Positions 1-64,000 of a DNA stretch of 64,000 bases are shown here, piece after piece. A program made the translations under genes and the position numbers. Under the pieces are notes generated by a model that did no database searches, was not told the DNA's origin, and saw only the letters and a program-made list of their open reading frames with translations. How positions within the stretch are numbered: the stretch's first letter is position 1; the number at the start of each line of letters is the position of its first letter. The stretch comes from Pseudocercospora fijiensis CIRAD86 (lineage: Eukaryota; Ascomycota; Dothideomycetes; Mycosphaerellales; Mycosphaerellaceae): NCBI RefSeq assembly GCF_000340215.1, contig NW_006921542.1, forward strand, positions 648,267-712,266, given 5' to 3'.

Positions 1-199
1 TACTCGAATACTAACTAACTCGCTACTATCTAACTAACTACCCCCCCCCTTCTAAGCCTATTAACTATTATTATTAAGTAACGAACACGTTTTGCAAACT
101 CGTTTCTAAACCGCTTTAGTCGACTAGATATCTTCTAGCGCCCTAAACCCGCTAGGCGCTAGTAGTAGTAGCGACCTACCGGCTCCCCTTAACCTAAAC

Positions 200-2890
200 C
201 TAGCCGCCCTAGTCCCGATCGAAGCCCCCTCCGATAGCGCCTTAGCTACTATAACTAGCCTCGAGCACTGCTTTTAGATCGTTACCGCCTTTAAAGATCC
301 CTAAGAGAAGATCGAGAACGCTTATACCCTACCACGTATTATTAATAGGAATATTAAGAAGGCTACTATCTTAGTTACGTACGGTATAAACAACTTGCGT
401 TAGTCTATCGGTAAACGCAACTTTAAGCGCGACGTTCTTAATAATATAGAACTTTAATAAGCCTTTCCTATCGTCTATAGCCTCGAGATAGCCGGTACCT
501 AGATTCGCTTACGCTTTAAGACCCTCGATTAGGCCTTCGAACATTAGGGAGGCCCAAGTAGTCTTCCTAAGAGCCTTATTAACTTCGCCTATAATAGACA
601 AGAGCGTGCTAAATAGGTCTCTTCGTTCGTTAATAAGCATCTAGTCCGACGCGAGAGAGCTAAGTACCTTTCCCGTACTACAATCTATCGCATATCTGCC
701 GCTAGTTAGAAGGTAGGCAAGCAGTTACTTAACTTGTCCTTTGCGCTTAACGACTTTACGATATCCTACTAGAAGCGGTATAACGATACTATTATCGAAG
801 TAGATCTTAACGTATAGCCTACTAAGGATCTACTAAAAGAGAAGGGCTATCGTATTAACAGTATAGGCTTTATTATTAAAGGTTAAGAGGCTCCTATCGT
901 TAATATTCTTAAACGTAAGGTTCTTCGCCTAGAAACGGAGGCCGATACGGCTACTAGTCTTGCGCTCGCTATAGAAATATAGGCTTAAGATTGTCGCTCG
1001 ACCTACTTCTATAAGGTCTCTTAATAAGTTAAAGACGAGCGCGCTAAGGCCGAAGCAGCGCGTTAGAAGGCACTATACGCTTACTAGGCCCTCCGTAAGG
1101 CTACTAAGAAGTCTAGCACTCCTTCTAGTACTAACTATAGTAACTCAGATATTAATATACTAGATACGCCGCTAGAAGATATCTCCTCCGAAGGCTCCTT
1201 CAGTAAGCGTAGGTATAGAGGCCTCTCGCCGATATTATAAATATCTATAGTTCTTATAAGGGCGACTCTATCGCGTATCTTATCACTAAGATCGATATAG
1301 CTCCTAAGGCCGATATAGGCAAGGCTCCTACTACCCTATCTATCTATTAATAGCTCGACGACCTTAGTAAGCTAGGTAAAGAGCCGTTTACTATATATAC
1401 TAACTATATTAAGAAGGCCGCTAAGATCTATAGTCTCTATACTAGTACTAAGACGAATGTTCTTATTAGCTATCTACTAAAGATTAGGCGTAAGATTACT
1501 AATTAGGATGCTTTTACTACCCTTAAGGCTAACTATACTAACTAGTTTCCTAGACGTCCTACTACCGCCCTAACCTCCTTAGGACTCTATGTATTTAACC
1601 CTACTAGCACTATTACTCGGGATCTTACGCCGACTAATCGGTAGAGTAAGTTAGTTACTAGTATTCTCGGCTAAGGTACCTCCTTCGATCGCTTTCGTTA
1701 GACTAGTAATACTATCTTCCCTCGAGTCTTCGGTTAGATATAATCGCCTCGTAGAGCGTACTTTTCTCTTATTATCGACCTAATATAGGAGGAGTTTCGT
1801 GTACACTTTTAGTATATACGTAAGCTGCCTAAGTCTAGGTAGGAAGGCTATAATACCCTTTAAACCTACGGCGTAAGTAACTAAATCGTCCGTTAGTACC
1901 CTACCTTATAGCTCTTAGCCGTCGCCCTTCGACCTAATTATATATACGAGCTTATCTCCGTCCCTAAGCCTACTAAGTACTTTAAGATAGGCGAAGGCAG
2001 TTATAAGAACTGCCCTACTAAGGAGACTTCTTGTCTCGGATAAGATATAGTTAAGCTCGTAGCTAGTAAGGGTACTAGCTATCTATATATTAAGGTTTGT
2101 CTTATCTCTAAAAATAAGACCGCCTATTTAACTATTATCGAGGGCATATACGAACTAGACGTCTTCTAGAACTAGGTTAATAAGCTTAAGAGCCGTAGCC
2201 TAGTTCTACTAAACAAGATTAGCAAGCTTACTAATAAGTAATACCTTACTATCGACGACCTCGAATATATATTCGATAGTTAGCCTAACAAAGGCGAGGT
2301 AGCTTAGTAGATCCTTAACCCTCTAAAGGAATACGAAGTCTCTATTTAGATACTATACCTTCTATATAGTAATCTAAAGGCTAAGAGCGACCGTATATTA
2401 ATCGACCTAGGCTACTCTCGCGTTATTAACGGTACTAAGATTAAGGGCTACGAGAACTTAACCGTCTCTAAGGTTGCTAAGGCGTACCGCAATCTAACCG
2501 CTCTTCTAGGTTTAAATACCTTCGTACTATTTACCTTCCCTACGGCTATCTTAGTCGAAGGCCTTAGCTACATTTCCGATACCCTAGTCGGTAGAATTCC
2601 TTAGTTAAGTTACATTGTTTAGAATAACGTTAAACAAATCCTCTAGTTTAGTAAAGAGGAGCTTAAGGAATATCTACGCGAGTAGGAGAAAGCTATATAG
2701 GACAAGGCTACTAACCTCCTCGTTAATTAAGCTTACTACGAGGCTAAGTACTTCGGTACTAATAGCTTTAATACCTATAGAGGAGTTCTCGAGAACTAAC
2801 TAGCTAATAAGGTTATTACTAGTAAGGATTACGGTATATTAAAGCAATAGTAAGTCGGTATAGTAGATTAGTTATTGCTTAGAATATTGT
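200..2890 (+). pseudogene. RIP-degraded gag-like coding relic, family not identified
   Basis: I do not recognise the family with certainty. A coding-like plus frame runs through most of the stretch, with Lys-, Leu- and Glu-rich protein, and its stops are only TAG and TAA, as expected from CAG, CAA and TGG after RIP. A short Cys/His-like segment near 1970-2030 (reads KNCPTKE after a lysine-rich start) could be the remains of a zinc knuckle of a retrotransposon Gag. The frame appears to shift near 1200-1300. The relic ends shortly before a GC-palindromic stretch (about 2920-2935) and an LTR-like block, which fits the end of an LTR element whose 5' part is outside the window. A LINE ORF1 or a captured gene cannot be excluded. 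Confidence 0.4.
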
Positions 2891-2939
2891 TTCTATATAT
2901 TAATAGAATCTAGGAATAATGCTACCCCGGGGGAATTAT

Positions 2940-3330
2940 TACGGAGTTTCTAAAAATAGCCTTAGCTAAGATGCCTAAGGCAACTATATAACTGTTTGTT
3001 TGTTTTAAGCGTATAATGTAAAGCGTATCTAGTTAGATACGAGGAAAGGGAGGGATATTAGCTAGCAACCGGCCCTATATATATAGGCTAGGGTTTAAGC
3101 CTATAAAAGAGGCCTCCTTCTATATAGTAGATATATTATTATCCTCGTATAGTATATTGTTTATATCGCACTTCTATAATGCCTATATTATAGGGCTCTA
3201 GTTATTAGCCTAAGCGACAGTCTTATTATCCTATCTTACTAAATATAGCTACCTATATCGTTATAGGTTATATTACCCTCGGTTGCCTATACTATTACTA
3301 CTAGTAGTAGTAGTGTTATTAGTTACCGTC
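2940..3330 (+). promoter_or_regulatory. LTR-like block with TATA box
   Basis: Noncoding stretch with a good TATA motif (tataaaag, 3102-3109) after a short palindromic AT run and followed by a pyrimidine-rich segment, the layout of an LTR promoter. It follows the gag-like relic. No second copy was seen in the window, so LTR borders and family are inferred only. Confidence 0.35.
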
Positions 3331-3339
3331 CTTTAGTAG

Positions 3340-4460
3340 ATATATTCTCCTACCGTACGGCGACGCTACTTCTCTTCTTCCGAAAGCTTACTATTTACTA
3401 GGGGCGCGCGTAGACGGGCGCCGAGCGAGGTAGCGCTTAAATCTATCGGTTCGGCGGTAGGCTAGGCGCCTAGCGGTATTAGGGCTATAGTAGGAGCTAG
3501 TACTAAAGCCGGCGTCTAAGGTATCTATAACTTCGACGGTAGTATAGCGAACGGCGATATAAAGCGGCCGGTATTCGTATAGGCGCCTCTACGGTTAGCG
3601 ATAATTTTCGCGAAGTTTCGAGTCGTATTATCGATACGTATAAGTAAGGCGTAAAGTTCGGTAATGTCTAGAGTCTCTATATCTTTATCGCGGACTTCGC
3701 TAAGACCGCGTACTAGGATCTATATAGTAACGACTAGAGGGTACTTAGCGTACCTAATCTTATACTAGAAGGCGGCGTAGTATTCTTAATAGGTCTTGTT
3801 TGCTTACTTAAGTTTATCTAAGTTTAGGCACGTAGTTTGCTTATAGTCTAGGTTGCTAAAGCTAGCGTCGAGGGCCTTCTAGATACTAGTCGTCGTAGTA
3901 CTTTCTACGTTTTCTAAAAGGCTATAGTAGGAATCGAGGGTAGAGCCGCTAAGCAGAGAGAATATAAATCCGGTCTTTAAAGCTTTAGTTAGATAGTAGT
4001 CGGCGTTAGCGAGGAAGTAGATTTTAACTTACATCCCAAATTCTTCGAATACTTTACGCTTATCGGTAAAGCGTTCGGGATTACTAAGTTTCTTACTCTT
4101 ATTCGAAGTAGGCGTAAAAAGGTAAGAGGTAGGTACTACGGCGCCTAGGCGAGTAGAGGCGAGCTACGACTAGAGGCGGCCTACTTCGTCTTCTTTTTCT
4201 ACGATAGAGGTATTCGCGTCGTTAAGAGGAGTACTAAGGCTAGTACGAGAGACCGAGAGGAAACGAGTAGTATCTTTATAGGCCTTAAGTAGGTTAGGGA
4301 GTAGTTCCGGGTCGGTAGTATAGGCGTAATCTAGTTGCTCGCGCGTAGCGGGAATCTCCTTCTATACTAAGCTTAAAAAAATCGGGTACTTCGTTAGGTT
4401 TTATATTTTAAATCTACTCGTCTAAAGTATCTATTATAATAAAGGCGTTTTTTTAAGGCA
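3340..4460 (-). pseudogene. gag: Ty3/Gypsy gag (capsid) relic
   Basis: Read on the minus strand through RIP stops, about 4060 down to 3660 gives a typical fungal Ty3 capsid: an FLANADYY-type segment, then the LLSGS and ENVESTTTT motifs, a helix with LDKLK, and a basic YAAF-YKIRYAK segment. Gag packages element RNA in virus-like particles. Protease and reverse transcriptase are not found beyond 3340, where the LTR-like block of another element begins, so this is a truncated or interrupted copy. All stops in the frame are TAG or TAA. Family assignment is fairly secure; the ends are approximate. Confidence 0.65.
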
Positions 4461-5200
4461 GTTCGTAATATAAGGGTTAGAGGCTAAGTAGTAAGAATAT
4501 ATACTAAACTTTAAACTAAACTAAAGGGAGCACTAAATTAATATAACTACTATCTATATAAGACGAACTACGAAGAAAGGAAGAAGGGTACTTTAGAGAG
4601 AGAGCTCCTTCTTTAGTATCCCGCCCTATAGGCGTCTAGCGCGTCCGACGCGTAAGCGTAGATATATATATTATACTTACTTACTTCTTAGTAAACCTCT
4701 ACTTTCCGGTCTTTCCCTACGCGCTAAGCGCGCGCGTACGTATCCCGCTTATCCGCTATCTCGTAGCGACTCTATTTTCTAGCTAACTTGCGCGGCGCGC
4801 GTATACGAACTCGTTTAACCGCTCTTAAGTAAATATATTTCTCTTAGCTCTTCCCTATCTTCCGGTTCCTTCCTACTACTCGGATATATCCTACGACTCT
4901 ATATATCTCGCTTACTATCGTCCGTATACGCGTACGCGTAGTTTAGTATAGTCCCGTCGTTTGTATATTAATAACGTATTATTCTACTATATACGGCCTC
5001 CGCGGGAGTCCCTAAGATATTACGTTATACGGCTAAATAGGCGGCTAACTAGGCGACCTGCTTTGCTAGGGGCCCCTACTACTAAGGCAACTCAAATCCG
5101 ATATTACTTTATAGTATAGCGGCTAGCTTATAGGACTTATCGGTGCTTTCTAGGCAGCTACTACAATATACACAACAATAAGGTACTAAGAACGATACTT
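4461..5200 (-). other. Noncoding leader or LTR-like stretch upstream of the minus-strand gag
   Basis: Pyrimidine-rich, CpG-rich sequence with short inverted GCGCGC runs and no frame I can assign. By position it should hold the 5' LTR and leader of the minus-strand Gypsy relic, but no LTR partner is visible in the window. Confidence 0.3.
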
Positions 5201-6460
5201 TATCCTATATATATAAGCAAAGGTTAAGAGGCTTACCTCTAGGAGACTAAAGTACTATAATATATTAATACAAACTCTATATAGATATATTATAGGTAAT
5301 TTAGAATAACTAGATACAGCCTATAATATCGACTAGTATATCTTTTATATATACGACCTAAATACTAGAGTTTACTTTATATAGACTATTAGTAGTCGCT
5401 AGGAGTTAAGTCTCCTACAGTACTAGAACTAAATAGCTACCTTCGTACGTAGTATTAGTAGAGACATTATTTACTTATCGTCTAATAAGAAACGAGGGAT
5501 TTTAGGCCTTCGGTTTCGCTCCTACTTACGTAACGAGTATACTATATAGAGGCTTATAGCCCTATATATATTAGAGTAGGACCTAGCTAAGCGAGTACGC
5601 CGTACTATTGCTAAGGTAGCTCGGGCCTTAATAATATATACTAGATTTCTTTACTAATTATAGCTAGAAGTAGTTTATATAGCAACCTTCCTTACTTATA
5701 GGTTACTAAGGTTACGAATAGCTAACCTACTAATACGTATACTATACGAGATTAGTACTAGATATAAGTATAATATAGCTTATATCTACTAGTTTAGAGT
5801 AAGGGCATATCTAGTAATCTACGGTATAGAGATAACTAATAGCTAAAGGAAGGCTATACTACTAAACACTATAAAACTAGCATTACGTACTTATATTAGA
5901 TACTTATATAGTTATAAGGGACACTCTATCTACCGGATATAGGTACCCTTACGAACAATAGTGCTACGTATAAGAGATATTATATTTAACGGAACTAAGT
6001 TCTATAATTTATATAATAATAACTTAGGTATTATTGTAACTAACTAAGAGCTTACGGAATATAGTAATCTCGAGGAGCTATAAGCACCTGCCTCGGAGCA
6101 TTAGTTTAATAAGCTTCGAGAAGTATACGATATACCTCTAACCCTAATTAGGTTTAGAGCTAAGGGAGTAGATATACTAATAGGGCCTTGTCGACTTATA
6201 ATAGTTAACTCTATAAGGCTAGCAGATAATCCTATTAGATAAGAACTATATTAAGAACTACTGCCTATACTACTAATCGAGCTTATATAGGTACCTTAAC
6301 TATAGAAATAAGACTTTCTAATTAATCTACGCGAAGTACCGCATCCGCGTAGTATATACTAGATAGATTAGTAGATCTAACTATTTATTAACAACCTAAG
6401 AATAATGCTAGTAGTTATACCCCTACTAAAAATATAGATATATAAGGTTATATAGATAAT
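5200..6460 (+). pseudogene. pol: Ty1/Copia integrase C-terminal half (pol fragment)
   Basis: One plus frame, read through TAG/TAA, matches the part of Copia pol after the integrase core: an ARALII..RFL segment (about 5610-5660), a stretch on related-protein positions of the Copia GKW domain, and an R-IRDIIFNGTKFYN motif near 5966-6007, the hallmark of Copia integrase just before reverse transcriptase. No reverse transcriptase follows; the sequence is cut by a MITE at 6507. Upstream integrase core (5200-5500) is weak. The family call rests on the motif order. Confidence 0.62.
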
Positions 6461-6506
6461 ATAGATATAAATCTACTACGTATAGAGCTTGCTAAATTGC
6501 TAATTA

Positions 6507-6917
6507 AGTGACTAAGCGCAGTTACAATTAGACGGACTTAGTATAACGTAGCAGGTAAATGTGTATGTCTTAGAAGGTGCAGTGTTCTATAGTATAATAG
6601 GGGCTTTAGCATTCAGAGCGGACCTAATACAAATCTAGCGTAGCCTCTTATTAGTCGAAACAAGGCGAAAACATATAACCTCTGCCTTAGGTTCTACTTT
6701 ATAGTCGCGATCGCTTATAGCGTATATATAGCTAATATAAGGCTAACTAACAAGCCTGTTTAGTACATATCGCGCAGAGGGTACTAATAGCTTGCGATTC
6801 TAAAGGGTGCTAATAGCTTACGATAACAAGCCTATTTAGTATGCGTTGCGTAGAGGGTACTAATAGCTTACGTAAACTAAGTATAATTGTAACTGCGCTT
6901 AGTCCGGGGCCTTCACT
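6507..6917. mobile_element. 411-bp MITE with terminal inverted repeats and TA duplication
   Basis: The ends are inverted: a 19-bp perfect pair (6512-6530 and 6884-6902), and an outer AGTG/CACT flanked by TA on both sides (6505-6506, 6918-6919). The right arm has about 10 extra bases between outer and inner repeat. TA duplication suggests a Tc1/mariner (pogo/Fot-like) relative. The inside has no coding frame and contains two short direct repeats around gagggtactaatagctt. CpA and TpG are clearly more frequent than in the flanks, so it is younger than the Copia relic, or too short for efficient RIP. Confidence 0.65.
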
Positions 6918-7406
6918 TATATGCTTAAGGTCGCTTCGCTGACCTTTTAGCTTACTATTTTACTAATAGAAGGAGCTTATATATCTTATCGTTACTTACT
7001 AAATATAGGAGGCCCGTACTATCGAGTTAGTGGCCTGTATAAACGATAGCGAGTAGCGGCTATCTACCGAGCCGGCTAATACTAGATTAGCGACCGAGAC
7101 TAAGTAAGGAACCTCCTACTATTTAGTAACCTATATATAGTAGTAGAATAGGACACTAGATTGATATATAGCAATAGTAGCTACAGTGCCTAAGCCGATA
7201 GCGATCTACTATAACTTCCTTATAGTAAAGACAACCCGACTATTATACCGAAAGTATTAGATTTACTAAAAGAGCTACGTAACTAGCGCTAGGTACTAAA
7301 GACCTAATTAAAAGAGCACTAGATATACGCTATAAGAGTAGAGTTTACTAAGGCATTAAGACTAATACCTCTTAGTAGGTAGATATAGAGCACTACTATT
7401 ATAATC
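6918..7406. other. Unassigned AT-rich spacer with weak inverted repeat
   Basis: No coding frame recognised. An inverted pair (about 6990-7006 and 7106-7125, around actaaata-ggagg) might be a foldback element, and a small perfect hairpin sits at about 6928-6947. Confidence 0.3.
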
Positions 7407-8255
7407 TACGTTACGAAAACTTTTTTACTAATCCTATCGATCCTATCGATCCTAGCGATCCCGAGCGATCGCGAGCGATCCTAATCTATCCTAGAACGAT
7501 AAATAGGTAACTTATAAAAGTTAGGCTTTTGCCTAATACTATACTAAAAAAAGAACATTTTTATTATATATTACTAAGCTGTAAACCGTCTAGATAAAAA
7601 GATATAAAGGAAAGAAAATAGCTTTTCTAAACATTTTGCTTCTGATTTATCTTCTTTTCTAGTAGGTTTATAGCTTAGTAATATAGTAGAAAGGTACTCT
7701 CTTTTTAGTATATTTCTATAAAAAAATATAAAATTTATAGATTTTCTACGAAACTAAAGCTAGGGAACAGAAATAAGCAGTATAGTATTTTAGCTTTTCT
7801 AAGTTATACTTTACTATTTTTAGAAATCTAAAAAATAGAACTTAAATTTCTACCTACTAATAAGAGTATCATAAATTTTTAAGTCTTAATACCTAGTAGT
7901 TATCTTAGAATCTAGAAAAGAATCTCGAGTGTTTCGAGTGTACTTTTTTTTAAAGCTCTGCTTATTAAGCGTCGGCTTTTGAAAGAAACCTTAACGAAAT
8001 ATCCGCTACATTTAACGAAACCTTAACGAAAAAAATTTCTTTCTAAAAAAAACCTACGAAACCGCTAAATTTAACCTATATTAGTATATAATATCCCGAA
8101 ATACCTCGTAGTAGTAGTAGTAGTAGTCGGCCTCTAACTTGTTCCGCGTCCTTTACGTTTCTTAGCCTCGAATTTCGGGACGGCCCGTCCCGAAATTTGC
8201 GATCGCGACGATCCTATCGATAGATCGCGATTAGAAAAAAAGTTTTCGTAACGTA
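7407..8255. mobile_element. 849-bp non-autonomous element with inverted ends
   Basis: The left end (7407-7420) reads tacgttacgaaaac and the right end (8242-8255) is its exact reverse complement; further in, both have a T-run and then GATC/CGATC-rich repeats. The same terminus starts the large element at 10545, so this is probably an internally deleted relative. The interior is AT-rich without coding frame and contains a nested foldback. The outermost TA may be a target duplication or part of the inverted repeat. Confidence 0.65.
7567..7685. mobile_element. 119-bp foldback (MITE-like) nested in the 849-bp element
   Basis: Two roughly 38-nt arms (from 7567 rightward, from 7685 leftward) are inverted copies with a few differences; both begin tatattactaagct. 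The 40-nt centre is A/T-rich. It could be a separate MITE insertion or a hairpin belonging to the host element. Confidence 0.5.
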
Positions 8256-8559
8256 CTACTATTTATATAGGTATTTAAAAACAAAAGTAATACTAAAGGA
8301 AGGCTAGTAGAATTCAAAGTAAGAGTATATATAAGAGGGAATCTATAAAAGAATATATATCTAGATATATACGTATAAAGGGCTACGCCCTAGGTAGAAA
8401 GCGCTAGCCTTAGGCATTCGGCCTACGCGACTCTAACCTACTACTTAGCGCTTAGCGTACCGTATAAAACTATTCGGATTTACGTAGATAGACTTAGCTC
8501 TTTATCGAACCTATTAAGTCTTATATCTAGCATCTACGTACGCGTTACTTACCCGTAAT
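8256..8559 (+). other. Leader or LTR remnant before the Gypsy gag
   Basis: No coding frame. TATA-like runs (about 8338-8350 and 8461-8470, gtataaaac) precede the gag frame and may be part of a 5' LTR or leader. No matching 3' LTR was found. Confidence 0.3.
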
Positions 8560-9790
8560 ATTAGGTTCGATCTTTAATATAGGAAACGCTAAGGTTTATT
8601 AGGAACCCGAGTAAGATAGCTAGGGGAACGCTGCCCCTACCGCGCTAGAGATAACTAGGGACGAGATTTATCGTACCTTCGAGAGTCTCTATACTAGATA
8701 GTAGACGATAGAAGCCTAGCTATAAGCTACTCGCTTCGCGCTCTAATACGCGGAAGCGTCTCGCTAGCCCGGGCCTCCCGAAGCTAGTTTAGTACGAGAC
8801 TAGTCTACGAACGAGATCCTAAAGGGACTACTAGAAACTCTCTCGGCTACCGGCTAAAACGTAACGGCGTCCCGCAAATAGAAGCTACTATCGTAGGACG
8901 GGAAAGCTAAGTCGTTCCGGGACTACCTACTACGACTAAGGAGTTCGTACCGAGTTCTTTCTAGGCTAAAACCGAAGCTCTCCGAAGATTACTACTAGGA
9001 TACTATATACGATACCCTACCGGTAAAGGAACGCGCTAGGATACGCTACTTTTAGAAAAGAGGAAGCCTTACGAAAGGAAAGGACTCCGAAGCTTTCTTC
9101 TAGCAACTCGAGGACGTCTTTACGAATAGTAACGAAGCTATAACGGCGCTAGAGCAACTCTAAGCCCTAAGGCACTCTTAGGGACAACCTTAGTATAACT
9201 ACTAGCTAGAATTCGACGGCCTCCTACTAAGCGTAGGCGGAGACTATTAGACCGACGATACGAAAATCGGGTATTTGAAGAATATCTTCTCGAACGCGGC
9301 TAAGACCTATACTACCGCCGTACTAAAGATTAAGGATTACTACCTCTATATAGAGGAAGTCGAGCGGATTATAACGAACCTCGAGTCGACGGACTAGTTT
9401 AAATAGGCTACGAAACGCTAGTAAGAAAGGAAGAAAGAAGCTACGAGCCCTACGGTCGTTATCCCCCCCTATATAGCTCCTACGGCGAACCCGAAGATCG
9501 ACTCTAATAGAGATGTAGTTATAAATCCCACTTAAACTAACGCTTTCCGTAGAAAGAACCGTAGAGGCTAATAAACGATAGTAGGGAAACCTAGGGCTAA
9601 ATAGGTCGACTCTATAGAAAGAGAGAAACGTAAGGAGAAAAGGCTCTACTTCCGCTACGGAGCGAGCGGATACCGTATTCGTAACTACTCGTACGCCCCG
9701 CCGGCTTAGTCTACTAAGATCAGTATCGCCTCTATATAACCTATTCTAGAAGATACGGAAGAATAGTCGGACTTAAGTAGTTCCGACTCG
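8560..9790 (+). pseudogene. gag: Ty3/Gypsy gag with zinc knuckle (RIP-inactivated)
   Basis: The plus frame gives a fungal Ty3 Gag: a capsid-like helical region (about 8900-9420, with segments such as LPVKERARIRYF and LEFDGLLLSVGGD), a linker, and a zinc knuckle at 9647-9688. The knuckle has exact CX2CX4HX4C spacing if the three TAC codons at the Cys positions are read as RIPed TGC and the TAC at the His position as CAC. All in-frame stops are TAG/TAA at Gln/Trp-type positions. The gene continues into the protease frame downstream. Confidence 0.75.
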
Positions 9791-9849
9791 GGAAAAGAGT
9801 AACTCTCGCTTATAGTTAGGAGTCGGGAGTAGGTAGAGTATAGGTAAAG

Positions 9850-10544
9850 AAATAGGAAGAAGTTAGAAAGGATATAAACGGGAATCTTATATATATCGAT
9901 ATAGTCCTTAAAAATAACGTCGGAACTTCTACTCTTATCGACGAAGGATACTAGTATTATACTATAATTAATACGGGCCTAGCTAAAGGCCTCGGGCTTA
10001 GCTATATTAGCCGTAAGTTCTAAGAAGTAAAAGGAGCGTCGTTAGCGATATAAGACGCGAAAATTGTTAGAGTCGTCGCCTTCTAGATAGAAATTAACGG
10101 ATTCTAATAGACGGTATACGCTTATATCGTACCGGGATTAGCTTTCCCCCTTATCCTAGGCAACCTATAGAAGGTATATAATAAGGTTAGAACCGCGCCT
10201 AAGAAACGACGGTACTACTACGGGAGGGCTAGGTATTAGATTAAAAAAGGGCGCTATTACCGCGAGGTCGATACTAATAGGAATATCGCTACGATTAACG
10301 CCGTAAGAAGCCTACTTACCGCGATAATTACTAAGGATATCTAAAAGGCCCTAAAAACGAAGGAATATCCGACGATCGAGGAGCTAAAGAAGAAATTGCC
10401 CTCGGAGGTTTACGATATAGCCGCGCTATTTTATTAAAGGGAAGCCGACAAGTTAGCGCCCTATCGTCCTAGTATCGATTATATAATAGAACTCTATAAG
10501 AAACTAGACGGATCCTAGCTATAACTCCCTTAGGGCCCGCTCTA
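9850..10544 (+). pseudogene. pol: Ty3/Gypsy protease and pre-RT linker, truncated by transposon insertion
   Basis: A retropepsin-like segment near 9930-10160 begins with LIDEG, in the place of the catalytic D(S/T)G, and has a VPGL..PLILG segment as in Ty3 proteases. The frame then reaches the linker found before fungal Gypsy reverse transcriptase (APYRPSIDYIIELYK, then GPLY near 10530-10544) and stops there because the terminus of another element begins at 10545. Reverse transcriptase and integrase of this copy are not in the window in an assignable position. Confidence 0.72.
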
Positions 10545-10740
10545 TACGTTATAAAAACTTTTTTTCTAATCGCGTCGATCCTATCGATCCTATCGATCCT
10601 AAGCGATCCTAAGCGACCGAGTCGCGACCCGACTTGCGCTTAGATCGCTTAGGATCGACGCGATCGACGCGATCGATAGGATCGCTTAGATAAATTTTTA
10701 TATATATAGGATCGCTCTAGGTCGCTCGTAGTCGCAGTCG
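10545..10740. repeat. Terminal and subterminal repeats of a large DNA transposon
   Basis: The end reads tacgttataaaaac followed by a T-run, as at both ends of the 849-bp element. It is followed by many gatcctatc/gatcgcgtc-type units in both orientations (10560-10720), typical of subterminal transposase-binding repeats. The opposite end was not found. Confidence 0.55.
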
Positions 10741-10899
10741 TTAGTAATGTTTATACTATTCGTATATTGCTATATTAATACTTATCGACTTATCGACTCG
10801 GTTATATTAGTCGACTCGGTCTAAACTAGAATATACTAGTAGTACTATAGGTTTAAGTATATTACTATTACTATTAACCGTCGTTACTATATATCGCTA

Positions 10900-13800
10900 T
10901 ATCCTATCTTATACGTTCTCTATTAACTATAAAATCATTCTTCGCGGCCTTAGTATTATTGTCCTCTATATTTCGGAAGTGCGATTTCTATATACTCTAC
11001 TTAGTACGTTGCCTTTTTATTACTCGCCTATAAGCCTTTACGGCTCGCATTTCCTTATCCTCCTATTCCTCGTCGTAAATTGTATTATACGTCTCGAAAT
11101 CAACTATACTATTAATATAGCGAGTCCTATATAGGGCGCCTTCGTCTATAGGTACGGCGTATAATATATAATAGACTAGTAGTAGGCTATATACCCGTTA
11201 CCCTTTAAGTCTACTATAGTACGGTAAAAGACGCCGTAGCTAGATTATCGTTAGACTATACGTATCCTTATACTCGCTCTTATCGTTAATATAGTCGTAA
11301 AGCTTAATAAAAACGCCTATAACGGGCCTCCGTTTCGTCCTAAGCCCCTTCCTATATTTAATTCCTATTTCTATATTAATCGAGATTACGTACTTTAGTT
11401 ACGCTAGTAGGCGACCGCCGAATCGAACCGCTAATTTATTAGGTGTTTCTATATAATTAACGTTATATTCCTATACCTATATAAAATTATAACGTCTGTT
11501 ACTATAGAGCCCCTCCTAGTTTAGTATATATCTCGCGAAGTTAGCTACTACTACGTTAGAATATTCTATATCCTTACCTATAGGCTTCTAGCATCGGATT
11601 CTACCGTAGAAGCAGATCTCTATATCTAGGACGTATATATAGTCCGTTACGATATCGTTAGGGTCGGCTACGGTACTTAATACGCTATTCTTATCGTAGG
11701 CCCCCTATTGCCGTACGAATACCGCAATCGCTTATCGGAAGTCGCGACCTAGGTTCTCTTCTATTATAGCTATAGCCTCCCTTATCGTAATCTACTTAAC
11801 CGATTTCTTTCCGTTCCTCTATTTGTCGGGCTAGTATCCTAGGATATCCTCTACTAGCCGTGCTATAGTTAGCATTATTAGCTATTATATGTACTCCTTA
11901 GCGGTGCGAGTATTTATAGGGATTGCTATATATTCTTTATCGTCTTTAGCCTATATATTTAATCTGTTAGTATCGCTATCTAGTATGCTTTCTTCCTAGC
12001 TAGGCTTCTTATTTGTTAGCCGAAATACAAGCTTTAGTAGTTTATAGTGTTTGTGCTCGAAATAGCTAGTATTTAAGTCTAGAAGATTGCCGAACGTCTT
12101 AATATAGCTCGGGGCATATATTATACCGTAGAATTTCGGTATGTTAAAGTACCCTTCTATTTATATTATTATTAGCTCGTTAGCTTCGTCGTCCTCGTCT
12201 ATTATAACTGTATCGTCGTTATTTAAATCGTTCGTTCTTCGCGTAGTAGCCTTCGCCTTCCGCTAGGCCCTCTTCTATACCTTTGTTACCCTATAAAGGC
12301 GAAATATATTCTTCTATTCGTTTATCCGGTATAATACTATCCTTAGATACTTAACTGTTTCGTCGTTATAGTATCTATATATCGCTAGAACGGTAAAGTC
12401 TACTAGTATACGTAAAAATCTTATCGCCTACGGTTAATAGACCTCTTCGAGTAGTAGTATAAATATAACTAATAAGACTCGTAGGACGCTTTACTACTCT
12501 TAGCCTGTCTACTAAGTAACTGCTAAGTAGTAGTAGAACCTGCGAAGATTAGTATATACGGGCATATACGCGAACCGTCTGTCTAGTATCGTATCGATAA
12601 TCCCTTATACTACTGTTTTCCCTAGCTTTCTTATTTTAGTAGATAGGCCCCTATTTAGGGTCGAGTCGGCAACTAGTCGGTATCTCCTCGTTTTTATATA
12701 GCTTATCTTGTCTACTAGTAGGTCCGTAGTCTATTAGATTGCGTATATTAGCACTCCTTTTAGTAGCTAGTATAGTGTGTCTACTACTAAAGACCGGTAT
12801 ATGTCTACGTATTTCTAGCGCTATATAAAGCAATCGATATCGTAGACGTTCTACGGATCCTTCGCTATATATTCGCCTTTACGTTGCCTTAGGTATCGCT
12901 ACTTCGTAGAGTCGTATAACCGCTATTCTACTATAATATCGAGGTACTCTCGTTCTATCGGGTATATTAGGCAACTTAGATAATATAGGTTTGTCTTAAC
13001 TCCGGTAATTGTAACTTGCTCTTTATAGTCTACTAACATTACTACTAAGATTAGAAAGCACCTACGCGTCGCGCTATCTACGTATATAGTATCCTAGCCC
13101 TCGCCGTCGGCCGCTTTTATAGTAGAGCGAAAGATATACGCTATCGATATATAATATATACTGTTTTTAGTAAAACTATCGCTATCCTTAACAACCGGCA
13201 GTAGTCCTAGTAAGATCGTACCGGGTCTATTGTTCGCGTTACGTACTCGTACGTATAGGTTTCCGATAGTAAGGTATATAGGGTATACTATTAAGTTACC
13301 TTAGTAGTTAGTTATCTACGTTTTATCGGTTAATACGATTAGAGGTATAATCGTTGCGCCGTCTATATTTATCTTACTCTAGGTATCCTACTACTAGTCT
13401 ACTAACGCTATATTAGAGTAGATTCGCCGTAGTAGGTCGTTAGTCGTTTATACTCGATATAGCTTGTATACTAGATTATTCCTAAAGCTACTATAACCTA
13501 TTAAGAACATTACTGCTTTCTTAACGGATCGGTATCGTAGTACTAGTTCCGTACTACCGCAACCCGTTCGACTTATCGGAAGGTATAGCTTTCGAACCTT
13601 TATTTAACCTAATGCCCTCGATAGTAGTATATCGCTAGCTCGTAGTTTCGACGTTATAACCTTTGCGCTTTTCTAGCTTAGTAGATCGTATAGTAGTGCT
13701 AGCCTCTCGTCTTCGAAAAGCCTCGTAATTATATATCCGGATATTCTCTCTCTTTTTAAGAATTACGTAAAGCTTATATCGAATAGTAACTTAAATGTTC

Positions 13801-14950
13801 CGTACTCGCCCGAAGTATCTTATATTCGTATTTTAACGCTGCTTATAGATTAGGCGCTTGTATTTACTCTACTATACTAAACTATAATTATACTATACCT
13901 AGCTATAGGCTTGCTAGCCGCACGGCTAGTATATTCGGTAAATATATCGATATTATCCGCAGTACGGTAGCCTTTTAGTATTAGCTGTAATCTTATTAAC
14001 TTCTAGCTTCCTAGCGTTATTGTCGTTCCGGCAGTAGTTGCCTATATACTCTCTATTTCGTCTTCGTCCGCTAGGCTATCCTATATATCGAATTCCGGTA
14101 ATTTAAGATATCTATCCTATTTAATACTATCTATACTTCCTTTGTCTTCCTATAGCGCTAGTACTATTAGCGTTAATATCGTTACTAGAACAGCTTCTAT
14201 TGTGCCTTCTTTATTTACGTCTTACTATATACCTTCTAGTATCGATCTATCGTCGGCTTATTCGGCGCTCTAGTCGCTACCTTAGATCGTATATAAGTTA
14301 AGTCGGGCTCGCTTCGCGGTATTATTTATAGTAGAATCGTACTCGGCAAATTCTTTTAGTACGACGCGTTTCTCGTACTTGTTTCTATATTACTTATAGT
14401 CGTAGGCGCGTTTCTCGCACTTGTTTCTATATTGCTTATAGCTATAGGAGCTTTTAAGTAGCCGGTTATATAACCCGTATTCGATATAGTAAGACTATAC
14501 TATATATATAGCTAGCTTTCGATAATAGGCGCTATTGTTATAGCTACTATAGGTTTGTCGTATGTCGACGTATACGAAGTTACTAAGGCTCTTTAGCCCT
14601 ACTATAAGTGTAGTACTTAGCAAATCCCCCTTACTACTACGAAGTTAGGTATAAGTCGGGGTCCGACTCGATATCGATTCGTAGCCTACGGATTCGGTAA
14701 AAACTCGGATTTATCTCGTTCGATTATACTAACTTAATATTACTCTACTAGCGCCTCTTAGGATAATATTTAAATACTAATTTGTATACCGACTCGCCGT
14801 CCGACTCGGTTACTAGTTAGGACTAATCGGAAAATTAATACTAAATATAAACGACCGTACTATATTTCGACTAGTTTTCTACGTTACTCCTAACGCCCTA
14901 AGGCCTATATATTATACCGTAAAATGCGTTATATATATTCAATTCTGTAT
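10900..14950 (-). pseudogene. Plavaka-type (CACTA group) transposase relic
   Basis: On the minus strand a frame with only RIP-type stops contains the strongest Plavaka signature: IIPLIVLTDKTQ followed by VYPIYLTIGNL and an LLGLLPV segment (13355 down to about 13200). Known fungal Plavaka transposases have IV-SDKTQLT....PVYLTIGN there, followed by the LLGYLP segment, as here. Downstream (13100-12900) a YKEQV..TGVK segment fits the family's PEQ....C region. The C-terminal part (about 11900-10900) looks coding but is less distinctive. The transposase cuts and pastes the element; its terminus lies at 10545, and the 849-bp element shares that terminus. Confidence 0.65.
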
Positions 14951-16499
14951 ACGTATAGAAGTAGCATTACTCCGGTTTGATACTGCCCCGTAGTATTATT
15001 AATTACGTTAAATTCGCCGGGTACTACTAAGGCTTGCTCTAGTTATATTATAGCTAGGTTGTATTCTTAAGCAAAGTAAACGAATAGCGCTCGAGTAACT
15101 GCTAGTAAGTATTACTTAGCCAACTTAGTAACGACGTCGTTTAAGGCGGTATCTAATAAGCGGTTTATATTAAATCTAAGGCCTTTAAGACTCGTAGTAG
15201 TTACGACTACCCTATCGGTGCGCCTATTAGGTAGAAGTATAAAGCCTTATCCTATCTACTCTATTTGATTTTTATATACACGCTATTATATATACACTAT
15301 TATATAGACCTATACGCCGACTTATTAATATTAACCTATGTTTTAACCTCTAGCGTAGCTAAGTATCGGGTCTCGTATCGCTCTAGGGATAGTACGCTAG
15401 TTATCCGCTCCCTAGCTAATAGCACTATTCTATTAGCTAGAGCCCGCGGCTCTAACCCGCTTTAGGGTTCTAGGTATTAAGGTCGGCTAGGTGTGTTTCC
15501 GGTTAGGGTCGAATTGCCCTTATACTAGACTATATCTTCGATATAGCGAGATCTAGAGCTAATCGTATCGATATAGGTGCTTTAGCCGGGTATTACCTAC
15601 TCGCTCGCCTATACTTAATAGGATATTATAGGTTATAACCTAGAGTAGATCGGCTTTCTATACTAGTAGGCCGGGGAGGGTAATAATACTCGCGTCTACT
15701 GTTTTCTAGTCGGTAGCAATTATACTACTACTAGTGCCTCTTTCTATTTTATAGGCTAGTTCGCTAATAAGGATTTACTACTCGATTGCTCGTATCTAGA
15801 AGACTAGTTTGTATACCTCCTATACGATCTAGTTCTAGCTAATACTAAGCTCGCCGACTATATTATATTTCCGGACGGCAGTATATTAGACTAGGACGCT
15901 AGTAAGGCTCGTGCTATTGCTATAGTCCGCGGCGTAGATAAGTAGTATATCGATAGTATCTAGATAAGTACGTTTTACTATAACTCGAATGTTTAGCTAC
16001 CGCTAACCCTAAGTAGTACGATAAACGTTTGCTATAGTCGGCTTAAGGTAGTATTATATACTATCGCAGGTTAGCGTACGAGTATTGCTAGTCTAGTATA
16101 GACATATATATTATTTACGTATAGGGTCGCTAAGTTCGGGGTCGATTAATAATTTAGGGGCAGATTAAGACTACGACTCGGTATCTTAGAGTTAGCCTAT
16201 ACTTTTCGGTAATACTATTAATATATCAAACTTATATCCTTCTATATTACGATGCTATTTTCTAGTATTACCGTCTTCGTATTAGACGCTCGCTTAGCGC
16301 CGTATAGACCTATATCCCGTATACTAGCGGCAACTATACCTTTGCGGATTGTCGAATTACCTAGAAGTAAACTTTCCGGTATATATAGCGACTAATTTAA
16401 TTATAGGTACGTATTTCTATATATTTTATCGCGATAGGCCTTAGTATAGTTTAATATAGTACCGAAGAGTTTAGCTACTACTAGTTCAAATTATTGTCC
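14951..16499. other. Unassigned stretch upstream of the Plavaka transposase
   Basis: No family recognised. A coding-like plus frame (about 15660-16150) includes a FPDGSI segment but gives no match I can name. The rest may be noncoding interior of the large transposon. A short open frame at 15265-15465 lacks any recognisable domain. Confidence 0.3.
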
Positions 16500-16790
16500 T
16501 AGCTACTACCCTAGTATTCTACTACTACTACTACTACTACCGACTCGCTATAGATAGCCTACTTAGCCTCGATTCGTATAAGTTCCGTACTGCTTAACTT
16601 CCCGTTATCTAGTTTCCTTATCCGATCTAGCCTCCCGGCTACTAGATCTATATCCTACTACTACTACTACTACTACCGACTCGCTACGGATAGCCTACTT
16701 AGCCTCGATTCGTACGAGTTCCGCACTACTTAACTTCCCGTTATCTAGTTTCCTTATCCGATCTAGCCTCCCGGCTACTATATCTATATC

Positions 16791-16830
<40 letters not shown>

Positions 16831-17045
16831 CGACTCGCTACGGATAGCCTACTCGGCCTCGATTCGTATAAGTTCTATACTACTTAACTTCCCGTTATCT
16901 AGTTTCCTTGTCCTATCTAGCCTCTCGGCTACTATATCTATATCCTATTACTACTATTACTACTACCGACTCGCGGCGGATACCCTAATTAGTCTCGACT
17001 CGTACGAGTTCCGTACTACTTTAGGTCCCGCTATCTAGTTTCTTG
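16500..17045. repeat. Tandem repeat, four units of about 136 bp with (CTA)n tracts
   Basis: The motif accgactcgc starts at 16539, 16675, 16829 and 16965, giving periods of 136, 154 and 136. The longer unit is explained by an expanded CTA run (about 16795-16830). Units differ mainly by transitions. The period is not a multiple of three, so this is unlikely to be a coding repeat. Confidence 0.85.
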
Positions 17046-17252
17046 TCTTTTATAGCATCTCGTTATAATTCTCGGTAGAAGTACTATAGGACTTTCGTCG
17101 CCGCTATAGTTATACTATAGTTAACGACGGTCGAGGCTAATAATACTATAGGCTCGGATCTAGTACCGGTATATTAAAAGGGCATACAAGGCTGCAATTA
17201 TTATTAAGTAGCTAACCCCTCTATTATAGGGAAGGCAAAAGCCCACCAATCA

Positions 17253-17352
17253 NNNNNNNNNNNNNNNNNNNNNNNNNNNNNNNNNNNNNNNNNNNNNNNN
17301 NNNNNNNNNNNNNNNNNNNNNNNNNNNNNNNNNNNNNNNNNNNNNNNNNNNN
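17253..17352. other. Assembly gap of 100 N
   Basis: A run of exactly 100 N, the conventional size for a gap of unknown length. The 20 or so bases before it (17233-17252) are rich in CpA, unlike the surroundings. Confidence 0.98.
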
Positions 17353-18298
17353 TTAATTTCGTCCTTAGTAACTACATAGTTAGCGGGTCGTGCTCTGCCT
17401 TAAAGTCCTAAATATGCCTATAGCTAAACCCTATATAGATCTTGTCGGCGATACTATAGTCGACGACTATACCTATAAGTAGGTTCTAAAAGTTATTCTA
17501 TATATCCTACCTACGAGTCGGGTAGAAGCGAGTATAATAGCGCTTACTAATAATAATTACAGTTATCTTCGGTTACCTCTCCTTGCTACTATATAGCTTT
17601 ATAAAGGCCTTTTTAGGACTACCTAGGTTACTATATAGTGTATTGCCTCTATTGCTCTTACGGTTAATAACTAGGACCGACTACTTATTAAATTTTCTAG
17701 GTCTAGTAAACTTAACGCTCTACAAGTTCTAGTAGTCCTTCTATAGTATACTAGGTTTCGAAGTCGAACTATAGCCTACGCGAGGAGTATCTAGGATACG
17801 GCCGGGCACTATAATTATACTAGTACCTACCGAGAAGCTAAATAGCTTTACGGGAGTTAACTAATAATTACCGGTAGGATCTATAAGACGGAAGAGCCGC
17901 GGACTATTCCTAAGCCTAGTACTAGGAGTTCCGGTAATAGATACAGCATCGAGGTTTGGAAATATAGCTGCGAATTTGAGCATCTTAGAAGTCTAGTCGC
18001 CTCTAAGTAGGCGTCGATAAGGCTAATTAGTACGGATTATATATAGCTCGGTAGGTAGGTATTAGGGATTAGCGCGTATACTAACGTTAAGTATCGGACT
18101 ATCTAGGTATCTAGGGGTAATTCGGTGCTATTAACGGAAGTAATTATTTATAGTAATCTATCGCGTTATAGCATTTAGGATACTATAGTTAGTAAGGCAG
18201 AATCTAACCTAGTTAGTATTACTAAAACGCTAAACCTAGATCTTGTCGGTAGCCTTCGCGAAGCCGATAATAGGGCTAACCTTAACTCTAAACGGCTT
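17353..18298. other. Unassigned RIPed stretch
   Basis: No family or domain recognised on either strand. Strong CpA/TpG depletion shows it is repeat-derived. Confidence 0.3.
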
Positions 18299-18458
18299 TT
18301 GCTCTAACGTATACAAATTAGCGTAATACCGTTAGGTTAGATAATATAAGAGCTTCTACTTTCGAGCCCCTAAGCTTCCTTATAGCCCTCTAGCCGAACA
18401 AACGGTCCCTTATTCTCTAACCTAACGGTATTATACTAGTTTGTATACGTCGGAGCAA
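18299..18458. repeat. Foldback repeat with 43-bp arms
   Basis: Arms 18299-18341 and 18416-18458 are inverted copies; I count five differences, all transitions of the kind RIP makes. The 74-nt centre has no coding content. It is MITE-like, but no target duplication was identified. Confidence 0.65.
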
Positions 18459-18539
18459 TATATAGCGAGAATAATAAAGGTATAGTTATAGGATACTCCG
18501 AGAGTAAGTAAGGCGACTCGGTCGTCCTCCTACGATACT

Positions 18540-19030
18540 CTTACCGCCTTTGCCCTAGCTATAATTTAGCTCCGTAGTATAATAGCGGCGCCGCGTAGTA
18601 GATAGGGTTTAACTTCTTATTCTACTAGAGGCCGGCTCTTACCGCGAACGTAGTTCGTATTTCGAGCTTAACTTTACCTACGCCTTTGCCCTAGCTATAA
18701 TCTCGCTCTATAGTATAATAGCGGCGCCGCGTAGTAGATAGGGTTTGGCTTCTTATTCTACTAGAGGCCGGCTCTTGCCGCTAGCGTAGTTCGTATCTCG
18801 AGCTTAAATTTACCTACGCCTTTGCCCTAGCTATAATCTCGCTCTATAGTATAATAGCGGCGCCGCGTAGTAGATAGGGTTTAGCTTCTTATTCTACTAG
18901 AGGCCCGTAATAGCCGTAGCCGTAGCGTCCTCCTCGCGATACTCCTTATCGCCGGCGTAGTTCTTATCTCGAGCTTAACCTTATCTACGCCTTTGCCCTA
19001 ACTATAGTCTAGCTCCGTACGTATAATAGC
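18540..19030. repeat. Tandem repeat, four units (136, 136, 171 bp periods)
   Basis: The motif tttgccctag starts at 18549, 18685 and 18821, and tttgccctaa at 18992. Units carry a GC-rich centre (gcggcgccgcgtag). The third unit has an insertion of about 35 bp around 18905-18945. Sequence unrelated to the array at 16500 despite the equal period. Confidence 0.85.
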
Positions 19031-19614
19031 GGCGCTATATAGTAAATAGTATCGTAGCGCCGAGTATAGTTATAGCTAGCGCGCTAGTTGCTAATCGCTC
19101 TAGCTACGGTTACGGGATTATTTAACCGATCGCCTATACTACGTAACCTAGTCGACTATATTCGATTTCCTAGCCTAGGGTCTATACTATATATGTTCTA
19201 CTTAATACTAGAACGATAGGGAACTTCGATAATATAGATAAGGTAAAGGATAGTTAAGAGTCGTAGTATGCGATTAAGTCGTTAGTACTTAATCGAGTCG
19301 ATAGACGTAGTAGCTAGTTAGCCTTTCCTAATATAGAGGATCCGAATAGATAGATTAAACGAAGCATTCGAATCTCGGGTAGGGTAGCGCTATATATCCG
19401 CAAGAATAGACCGCCGCTATTTATACGATAGAAGACGAATAAAGAACTATAAGACGAGGTAGAGCGGTTAGTACTAGAGTTAGAGCAATTGCGTAAATAG
19501 GTTGCGTTTCTATTATAAAAACAATAGGTATATAATAACCTTATACTCGATACGTAAAGGTAGTAACGGAATATAGGGAAATATACTATATAGATATATA
19601 GTAAGAGGGGATAG
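19031..19614. other. Unassigned spacer between two tandem arrays
   Basis: A weak coding-like plus segment (about 19330-19520, charged, Leu/Glu-rich) is seen but not recognised. Confidence 0.25.
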
Positions 19615-19930
19615 GAAGGGTAGGGCGGTAGTTTAGATAGCTTCCTAATACGTCGGTTTGCCGATTAGTAACCTAAGCCGGGCTAAGTTAGATAGCTAGT
19701 CGGTTGTTAAGTCGTATCGCTAATTTAAAGGGCAGGGCGGTAGTTTAGGTAGCTTCCTAATACGTCGGTTTGCCGATTAGTAACCTAAGTTAGGCTAAGT
19801 CGGATAGCTAGTCGGTTATCGAGTAGCATTACTAATTTAAAGGGTAGAGCGGTAGTCTAGGTCGCTTCCTAATATATAGGCTTGCCGACTCGTACCCTAA
19901 GTCGGTTATCGAGTCGTATCGCTAATTTGT
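19615..19930. repeat. Tandem repeat, three units of 112 bp
   Basis: The gcggtag-type motif starts near 19623, 19735 and 19847. Each unit contains a region with repeated gtcgg blocks. Units differ mostly by transitions; the third is shortened. Confidence 0.8.
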
Positions 19931-20300
19931 ACCTATAGTAGTAGTTATTAATATTAGGCGCGGATAAATATAAAGTTAGGGCTTACTTTGCTTATATTAA
20001 CATTTTATAGCGTATCTACTATATCGACGTCGACTCTATATACTACTTCCCCTACTCGTAATACTAGCGCCGACGTACGCTATAGCTATATCCTATTATA
20101 CTTTACCCTTTTTCCTCTTTTTTTCCTTCTCGAAGCCGAGCGATTATTATATATCCTAAGCTCGTACCTATCTACTTATAACCTATACTATATATATACT
20201 ATTACAAATCGGTACGACTCCGTAAAATCTGCTCTCTAAACGCCGGCCGTACGAGATACTCTTCTACCTATTCAAATATCAGCCTCCGGAGTCTAGTAAT
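19931..20300. other. Unassigned spacer
   Basis: An 83-codon open frame (19988-20239) is present, but its composition is the low-complexity Ser/Thr/Tyr/Leu expected from CpA-depleted DNA and it has no domain. I see no gene here. Confidence 0.3.
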
Positions 20301-22400
20301 TATCGATAATAATAATAGTATCCGTAGGGGGGAGGTTTATACTAGTTGTAATCTAGCTTGTATATACTACTATAAGCTACTTCTCGTCGCTATATCTATT
20401 TATCTTGTTCCTCGTAGATACGAACTCTTTAATAAGGTCGGCCCTAGTAGTATCGGTCTAGCTACTCTAAGTATCGATAAGGATTCTATATGCTATATTA
20501 CTAGTACTTAGTATATTATCGTAATACTAGGTGCCTTCTTTCTATATAGCTAGCTACTAAAGATACTACAAAAATGTTAATCTTATATACTTAGTAGATA
20601 GGGGTAGATAGATACGTACTAAGTCTACTACGAAGACATTTTACGGCTTAAAGCTAGCTAGTACAATCTTACTTCTATGCCTGTGCTAGCGCTACTTACT
20701 ACGCTTTATTCGGATTATACCGTAGCGATACTATAACCGGCTCGTTATATAGTATTAGTATATAGTCCTAGAGGCAGGTATCCGATAAACCGTAGTCGCG
20801 TATTCTAGGAAGCGTATTTTTGATATCCTATAGTATAAAAGTACTACGTTCCTTAATTAATTCCTTATCGCCCCCTCTATAGTACGAGAAGTAGCGATAG
20901 AAATATAGTAAAGACCCGCATTATCTTAGATACGTATATAAATTTAATATCTTCCGCTACCTTCTATTCTTCGACCTACTCGCTTAATACTATATCTTCT
21001 ATAGATTTAAATTGCAAGCCGATATTAAAATGCGAATATAGTAGATAATCGATAGCCGGTACGCGCGGAGTATTAGGTATAGGTTGCTATATTAGCGTCT
21101 TCTTAAGGCGAACTATTTTCGATAGTAACTAGAGGCGAAACTTATCGAGCGCCTAAGTATCTTTATCCGTAATACTTAGTTCTATTCGACCTACGGTCGC
21201 GTTAGAGTATTCGGATTATAAGTACTTAGAAACCTAATTACTAATATGCCTAGCCGAGTCGGAGATATTACTATCGTCGCTAAACTAGAAGTTACGTTCT
21301 ATATCGCGCGTCTCTTTAGTCGATAGCGATTAGTCGACGAAAGTAAACTATACTATAGAAGGCGACTAAATAGGGCAGAGGTAACCCTTTATATCGTAGG
21401 CTTTAACGTGTCTCTATACCGAGGTAGTTGCGATAATAGCTAAATTAGATAGTTTACTAAATAGGGTACTACTTAGGCCGAGAACGAAAGGATAGCCTAT
21501 AAGACTAGCGACGGAAGTCTACTCTTTAGCGCTATGTGTCTTAGTAATATAAAACTTATCGACGATAATAGTTATAGCTAGTATACGAAGTAGCGGCGGT
21601 TTCGAATTAGATTTATCCGACCGTATCTAGGACTTCTATTTCTTAGCTCGTTCGTACGTTATAAAATCTAGTACGTTAGATATTATAGTCGAGGTAGTAA
21701 GGACGATCTATTTATAGTACTATAGACAAGGGGATACTTATATATCCTCGTATTTAAGCAATAAGCGCACCGGGACGCCTTTTTTTAACTACTACTTATC
21801 TATAACCCCTATACCGAAAACCTATTCTAGTTCTAGCCGAGTCGGGAGCGCTATACAATTGAGATAAAGAACGTTATCGATATATACGACCTAGTTATAG
21901 TTCTACGGACTAGCTCTATTGCGTCTCTTATCTTTCGTTAGCTTACTAGAGTCTCTTATAAAACATACGAATATAGCTCTAGGTAGTATAAAGTTATCGA
22001 TCTTATATATCTAGTTTTCGGCTAGCTGCTTCGGAATACAGATAACGTAAACGCTAGGCCGGATAAACGGCTTTATACCGCTAGCTAATATCTACGGATC
22101 GAACGTAATTTTCTTATCTAGCCGAAGTCCTAGGTTAACCGACGAATTAGATAGCCGAAAAGGATAGGCGTTAGTAGTTAATAGTCCCGTTATTAGTCTA
22201 TACCCTCTACTATATCGAGGTTATAGCGACGTACCCTAACGTATATACCGTCTTGCCTATACCTACGTCTATACTACTAATATAGAAGTCCGCGCTAGTA
22301 ACGGAAGCTAGAAGCGTCTAGGTAATTATACAGAATTAGTAAGACTTTAACGGACGAGTCGAACTCTAATTAGGTAGAATAACGCCTATACGCGGCGAAG
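20300..22400 (-). pseudogene. Coding-like relic of unknown family
   Basis: The minus strand gives a protein-like frame with hydrophobic core segments (for example ITFDPQILASGIKPF if the TAG is Gln, and VYVICIPKQLAEN) and only TAG/TAA stops. No catalytic motif is recognised. It lies downstream of a second coding-like frame and may belong to the same large element, into which the Gypsy at 24884 may have inserted nearby. Confidence 0.4.
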
Positions 22401-24560
22401 TCTAATAGGGATCGAGTAGTCTAAAATCGTATATTAACTTAAAGTTCTTAGCGTCGAGGTAGGAGTATATATTACTAGATAACTGCTTCTCGACGTCGGT
22501 TTCTATATCTAAATCTATCGACTAGCTAGGTACCGCCGACGAGATCTAATCGATAAAATCTACTAACGTCTAGATAGTTAGCTTAGACTTCTGCTTACGT
22601 ACCCGGTAGTCGTATAGCGAGTTCGGGCTTATTCGGATCTAGTAGCGATACGATCTGGCTCGGTAACGACTCGGTCTATTTCTAGCGAATTCGATCTCGC
22701 TTTAAGTCGATTATATCTCTAGTATTCTTGCTATTAGTATTGTCGGCTTTACTCGGTTTAATTTTGCTATCGTCCTTAGTATTATTACTAGCATTTGTCT
22801 ACGCCGGAGGTTATACTAGGGATAGTGCTAGTCTATTTAGGGATAGCAATATCTTAGGTAGAGTAGAAGCAATATAGACCTTTACCGTATACTCTATCGT
22901 ATCGGGCTATATAGAACGGACGGCCGTTCGAACTAAATCGTTAAGGGCGACTAGAAGTAAAGCAGTATTCCTATTATAACCGTTGTCGCGGAGCATCTTA
23001 TTAACTGCCTTATCGACAGCCTACTAAATCGCTATTATATCTATAGCGACGTCGGCTATAGCTTTTCGCGTAGCTGCCTACCGGGCTGCCTCTTGCTCTT
23101 TCTATATCCTCTAGAATCTATCCGCGATAACCTATTTATAGCACTCGCGATCGGCGCGATCCTTACGAGCGAGTCGGTCGTCCTTAGCTTACTTAATAGC
23201 TAATTTCGTAGGCGACTACGGACCCTAACCGATATTGATTTCGGTAGGATTACCGGCTATAGAAGCACCGTACTAAGTTAGGTCGATAGTTCTAGAAGCC
23301 TTTAGTAGGGACGGTCGACGATATATAGAAGGTATCCTAGTATAGTCCGTTATATTTTTACCGACGAGGAAATCGAGTCTAGTAGAAATCCTAGTATCTA
23401 AGCTATTCTATATCTCTATAGCTAGGGAGTAGAATATCGGATTAGTCTTATATTTAGAAAAACCTTCGGGGCCGCGAGCTAGATCGATTACTACGAAGAA
23501 TTCGTACTTCTACTATTCGGGCAATAGTAATAACTCTCGTACGAGCTAGAGCTATAACAAATCCTTTATACTAATATTATTAGAAGTCTTCGATTGCAGG
23601 ATAGACTAATTTAAGCTAAATACCTCGTAGTCTACCGTTAAAGGTAACCGCTAGTCGATAATACTAAACTATAAGGTAATCTTAGCCCGGTCCGGCTTAA
23701 TAGGGCGTAGCGCGTCGGATATTACTAGATTAGTATCCTTACTACCGTACGAATCTCCTAGCGTTATCCTCTTAAATATCTAACCGGCTCTACTAGTCTT
23801 ACTAGTAGAGGCAGAACTTGCTCTACGCTTAGGTATAGAGGGCGTAGTTTGTCGGGACCTATTAGTCTCGCTCTCGGATACGTCTTCCTCTCTAGCACTA
23901 CTACCGGCCGGCGGGGTAAACTTGTCCCTTACAACCTTCTATATAAGGCGGTATACTAAGTAGACTATAGACCTCTAAATTTTATTATTCAGACTATTTG
24001 TATTGTCCTACGGAAGTATTCCCCTAACGTACTACTTTAGAGCCTATTTAGGATCTTTAAAGTACTATTCGGGCATTAATAGCCTACGTCTAGGTTTAGT
24101 AGGATAGTTAAGGTTGCTAGCAATAGCGTATACTATATCTTTCTCCTCCTTATAATGCCCCTTAACGGGCTAGCGAAGCTACTTCCCGTTCGACTAGCTA
24201 AATAAAAAATGTTTCTCTAGATACGGAAGGAGCGTTTTTATTGCTAACGTAAGAAGAGGCTTGTCGATACTATATAGGTTTAGTATAATATGTTTAGGGA
24301 CGTCTTTGCCGCTATTTAAGGCTTTAATTAGTAGTTTGTTATTATTTAGCTAGTCCTCGATATTCGTAGAGACTACTATCTTAGTAAAGGTAGTAGACGA
24401 CGAGTTTATAACTAGTATATAGTATTAGTATATAATAGGTTATACTAATTAGTAATACTTATATAGTATAGGTTAGAGACTATAGATCGATAACGACGTA
24501 TACTATCCGAGAGTAGTAGAGAAACTAGTAGAGGTAGTAAAATTCGCTATATATTAGGGT
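22400..24560 (-). pseudogene. Coding-like relic with coiled-coil-like centre, unknown family
   Basis: A continuous minus-strand frame of about 700 codons with RIP stops. The N-terminal part is Ser/Thr/Lys-rich; a middle part (about 23200-22950) is highly charged and Ala-rich (AKDDRLARKDRADRE, then repeated Ala/Lys/Gln), suggesting a coiled coil, followed by hydrophobic helices. I do not recognise it. It could be a structural protein of a retroelement or an accessory gene of a DNA transposon. Confidence 0.45.
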
Positions 24561-24611
24561 CGGCGGAGGTAAGAATAGAAGCGGAGAGCTACTTATATCC
24601 GCCGACCCTAA
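24554..24611. repeat. Perfect 14-bp inverted repeat
   Basis: 24554-24567 (ttagggtcggcgga) is the exact reverse complement of 24598-24611, with 30 nt between. It sits just upstream of the coding-like minus-strand relic and may be a promoter-proximal hairpin or an element end. Confidence 0.5.
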
Positions 24612-24878
24612 CGCGAGCCGTTAGAGTTACGTTATATAATAAGTGTCTATATATACTAGCTTAATGCTAGTCGAGTACGACGGCTAAGTTATATAGTGCG
24701 GCCTATATACAAGTTAGAATAGGGCATTAGCGAAGGAAATAATATACTATACGTACGATTAGGAGGGTAAGGGGGTATATATATATAGAACAGGTATATT
24801 AGTGCAAGTTAATAGTAAATGTTAAAGAAGGTAGTAATTAGGAAAGGTAACGACCTTAAGTGCCTACCTCGTAACTAG
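24612..24878. other. Unassigned flank of the Gypsy insertion
   Basis: RIPed sequence without coding frame; it ends at the 5-bp target duplication at 24879 and resumes at 32085 on the other side of the Gypsy element. Confidence 0.3.
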
Positions 24879-24883
24879 GTCGG
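24879..24883. repeat. Target-site duplication, left copy (gtcgg)
   Basis: Identical to 32085-32089 on the far side of the LTR element. Five bases is the usual duplication for Ty3/Gypsy integration. Confidence 0.85.
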
Positions 24884-25081
24884 TGTTAGGGCTAAAGAGG
24901 CTATACGTAATTAGTATATAACTAGGCCGAGTAAAGCTAGGGTCTTAGTGCCTTAGGCGGGGCTTAGCGCTTAGCAATTAGGCTAACTAGCCTACCTTCC
25001 TCCCTCTCCTCCTAGCTCTCTATCGAATACTACCTATACCTACTACTACCCTATCTACCTGCTAATATAACCCTTCTTATA
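24884..25081 (+). repeat. 5' LTR (198 bp)
   Basis: Differs from the 3' LTR at five positions (offsets 2, 32, 93, 111, 178), all transitions, four of them in CpA or TpG context. It is followed at 25082 by tagtattcg, which fits a tRNA primer-binding site starting TGG with TGG changed to TAG. Confidence 0.92.
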
Positions 25082-25129
25082 TAGTATTCGATCTACCCTT
25101 TAAGGGTAGCAGCTAGATAGTCCTTATTT

Positions 25130-26700
25130 TAAGCTTCTAGCGGTATAGCTACGAAAACCATCGATTTAACTATATTGCGCCCGAAGAACGGGACCTATAC
25201 GTACTATTCTACTAAAAACAACCGTACTAATTATTAAGCAATGCCTTCTATACGGCCTATTATACTAAGTTAAGCATACTAGGCCGATACCTACTAATTC
25301 CGCTATATCCGCACTATAAGGGGCTATAATATATTATTAGTTCTACCCCTTATTATAATAGCCGGCTTATTACGAAGCAACAACAACCGCGGCGCTACTA
25401 GTAGCGCTAGCAATAATAACACTAGTAGTATAGAGCCTACTAAAGTGCCTGCTAAAGGGCCTACTAAAGAACCTATAGTTCTAGGTAACGATTTAGAATT
25501 GCCTATTAACGACATTCTTAACAACATTGTTAATCGACGATATAGCTAACTAGCCTTTAGCCCCTAACTAGTAGGGAGACTTTAAGAAGCTACTTAAAAT
25601 AGGCTTACCGCCCTACGCTAAGAATAGCAGCTAAAGGATAACCTTCTCGAACTCCGCCGCCTTTAGGAAGCCCTAATAACTACTGCTAAACCAATAGTAG
25701 GGCCTTCCTTATTATCTGTTTAGAAGAAGAAGGATACTAAGCTTAAGGACTATACCGTGTTTAACGGCTCTAGTCGTAAGCAGTACAATAATTATATACG
25801 TAACTATAAGCTTAACTAGCGAAACGCACCTAGGGCTCTTCTAGACGACTATTCCTTAGTTGTCTACGCTATATAGTATATTAATAGCGACCTAAAACGC
25901 ACCTAGGATAACTATTTTAATTCCCTCGATAATTAGACCGCTGTTTAGTAGCAAACCTATAAAACCATTATGTTAGACACCCTTAGAAACCCTATATTAA
26001 GGCAACAATATACTTAGGGTTAGTGTCTTCGAGCTAAACAAAAGACTAATTAATCGGCCCGCTTATTCGAGGCCTGTTTAAAGACCCTTAAAGACGACCT
26101 TCCGGCTAAGACTAATTCTATATAGATCTCGGAAATACGCCTAAAGCTTAGATAGGAGCTTATCCTCGAATTAGACCGTCGCCGTATATTCGAACAAGCT
26201 AATCTAATACGCATTCAATTTATATTCGAGGTAGAAACAGCTAAACGAGCTGTCTAGCTCTAGTAATAACTAGAATCGAGGATCCGACTAGCTAGTACTA
26301 ACCGTAGCAACTGTAGTGCCTACGGAGGAAACTAAGGCTCCTACTAAGGCAACAATGCTAATAATAGAAACAGTAATAATTTCGACCGTAGAAGAGGCTG
26401 TAGCCGGCGGTTATATAGAGGAGGCCGCGATAGGGGCCGTAGAAGGGGCTCGTATCCCTATAATACTAACCGCTCGACTAACAATAATAGCAGTAATAAC
26501 GGTTATAGCAACCCCCTAACCGGATTAAAGTGCTTTAACTATAATAGTACTAGCTATCTACTAGGCTAATATAACAAACCTAAGGACTAGGCCCGAATTA
26601 ACCGTACTTCCGCTAAGTATAGGAAACACCTGTTAGCCGCTAATACTACCCCTATCGGCTCTTTTAATTAGTCGAAAAAACAATAAGCGCCGTACCGACT
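25130..26700 (+). pseudogene. gag: gag with zinc knuckle, chromovirus
   Basis: Coding-like plus frame with capsid-like helices (about 25700-26260) and a zinc knuckle at 26531-26572. The spacing is exactly CX2CX4HX4C when TAT codons are read as RIPed TGT (Cys) or CAT (His); the first Cys (TGC) survives. Between capsid and knuckle lies an Asn/Gly/Arg-rich linker. The first 100 bases after the LTR are leader. Confidence 0.75.
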
Positions 26701-26739
26701 GTTAGCCTAGTACGGCGTAAGACTATCGACATTGTACTA

Positions 26740-29167
26740 GCTATTATACGTACCTACCTCGTATAGGACACGTATAGAACTAACTATAAAACTAAGGTTA
26801 TACTAGATCTAGGAAATTTAGTTAGTGCCCTTATTAACTACCGCCTAGCTAAGCAATTAGACCTCCGATAATTGCCTAGAACTAACATGCTAACCCTTGC
26901 TTAGTTTAATAACGCTCGGCACTTAACCTATAGGGCTTACTATATTCCTATAGTTCTAAGAGACGACCTCGGTAACGAGCGCTTGCTAGATTTTACTGCT
27001 TACGTAGTAGATATAGACAACCTTCTATCCGATATTGTTATTAGCAACCCTGTTCTTAAGCACTATACTATAGTTATAGACTTAGGTAGTTAATAGTAGC
27101 GATTTAGAATCGCTAGGAGAGAGGACATTAAACATATTAATATTAGCGAGTGTCCTAACGATATCCGGGTCCTATTTATCGGCAACCTAATATCTGCCTT
27201 AGCTAATCCGACGGCTAACCTTCTCGGTAGAGATAACGATAAACCTGTACCCCCTAATAGTATAGATCCTAATTAGCTTGCTCGTATACTATAGCCTATT
27301 CGAGAGACCTATATTAATATATTCAAATACTACCTAGCATCGACGTTGCCTATCGTTAAAGAAACAGATTATAAGATTAATATTATAGAGGGCAAAGAGG
27401 TCCCCTTTAGGCCCCTCTATAACCTTAGCGAACGCGAGCTTGCTATACTACGTAAGTACTTAGATAAGAATCTAGCTAATAGTCGAATTTAGTATAGCAA
27501 TAGCCTTGCTAGTGCGCCTATCCTATTCGTACTAAAGAAGGATAGTAGCCTACGCCTATATATCGATTATCGTAGGCTTAATTCTGTTACTATTAAAGAC
27601 CGCTGTCTACTTCCGCTTATTAATAAGACCCTTAATCGCCTTTCTAGCGCCTACTTCTATACTATATTAGACATTAAGGATACGTACTATCGTATCCGCA
27701 TTCGTAAGGGCGATAAATAGAAGACGGCCTTCCGTACTCGTTATAGCTATTTCGAGTACTTAGTTATACTATTTAGGCTAGCTAATGCCTCTACAACCTT
27801 CTAGTCCTATATTAATCGGGCCCTATTAGGCCTATTAGACTACCTCTGTATAGTTTACCTAGATAACATCCTAGTTTATATATACTTACCTAACATTGCG
27901 GAGTACTAGGCTATAGTCCGTAAGGTACTCGATCGCCTAAAGACTTATAGCTTATATTGCAAGCCTTCTAAATGCACCTTTGCTACTAAAGAGGTATCAT
28001 TCCTCGGCTTCCTCGTATTAACTAATAGTGTTAAGGCTAATCCTAACCGGATTAAAACAATTACTAAATAGCCAACCCCTACTAGTATTAAGGAGCTTTA
28101 ATTATTCCTAGGTTTTGCTAACTTTTACCGCCGCTTTATTAAGGGCTATTCGAGGCATATAATGCTACTAACTAAGCTTACTAAGACTAAAGCAAACCCT
28201 TCTAGAGAGTTTAAATAGACTAATAAAACACAAGCCGCTTTTAATGGTCTAAAGTAACGCTTTACTAAAGTCCCCTTATTATACTATTTTGTACTAAGTA
28301 AGCAGATCCGTATTAAGACTAATGCTTTATAGTTCGCTATATCAGCTATTATGTTACAATAGGCTAATAATACCTACTAGTACCCGATTGCCTTCTTTTT
28401 ACGAAAGATAATCGATATAGAGCGTCGTTACGAGACCTATAAGAAAGAGCTCTTAGCAATCGTAGAAGCCTTTAAGCACTAGCGCTACTATCTCGATAGT
28501 GCTTAGTATACAATTCAGGTCTATACGGACTATAACAACCTCCGTAGAATTACGAAGGTTACTAGGGTTATAGGTCGATAGGCTAGATAGGCCGTCTACC
28601 TCGCCGGGTTCGATTTTAATATATTATATCGGCTAGGCGTAAGCAACCCTACTAATAGCCTATCGAGGCGACCTAATTACGATAGCGAGACTTAGTATAT
28701 TAATTTATTGTTTCTAACCCTATAGTATAAGATTGCTATAGCCCGTGTTATTAATAAGCAAGCGTAGGATAAGCGGACCTCCGGATCCCGCGGCGGCAAC
28801 AAATACTATAGCGGAGTTATCGTTCTTCTAGTATACGTTAGAAAGGACGTAGATCGCTCGAGCTATAACGACTCGATTAAAGATATTGCTATCTATAGCG
28901 ATAGCACTATAGAAGAGGTTGTAGTAGTTCCGGCTACTAGTACTATTAGATATATATAATACGTACCTCGTTTAATAGCGAGGGTGCTATTAAATAACCT
29001 TGTAAATAGGGATAGTTAATCGTTTATAGATAAGCTATTACGCGCTTAGCAGAGGGACGCCTTTGCTGTTAAACGTATTAATAGGCTTATAAGTAGACGA
29101 ACGACTCGATCTAGTAAGAGTAATTAGTCGATCGACGATGAAGGTTACTTAAAGTTTAAGGGTAGAT
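26740..29167 (+). pseudogene. pol: pol: protease, reverse transcriptase, RNase H (chromovirus)
   Basis: Protease region near 26790-26880 (VILDLGN in the position of the catalytic D(S/T)G). Reverse transcriptase 27490-28100 shows PILFVLKKD, LYIDYRRLNSVTIKDR and FRLANA segments. The catalytic YLDD box is at 27856-27867, where the second Asp codon is now AAC: a TpG to TpA change turned GAT GAC into GAT AAC, so the enzyme is dead even without stops. RNase H at 28310-28560 includes RRYETYKKELLAIVEA and VYTDYNNL. The frame then enters the integrase N-terminal region and is cut by the N gap. Confidence 0.88.
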
Positions 29168-29471
29168 NNNNNNNNNNNNNNNNNNNNNNNNNNNNNNNNN
29201 NNNNNNNNNNNNNNNNNNNNNNNNNNNNNNNNNNNNNNNNNNNNNNNNNNNNNNNNNNNNNNNNNNNNNNNNNNNNNNNNNNNNNNNNNNNNNNNNNNNN
29301 NNNNNNNNNNNNNNNNNNNNNNNNNNNNNNNNNNNNNNNNNNNNNNNNNNNNNNNNNNNNNNNNNNNNNNNNNNNNNNNNNNNNNNNNNNNNNNNNNNNN
29401 NNNNNNNNNNNNNNNNNNNNNNNNNNNNNNNNNNNNNNNNNNNNNNNNNNNNNNNNNNNNNNNNNNNNNNN
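29168..29471. other. Assembly gap of 304 N inside integrase
   Basis: The gap hides the HHCC zinc-binding region and the start of the integrase core. The first 48 bases after it (29472-29519) do not fit the integrase frame and still contain several TpG and CpA. Confidence 0.98.
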
Positions 29472-29519
29472 CCTGTTCTTAAGGAAGAAGGAAGAGGGAA
29501 GTGCATGCTTGATGCCACT

Positions 29520-30420
29520 TAGCCTTCCTCCTACTAAGCGTAGGGGCAGTAAGGATATATATAATGCTATCCTTATTATAGTAGATCGATTTACTAAAGG
29601 CGCTCGATATATCCCGGCGCGGAAAGATTAGACTACTATTAATATAGTAGAAGCGCTATAGAACAATATCTTCTATATCTATTAGGGAACCCCTAAGGGG
29701 ATAGTATCTAATCGTAGATCGATACTAACGTCGCACTATTAGAGCGAAATATGCCTATAGCTAAGACTAAAGCATCGGCTATTAATAGCCTTCTATCTAT
29801 AGACTAACGGTTAAACAGAGAGGCAGAATGCTACCCTATAGTAGTACCTACGCAGTTATATTAATAAGAACCCCGAGGATTAGGTTAACCTCCTATAGCC
29901 TATAGAATTTGTATATAACAATAGTGTACACTTATCGACTAAGGTTTTACTATACATAGCTATAATAGGCTAAAACGCTGCTTTACTATAAGACCTACTA
30001 ACGCTCGAGGCCGAGCGTAAGGAAAGGGAAGCGCGTTAAGTACTAGAGACACTAGCGGCAATAGAACGTATCTAGAAGATACGAGAAATCTATACTAAGA
30101 TAGCTAAGAAGCTAACAAAGGCTTAAGAGTACTAAAAGACCTACTACGATAAGCGCTATATACTAATAACCTTCAAATAAGGCGATATAGTTATACTTAG
30201 TACGAAGAACCTCCGTATCCGTAAACACCTATTACCTAATAGCAAAACAAGGCCTAAGCTCGCACTAAGATATATTAGCCTATTCCGTATTCGAGAAGTT
30301 AAGGGCTCTTCCGTATAAGCCTATTAGTTATAGCTTCCCCCTTATTATACTATCTACGACACCTTCTATATATCCCTCCTTAAACTATACTATTAGCGCG
30401 AAGGCGATAAAGCGCCTACT
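29520..30420 (+). pseudogene. pol: Integrase core and C-terminal domain, chromovirus
   Basis: Starting at about 29520 the frame gives LPPTKRRGS, NAILIIVDRFTKGARYIPA, then YIY.GTPKGIVS, the Ty3 DDE region, and later RQNATL and EFVYNNSVH segments. After the core, a GPY/F-like region (about 30200-30330) leads into a chromodomain. Catalytic Asp of VDRF is kept. The Asp expected after IVS (IVSDRG in relatives) reads Asn here, again a TpG to TpA change. Confidence 0.85.
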
Positions 30421-30640
30421 AAGTTAGAAGAAGTCTTGGCCGATAGTAAAGAGCTATAGTCTATAGAGCGTATACTAAAGCATCGGACTAGGCAAGGCAA
30501 GAAGGAGTACCTCCTAAGATAGTAAGGCTATTCGCCTAAATAGGACTCGTAGGAGGCTAAAGACTCTTTTAAGGATATAACCGAGTTGTTAGACGAGTAT
30601 TAGACTAGTGTAAAGAACAAGAAGAAGGCTAAGGGCCTAT
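30421..30640 (+). pseudogene. Chromodomain at the integrase C-terminus
   Basis: Reads ERILKHRTRQGKKEYLLR, then two RIP stops and GYSPK, then DS-stop-EA. The stops fall on the Trp residues of the chromodomain consensus (EYL-KW-GY and the W of TWE), exactly what TGG to TAG would do. In chromoviruses this domain binds methylated histone H3 and guides integration to heterochromatin. Confidence 0.8.
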
Positions 30641-30659
30641 AGTGTTACTAGAACTACTA

Positions 30660-31886
30660 GAGAGACCTAGGGCTAATACTACCCCCGGGGTACTATTAGC
30701 TAACTAATTAGAGGCAAGCAATTATTAGCAACAAAGGACAATAAGACTATACTACTATAGCGAACGCGCACCGAGTGTTAACGAGCGCGTTATAACTGTC
30801 GACTAATCCCCTACTCTTTTAAGGAATCTACCTCTTTACTAGCGTACCCTATAGATCCCCCTCTTGTTCCTTTATCCTATTAAGGCCCTAAGGCCTAGGA
30901 GGACGGCGAGGACGGCGCGCGCGCGAGTAAACGGTAATAATAATAATAATAACGGCGTTACGCCTACGTTAAAGGGCGGTATAGCCGGCGCGGCTATATT
31001 AGTAACGGTATTACGGAGTATATTATTAGTCGAAGAAGGAAGTCGGAAGTAAGGTAAAGTTAGCGCTAAGACGGCTAGCGCCGCTATTGTTAATATTACC
31101 TGCTATTATCGCTATACCTATAAGAACAACCTTACCTATACTATAGCCTAAGGCTAAGATACTAGGTTAAAAAGGGTAAGCCGTTCGAAGGACTTAGAGA
31201 CTAAAAAGATTAAGCGACTAATAGACTAACTAAGGGCAAAAATATAGAGCTAAGCTAGCTAGGGTCTATCTTACGGATAATAGGTTACTTCTTAATCTTT
31301 CCGACCCTTTAAGCGAGGCGAACCTTAACTATTATACTTATAATAGCCTTTACCTATAGAAACTAGACGAACTGCGTTTTTGAAAAGATAAGATTAATTA
31401 ACAATTAAAGGCTACTAAACCTAACTAATTAGGGCTAGCGAAACTACGAACAATAATAGTCCTCGTAATAATAAGAACAATCCCTCGGAAACGAATAAAC
31501 CCTTAGAAGCGGACATTTCTAGGTCTTTTAGAGTAGACGTAAAGAACTCGGTACGATATTACTTAGAACGGAGGCAGTGCTACAATACCTCGTACGCCTA
31601 CCTATTACAGTAGGGGAAACGCGCTCGTGTTATAATTAGTCGATAGACCTTAATTCTAATAGATATATATTACTTTATAGGTTATTATATATAAGGATAG
31701 CGTAGTTAGAGTTAAACATTATATTATATTAGAGGTAAGGTTTAATATAGTTACATAATTAGGTAGCTAAGTGTTTAATTTAGCGCGGACTAAGTAGCTT
31801 ATCGGACTTGCTAAGCCAGTAGCAATAGAGGTCGAGATTGGAATATAGACAGGCTACGAGGGCGTAGCCTTTAGAAGGGAAGCGTA
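30660..31886 (+). other. Long region between pol and the 3' LTR, possible extra ORF
   Basis: About 1.2 kb, longer than usual for a Ty3 element of this size. It contains a CpG-rich part (30890-31030) with an (ATA/AAT)n stretch coding for an Asn run in one frame, and a coding-like segment near 31090-31240 that starts with a Cys/Tyr/His-rich patch. A purine-rich tract (about 31873-31883) just before the 3' LTR can serve as polypurine tract. No known accessory gene is recognised. Confidence 0.4.
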
Positions 31887-32084
31887 TATTAGGGCTAAAG
31901 AGGCTATACGTAATTAGCATATAACTAGGCCGAGTAAAGCTAGGGTCTTAGTGCCTTAGGCGGGGCTTAGCGCTTAGCGATTAGGCTAACTAGCCTGCCT
32001 TCCTCCCTCTCCTCCTAGCTCTCTATCGAATACTACCTATACCTACTACTACCCTATCTACCTACTAATATAACCCTTCTTATA
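31887..32084 (+). repeat. 3' LTR (198 bp)
   Basis: Same length as the 5' LTR. It starts TA instead of TG (a TpG to TpA change). Followed directly by the target duplication at 32085-32089. Confidence 0.92.
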
Positions 32085-32089
32085 GTCGG
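32085..32089. repeat. Target-site duplication, right copy (gtcgg)
   Basis: Identical to 24879-24883. Confidence 0.85.
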
Positions 32090-33090
32090 TTAGCGAGTCG
32101 GGCCTAACTAGCTAATAAATCGACGAAGTAAGGCATCTAGCGCTTAAGTATATAATAGTTTAGTTACGCAACTAGTAACCGAAGTAATAAGGCTATAGAT
32201 AATCGTTATAGTATAAACCCCTATACGATAGACGGTTCTAGATATAGGACTAACAAGTCGTAGTAAATATAGTACTACGTAACAAGTAATCGAAAGTTAG
32301 TAATATAAATATAAGCCTATCTATAGTAGAGTTGCGACTACGATCGCCGGCGCAGGACGCGAGTGCTAATAAGCTACGTAATGTAGCTAAATTAACCGAT
32401 CTATGTCCTTATAGTAACTAACAATTATCATACGATAGCGAGTAGACTAGACCCGCTATAGTATAAGGGTATAGGCTAGTAAGGCGGTTAGTCTTAGGAC
32501 CCGAGAGTAGGGCATATAGATAGTTCGAGCTAACGATTAAGATAGCATGTTTTCTATAGATACTACTAACTCTATCGGCGGCGAAAAGGCATATATTTAG
32601 CTATAACGAGTAGCAAACAAAGGTATAAAACGATCGAAATATTCTATAGATCGTATACTAGAGTAGTAGTCTAAGTAGGAGGCCGAATAAACGACTATAT
32701 ATAAATCCGTAGCAATATAATACACTAGGCGTAAGGTTAAGAAGCGAGATAATAGATAACGTAATTTGCCGAACCCGCTGCCGAAGTTAGTAATAGAGGA
32801 TATAGAAGTTGTCTAGTAGGCTCAGTACCCGATTCGATACCGAATTAGAGCCCGAGTCGGCCTAATCTAGATAGTTCTATTAGCAAACCCCGCGACTAGA
32901 GTAGTTCTAGTTTCTACTGCTAACTAACGTCGACTTTCTACTACGCTATATATATAACTACCGCCTTCGAGAATGCTACGTACTTAACTACCTCGCGATT
33001 AATATTTAATTAGCGGTATTACCCGCGGCCTTAGCCTATCGCCGTCGATATACTACGTATTTTACGCTAGCGTCGAGAGGTTAACTTAGG
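32090..33090. other. Unassigned RIPed flank of the Gypsy insertion
   Basis: Continuation of the sequence interrupted at 24883. No domain recognised on either strand. Confidence 0.25.
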
Positions 33091-33099
33091 AGTCTAGTT

Positions 33100-35480
33100 A
33101 GATTAGTAGCACGTTCCGATTACTATTATTACCGGAACGCCGAAGGACGCAAGGTTACCTATACGACCTAGTATTAATAGACGAGAAATACGAAGAAGAG
33201 TTCCCTAAGGTAGTAAAGCAGATCTATACGGTAGAGGGACAGACTACGTTTAGGTTCCTAGTATATAAGATTTATTCTAATTATCGCCGATAGACGAGAC
33301 GAAAATAGTATACGTAATAACGCGTAGAGTTAGCGATACTAGCGATTGCGCGGAAATTGCTATATCTACGGATACTAGACTAGCGACACTAGAAGGATCT
33401 AGAGCGGTGCCGCCGTACCGCGTACTAAATAATGTATAGCAGAGCATAGTTATAGTATAAGAGTAGAACGGGAAGGTAAAACCTATATATCGACTATATA
33501 AACTCGATTATCGCTAGCCTATAGTTAAAGGCCGCGCGTTAGTAGGAGTCGATAATATAGACCTCGAACGATTAGTTAAGATACTACGGGTAGATTATAG
33601 TTTCGAAGCCGGAGTCGACGCCTTATATTAGATAAGCGACTAATATAGATACGTTCGAATTAATAACGAGCGATAGTAGAGGGCTAGTCTATCCGATATA
33701 TTAGGTAGAGGCCTATAGCTGCGATTTGCAATCTATAGGCAAATTAAGGAGGTAGAACGAGCGTAACTATAAACGTAGAAAAGCAAGATAAATAATTAAT
33801 TTTACTAAGTCCGATATAGAAGTCCTACTCTAATAGTAATAGGCACTAATCTATTTATTAAACGGAAGGCAAGATACCCCGGCTACGATAAGCACTACGC
33901 TTTGATCTTAGACATATACTAATATATAGTAAGTATATTACGTATAGTAGTCTTAAGCGCCGCGATCTCTTCCTTTATCTATTTAATCTCGGCCTATATT
34001 TAAGCACCCTAATCGCACTATAGCGATAGCGGACTCGGGGTAGCGGGATAATTAAGGAAAGGCTAAATCGGCTACGACTAGCAGTCGTTAGGCTAGGGTA
34101 GATTATATGCCTCTAGCTAATCTATTTCGAATTACATCTATCGAGTATAGGGCCTCTACGGTATTATTAACCTCGAATTAGCTAAATACGCCGATAGAGA
34201 TAGTTCTAACTAACCCGTAATACTACAAGCGGCTTCGAAGGTATATATTCGACCTAGCGGATTAGCTAACGCCGATTGATTTACCGATAAAGAATATATA
34301 TCTATATATACCGTAGTAGCGACCGAGCGAGGAATAAATAGTCTAAATACGCCGATTGCTTTAGTACAATGTCGATAGTGTTACTATATACCGTCGGCCT
34401 AGACTATAATAATTACCGCTAGACTAATAATAGCGCTAGATTAATAGTTTCCGAATCCGACTTATAACCGAATCGGGCTAGCGTCGATAAGGTACGAAAA
34501 TAGCGAATAGTCTATAGGCTACGATTATACTTTAGCGTTAGCGGGGCATATCCGATAGGACTAATAAGCGATTATAGACGGCGACTCGGGCAGTCTATAT
34601 AAGAGTAGAGGATAAAACCGTAATTTAATACCCCCCTTTTCGTAGGGTAAATAAGTACGAAGACGCGTATAGTCTAATATATACTACGTTAGATTCGTAA
34701 AAATACTACTACTCGTTATAGTATACTTAGGATAGGTCGCAACTACGAAGAAGATAAATATAGAACTTAATCGTTATCCGACTTAATAGAGTCGGATAGG
34801 GATACTAGATTCGAAGAAGAAAACAGAGAGGAGACTTGTTTATATATAGCGACTAGTATTAGATTGAAATTTATAAAGGTAACGTATACTAGAGCACGGC
34901 GATAGAGGACTAACGTAACTAGTATAAGGGTAGGAATAGCAAAGATCCGGCAAGGCTAAAACAGAAGTACGGCGATAATAGGGCGAATCGGAGCGACGAT
35001 ATAAAGCTATTAAAACGACGTAAGAAGCGAGACAAAGGCTTAATAACTTCTAGTAAAGAACGTTTAAATCGAAAGAAGGGCTTACTTAAAGTAAGGGAGT
35101 AAATCTTATATAACGAGACGCGTCGTAAACTATTCGCTATTACGTTAACTAGGGCTAGAGGATATAAGACGATATTTCCTACTACTTAAACCCTAGTATA
35201 GGTAGACGAAATAATTAAGGAGGTATATAGTAAAAACTACGATCGATTACTAGCTTTACGTATAATAGTACTATAGCCGGGTAGCTATATACCGTCGAGA
35301 GACGTAATCTAAGCAGTCGGTAGAGATCCCGATATAATAGTATCGAGACTAATATTAGAATAGTTATAAGAAGCTATACGAAAGGAGCGAGTATTACAAA
35401 GGCAGGTATAGGTATAGGCTAGGTAGGAGGCCCTAGCCTCCTATAGTATATACTTCTCTAAGCCTAGATAGACTTAGAAT
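33100..35480 (+). pseudogene. Coding-like relic, unknown family
   Basis: Plus frames with only RIP stops give protein-like sequence around 33120-34020 (charged, with an LERLVKILRVDYSFEAGVDAL segment spread over 33560-33630) and again at 35080-35420. No catalytic motif or known domain is seen. The relation between the two parts, and to the minus-strand relics left of the Gypsy insertion, is unknown. Confidence 0.3.
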
Positions 35481-35999
35481 AATTATCTACTATATAATAT
35501 ACGATATATAATAAAATAGTAGCTTCGCTTCGAGCACTAGCGTAAAAAACACGTACTAACCGTCTCTAAACGGACTATCCGAACTACGGTTTACTATTCC
35601 CCTCTCTAAGGCGAAAGTCCTCCGCGCCTAAAGAGAATCCTAACGAACTACTCTAATACTACTTTCCGCACTATAAAACGCTATAGCTACGCTATAAAGA
35701 AACAGGCTATAATTTAGTATAAAATATACGAGATCTATAGGCGATTCGACTCGAAGATCGACGATAGACCTAGCCTAGCGCCGCGGCGCGCTTTACGCTC
35801 CCTCTATTAATACCCTTACTTACCGAGGGTAGGAGCGTTAGTTCGGGTTAGTAGGAGCTAGGTATCTAACCCTCCTAACTTCCCCTTTTACGGCGTAGGT
35901 ACGTAGGAGGTTCCGACTACTCTTATAGTAGCTACTACGTCTATACCTACGGTTAATATTAAGACGGTATCCCGCTCCGCCTCTTAGCTACTAATATCT
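35481..35999. other. Unassigned stretch before the gag-like relic
   Basis: Pyrimidine-rich parts and no assignable frame; could be the leader of the downstream retroelement. Confidence 0.25.
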
Positions 36000-38900
36000 A
36001 CGTTTTAATACTAGAGCTTATAGTATTAAAGGACTAGGAATCTCCGATCGATCCGCCGCCTATAGCTTAGGAGGATTATACTCTTCCCGAATTAAAGGAA
36101 GATAGATACTCTTTAGTTTATACGGTATATATACTATTAGCCTTCTTAAAACTAAGGCAGTATCTAAACAAGCTATTCGAGAAGGATCTTAGATATAGAG
36201 TTATCGCTATTACCGAGTAGTACGAGGATCCGGAGGAGGCTAAACCTCTACGTCGCCTAAGGTTATAGTCCCGCGTTCTAGATATAGATAAAGACGTAAC
36301 TCCTAAGCCTTAGATACGCGCTAAGATTATTAGTTCGTAGGTTAACGACAACTCCCTATCGCTTTCCGCTATACGATAAGTATATCGTCTAACTTCGTAC
36401 TAGTCGGATAGCCTATACTTCGCTTAGTAGCTAGTAGAATACCTTAAGTCTACCGACGAGAATCCGGCTACGGGCGAGAATTAGCTATATCGCTATAAGG
36501 TTTATATCTCTCTATAACTAGAGAAGTAGGGCGTCCGCCGCTCGATCGAGGAAGAGAACTTAGGCTAAGCTAAGCCTAATAGACGTAGGGAGTCTTTTAA
36601 AATCAACCTACTAATAGGTAATATTTTTAAGAACTTCGGGGCCTTTTATAAAGACGACCCGCCTCTAAAACCTCGCGAGAGCTTATTAATCTCGGTATCT
36701 AGTAGTTCGATACTTAGCTTACTACCGGATTCCGAGCTAGAAGGAGAAGATATATCGGGTAAGTAAGCTCTAGGATCTATAGTACCGGTAAACGGTATAG
36801 CCGGCGCTAAACAGCGAGATAAAATTAGACAAATAAAGTCCTAGGTAGCTTAGTAGCTAGCCGATTAACGCACTAAGGCAGATAATAATCGGGCTACGGA
36901 TCGTATACGTCTACGATAGGTACTAGACGAATAGCGCGAGGCTTACGAGATCGAGATATAGGCCTAAATCTAATAAGCGTTTAACGAAGGCTATAAGGAG
37001 GCTATAAGAGCTAAGAATAAAAGCAGAGATAAGGGTATAGAAGCTAGTAGAGTACTACCTCCGATAGCCTTAGAATAGCGCTATACTATCGATACGAATA
37101 GTATCCCTAAATTGTTCCTTACCGACGAATAGCGACGTCGAAGGAGAAATACTAAGTCTACTAGGCACTTTAACGACGAGGTTACCGCTAATAACAACGC
37201 TACTACTAATACTAATACTAGGAATAATAGGAATAATAATACCTCCGCTAGCGCTAATAACAACAATACTAGATACGATAAGCTAGAGGCATTAGTAGGA
37301 AAACTAGTAGAGGTAATATAGTCTAATAACGCTGCCTTAGCGGCCCTACGACCGAATAATAACTATTCTAGGCTACCGGGGTAGTAGCGATATAGAAATC
37401 TTTACGTAATACGTAGCCGAACTAGCTAAGGTATAACTAGAGCCAAGTAGCTAGCTAATTAGAATCGGAATGCTCGAGCTAGTATCGTACTAGAGATTAG
37501 CTTAGAGCGCTACGCCTACGGAGGCCTTAGCGCTAAAGGCAATCCTAGGCCTACCTAAGATCGGGCCGGCTTTATAGACCCGAGGTTCGAGCCTACCGAC
37601 GTATATACTCTACTATACGCTAGTCCTCCTTATACTCTAGTTACGGACTTTAGCTAAGAGGTCGCGCCCTATAAGTTTAAGCCTAAGTAGGTCGGGTATT
37701 CTAATAAAGACCTTCCTAAGAGTAAGGGTAAAGGCCTAGTTATATATATCGGTAATACGGCCTATTATAGAGATGTTTTTACCTTTATTACCCGCCTCGA
37801 TATAGCTATTTAAGTTAGCGAGTATCTAGTAGCAACCCTACGTCTATTACTATATAGATGCCTTTAGGGCTCCGCGTTAGCTTAGTACCTTTACGGCCTT
37901 ACTAAGGATCGGCGTACGCTCCTTTAAACTAGGCTAGGTATCGAGCGGTAGAAGGAGGCCTTACGCGAGTAGTTCCGATTAGACCCCTTAGTCGCGGCGC
38001 GCGAATTAGAATCGGAATAATATCGTATTAAGGAAGTCGTAGCCCGAAAGAGCGTAAGCGAATTCGTTATTAACGTTATATGTTTAGCATAGTAAAGCGG
38101 TACGGAGTTACTTATAGGGTAAATTAATTATACCTTCCGGAAGATCGCGCTAGAGCTACGTAGCGATCTTAATACGCCTACGCTATTATAGACGTATTAG
38201 ACACTTATCGATATAATACAAGCCTATTATACGATATAGGTAGAGAGCACTACTACCGGCTACTATAATAGTAAGTCTAACTTCCGACGTAGCAATTCGG
38301 TATAGGGTAGGTTCGTAGACCCTAGGTTCGCGTCTAGGTCTCGTTTTAATACTAGACGCTCGTCTTTTCTTAGAAATAACAATCCCTATAATCGGTAGCA
38401 ACCTAATATCTTCTAGTAACGCCGTTAGCCTAGATTATAGGTCTATAGCCGCTAGAGACTATAGGGCGTAAACGTAAGCGTAAACGAGAAAATAGTAGAC
38501 GCCCGCGGTCTCCCGTAGTATCCGAATCCTTAGAGATAGTAGACGAATTTCGAAAATATAAGAGGCTAAGGCATTCCCGTAAATTCCTAGGCTCGTAGTA
38601 AAGCTACGTTCTTCTACGATTTAGTAGACCTAGGGTAGGAGACTAACTATTAAGAACTAGAATACGACGATACTATCTAAGCCGAGGGTAGAGAGTAGAC
38701 CGAGGATTAGTATATAGCCGGCGAAGATATCGGCGGTATCGAGGTAGAAGAAGACTAAGTTCTTCCTCTTATAAATCTATAGTTAACTCTAGTATACTAC
38801 GCCTAGCCGTAGGTTCGTAGACCTAAGGTAAATACCTAGCCTTAATATAATAAGACGCGACCCGAAGGTCGGTAGACGCGTTATAATATATACGGAGAGG

Positions 38901-39250
38901 TTTTCCGCTCGGCTAACGAGTTTTTTAATACCTACCTCGATTATACGTACCCTAAGGACGCTACTAGGAAACGTACGAATATTCTTTACGAGCTAGCTCC
39001 GGGAAACTCCTCGAGCTAGAAGTAAAACTACTTGCGAGCGAAGCTCGTACTACTATAGCAGTCTCGTATAGTAGCTCAATTCCCTATTTAACTACGTACG
39101 TAGTTCCCCGGATTTTAGAAAGCTAAAGCTCTTATTAGCTACATTCTATACGAACTAGTAGGACGGACAAACTCGGCCTCCGAAGCTATTACGTACCTTC
39201 CTTTTACGTTACTTCCTTCAAAGCGCGATAATAACAATACGCTAATACTA
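36000..39250 (+). pseudogene. Gag-like polyprotein relic of a retroelement
   Basis: A long plus coding-like region. An N-terminal charged part is followed by an Asn-rich linker (about 37180-37280). A Gag-like domain (about 37740-38240) starts with YYRDVFTFITRLD, continues with a helix-rich CL.GSALA..YL segment and ends LELRSDLNTPT, the architecture of fungal retrotransposon Gag (YRDV-F, W/LRG.A..W, then PE). An Arg/Ser/Asn-rich tail follows (38280-38420). The part to 39250 is acidic, then Leu-rich, and unassigned. No reverse transcriptase follows, so this is either a truncated element or a gag-only element. Confidence 0.5.
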
Positions 39251-40389
39251 CTTACCTACCCTCTATATAATGCGCTAACGTAACGACGCGACAATGCTAC
39301 GATACGCGTATAGTAAACCGACTCCGCACACCGTATACTATATACTATACACTATATACTAAGGCTAAAAAAAAAGACCGGAGGCAAAAAACTATAGACG
39401 GGCAATACCTAGAGTCACTCTTGCGGATACGATATAGACCTCGAGCTTTTAACCCTTCTAGATACGTTACGAATTAACTAAGTGAATATGCCTACTAGAC
39501 TTCGACCTTATACGCTTCCGAAGAAACGCTACTATAGAAAACCTGTCCCGGAGAACTGATTTCTTTAGGTTTAGACAATAGGCAGTTACCTCTACTAGTT
39601 TATTAGGCTGCTAGCTGCCTTAGAAAAGACTATTAAATAGCCTAAATCCCTTAGGTTCCCTACGTAACTTAATAACTAGGCGCAAAGGATTACTGCAACT
39701 CCTTACCTAGTTATAGCTAGGCGACGCTTCGTCTTAGTCGATTATTATTACTTAAAGGTCGTGAATTGCAGTCTTATTATATACCCTTATTGCTACTGCC
39801 TAGGTAATAGCTTAGACAGGTATAGCTTAGTTAGAAGGGGAAGGTAGGTAGAAGTAAGGTTTAAATAGCATACTAGTTAAGTGTTTAATCCCCTATCTAG
39901 AAGCTATATTATTAATATTAAGTCAATGCCGATAGTAACATTGCTACGTACCTAAACCGGCACCTAAACTATTAAACTCGCCCCCCCCCTCTCTAAAAGC
40001 TATCGAGTTTAGTCGATTAAGCGCACTTCTAGTAAAACTACGCTAGCAAAAGTAATTAATACGATAACGACGCATGCCTTAGGCTCCTATAAGCTTAGCT
40101 AAGAGACTAGCTACTACTAGTAGTAGGAGAACAGTATCGTAGCTTTTAGTAGCTAGGCCTACGGCAACCTCTACGCTAAAGTAAAAGGAAGTATAGCTAT
40201 AAAGGACTTGCGCTTAATACACCCCTTACCGACCTATACTTACTAACTATATACTACGTCGAAGCTAAGCTACTAGTAGGAGAACAGTACCGTAGCTTTT
40301 AGCCGCCCTACTCCTCCCTCCCTCTTATAATATATAGAGGATCTACGCCTAATATACGCTTTGCTAAGCGAAGAGCCGTACGTACTTTG
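39251..40389. other. Less RIPed spacer with dispersed repeat
   Basis: CpA and TpG are more frequent between about 39540 and 39960 than elsewhere, suggesting unique or younger sequence. A segment around gtaggagaacagta is present twice (near 40120 and 40275). A C-run is at about 39980-39990. No coding frame recognised. Confidence 0.3.
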
Positions 40390-40815
40390 CGATAAAGGAG
40401 GGTACTAAAGTAGAGGGCAAGTTTATACCGAGCCTTAGCGAGTGTTTAAGTTGTCTAGAACGCTAACGTCGGACGAAGGGAGGAGGGTACTATAGTAGAG
40501 GGCAGGTTAATACCGAGCTTTAGCGAGTGCTTAACCTGTCCGGAACGCTAACGTCGGCTAAAGAGACGAGGATAGCATAGTAGAGGGCAGGTTAACGCCG
40601 AGCCTTAGCGAGTACTTAGCCTATCCGGAACGCTAATATCGGATAAAGAGACGAGGATACTATAGTAGAGGGCAGGTTAACGCCGAGCCTTAGCGAGTGC
40701 TTAGCCTATCCGGAACGCTAACGTCGGACAAAGAGACGAGGATACTATAGTAGAGGGTAGGTTAACGCCGAGCCTTAGCGAGTGCTTAACCTATCCGGAA
40801 CGCTAACGTTAGTAG
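40390..40815. repeat. Tandem repeat, five units of 85 bp
   Basis: The ccgag motif recurs at 40428, 40513, 40598, 40683 and 40768, a constant 85-bp period. Units share gtagagggcaggttaa and cggaacgctaa blocks; they differ mainly by C/T and G/A. The period is not a multiple of three. Confidence 0.88.
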
Positions 40816-42869
40816 TAGGGTAGTATATAGAAGAGCCTATCTCCTATACCGTAACCGACTATTACTTGCTCCTAATTAATAAACGGCGGCGGACTTACTC
40901 CTAATCGGTAAGGACAAAGAATAGGCTAACTTGCTCCTACGCCCGACTTAATATAGATATAGTATATTTCGGGTAGATGCTGCTTACCGAGCGGTATTAT
41001 ATATACATTTAGGCAAACAAGATAGTCGCATTACTATACAACTTAAGGCAGGATCTTGCGTTACCTCGTCGCGTCCGAAGGCGACTCTTTCCTTCGGCCC
41101 TCTCCCTCCGGCCCTCCGCCTTTCCCTCCCGCCTTCTACCTTGCCCCTTATCTTGCCCCTTATCTTGCCCTTTTCCTCGCCCTTCCGCTTTCTTCCTTCC
41201 TCTATACTATATTATACACTTTGCTTACTACGCTATTAGTTAGCTTATAGCACTATATATTGCAGTCCCGTACTAGAACAAATACGAAACCCTAATACCG
41301 ATATTTAACGCGACCGACGACTAAAATTGCCGAAAGCTAGTAGCACTCGATACTGTTATAATACTATTATATAAGCCTAGAAGCAAGAGATAGATTAGGT
41401 TTATATAGAGCGCGGAACTAAAGAAGAGTATATAATAGATAAGTATAACTATAAACACACGAATAACTACGTATACGATACTGCCTTCGCCGACTCGAAT
41501 AAAATTCCTATCGCGCGAATCGCTATACCTAATCTACTACGCTTTATAGGCGGCGGTCGACTCTAAGCTATACGGCTCGGTAGCTTTAGAGGTACGCTAC
41601 TACCGCCTAGTTAGTAAGCAGATTTAGTAGTACCGCCGCTACCTAGTTAGTAGCCTCCTCCTTCTTCGGGTCCGCTTTTATAGTAATAGGATACGAACCC
41701 TCTACCTTAAGCAGGACCTACTAGTTAGCTAGCCCTAAAGCCGCCTTTTCCTCCTAATCGCGAATAGCCCTATACTTAGAAGTGCGATAACTGCAGCTAG
41801 GTTAAAGATATCGTCCAATTTCTTAATTAGCGTACTAAGGGTAGTCTACTAGTAAAGCGTTACGCTCTATACCGTAGAATACAGGTTAGCAAGAACAGCT
41901 TTAGTAACTAGGAGATTACGAAAGCTACGAAGCGCACTACTTCCTCTATATATAGCCTAGGAGTTCCGACTACTGCTCCTTCTCGACCTTTGCGTACGCT
42001 TATACCTACTATAGGTATATCTGTCGGCTCTATAGCGCTACCTCCGCTGCCGCAAAGTGTACTATCTTATTTCCTCTAACAATCCGGCTATTATCCCCTT
42101 AGCTAACCTAGTCTAGAGACCTAAGCATCGCGACAAGCCTTTACGGAAGAGTCTCGACGCGCTCGATACTAGGCACGTACTAGTGCTCGTAAATTAGAAG
42201 AGTCGCATCTGCCGCTAGGTAGTTAGTAATAGTAGATACAAGCGCTTTCTAGCATATAGCAGTCTATACTACTACGCCGGATACCTACTTAGTAGCAGAT
42301 CGTTAGTATACCGGACGATAGTAATACGGATCTTCTATACTTTATATATACGGAATGCACGTAGGCTCGTATATAAGACGACTAAGACGTAGATAAAGAC
42401 GATTATTGCATCTATTGCTATATATATACTATTAACGAAGACCTAATCGTAGAGAACAAATAGTGCATTTACGGGAAGCACAATAGCAATCGCTTTAGCT
42501 TCTAGCGGCTAAATCTTCCTAAGTTACGTAATTGCTATATTCCCTATATGCCTCGAATGCTCTCTACGTAAGTTACTCCTCGGCCGCCTTCTAGCAATAA
42601 TCGGAGTTTCTAACTAAGTAGTACGCCCTCTAATATGTTAATGCTTAGTAGTAGTTAGATACTAACCGATCTATAGCGCCTAACGCAGTTATAGCCGACG
42701 TCGTCTTAACAACCTCCTAATCGTATACCGTAACGAGCTATTAATTATACCGCTCGTCGTTAGTAGGAGCGCCGTACTCGCTTTAAGAATTATTAGGATC
42801 CCCCTTTAGTATCCGTCGACTAGTAGGCCTATACCGCGGCGATTAATTAGAGTAATAAACAGCTACTTT
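40816..42869. other. Unassigned stretch upstream of the Helitron Rep/helicase
   Basis: Includes a pyrimidine-rich low-complexity segment (41090-41210) with repeated cttgcccctt units, which gives a chance open frame on the plus strand, and possibly coding-like but unrecognised sequence after 41500. The Helitron 5' end should lie here; I could not place it. Confidence 0.3.
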
Positions 42870-45800
42870 ACGACTTCTATAAGGCGCTTAACGGTAACGT
42901 TCTAGACACCTATAGTCGATGCTCGGAGCGCTAGTTTAGTATAAACCTCGATTAAGATAGTATATATACGCGGTGTATCTCTCGCGATAAGAAGATAAAG
43001 GATAGTAAGCCGTTTCTGTTTAGTAATAGCAACAATATAGATCCTAGTCGCATCCCTAAGGAGCTTATAGGTCTTACTACTACCGACGAACTATTAATCG
43101 CTCGAGTATACGTTTAGATATCCGTATTCTATATACGTAGTTAGTAGTAGCAGTATCGTAGGCATATCTGTAACTTCTTAAAGGATATTATAATAGTCTA
43201 TTATAAGCTGCCTCGTATACCCCGAGAGCTAGATCTAGTTATTCTACGCCCGAGATAGGATATAGCGGATTAAGGCGATCGGAACTAGAATACAGAGGCT
43301 ATAGGAGTTAATAACTAAGAGCGTAAGCGTCGACAATTTCGCGAGGACTTCTATATCCGTTAGGGCAAAGTATTAAGCGCGCTTAATTAGCTTAAGGAGA
43401 ACAATCTACACTATCGAGATATTAATATCGACCTTTAGGCGTTGTCTTAGTTGCCTAATAACAATTCTATCGAACATAAGCTAGAATCTATAGAGTATAC
43501 TAAGACTGCCCCTATAGTTAACGATTATCCGCCCCCTAGCCCGAAGTTCTTTCTTTATAATAGCTGTTATTATCTACGACCTAATGTAGCGCGTAGTCGA
43601 AACACATTAGAGTATTAGTACTGCGAGACTAGCACTCTTAATTAGAACTAGGCTCGAGAGCAGCGATACTATATCGTTAGGGATTATATTAGTACTCGTA
43701 ATTAGTTCTTATACATCGGTAGAGCTAACGGACCTAAGCTAGTGCCTATCTAGCAATTCGACAATAGTAGTATATATAGTCGGGCTTACTGCATTAATTA
43801 CATCTATACTTAGCTAGCAGCGGTACCTGCTACTACTGCACCTACGCTGCGAGTTTACTAAGGCCTAACGTAGGGCGCTAGCATTCCCGACCTAGATAAG
43901 AATCTCGGTTACGAGTACGCTGCTATACCTAATCTATACCCTTAGCATTGCGTAGTCGAGTAGTTAAGAGACCGCTTACGCCGCATTCGCGAGGATAGAG
44001 GTCCGTCTAATGCGCCTATTTAGTATATATAGCAGCCGCCTTAGCTTTCGTATATTACATAGCCCGATTATTTAAAGATTCCGATAAATAAGCTAGATCG
44101 GTTATACCCGCTAATAGTATTAGCTTTTCTAGCTCTATTACTATAGGGTAAGGGCGATCCAAACTAGCCTCGGCTACGATCTATATTATACTAGTAGGCT
44201 ATTTATCACTATATACGGTACTATAATAGCCGGTTCGCTAGTTATAAGCGTTAGCCGTACTTTGTTTTTAATAAGAGTATAAGACACAACGTCCTTAATA
44301 TAGCCGTATTCTTTTCTGATCGCTTTTAGAAGGATAGAGTTGAGGTTACTACTAAGACACTAGAGGCTATATTAGCCGCGGATCCGTAGGACAAAGAAGC
44401 TTAGAAGCTAGTAAATTCTATCGTACGCGTAGGTAGTTAAATCCGCGGCACTCGACCTTACTAGAATAGGCGGCGTATCAACCTCGAGATATACGTACGG
44501 GCATTAGGCAAGCCTAATTTGTTCTATACAGTTAGTGTAGCTAACCTCTAGTAGGATTATATCGCTCGACTAATGTCTAGATACGAACGATAGAAGCGAC
44601 TTAGCCCTTATAAGCGTATAAAGATAGCTTGCGAGAATCTCCGTAAGCATCCTTATATTATAGATACCTATATTGCCCGGCGCTTTAAGCACCTGCTTAC
44701 TAAGGTCCTTAAGCCTAAGTTTAACGTTGTCGACTACTAGTATCGGTACGAGTAGCAGAATCGTAGTAGCTATTACGTCTATTTCTTCCTTTAGTACGAC
44801 CTGCTAAAGCTAGGTATTAATACACTATAGGCTCGTAAAGCATTCGTATAGCAATAGGGCGTCTATATTACTGCACTCAACCTAGAACCTAGTAGAGATC
44901 TTAGATAAGGTGCTACTATCTAGAGCAGTACTAAAGAGTTATATAATACTTAGGAAGATTTAGCCGATATTATTAACTATGTTTAGCGCTATATATATAG
45001 CGACTACTATTATGCTAAGCGTAAAGACAACCTAGATAGAGAGCCTTGTTGTCGCTTTTACTTCCCCCGTAAGCATCGAGACTAAGCAGATATTAACTAT
45101 AAGTATAACGATCGTTACCTCGGCTTTACTATAGTATATAACGACTCGTTCCTAAACTACTTTAATCGGCTTATATCTGTATCCTAGCGTACGAATTGCG
45201 ACATTACTCTATATACAACCCTTTATATAGTTATATAGTATATCTTAAAGTACTATAGTAAGACTAGAGTTAAGAGTCGTTTATGCGACGACATTGTGAA
45301 GGGCGTTCTACCTTTAATTAATTACGACAAGCCTCTCCTTTCTATAGTTGCTAAGCTACTTAATATCTTGATTACTAAGCGCGACTAGCCTGCTTAGCAA
45401 GTTGCACACCTCAATCTCTACTTAGCGCTCTAAAAGGGTAGTCGGACTGTTATTAATCTCGACTGCCGGGATTAGTCTAAACAAACTAGACCTGTTTAGG
45501 TCGGTAATAATAACGATAATAATACTAGCGATGTCGACGAGGATAGACAGCCTCGTCGAGCTCCTAGCAGAACGGTACTCTAGAAGTATATATAGCGGCC
45601 GGATATACTAGATGCCGAGATGCAATCGTTATTTAAGTACCTAACCGAGTAGAATCTTTAATATAAGGGACCACCTCGTAAGTTAAAGAACGTCGACCGA
45701 GACCGTCGTTTAATTAACTACTTCCTACGCTATCTATTAACGCCTAATAAGCTAAAGTATTAAGAATACTTACGGTTAAAGGTATAGATACATTACCCTT

Positions 45801-47750
45801 TCCGCGAGGTGCTATAATGCTTAGAACAGAGCCTATACTATTTTCCTAGAGACCCCGATATTAAGTTTACTACCTAGGCTACTACTAAGCAACATTGCCG
45901 TAAGAACTATATCGACGAAGAAGGCCGTTCTTTACATCCTTATAACTACCTCTAGGACCTTAATCGTAACGATAATAATTAATTTGTCGATCTAGAGCTC
46001 TAGAACCTTAGTAAACCTACTAACTTCGACGCTCTTTATAGACCAAATCCAAACTCCGGTATTTATAACGAAGATCCCGACAATATTAGTAATCGTAAAG
46101 TAGACAGAGCCGCCTACTAGGAGCTACGTATTAGTAAGTACCTAAACAACTATCTAGATATCTACGATACTTCTTAGGACTAGTACTAGGCTTAGAAAGA
46201 GGCATATAGTACTATTGACATAGAGGTCTAATCCTAATCTACCCGCTAGTTCGACAAGCTTAATCTATACTAGCGACAAGGCTTCAACCTAGTCGTTAAC
46301 TACTTTAATTAGCTACTGCAATACCGATCTAGGACGAGTGATTAGCCCCTACTATAGCTACTCGTTAACGTTAATAGCGCCGGCGGAACTAGAAAGTCGT
46401 TCTTAATTCAAATGCTCTATACTCGATTATAAAGCATAGCTAAGGACTCTAGATATCCTAGAGGAAATCCTATACTTCGGACCGCTCCTGCTAGCATAGC
46501 CGCAAGCAATATCGACGGTTCTACTCTATACTCTACATTTAAGCTACCTGTTAAAGGCGGGCTAACCGACCTCTAAGGTATTCGCCTAACGCGTATATAG
46601 AATGCGTTACGGAACGTTTAGTACCTTATTGTTAATAAAAAGTCTATAATTAGATTAAAGCTGCTCTAGATACTTGATTAACGCCTCCGTTAATGCTTCT
46701 CGGTTAACTAGGACTTACCGTTCGGTAGTCTTAGCGTAATTATCTTCGGTAATTTCTGCTAACTAGTACCGGTATTCGTACAACCTTTGTTCTAATCTCG
46801 GCCTCGAGGAGCCAAGAACATCGCTAGTTAAGCTATATACTATGCCTTTAGTACTACCTTAGTCTTAAAAGCTAATATAAGATAAGAAGGCGCCGATCCG
46901 GATTAAGTCGCTTTCCGCGATGCTCTTACAGCTCTCCGGACCGGCGATATTAGCGTCAATTACTAGCAGACTCTTATACGACGCTCGACTAGCCTCTTAG
47001 GTATTAATAAAATATTATTATTCGATAATATAATACGTATCTACTTTACTAACGCTAATATTAACGAGCTTAATTATTAGCGCCTCTAAGATATTAGCAA
47101 TCCTGTTTTACCGATCTCTGCTTCTTACAATTAGCTAGATGTTTCTATAGTTGGCTCTAAGAACGTCTACAGCCTCGAGAATTAACTAAAGGTCTCTATT
47201 AGCTCTAGGGTTATACTCCTTACTAACCTTTAGACAGAGTTTAGCCTTATAAATAGTCGCTAAGGCATTCTCTACTATATCGTCTAGTCTTAAGACATAG
47301 CTAGTAAGAACCTCCGCTAAGAGCTACCTCGTTGTCTCCTTGTCGCTTTCTCTAGCTTAAAGGAAGACGTACCTAAACTGTTCCGAGTTAGTAATCGAAA
47401 GGTTCTTCTAATCTTCCGTATCCGTCGTACGGTAGACGGTATAGAAAGCGATTAGCGCGAACAGTTCCCTCTAACTATCTCCTACGCTTTAACTATATAC
47501 AAGGCTTAGGGTATAACATTAGACCGCGCTATCGTTAAGCTAGGTCCGGAGTTCTCGTCTAGTTTGACGTATATTGCCTTCTTACGGATTAAAGAGTTCC
47601 GCGGATTGATAATTAAGGGCGCCTTCGACTACGACCGCCTCTAAAACGAGCTTACTAAAGGCGCTATTCCTCGTATACGAGTAGTAGACGAACTGCGACG
47701 CCGTAATTAGTGCTTACCTAACCCTCCTGCGTCGCTATAGCCTAGCTCCC
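42870..47750 (+). pseudogene. Helitron Rep/helicase (RepHel) relic
   Basis: Rolling-circle transposase of a Helitron, read through RIP stops. The N-terminal conserved region (about 43040-43260) reads KELIGLTTTDELLIARV, then HICNFLKDI and LPRIPRELDLVILRPR, as in fungal Helitrons (LT..EE.LIARVH, VVNFLRD, LP..P.DLD..ILRP). The Rep region at about 44620-44800 includes FKHLLTKVL, then YRYEQQNRSS and a YVYFF segment at the HxH nuclease box (RIPed His codons). The helicase begins with the Walker A motif at 46371-46399, now NSAGGTRKS; two TpG to TpA changes explain it from NGAGGTGKS. Motifs near 47500-47535 (KA-GITLDRAI) and 47565-47610 (LTYIAFLRIKEFRG) end the PIF1-like helicase. Stops are TAG/TAA only. 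Confidence 0.88.
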
Positions 47751-47789
47751 GGTTCTTTGACTTTAGCAGCTTTTCGGATGCCCTCTTAA

Positions 47790-49680
47790 ATAGTCTTAGT
47801 CTCGGTAATAGCTAGGACTACGACTCCGGACCACCTATTAGTATTACAAATTCCGATAACGAGATAGAGGGATTTGAATTAGTATCTAGCTATGTATATC
47901 TACCGTCTAACGTTAGCCCTACGTCCTTACCCCGTCCGAGATTAAACTATATCTACCGTTACTATTAAGAGGCTCTCGATAACCGCCCCTTTGTATCTAA
48001 TCTATAGGATACTAAGCAACGCCTATAGCGACAGTTTAATACTGTTAATTAGCTACTCGCGCCTACGGAAGAGCCTATACCTATATCTACGGCTTTAGAT
48101 AGATACCGAGAACTTAACGACGCCGAGCTAGTAAGCCTTACTTATCGTTACGTAAAGATTAAACTCGCACTTCTTAGTACGAATCTTAACAGCCGCTTAA
48201 AGGAGGTTGTCGACCTTACTATCTCCTTCTACTATTAACTTTATCGTTCTAGTATCTTTAGGACAGACGAGGAAGCAGAATCGACTTTCTAGCAGGTCTT
48301 TAGAGCAGATGCACTTTATCTATCTAAGTATAACGCTACTATTAATCGCAAGGCCTATATAGAGTTTATATAGCAATACTCCGGCGACTATCTAATATAT
48401 CTTATTACCGACCTTACTATCGAGTTTAGCAAAGAAGCGGTACGTAACGACAACTATCTAGATATTAACCCGAATGTCTAGTTCCCTTTTAAGAAGCAAG
48501 GTATACTTCCCCTATTATTTAGCTCCTACAAAGCTATAGCTCTATATCCTAAGGAGGATAACAAGGACTATAACCTTGTATAGTATATAGCCGAGCACAT
48601 CAACAAGGTCGTACGCCTTAATGCCTACCTACTTCTAGGCCGCTAATTCATTTCCCCTATGTTTAAAGACTAAGAATTAGTATAGTACGCCGAGGCTATC
48701 TATAGTATAGAGTTTGCTATCGATATGTTCCGTATAGCTATTAAGGTAATCTAAGCCTTCGACTTTCTAACTGTATCTAGTAACAAGCTTATCTCTTAGG
48801 ACTAGTAGGATGCTTATAAGAGCTAAGATACTAGACAGCAGCACTAGTCTAATACGTATACGCTGCTTTCGCATCTCGCCTAGCTTAGCTTTAAGGCTAG
48901 TTCTACCGGCTACGTCTCTACTATATACTTTTCCGCTTTACATTTTATCGCCGGCTAAGTTAATCTAGCAACTAGTATTATATAGACATAGAATACATAG
49001 GGCGGCCTTAATAGGAAGCGTAGAGTCGGTCCTCTTAGTAGCCGGTTTATTACTGCGCTTGCTAATGGCCTGTCTTGCTTTCCGTACGCCTAGAACGCTC
49101 GATAGCCGAAACCGGGGACCTAGACCTATATCGAGACTACTAATAATACAGTTATATAGTAGCCTAATCCTTACAGTTATAGCCCTCTAATTACAGAGTA
49201 TATTATCTACTATCTCGTAGGCTAATAGATCGTTCCCTATACTAAGCATCTTTATCGGTATTGCTAGGGTCTTCGACGTCGATACCTCTAAGTTATATTC
49301 GACGAGATCGATAACGAGGCATATATTCCCTCTTAGCCTATCTATACCCGACAACTCCTAGAACCTAAGGTATTTATAGCCGCCTTCTACTAAGCCCTTC
49401 GCGATAGGTACGCTATAATCGAGGCTAAGCGATATATAATCTACGAGGCGTAGCAGCGCGAGTAAGAAGCTCTACTCGACTATAAACGCTAGGAAGCCCT
49501 TACCGCCTTCTAACTTTAGCATACGGCTAATATACAAGTAGGTCTAGCAGGTCTACTAGCCGTATAGGCTTCATTCGATCTAGCTACTCTAATAGGTTCG
49601 TAGGATTTCCTAGATAGCGATAAAGTTTAGGATTTTAGTAGTAATAAATAATTTCTTAGGTAGAACACTAGATAGCGAAG
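47790..49680 (+). pseudogene. Second coding-like frame downstream of Helitron helicase
   Basis: Plus frame with RIP stops, perhaps a C-terminal extension or an additional Helitron gene. Segments such as ELVSLTYRYVKIKLALLSTN (48125-48185) and DLTIEFSKEAVRNDNYLDIN are protein-like; the end (49380-49510) is Ala/Glu/Arg-rich and probably helical. Not recognised. It shares orientation and moderate RIP level with the helicase. Confidence 0.45.
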
Positions 49681-49750
49681 AATTAGTTTAAACATTAAAG
49701 ATTGAGACTTCTATATATACTAGCTACTATAGAGCTATAAGCATAGATCG

Positions 49751-49780
49751 CGATTATAAGCGGCTTACCGCTTATAATCG
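49751..49780 (+). repeat. Hairpin, candidate Helitron 3' terminal structure
   Basis: A perfect 13-bp stem (49751-49763 with 49768-49780) with a 4-nt loop, followed within 30 nt by a second short palindrome. Helitrons carry a hairpin shortly before a CTRR end. It lies about 70 bp after the last coding-like frame on the right strand. The exact CTRR end was not identified, perhaps because of RIP. Confidence 0.45.
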
Positions 49781-50040
49781 TAATCGCTTATAGCGATTAT
49801 ACAGTTAGTACGACGTTTATTAATACGCCCGTTTAGCCTAAGTTGCTCTATAGATACTAATAGCTTACCTTCTCGATTAATAAAGTCTTTACAAAAGTGA
49901 TTAATACGCTAACGACGGCGCTATCCTATTAGCTCGGCGGAGTGCGAAAGCTTCGCTCGTATATTATAGGTACGCGTAGCCGCCTATAAGCACATTTTTA
50001 CTACTAGCTAGTATAAAACCGCAAGTCTACCGGAAATCCT
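49781..50040. other. Junction between Helitron and Gypsy relic
   Basis: No coding frame. The Helitron end and the start of the Gypsy element should lie here; no LTR pair is visible because the Gypsy 3' end is outside the window. Confidence 0.25.
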
Positions 50041-52714
50041 AGGATCCCTAGCGATAGCGGAACTCCCGAAGTCGCCGGGTTACTTACTACCCGATAAGTA
50101 TATATCTTTATACCTAGTAATAACGATTATAGTAGGATAGCCTAGCTAAATATCGATATCTATAGTACTATAGCCTACAACCCCTAGTCTATTAATAGAT
50201 ATCTAAGCCTAAATAGCTAAGTTTATATCGGTATCGCGCCCCCCTATAGCGGATTATACGCCTACGCTAATAGGCGTAGCTTTTCCTATAGAAGATTCTT
50301 CCGCTACGATCGCTCTCTAGTAGACTATACCTAGCTCTATCTATATATTAGATTTGCTACTAGATATCTTAGCGGGCGTAGCGACTACTATCGGGAGGTC
50401 CCCGATTAATCTAGACGCGCTAAATACTCGGAATACTATAATATTAGTTACAGAGTAGCCCTAAGTCTACTATATCGCTTAAACGACTAGCCTTAGTAGG
50501 GGAGACGTAGTATAATACGATTTTATCGAGTATCTCGAAGATTTCTTCCCCTATCGATAACGGGAAGGCTTACGTAAGGAAGCGCTCCTTCGGTACTATT
50601 AATAACCTTATACTATAGGTCTATTATATACGAGAACGCCCTTAATAGGAATTGTAGATTATACCTTACTTAGTAAAACTCCCTCTAAGAGACCTAGCTT
50701 ATACCTTTAGATATTACGATATCGTCGAAGCGAACTATACCCTTTCTCCGGAAGGGGATTTTAAGCGCGTTTGCCTCGATACTAGTACTAAAGCATCTAT
50801 AATAGACCGGAGGTAGCTAACTATATAACTAGGGTAAGACGATATTTAGTATCTTAAGCAACGTCTCGAATTCCGTAGTTTAGCTAGAAGTATATAGTAC
50901 GAGTAATAGATTAATTTATCGATATACTTTCCTATCTTCGCTAGGTATTCTTAGTTACCCGCTCTAGCCTATATTAAATAGCTAGTAAGGGTAATACTAA
51001 ACTTACCCTATAATATACTCCTCGGGATAGATATTATAACGCCCGTAGGATTTATTATCTATACGGGCGCTAGATATATCGAAATAATAGGAAACGACGG
51101 CGCGCTTATACCGATCGCCTATTCGCCGAAATCTAATCGTTTCCTACGCGCTAATATTAAGTCTATAGATAGACTAGGAGTACTACTATATATAGCCGTT
51201 ATAGCTAAGATAGAAATCGATAAAGCCGACGCCCTAAAGGACGTAAATAGGGACTTCCTTATCGCGCTAAATCTACTCGGCCTCCCTAATATAGCGGTAG
51301 TATATACCTATATAGCCGGACTAGAGATACTAGTAGTATAGGTCTATAACCTTAGCTACGATAACGACTTAATTATTTAGCGATATCGAAGTATAGGCGA
51401 ATTATAGGAACTATAGCTAGATAACTTTTACTAGATCGACGAGTTCGATACCGACCCTAGGTCGATAGAGTATAAGATTAGCGGTACGCCTCTTAGAGGA
51501 GACCTACGACTAATAAATAAGCTCTACTATATATCCGAATCGATAGACCTACGGTCCCTAGTAGTTTTTTAAAGCGACGCGGTAGGCTAGCTTTAGTTAA
51601 TTCCGCCTCTAGCTAAAGACTCCGCAAATTGCGATTAGGCTAGAGTAAGTCTAAAATTCTAGTAGATCCGTAAATCTTAACCTACTATCTATAGACTTAG
51701 CGAAAACGACGAGATAGACTTAATAGATCTAGACTACCCTTCCGATACTACGAAGATCTTAGTAGATACGGGAATAGCTACCGTTACGACCTTAGCTAGG
51801 GTAACGATCTATATAGCGAATCTAGATACCGCTATAGCCTTAGATATTAGGTCTATCGTAGAGAAATACCCCTAACTATAGATAGATTAGGGTACGACGA
51901 TCGATCTTCCTAAAGATAGATAGCTAGAGCTCCTACTTAAATTAGGTTAGAAGAACGAGAAATTTAGTAGTAAGGTCTACCGTATATCTAATAAGGATAA
52001 TATAGAGGTAAATAAGCAATTCGATAAGCTTTATACTTAAGGCAAAATAGCCTATAGTAAAAAGCTATTACCGCTAGTATAGCTAGTCTTTATAGTCTAG
52101 AGAACTCTTTTCCGCGACGATAGTACTACGTATAGAAAACCGCGCGTAGTTATCGATATCCGAGGCCTTAATAGTATATCCTAGAAGGATACCTACCCGC
52201 TACTACTCTAGGACGATATTATTATAAAATTATACGGCTATAAATACATTTCTATTATAGATATAAGATCTATATTCTACTAGTTTATAGTCGCGGAGAA
52301 GGATTACTAGAAATTTACCGTAAATACCGCGCGAGGATAGGAATATCTAAAAGTCGCTACTATAGATTACTATAATAGCGTATAGTGCGTATAAAGACTA
52401 CTCGACCGTATCCTACGGGAATTCGGCGATATAGCGAATAGGTATATTAAGGATATACTTCTCGGCTCGGTAGACCTAGAGTTCTATCGAGATTTGCTTA
52501 ATTACGTATTTAAAAAAATAGATAAGATACGGTTTAGTTTAAAACTAGGAAAGGCGTTTTTAGGATTCCCTTCTATAAAAATCCTAGATAGAGAAGTAGA
52601 CGGAAAAGGCTTCGTAATATAAGTAGATCGACTTATAGTACTATAGGAATTAGAAAAACCTACTAACGCCGAACAACTTAAGCAATATCTCGGACTAGTA
52701 GGCTACCTTAGGTC
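50040..52714 (+). pseudogene. pol: Ty3/Gypsy gag-pol: protease and reverse transcriptase, interrupted
   Basis: A different Gypsy family from the other two. The protease-like part (about 50760-51070) reads LDTSTKASIIDR and later LPYNILLGIDIITPVGF, as in retropepsins of large fungal Gypsy elements (DTG..SLID.. and AN.LIG.DIIGPEGF). Reverse transcriptase runs 51900-52714: RVVIDIRGLNSI (about 52146), KYISIIDIRSIFY (52231-52275), KFTVNTARG, then the YxDD region near 52443 which reads YIKDI, one catalytic Asp missing without a RIP explanation, and finally KQYLGLVGYLR at 52680-52712. The frame breaks where a hAT-type element begins, and continues on the minus strand at 63429-62227 after an inversion. 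Confidence 0.8.
52707..52714. repeat. 8-bp target duplication of the hAT element, left copy (cttaggtc)
   Basis: Its partner is not at the right end of the same copy (62227-62234 is gtcgtcgg) but, inverted, at 63422-63429 next to the second copy. Eight bases is the hAT superfamily duplication length. Confidence 0.75.
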
Positions 52715-53340
52715 TAGACCCCGTAGTGGTTCGGTTTCCGAACTACTAAACGTATATAGTTTGGTTTCTTAGCGGCGAACTAGCTCCCTAGTTCCGGTTT
52801 GGTTTTTTCGAACTATATAGATTCCTAGTTTAAACTAGAGACTATATTAGTTTTACTATAAGGACACTCTTATTCGACTGCCGGCTACGATTGCCGGCTA
52901 TAATAGCAACTCTACTACATTTACTACGCTCTTTTGCTACTACTAGGGCGTAGTTACCGTTGCTAGGGCGTAGTTTTGCTATAAGGACACTCTTATTCGA
53001 CTACCGGCTACGATTGCCGGCTATAACAGTTACTAGGTTGTATTTACTACGCTCTATTACCGTCACTAGGGCGCAGTTGCCGTTGCTAGGGCGTAGTTGC
53101 CGTTGCTAGGGCGTAGTTACTATTACCGGGGCGTAGTTGCCGTAGTTGCGAAAGCTTACCTATATAACGTTACGTAGGCGGCAATAATTAGGGCTTTACG
53201 ATATTCTTATACTTTTAACTTCTTCCTCTATGCCTATACCGATAATAACTACTATACGCTACGCCCCCGCCCCTTTCTCTTATAATAGTAAGAGAGAAGC
53301 GCGCCGCGCGCTAAATAGAAGATAGAACTAAAGACCGCGA
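52715..53340. repeat. Left subterminal repeat region of the hAT element
   Basis: Contains the terminal repeat, a duplicated 123-bp unit (starting 52856 and 52979, each with a pair of ccggct motifs 13 bp apart), and several copies of a 20-bp unit around gggcgtagttgccgttgcta (52945-53150). Subterminal repeats are typical transposase-binding regions in hAT elements. Confidence 0.7.
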
Positions 53341-54720
53341 GTTTATTTTGCCTAAGCGTCTAACTAAAAAGCGTAAGACTAAAGAGGAGTACTCTACGAA
53401 GAAGAATTCCGTACGAGACCGCGAAAGAAAGGAGAAGATAGATAAGGATAAAAGAGCTAAGGATAAGAGAAGAAAGGCGCGGAATAAGGTATTCTATCGA
53501 TAGCTAGCGCCTATAGAAAAAAGTGAAGGTTAGAATAAGAAGACAACCTAAGAGAAGGCTAAGAGGAGGAAAGAATTACAGCTAGTTTTCGAGCGTAAAG
53601 TTCTAGCAGTATAAGTTAATCTAGCTAGCGGCCGTAGCTAGTAGCTATAGCCGGTAGCTATAGCCGGTAGCTATAGCCGGCAGCTATAGCCGGCAGCTAT
53701 AGCCGGTATATTTTTCTTTAATACGTTAACTAATAGCATTTAGACCTATAGCCGCTACCTCTATCGATACGACCGATAGTAACGGAGATGTTTAGATAGC
53801 TAAGAACAACAATACTAGAGTTTAGGATACTCCGATAGAGCTTAATACTACGAATAAAGGAACTGGAAAAAGCGAGGAGATACTATACGTCGATCTAGTA
53901 ATAGGTATAGTCTTAGGGCCTAACGCTATAGACGATAAGCGCTAGGAGTAGATCGAGCATAGTTAAAGAGACGAGATACTAGTAAAGGGCTAAGGCATAA
54001 GTCCTATTAATCTAGAAAATTATAGTTAAAGCTACTACGAAAAGCTAGCAAGGATTAGAATCGAGACTAGTCGTCTTTATATCCTCGATATAGAGTAGAA
54101 GTTTCTTTATTAGTATTAGAGCGAAGCCTTTACGTCTATAAAGGTAAAGTAGCTTACGATTAATGCGATCGGGGCTAGGTATCTAGGGACGGTAGAAGTG
54201 TTACTATAGGAGGAAGGGATATAGGTAATTATTCTATACTCGGTATATATAGCCGGCGTTCGTAGCCGGCAGATACTAATAGTTAAATAGAAAGCGTTTC
54301 TCGAAGGTAGAGTACTACTACTATATAAAATCTTTACTAAGGCAGAGAGGGCTTGTATCCGGAATCTAAGCTACTAGTAGGATAGGTTAGCGTTAGAATT
54401 CTCTAAATCTCTATATAAGCCTCCGAAGGATTACCTATTTTAGCGATACGGCTTTATCTCGACTACTCCGTAAGTACCCGAAGAAGCTCGAGCGCTCTTT
54501 AAGGTCTTTACTAAGAAGCGGAAGGAGTTCGAGGATTAGGATTAGTTAATAGAGCTATTAGTTAGTCTTAGGTTTCGTAGTTAGACTCGGCCTAAGCATT
54601 TGCTTATCGAGTGTCTTATACCGAAAGAGGATAGATTAAGACTAAAAACGAGCTTAGATTCGTTAGGTATAGTAGCTCGGTTCCGTTAGTAGGAGAGAGC
54701 CGCCGTATAGAAGGCAAAAT
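53340..54720 (+). pseudogene. Unknown basic ORF of the hAT element, with introns
   Basis: The first part (53345-53610) is extremely Lys/Arg/Glu-rich (helical, nuclear-localisation-like). After a predicted intron (GT at 53609 or nearby, actaata branch and tttag before 53732) the frame continues through 54720 with a second predicted intron at 54225-54290 (gtaatt ... actaat ... aatag). Both introns contain AGCCGG arrays. Not recognised. A purine-rich low-complexity stretch with repeated gtagctagg units (54720-54850) follows. Confidence 0.45.
53641..53708 (+). repeat. AGCCGG array, 13-bp period (5 units)
   Basis: agccgg starts at 53649, 53662, 53675, 53688 and 53701, every 13 bp. It lies inside a predicted intron of the unknown basic ORF. 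Confidence 0.85.
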
Positions 54721-55619
54721 TTAGGTAGTTAGGGTAGCTAGGAAAGAAATTCTAGTAGTTAGGCTAGCTAGGGTAGCTAGGAAAAAAAATCTAGTAGTTA
54801 GGTAGCTAGGAAACAAAAAAAAAGGTAGCTAGCTATTTACTACCTAGCTATTCCTAACGATACGATACTATAAAAGAAAGGGTATTTCCCTATAGCTACT
54901 AGTATATATCTACTACTCCTAAGTCCTTACCTTACCGTACGAAACCTTAAAATATACCGACCGACATTGTATATATACTAGGCGCTACACTAGGAAGGGT
55001 AATAACGAGACGACAGTCGAAATAGTCTAGTATACGAGCGAGATTGCGATAACGTCGAGAGGAGGTCGTATACTTACCTTCGAGCCTATTAAGTCTTAGA
55101 CGACGATTAGGGCTAGATTTATCCTCTCCGAATCCTAGTAGTAGGAATTCATTATAGGGTACTACTACCCAGTCCTTACCTTTACGGAGTCTAAGTAGAA
55201 GGTTGTTCGGAGATATAAGAATATCGAGTATTAACCCGGAAATCTTCGAAAAGGCTAGCTAGGCGTATCTTTAGAAACCCGAGTATATAGAGCAGTTTAA
55301 TTAATAGGTCTATAAGATATAGTTCCCTTTATACTTACGTTTAAAGGAGTGTAAACTCCGGAAGTGCTCGATCCGATAGGGGAGTAAGGAGCGAATAGAC
55401 ACATTCTAGAAGTTCTTTATAGAGGGGATATTATACCGTTATACGACTTCTCGACTTAAAGGTTAACTAGTAATTGTCTACAACTTCTACGGTTTAATCT
55501 TAAAATACCCGAAACTAGGGGATAGGAACTTATCGCCTACGAACTGTCTCTATTCTAAACGGTATCGGGAATCTTAAGGAGAGAGGAGAGTTAATATAGA
55601 TATAGCGTTCTAGAAAGAG

Positions 55620-55724
55620 GTACGTCTTCTAAAATACCGGCTATAGCTGCCGACTATAGCTGCCGGCTATAGCTACCGGCTACAGATTCCGGCTATAGAT
55701 TCCGGCTACTTTAATTAACCGTAG
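55620..55724 (+). other. Predicted intron with six-unit CCGGCT array
   Basis: Donor gtacgt at 55620, acceptor gtag at 55724 after a ttaac branch-like site. Inside, ccggct or its variants occur at 55637, 55650 (mutated), 55663, 55676, 55689 and 55702, every 13 bp, in the opposite orientation to the array at 53641. Confidence 0.6.
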
Positions 55725-56679
55725 AGGTCTAGCTAATTATTATAGGCTACGCTTAAGGAAGCTCTAGGATTAAAGGCTACCGATTTCTCCCCCGAAGACT
55801 TTAAGCAACTAGCAAACGAAATACTAGCTATAAACGGTCTTCCGGAAGACTTCTACGAAAGGGAGTCTATATAGAAGACATACCTATATCTTACAAACTA
55901 CCCTCCCCTATTTCTCGGCGCGACAACCTAGCGTATTATGTTCGAAAAGAACAAAGAGGCTACGTTAGACGACATTCGGGAGATCCTCCGTAATACTCGC
56001 CGAGTAGCTATTACTATCGATAGCTAGTTAAGCCGGACTATAAGAGCCTCCTTCCTCTCGATTATACTATACTTTATTAATTCGGATTAGAAACTCTAGG
56101 AACTTATAATCGGATTCCCTAAAATTCTAGGTTCCTATACTAGTAAGGATATAGCGAAGCTTGTCTATACGGCAATAGATAGGGTTAGCGTAATAACGAA
56201 ACTAATCTCGATTACTACGGACAACGCTAGTAATAATCGAACATTATATAAGGCGTTATATATACAATTTACTCGTATATATCTTTGAAATCACTAATTG
56301 TATCGATAGGGTCGAGTACGTAGAGGAGATTACAAGGTCTATAATCTAGCTTAATCTTCCGAATATTAAGCTCGCTACGATTCCGGATACATACGATAAT
56401 ACGTACGATAATAACGATAAAGAGGAGCCTAGTAATAGCCTTCGCCCTATTAAATCGGAGCCGACGTCGTTACTAGTTATATCCCTATAGAAGTTTCCCT
56501 ACCTCGCTTATATAGTTTAAATCGCGATCCGAGCCCTCTTTAAGACGCTTAAAATTGTACTATTAAACGACGACTAATAGAAGATCCTAGATAAGGATAA
56601 AGTAAAGTCGAAAGTCGAGAAACTCGTTATAGCAATAAGACGGGATAAGGTAGAGAGCCTCGCTCTCGTTTTATATAAA

Positions 56680-56748
56680 GTATAACTTTTGTCCGTAGCC
56701 GGTACCTATAGCCGGCAACCTAGTATAGTTCTAACTCTTTTTCTCTAG
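56680..56748 (+). other. Predicted intron with AGCCGG pair
   Basis: Donor gtataa at 56680, branch ctaac and acceptor ctctag at 56748. agccgg at 56697 and 56710, 13 bp apart. Confidence 0.55.
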
Positions 56749-58099
56749 CTTCGTCGTCTAGCAATATATACGAACTCGAGCTTATAGAGATATAACCGAT
56801 TCGAGGCTATTTAAAAGAACCTAATCGAGCGCCCTAAAACCGATACCTAGAATATCGTATAGAATAAGCGATAGTAAAAGCGGCCTCCTTAGCGCCTACT
56901 CCGTTTTACCTAAGACGTTAAGACCTAGTTCGATTCGACTTTCTATATAGTTACGAGGGGATATACTTTATATACCGCTCTCGAGATCTATTAGAGTTCC
57001 GAGGGTATTAAGTTGCTCGGCCTTACCGCCGCCGAATAGCGCTAAGTAGAGTATCTCGTCGATATTAGTAAGTATTACGCGAAGGTTACTACTACGATTA
57101 GAAGAACCCGAGGACCGACGATCTACCTTATCTTTACGTACTATAACTAGCTCTTTAATAAGCTCGAGGAAACCGTAGCTAAGCTAGCTAAGAAGAGCGT
57201 TCCCTAGAAAGTAGCTATAACGAAAGCTATAGACACCTCCTATACTAAGTTGTATAAATATTGTAGTACTACCTTTAAGTCGTTTAGGGATATCTATAGC
57301 GTTACGTACTTACTTAACCCGGTAGAAAAGGATATATACTAGCAGAAGCCGGAATAGAAGGCAGACGAGGTATAGCCGAAGTATTACTAGACTATTCTAG
57401 AAAAGATATTCTACGAGCGTCGGAAAGAAACTAGTCTCAATATAGCTCCTATAGGGAAAAAGAAGGTTTAGAAGGCTCCGATATTATATCTATTTCGTAG
57501 GTAGGAAGTAGAGGTAGAAAAGGAAGTAACTACTAAAGTAAATAAAGAAGAGTTCGATCTCTATCGGCGCGCGAATAAGTATAAACCCGTAGGCTCGGAA
57601 AGAGGGCTAATAATCTCTAGATCTTACCGGTCTTCTAGACGAATTCGGAGACGATATTCTCGCTATATAGTAGCGGTTAGAGCCTAAGTTTCTAACGATA
57701 GCGTCGGTCGCTCGGGACGTCCTCGCTATCCCGAGCGTAGATATAGGCTATAAAAGGTCTTTTAATATCGCTCGTTACTAAGGCCGCTTTAATCGAATAT
57801 ACTCGCCTACTACCTTCGAATCTATTATAGTATTCCGATACTATCTCCTCTACTAGAGTCGCTAAGGTAGGTTACTAAAGATTATACTAAAGGAGTTAAT
57901 CGAGGAATTAGAAAACCTTAAGATCGAAGAAACCTAGGAGCGCGATAAGAATACGAAATTTAGTCTAAGCGAAACCCTAATTAGTAATAACGAAGAGGAG
58001 GAGGGCGGAAGTAGAAGGCGATACCGGGTCGAGAAGCGGAAACGTATATAGGCTTAGAGTAGCTTTAAGGAGACGAAGCGTTTACGTATAAGGTAATAT

Positions 58100-58380
58100 A
58101 GCCGGCGTATATAGCCGGTATATATTCGAAATATGTTTCGAATTTCTAGGACCTAAACAGACTAGTTGCTATAGTAACCGACCCCGCTTACCTACGGACT
58201 ATTTCTAATTCTCTATTCGCTCTTCCTCTCCTTCTTCCTTTTCCCTATATTCTTAAAGACAAATATACCTTAAGGATTCGGCTCTTCGGGCCTTCCTAAG
58301 CTAGCTACTTCCCCTTCCTTAAGCTACTATCCTTTATACGAATCTAACGATAACCTACTAAGGCGGTTTAATAGAAGACT
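58100..58380 (+). promoter_or_regulatory. Intergenic region with AGCCGG pair and CT-rich promoter-like tract
   Basis: Separates the transposase from the first H3-like gene. agccgg at 58100 and 58113. A strongly CT-rich tract (58205-58260) resembles fungal promoters. Confidence 0.4.
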
Positions 58381-59060
58381 ATTTATTCTAGAAGGTAAGA
58401 AGTATTAATATCTCCTTACGATTATATACTTATTAATTTTCTAGGTCCTACCGATATACCCTCGTCGCCTAAACGCGTAGATAAATATCTTTAGAGGCTA
58501 AAGGGTAAGGGTAAAGCAAGCTAAGTATAGGGAGACCGTAGCGAGAACGAGATATCGGAAGAGTAAGACTCTCTATAGTATATACGAAGGAAGGGGGTTC
58601 CTCGCAAAATAGTACCGAAAAATAAGAAGGCTTTAGGTAGATAGGAGGAGGCTAAAAAGAGTAGGTAGACGAAGGCTATCGCGAAGAAAAGTTATCTTTC
58701 TATTAAAAAAAAGGGAATAAGGTAGGACTCGACGATAAAGAAGCGGCGCTTTAAACTAGGTACTATTACCCTTCGCTAGATCCGGCTTTTCTAAGATAAA
58801 AGAGGGACCGAGCTTTTAATCCCTAAGACTCCCTTTTAGCGACTCGTCCGAGAAATTACATTATATTTTCGGTCTAGTATACGATTTACGGCTAAGGCGA
58901 TTAGTACTCTTTAGGAAGCTATAGAGGCATTTCTCGTAACCGAGCTTAAGCTTTTAAACCTCCTTACTATCTATACGAAGCGGGTTACTCTTTAAAATAA
59001 AGATATACAGCTTTTAGCTAAAATTCGGCGTCGGTTTATAGCGGATTAGTTAGAAATTGT
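58380..59060 (+). pseudogene. Divergent histone H3-fold protein with long basic tail (cenH3-like)
   Basis: Frame starting codon at 58741 reads KRRFKLGTITLR-IRLF, then LLIPKTPF-RLVREI, RFTAKAISTL-EAIEAFLV, and KRVTL-NKDIQLLAKIRRRF to 59040. This is the complete H3 core: alpha-N, helix 1, helix 2, loop and helix 3, without insertion or deletion against the family. Five in-frame stops all sit where RIP of a Gln codon explains them, including the conserved Gln of F-Q-R and L-Q-E. The tail upstream is at least 80 residues, Lys-rich, unlike the conserved 40-residue tail of canonical H3; LLIP and long tails occur in centromeric H3. RFTAKA and the absent GLFEDTN loop show strong divergence. No introns in the core. 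Start codon not determinable. Confidence 0.85.
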
Positions 59061-59185
59061 ATTTAGTCGTTAGATTAACCTAGGAGGAGGCCTATTTTCG
59101 TATCCTTTTACCGGCTATAGATACCGGCTATATTTCTAATTTTATCTCCGCGCCGTCCCTAAATCTAAGGTACGAAGTAGAAACC
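59061..59185 (+). other. Intergenic spacer with CCGGCT pair
   Basis: ccggct at 59111 and 59124, 13 bp apart, between the first H3-like gene and the next ORF. May also belong to an intron of the next ORF. Confidence 0.5.
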
Positions 59186-59790
59186 TAGCGCTCTATTCTT
59201 ACCCGGCTATTATAGAGACGAGCTATATTTAGATTAGTTTCTTCGTATATCGCGACCTAGCGGATAGTAAGCGAAAGGGCGATAGAACGTTTATAATACG
59301 TCTCTATTTAGACCTAAAATATAAAGGTCCTAAGGAGCCCTAGTATCCTAACTATAAGGAGATTCTTTAGTATTAGCACTTTAATCCTCTATACTACGAG
59401 GTAGATAGTAAGCCTACGAAAGAGAAACTTTAACGAGAAATTCTCTATAATACGTAGCGCTATTATATAGCTACAGATGCGTACTAAGTCCGGCAACTCG
59501 AAGAAGAATTAAGACAGCGACCGAGTAGGAGAATAATAGTATATTAGTAGAGTCGAGGTCTTATAAGCGAAGTACGAGATAATATAGACTCTTAGTCGTA
59601 TAGAGTAACGTACTATATAAATAACTAGGCGTACTACTCTTATTTACTTACGACCTATATCCTAGGATACTCTTCTCGTACTTTTTATACTCTTTTCTAA
59701 TACCTTACCGATAAGCGCTCCGCGATAACCGAGTAAATATAAGCTATAGGGTTTCCGCTCGGTACCTTAGCCTCCGAGATAGGCCGGAGT
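59186..59790 (+). pseudogene. Unknown ORF between the two H3-like genes
   Basis: A continuous frame of about 195 codons with RIP stops: a start with YI-ISFFVYRDLADSKRKGD, a segment KYKGPKEP, a charged helix (QLEEELRQRPSRRIIVY), and a Tyr/His/Ser-rich end (LLTTYILGYSSRTFYTLF). The first part vaguely recalls DUF3435-type tyrosine recombinases, but the catalytic residues were not found and I do not make that call. Confidence 0.5.
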
Positions 59791-60340
59791 TAAATTGAGA
59801 GCGATAGCCGGTACTCGTAGCCGGTATATAGAGACGGTAGTAGGCCTTTTCCTACTAAATAACTAGCTTGTTTAGTATAGCCTACCTAATATTTCTTATA
59901 TTTACTAGCAATAGGCCTAGGTTACTTATAAGATTACTGTAGCTAGTAAAGGTATTACTAAAGAATATCTATACTATAGTAGGATACTATTATTACGCCG
60001 GCTATTTATTAAAAGGAGGCTTTCGCCTATTAGTATACCGGCTATATAAACCGGCTATATTTTAAAGTTTGCCGTACCTGCCTTTTTTAGCCGTACCTGC
60101 CTTCTTTCCTTACTCTAACGTTACTATAATATAGGCTTGCGCGACGCTTACTCTATTGCCTAGCGATACCGCGATACTACCTCTCTCGCTATATTTAACC
60201 TTCGTATCGATACCTATACCTCTACGCTCTGTATCTGCTACCTCCGTAATACCCTCGCTCCGCGCGCGCCTTCGTATACCTTCGTAACGTACTTTTTTCC
60301 TTAATTCGACGACTTTTATAATACCGAGTCTACTTAACTG
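59791..60340 (+). promoter_or_regulatory. Upstream region of the second H3 gene with AGCCGG/CCGGCT pairs
   Basis: agccgg at 59806 and 59819; ccggct at 59998, 60038 and 60051. A long CT-rich tract follows (60070-60330), as expected for a fungal promoter and 5' UTR. Confidence 0.45.
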
Positions 60341-60585
60341 AGTTACGACGCCTCGTAAGAAGGGACCTGCTACTTCTACGGGTCGTAATAAGACCGGAAA
60401 TAGTAGAACGAGTATAGTATATTAACGCAAGAGGGCTGCTACTACTACCGCTAGCTCCGGTACTAGAAAGGGCGTCGCGAGTAAGGCTCCGCGTAAGACA
60501 ACGGCGGGCAAGGCTCTACGCAAGACGACAACTAGCGCTTCTACTACTAGTAGCAATCGTACGAAGCGTCGATAGCGCCTAGGAA

Positions 60586-60664
60586 GTAAGTCCTATTTAT
60601 AGCCGGTAGCGTAGCCGGTAGCGTAGCCGGTATTCTTACTATCTTTTTACTAATCCTTCTTTAG
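60586..60664 (+). other. Intron 1 of the second H3 gene, with three-unit AGCCGG array
   Basis: Donor gtaagt, branch actaat, acceptor tttag. Removing it joins GGA A to CC GTA and restores the conserved G-T-V of H3. agccgg at 60601, 60613 and 60625, a 12-bp period. Confidence 0.8.
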
Positions 60665-60847
60665 CCGTAGCCCTCCGTAAGATTCGGAAGTATTAGAAGA
60701 GTTCTAAGCTCCTAATCCGTAAAGCTCCTTTCTAACGACTTATTCGCGAAATTTCCTAGGATTATAGAACGGACCTTCGCTTCTAAGCCTCCGCGATAGG
60801 CGCCCTTTAAGAGGCTATAGAAGCCTACCTAGCTCGTATCTTCGAAT

Positions 60848-60895
60848 ATATATTTCTCTTCTACCTCTTTTCGGACTATACTAATACTATTTTAG
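60848..60895 (+). other. Intron 2 of the second H3 gene, donor destroyed by RIP
   Basis: Acceptor attttag with actaata branch. The donor now reads at instead of gt; the preceding base is T, so a TpG to TpA change would turn GT into AT. Excision here gives FESVNLIAI, the same length as the canonical FEDTNLCAI. Confidence 0.6.
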
Positions 60896-61130
60896 CGGTT
60901 AACCTTATAGCTATCTACGCGAAGCGTATAACGATTATAGACAAGGATTTCAAAGCACTCGATTAGATTCTAAAAGGCTAGAATATCTATATTCGAGATA
61001 GTACTAGATAGGATAGATATTCTAGTAGGAAGGATATTCGTAGTATCGTCTATAAGCTTTTCTATATACGAAATAAGCCGCTATTATATAGGGCTATATA
61101 CCGCGCTCTAAATACTCTCTAAGCATATAT

Positions 61131-62226
61131 ATATAGTATAGTATACTTTATTAGCCGTACGGAATAGAAGTCTTCGAAAATCCCGTTAGTACTAAGGAGT
61201 TAAAAGGCCGGCTACGCTGCCGGCTACGCTGCCGGCTACGCTACTAGCTACGCTACTAGGTTTTTTAAAGAACTAAAAGAAGATAGATATTCCGGTTGAT
61301 TTGTATTAGTTTGGATTTTTATAAAAAGAAAATAGGGAAAAATAAGGAAGGTTAAAGAGCCTAATACTTATAGTTATAGGCATTATCCCTATTTTCTAGA
61401 CTATATTATATACCTGCCTTCGCAACTCTACCTAATACTCCCTCTAAATATCCTTATACTCTACCTACTAGAAATTCAACTAGGTACCTAGACCTATAGC
61501 TACCTCTATATCTTTTACTATCTTCTATAGGTTAAAGGACTCCTCTATAGTAGCCTCTACCTCCTTATATAATACGAAGTTACTACCTACCCTATCCTTA
61601 ATATCTCCTAAATAACTAAGAGTTCTAAGGAACGAACTAGCATTCGGCCTTAGTATAGCGAGTAACTAGTAGAACGTTCTATAGAGCTGCCTTATAGCTC
61701 TTTTATATACTATACCGATACCGAGGGAGGAGCTATCCTAGTACTTAATGTTAGAGAATAGTTTAGTTAGAAAGTATTAGAACTTCTTAAGGAGGGCTTC
61801 TAGGGAAATTAATAAGTTCTACCTAGATCTAGATAATAATATTCTACCGAGTAGTTAGGGAATTAAACAGCGAGCGGAAGGATGAAATTTATACCTAATA
61901 AGTACAGTTTCTAAACTGAACTATAATAGCTTATATATATATATGATTTTAATTAGTTAGTGCCCTTAGCTAATTGTCTATAGATTTAGGGTTATATAAG
62001 TACCTTCCTATAACTAAAAAATACCGGCTACGCTAGCGGCTACACTCTCGTATCTTATAAAGGGCTTGCTTCGAGTTACGTAGACATTCTTACACTTCTT
62101 AGAAACCGATAAATTCTATAGTTCGAACTAGCTAATCCTATAGTTGCTTAGTAAACCAACCTAAACTAAACTAGATCTTCGGCTTAGTAAACTAAACTAA
62201 ACTAACCCGAACTACTATAGGGTCTA
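61131..62226. repeat. Right subterminal region of the hAT element
   Basis: Contains ccggct at 61208, 61220 and 61232 (12-bp period) and a pair at 62024/62036, then an AT-rich stretch and the terminal repeat with repeated ctaaactaaa units. 61660-62226 is the inverted counterpart of 63430-64000. No coding frame recognised except shadows. Confidence 0.7.
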
Positions 62227-63429
62227 GTCGTCGGATAGCGATATAACCATTTCGATATAATAGCTAGGTTCCCTTCGGAGACTATAGAAAAATATAGGGA
62301 TCTTATCGTAGGCCTAGTATTTATATCTATCGAGTTGCGAAAGAAAACACTTAGTATAGTCGATCCTAGATAGGGATACTATATTAACTAATACTATAGT
62401 AGGAAGAATAGAAACGCTTAGATAGAAATTTAGAAGGGCTAAGGATTATAATCTAGGATCTAGGCGAGGGGATATAGTACCGATCTTTAGCGTAGGCCGA
62501 TTCTAGGTATCGTTCGTATCTCGTCTAGACTTATATATAACGTATACTTTTCCTATACCGCTCCTAATATCGTCGATAGGCGTAGGGTTTCGTAGTATCT
62601 CTAATATCGGCGCCTTTACTAATATCGCGGGAATCTCGTCGAGGCCGCTTACGTTAAGGTTATACCGATTAGGAGAACTCGTACCTTATAGTCGAGAGAG
62701 TATATTAGGAGCGATATAATTTCTACCTAGTCTATAAATAATACCGAGGTTTATAAACTAGGAAATATATACCGTAGCTTAGATAATTCGGCGGTTAAGG
62801 CTAGCCGTAAATACTATCGTTACGATCTATATCTTTTTCGCTATCGTAGTAACTATACTATAGTCGGTAACTACGATAGTCTTTAGCGCGGAATGTACTA
62901 TATAAGAGGCCCTCTTAATTGCCTATACTACCCCGAATAATTCGAGTTCTATAGGCTAGTAGCGGGCTTCGGCCCTAGTAAGTATATAGCTAGTAACCCC
63001 TAAGACCTTAAGTCTATTATGCGGGAATTGCTTAGATCTCCGTAACTAGGTAGTACTATTAACGAAACCCGAAACTATATCGTCTTTACGAGTTACTAGT
63101 TCGGGCTCCTCGTATTCTGTATCTAAGTCTCCGTAGACTTAGTAGTATATTACCCCGATTCCGAATTCCTTAGATATATTAACGTCGATATAGAGGGTAG
63201 ACTTAGGGTTAAAATACTAAAGAAACCCTCGGTACTCTTCCGACTATATCGACTATATAATTTCCTAAGCGGTATTTATTTCGTTAGTCTATTAGAGGCG
63301 CGCGCTCTATATTTAAGCGCGTCGCTTACCTCCTTTCGTTTAGGTAGTCTAGTAGTTCTTTATAGCCGCAACTTTCGCCTACTATAGCGGTAGGGTAATT
63401 CTTCCGTAATATAGTACTATAGACCTAAG
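62227..63429 (-). pseudogene. pol: Ty3/Gypsy RNase H and tether, inverted segment of the element at 50040
   Basis: On the minus strand the frame begins at 63429 and continues the reverse transcriptase that breaks at 52714. Joined after one copy of cttaggtc, it reads GYLRS then YYGRI, as in Ty3 connection domains. It goes on with STLYIDVNISKEFGIGVI (about 63210-63155), then IELELFGVV-AIKRAS and TIVVTDYS (62960-62850), the RNase H catalytic region, then LGRNYIAPNILSRL (end of RNase H). A further 400 bp toward 62227 fits the pre-integrase linker. Segment ends at both sides at hAT termini. Confidence 0.8.
63422..63429. repeat. Displaced 8-bp target duplication (gacctaag)
   Basis: Reverse complement of 52707-52714, located beside the near end of the second hAT copy. 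Confidence 0.75.
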
Positions 63430-64000
63430 TAGACCCCGTAGTAGTTCGGGTTGGTTTAGTTTGGTTTGCTAAGCCGAAGATCTAGTTTAGTTTAGGTTGG
63501 TTTGCTAAGCAACTATAGGATTAGCTAGTTCGAACTATAGAATTTGTCGGTTTCTAAGAAGTATAAGAATAGCTACGTAACTCGAAGCAAGCCCTTTATA
63601 AGATACGAGAGTATAGCCGGTAGCGTAGCCGGCATTTTTTAGTTATAGGAAGGTACTTATATAACCCTAAATCTGTAGACAATTAGCTAAGGGCACTAAC
63701 TAATTAAAAGCATACACATATATACAAGCTATTATAGTTTAGTTTAGAAACTACACTTATTAGGTATAAATTTCATCCTTTCGCTCGCTATTTAATTCCC
63801 TAACTGCTCGGTAGAATATTATTATCTAGATCTAGGTAGAACTTATCGATTTCCCTCGAAGCTCTCCTTAAGAAGTTCTAGCACTTTCCTACTAAACTAT
63901 ACTCTAATATTAAGTACTAGGATAGCTCCTCCCTCGATATCGGTATAGTATACGAAACAGCTATAAGGCAGCTCTATAGGGCGTTCTACTAGTTACTCGC
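63430..64000 (-). mobile_element. Second hAT-type copy, inverted, continuing beyond the window
   Basis: Begins with tagaccccgtagtagttcgg and is the reverse complement of 61660-62226 with scattered transitions. It includes an agccgg pair (63615 and 63627). Only its right subterminal part is in the window. Confidence 0.85.

What the first reader, a model, noticed from the sequence alone, without database searches (positions are those of the whole stretch)
58380..61130. Two divergent histone H3-fold genes carried by a hAT-type transposon
Seen: two plus-strand frames, both inside the 52715-62226 element and downstream of the hAT transposase, read as complete H3 cores (PF-RLVREI ... EAIEAFLV ... 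KRVTL-NKDIQL, and PF-RLIREIS ... EAIEAYLA ... AKRITI-DKDF) with RIP stops at conserved Gln positions. Known: H3 cores are among the most conserved proteins, and transposons carrying their own H3 variants are not something I know as a described class. Inference: the element may have used own H3 variants to change chromatin on itself, for example to resist silencing or to sit in centromeric chromatin. The two copies differ strongly from each other and have non-canonical tails, which argues against recent capture of host H3.
Basis: partly seen in the sequence, partly recalled or inferred. Interest (0 to 1): 0.95.

Follow-up and report, generated by a model that had tools for sequence, protein, structure and literature searches.

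The report
Jumping gene with two histone genes
A dead fungal jumping gene carries two altered copies of histone H3, the protein that packs DNA; this was already published as accidental gene capture, but the sequences suggest the jumping gene may once have kept the histones as working genes of its own.

Summary
A 9.5-kb hAT element (52715-62226) carries two RIP-damaged H3-fold genes, A (about 58456-59046) and B (about 60429-60978), and eight other copies read end to end carry both. It is not new. Manning et al. 2013 described an H3-carrying hAT in Pyrenophora tritici-repentis; Dhillon et al. 2019 described apparently this very element in Pseudocercospora fijiensis (784 H3-like copies, all but the original RIP-killed) and read it as a captured H3 transcript. 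My data question that reading. B contains two intron-like interruptions: removing the first restores GTVALR, and the second, 48 nt, has the length of the published '16-residue insertion'. A and B differ from host H3 by many replacements RIP cannot cause, yet show codon-position patterns expected under purifying selection. A second, diverged element family carries an orthologous A whose indels are all in frame. The strictest selection tests (transversions only) are marginal or not significant, and part of the signal may come from the host branch. The window copy lost its matching target duplication by inversion beside a second copy.

The parts
52715..62226 (+). Full-length hAT element, 9512 bp
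   Evidence: Sharp ends shared with other copies; 94-95% identical to 8 other full-length copies
52715..52734 (+). Left terminal inverted repeat, 20 bp
62207..62226 (-). Right terminal inverted repeat, 20 bp
52707..52714 (.). Target duplication CTTAGGTC; its partner is not at the right end
63422..63429 (.). GACCTAAG, exact reverse complement of CTTAGGTC, beside the neighbouring inverted copy: relocated partner, implying inversion of 62227-63429
63430..64000 (-). Start of a second, inverted copy of the same element that runs past the window end
   Evidence: Inverted repeats I1 and I2; L010 alignment
52848..53158 (+). Subterminal tandem repeats (20-bp and 123-bp units)
   Evidence: motif positions
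53722..54700 (+). Possible further element gene of unknown function, read-through frame, approximate limits
   Evidence: no Pfam match for the L016 version
55758..57860 (+). hAT transposase, broken by RIP and with frame changes (introns or indels); approximate limits
   Evidence: Homologues P0155 and P0156 with PF05699; dimerisation region PF05699 E 0.0089, below cut-off
58456..59046 (+). H3-A: long basic N-tail (start inferred) and complete H3 core from 58759
60429..60585 (+). H3-B exon 1: tail with APRKTTAGK units; start uncertain
60586..60664 (+). H3-B intron 1 (inferred): GTAAGT, TACTAAT, TTTAG, with TAGCCGG minisatellite inside
60665..60847 (+). H3-B exon 2
60848..60895 (+). H3-B intron 2 (inferred), 48 nt, the length of the published 16-residue insertion
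60896..60978 (+). H3-B exon 3, end uncertain

Best explanation
This is a RIP-killed hAT DNA transposon whose active ancestor carried two H3 genes as genes of its own. Shown: the ends, high copy number, RIP, and both H3 genes in every full copy read. Supported: before RIP, A and B had diverged far from host H3, in a pattern that looks constrained at the protein level; B has introns, so it came in as genomic DNA or gained introns, and does not look like a bare transcript copy. Moderately supported: A and B share an ancestor inside the element lineage. Inferred only: the proteins were made alongside the transposase and entered nucleosomes with host H4. A has a long basic tail without the ARKS/APRK motifs of H3, and B has a repeated RKTT tail (motif names recalled), so they could have changed K9/K27-type marking on or near the element and so eased its expression or mobility. 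RIP then ended the system.
For: Both H3s in 9 of 9 fully read copies, window included. Over 86 core codons, codons that cannot be reached from any codon of the host residue by C>T or G>A: 25 of 36 differing ones in A (one is a stop column, and two depend on where I placed a 2-codon gap) and 19 of 30 in B. Leaving out transitions that could be CpA RIP, A-B divergence is 38 of 166 sites at codon positions 1+2 against 44 of 73 at position 3, p 3e-8; host-A and host-B similar. At host C/G sites outside CpA, fixed transitions are 9/71 against 27/56 for A and 6/71 against 23/56 for B (p 1e-5 each). In neutral simulations matched for total change, 0 of 500 reach the observed residue identity and 0 of 2000 the observed position-3 share, for A and for B. 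Second family (L003): core transversions 11/288 against 41/398 upstream, p 0.0009; 3 of 3 indels in the frame are multiples of 3 against 1 of 8 outside (L018 comparison). A of both families groups with B apart from host H3. Published: transcribed, divergent H3L in the P. tritici-repentis hAT.
Against: Transversion-only tests are weak: A-B p 0.03, host-B p 0.03, host-A p 0.15. At host C/G sites outside CpA the other fixed changes show no codon-position effect (A 13/71 against 9/56; B 10/71 against 8/56), and at CpA sites B runs the other way (7/16 against 2/11). Synonymous change on the host branch would inflate position 3 in host comparisons and in the simulations, which put all change on the element; A-B escapes this only if A and B share an element ancestor. 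Within A the two families give no significant codon-position test: core 0.12 (transversions) and 0.058 (all), tail 0.67 and 0.68. The A+B grouping (94/90, long branches) misses the tool's threshold. One copy of the second family was read. No expression evidence for this element. I lowered confidence from 0.6 to 0.55 on these points.
Confidence: 0.55

Rival explanations
1. Passive transduplication (the published reading): a hAT captured a host H3 transcript by accident, amplified it, and RIP turned every copy into a pseudogene; H3 did nothing for the element.
For: Dhillon et al. 2019, main-text parts 1-5 of 7 read: all copies RIP-killed, exon-exon junctions without introns reported. A is intronless at the host intron-2 site. 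The strictest selection tests are marginal or not significant.
Against: B has two interruptions with splice signals, one a codon away from host intron 2 in the same phase. Codon-position pattern. In-frame indels and core conservation between two families. Many replacements are not RIP-explainable.
Confidence: 0.3
2. The H3 genes were captured from another organism or from an already divergent H3 variant, so the constraint seen was imposed in that host before capture.
For: A and B lie far from this genome's H3. Database matches are 38-56% identical for A (34 found) and 53-63% for B (120 listed of 993).
Against: No near donor gene turned up, but the A search had only 35 candidates because stops break the search words, so this is weak. 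A differs between two element families, so some divergence is inside the element lineage.
Confidence: 0.12
3. Element-borne centromeric H3, targeting centromeric chromatin.
For: Long divergent tail of A, which some cenH3 proteins also have (recalled).
Against: Loop 1 has H3 length in A and B, while the gene read as host cenH3 is four residues longer; A is 52/94 identical to host H3 against 48/96 to cenH3, B 56/91 against 50/89.
Confidence: 0.03

Closest known systems
H3-carrying hAT of Pseudocercospora fijiensis (Dhillon et al. 2019, PMC6710886; main-text parts 1-5 of 7 read)
   Same: Full-length set 9.5-9.9 kb, 20-bp TIR, 8-bp TSD, one or two H3-like copies, 16-residue insertion in the second copy, RIP, original 3-exon H3 on scaffold 6: all agree with what I see, so this is almost certainly that element.
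   Different: They could not identify the dimerisation domain, and infer an intronless transcript origin and one repeat family. I find a sub-threshold dimerisation match, two inferred introns in B, signs of selection before RIP, and a diverged relative (L003).
H3L-carrying hAT of Pyrenophora tritici-repentis (Manning et al. 2013, PMC3538342; passages and section 20 part 1 read)
   Same: hAT transposase plus a divergent H3-like gene that is neither H3 nor cenH3, and a central reading frame of unknown function.
   Different: One H3L, 5.6- and 2.3-kb forms, mostly intact, with ESTs. Dhillon et al. found no similarity between the hAT sequences. I did not obtain the H3L sequence to compare.
Histone-like protein annotated Manila clam xenomavirus (P0016)
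   Same: A mobile genome carrying an H3-like protein.
   Different: Seen only as a database match to A (48% identity) and in the tree; not otherwise studied.

Membership tests
hAT DNA transposon | Short terminal inverted repeats and 8-bp target duplication | tested here: met
   20-bp TIR; perfect 8-bp TSD in 7 of 8 other copies; the window copy has none of its own, explained by inversion
hAT DNA transposon | Transposase with hAT domains | tested here: met
   Two homologues carrying PF05699 among 7993 scored candidates; own PF05699 match E 0.0089, below cut-off, and no Pfam match for the other two pieces
Histone H3 | Complete H3 histone fold | tested here: met
   PF00125 E 6e-25 (A) and 1.1e-28 (B); best solved matches are H3 chains. 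By sequence only; no structure was predicted
Histone H3 | Canonical N-tail | tested here: not met
   A: long basic tail; B: partly H3-like, with repeated APRKTTAGK units
Centromeric H3 | Longer loop 1 | tested here: not met
   Alignment
Retrocopied gene capture | No introns in the captured gene | tested here: not met
   B has two inferred introns, no RNA proof; A is intronless at the host intron-2 site. Later intron gain is not excluded
Functional element gene | Purifying selection within the element lineage | tested here: inconclusive
   For. Weak or not significant: and non-transition changes
Functional element gene | Expression and effect on chromatin | not testable with these tools
   No RNA or protein data here

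The most novel reading that the evidence does not exclude
A hAT lineage took over histone H3: it acquired a host H3 gene with its introns, duplicated it into two paralogues with new tails, and kept both under selection as its own chromatin proteins (for example nucleosomes that resist K9/K27 methylation, or tails that act as decoys for the methyltransferase) until RIP destroyed it. H3L in P. tritici-repentis would then be a second case of transposon-encoded histones rather than accidental cargo.
Probability: 0.32. Interest if true: 0.8.

Novelty: already known. Interest (0 to 1): 0.42.

Why it matters
If the H3 genes were true element genes, transposons would join viruses as mobile genomes that bring their own nucleosome parts, and the published, transcribed P. 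tritici-repentis element would make that testable. If not, the correction still matters: the published view of transcript capture would have to account for two apparent introns in one of the two copies.

Tried and rejected
Centromeric H3: disfavoured on loop-1 length. RIP 'hostage' idea (carrying an essential gene so that RIP harms the host): not favoured, because Dhillon et al. give 51-55% nucleotide identity to host H3, under the roughly 80% they cite for RIP. Pfam on the heavily RIPped window transposase frames gave nothing; the better copy gave only a sub-threshold match; solved structures gave none. Protein searches for close intact relatives of A and B found only distant H3s. One search failed on a coordinate slip; it was repeated without that item, with A and B added. 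Not done: structure prediction, and a count of full-length elements without H3. Paper searches listed no further paper on H3 in a transposon that I recognised from the listings; I opened only PMC4994206 among the others (only citations) and did not open, for instance, PMC8616336 or PMC9594970.

Full report
What is there. The window is C11:648267-712266 of a 73.9-Mb, 30-contig genome. The H3 family search scored only 150 of 772 candidates, so that count is a floor. Two of the 150 matches have no stop: the canonical H3 on C6 and a fragment on C5 that I read as the host centromeric H3.

The element. 52715-62226 has 20-bp terminal inverted repeats. I fetched 20 of the best-scoring H3 hits of 372 or 375 nt, which proved to be H3-A. 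Of these 20 copies, 19 have the same left end; L023 lacks it and was left out of the end check. Eight were read to the right end: 9517-9956 bp, perfect 8-bp target duplications in 7, imperfect in L031. The window copy has no matching duplication of its own, but its left one occurs reverse-complemented at 63422-63429, beside a second, inverted copy that begins at 63430. That is what recombination between two inverted copies would leave. RIP dominates the variation.

The transposase. Read-through pieces of L016 find two database proteins that carry the hAT dimerisation domain, E 9e-14 and 3e-9, among 7993 candidates scored. The C-terminal piece shows a sub-threshold match to that domain. Dhillon et al. 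could not identify it in this family.

H3-A. One frame with a long basic tail and a full H3 core; the best solved matches are ordinary H3. In four of nine copies (L015, L021, L025, L029) the sequence shifts by one base just upstream of the inferred start.

H3-B. The frame is interrupted twice. The first interruption has GTAAGT, TACTAAT and TTTAG in 9 of 9 copies, and its removal gives GTVALR. The host gene has its second intron one codon upstream in the same phase. The second is 48 nt; the donor reads GTATGT in 4 of 9 copies, GTATAT in 1 and a RIP-like AT form in 4. Its length equals the 16 residues that the 2019 paper took for an insertion; the parts I read do not give that insertion's place. 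I infer two spliceosomal introns from signals known to me (consensus recalled); no RNA was available.

Selection. Host H3, A and B were compared over 86 core codons, after leaving out two codons of A as an insertion whose exact place is my choice. Codons unreachable from host residues by RIP-type change number 25 in A (one a stop column) and 19 in B. With possible CpA-RIP transitions left out, third positions differ far more than first and second in all three comparisons. At host C and G outside CpA, fixed transitions show the same pattern, and it holds within CpC and CpT and, for A, CpG; in B at CpG it is 4/34 against 4/14. But other fixed changes at those sites show no position effect, B at CpA runs the other way, and transversion-only tests are marginal or not significant. 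Neutral simulations with total change matched never reach the observed identity (0 of 500) or position-3 share (0 of 2000), for A and B and under two context models. These put all change on the element side; synonymous change on the host branch would also raise position 3, so they do not by themselves place the constraint in the element. A-B does, if A and B share an element ancestor.

A second family. L003, one copy, has an orthologous A, 79 of 97 residues identical, with 3 in-frame indels in the frame, and core transversions 11/288 and tail 16/276 against 41/398 upstream. Its codon-position tests are not significant, and minisatellite misalignment may inflate the upstream value.

Relationship. 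A of both families and B group together (94/90) apart from host H3 and cenH3, on long branches. A and B also share more purine/pyrimidine differences from host H3 than independence predicts (22 against 9 expected; at third positions 9 against 5, p 0.04). Shared functional freedom could give some of this.

Against the literature. Manning et al. 2013 (passages and part 1 of section 20 read) described the first such element, with a transcribed divergent H3L, and asked whether it alters chromatin. Dhillon et al. 2019 (parts 1-5 of 7 read) described this one and its presence in six species, from a single event that they place before a split about 100 million years ago. If that age holds, two H3 frames still recognisable would argue for selection while the element was active; this step is mine.

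Noticed in passing
62227-63429: Segment between two inverted copies of the element appears inverted: the target duplication of the left copy sits reverse-complemented beside the other copy.
   Followed up: yes
52715-62226, e.g. 53648-53700, 55637-55702, 60600-60624: TAGCCGG minisatellite, 35 sites in the element (3.7 per kb) against 26 in window 1-52714 (0.5 per kb), none in the H3 exons tested and three inside B intron 1; possible transposase-binding or structural repeat.
   Followed up: partly
L003 (C12:618629-621979): Diverged relative of the element (about 80-86% DNA identity) with an orthologous H3-A; five other hits of 348-351 nt may belong to it but were not read.
   Followed up: partly
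L012 (C5:606604 region): Probable intact host centromeric H3 gene, with an intron within the core.
   Followed up: partly
53722-54700: Long read-through frame with stops of RIP type, no Pfam match; may be another element gene, as the Pyrenophora element also has an unknown central frame.
   Followed up: partly
L016, L018, L020, L031: Subfamily with a tandem duplication of the stretch at window 59440-59791 and an extra in-frame APRKTTAGK unit in the H3-B tail: 4 of 9 copies read whole.
   Followed up: partly
L017: Part of another, about 79-84% identical element lies beside the full copy.
   Followed up: no
1-64000: The whole window looks RIP-affected (TA/AT 1.90 against 0.53 at the host H3 locus).
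   Followed up: no
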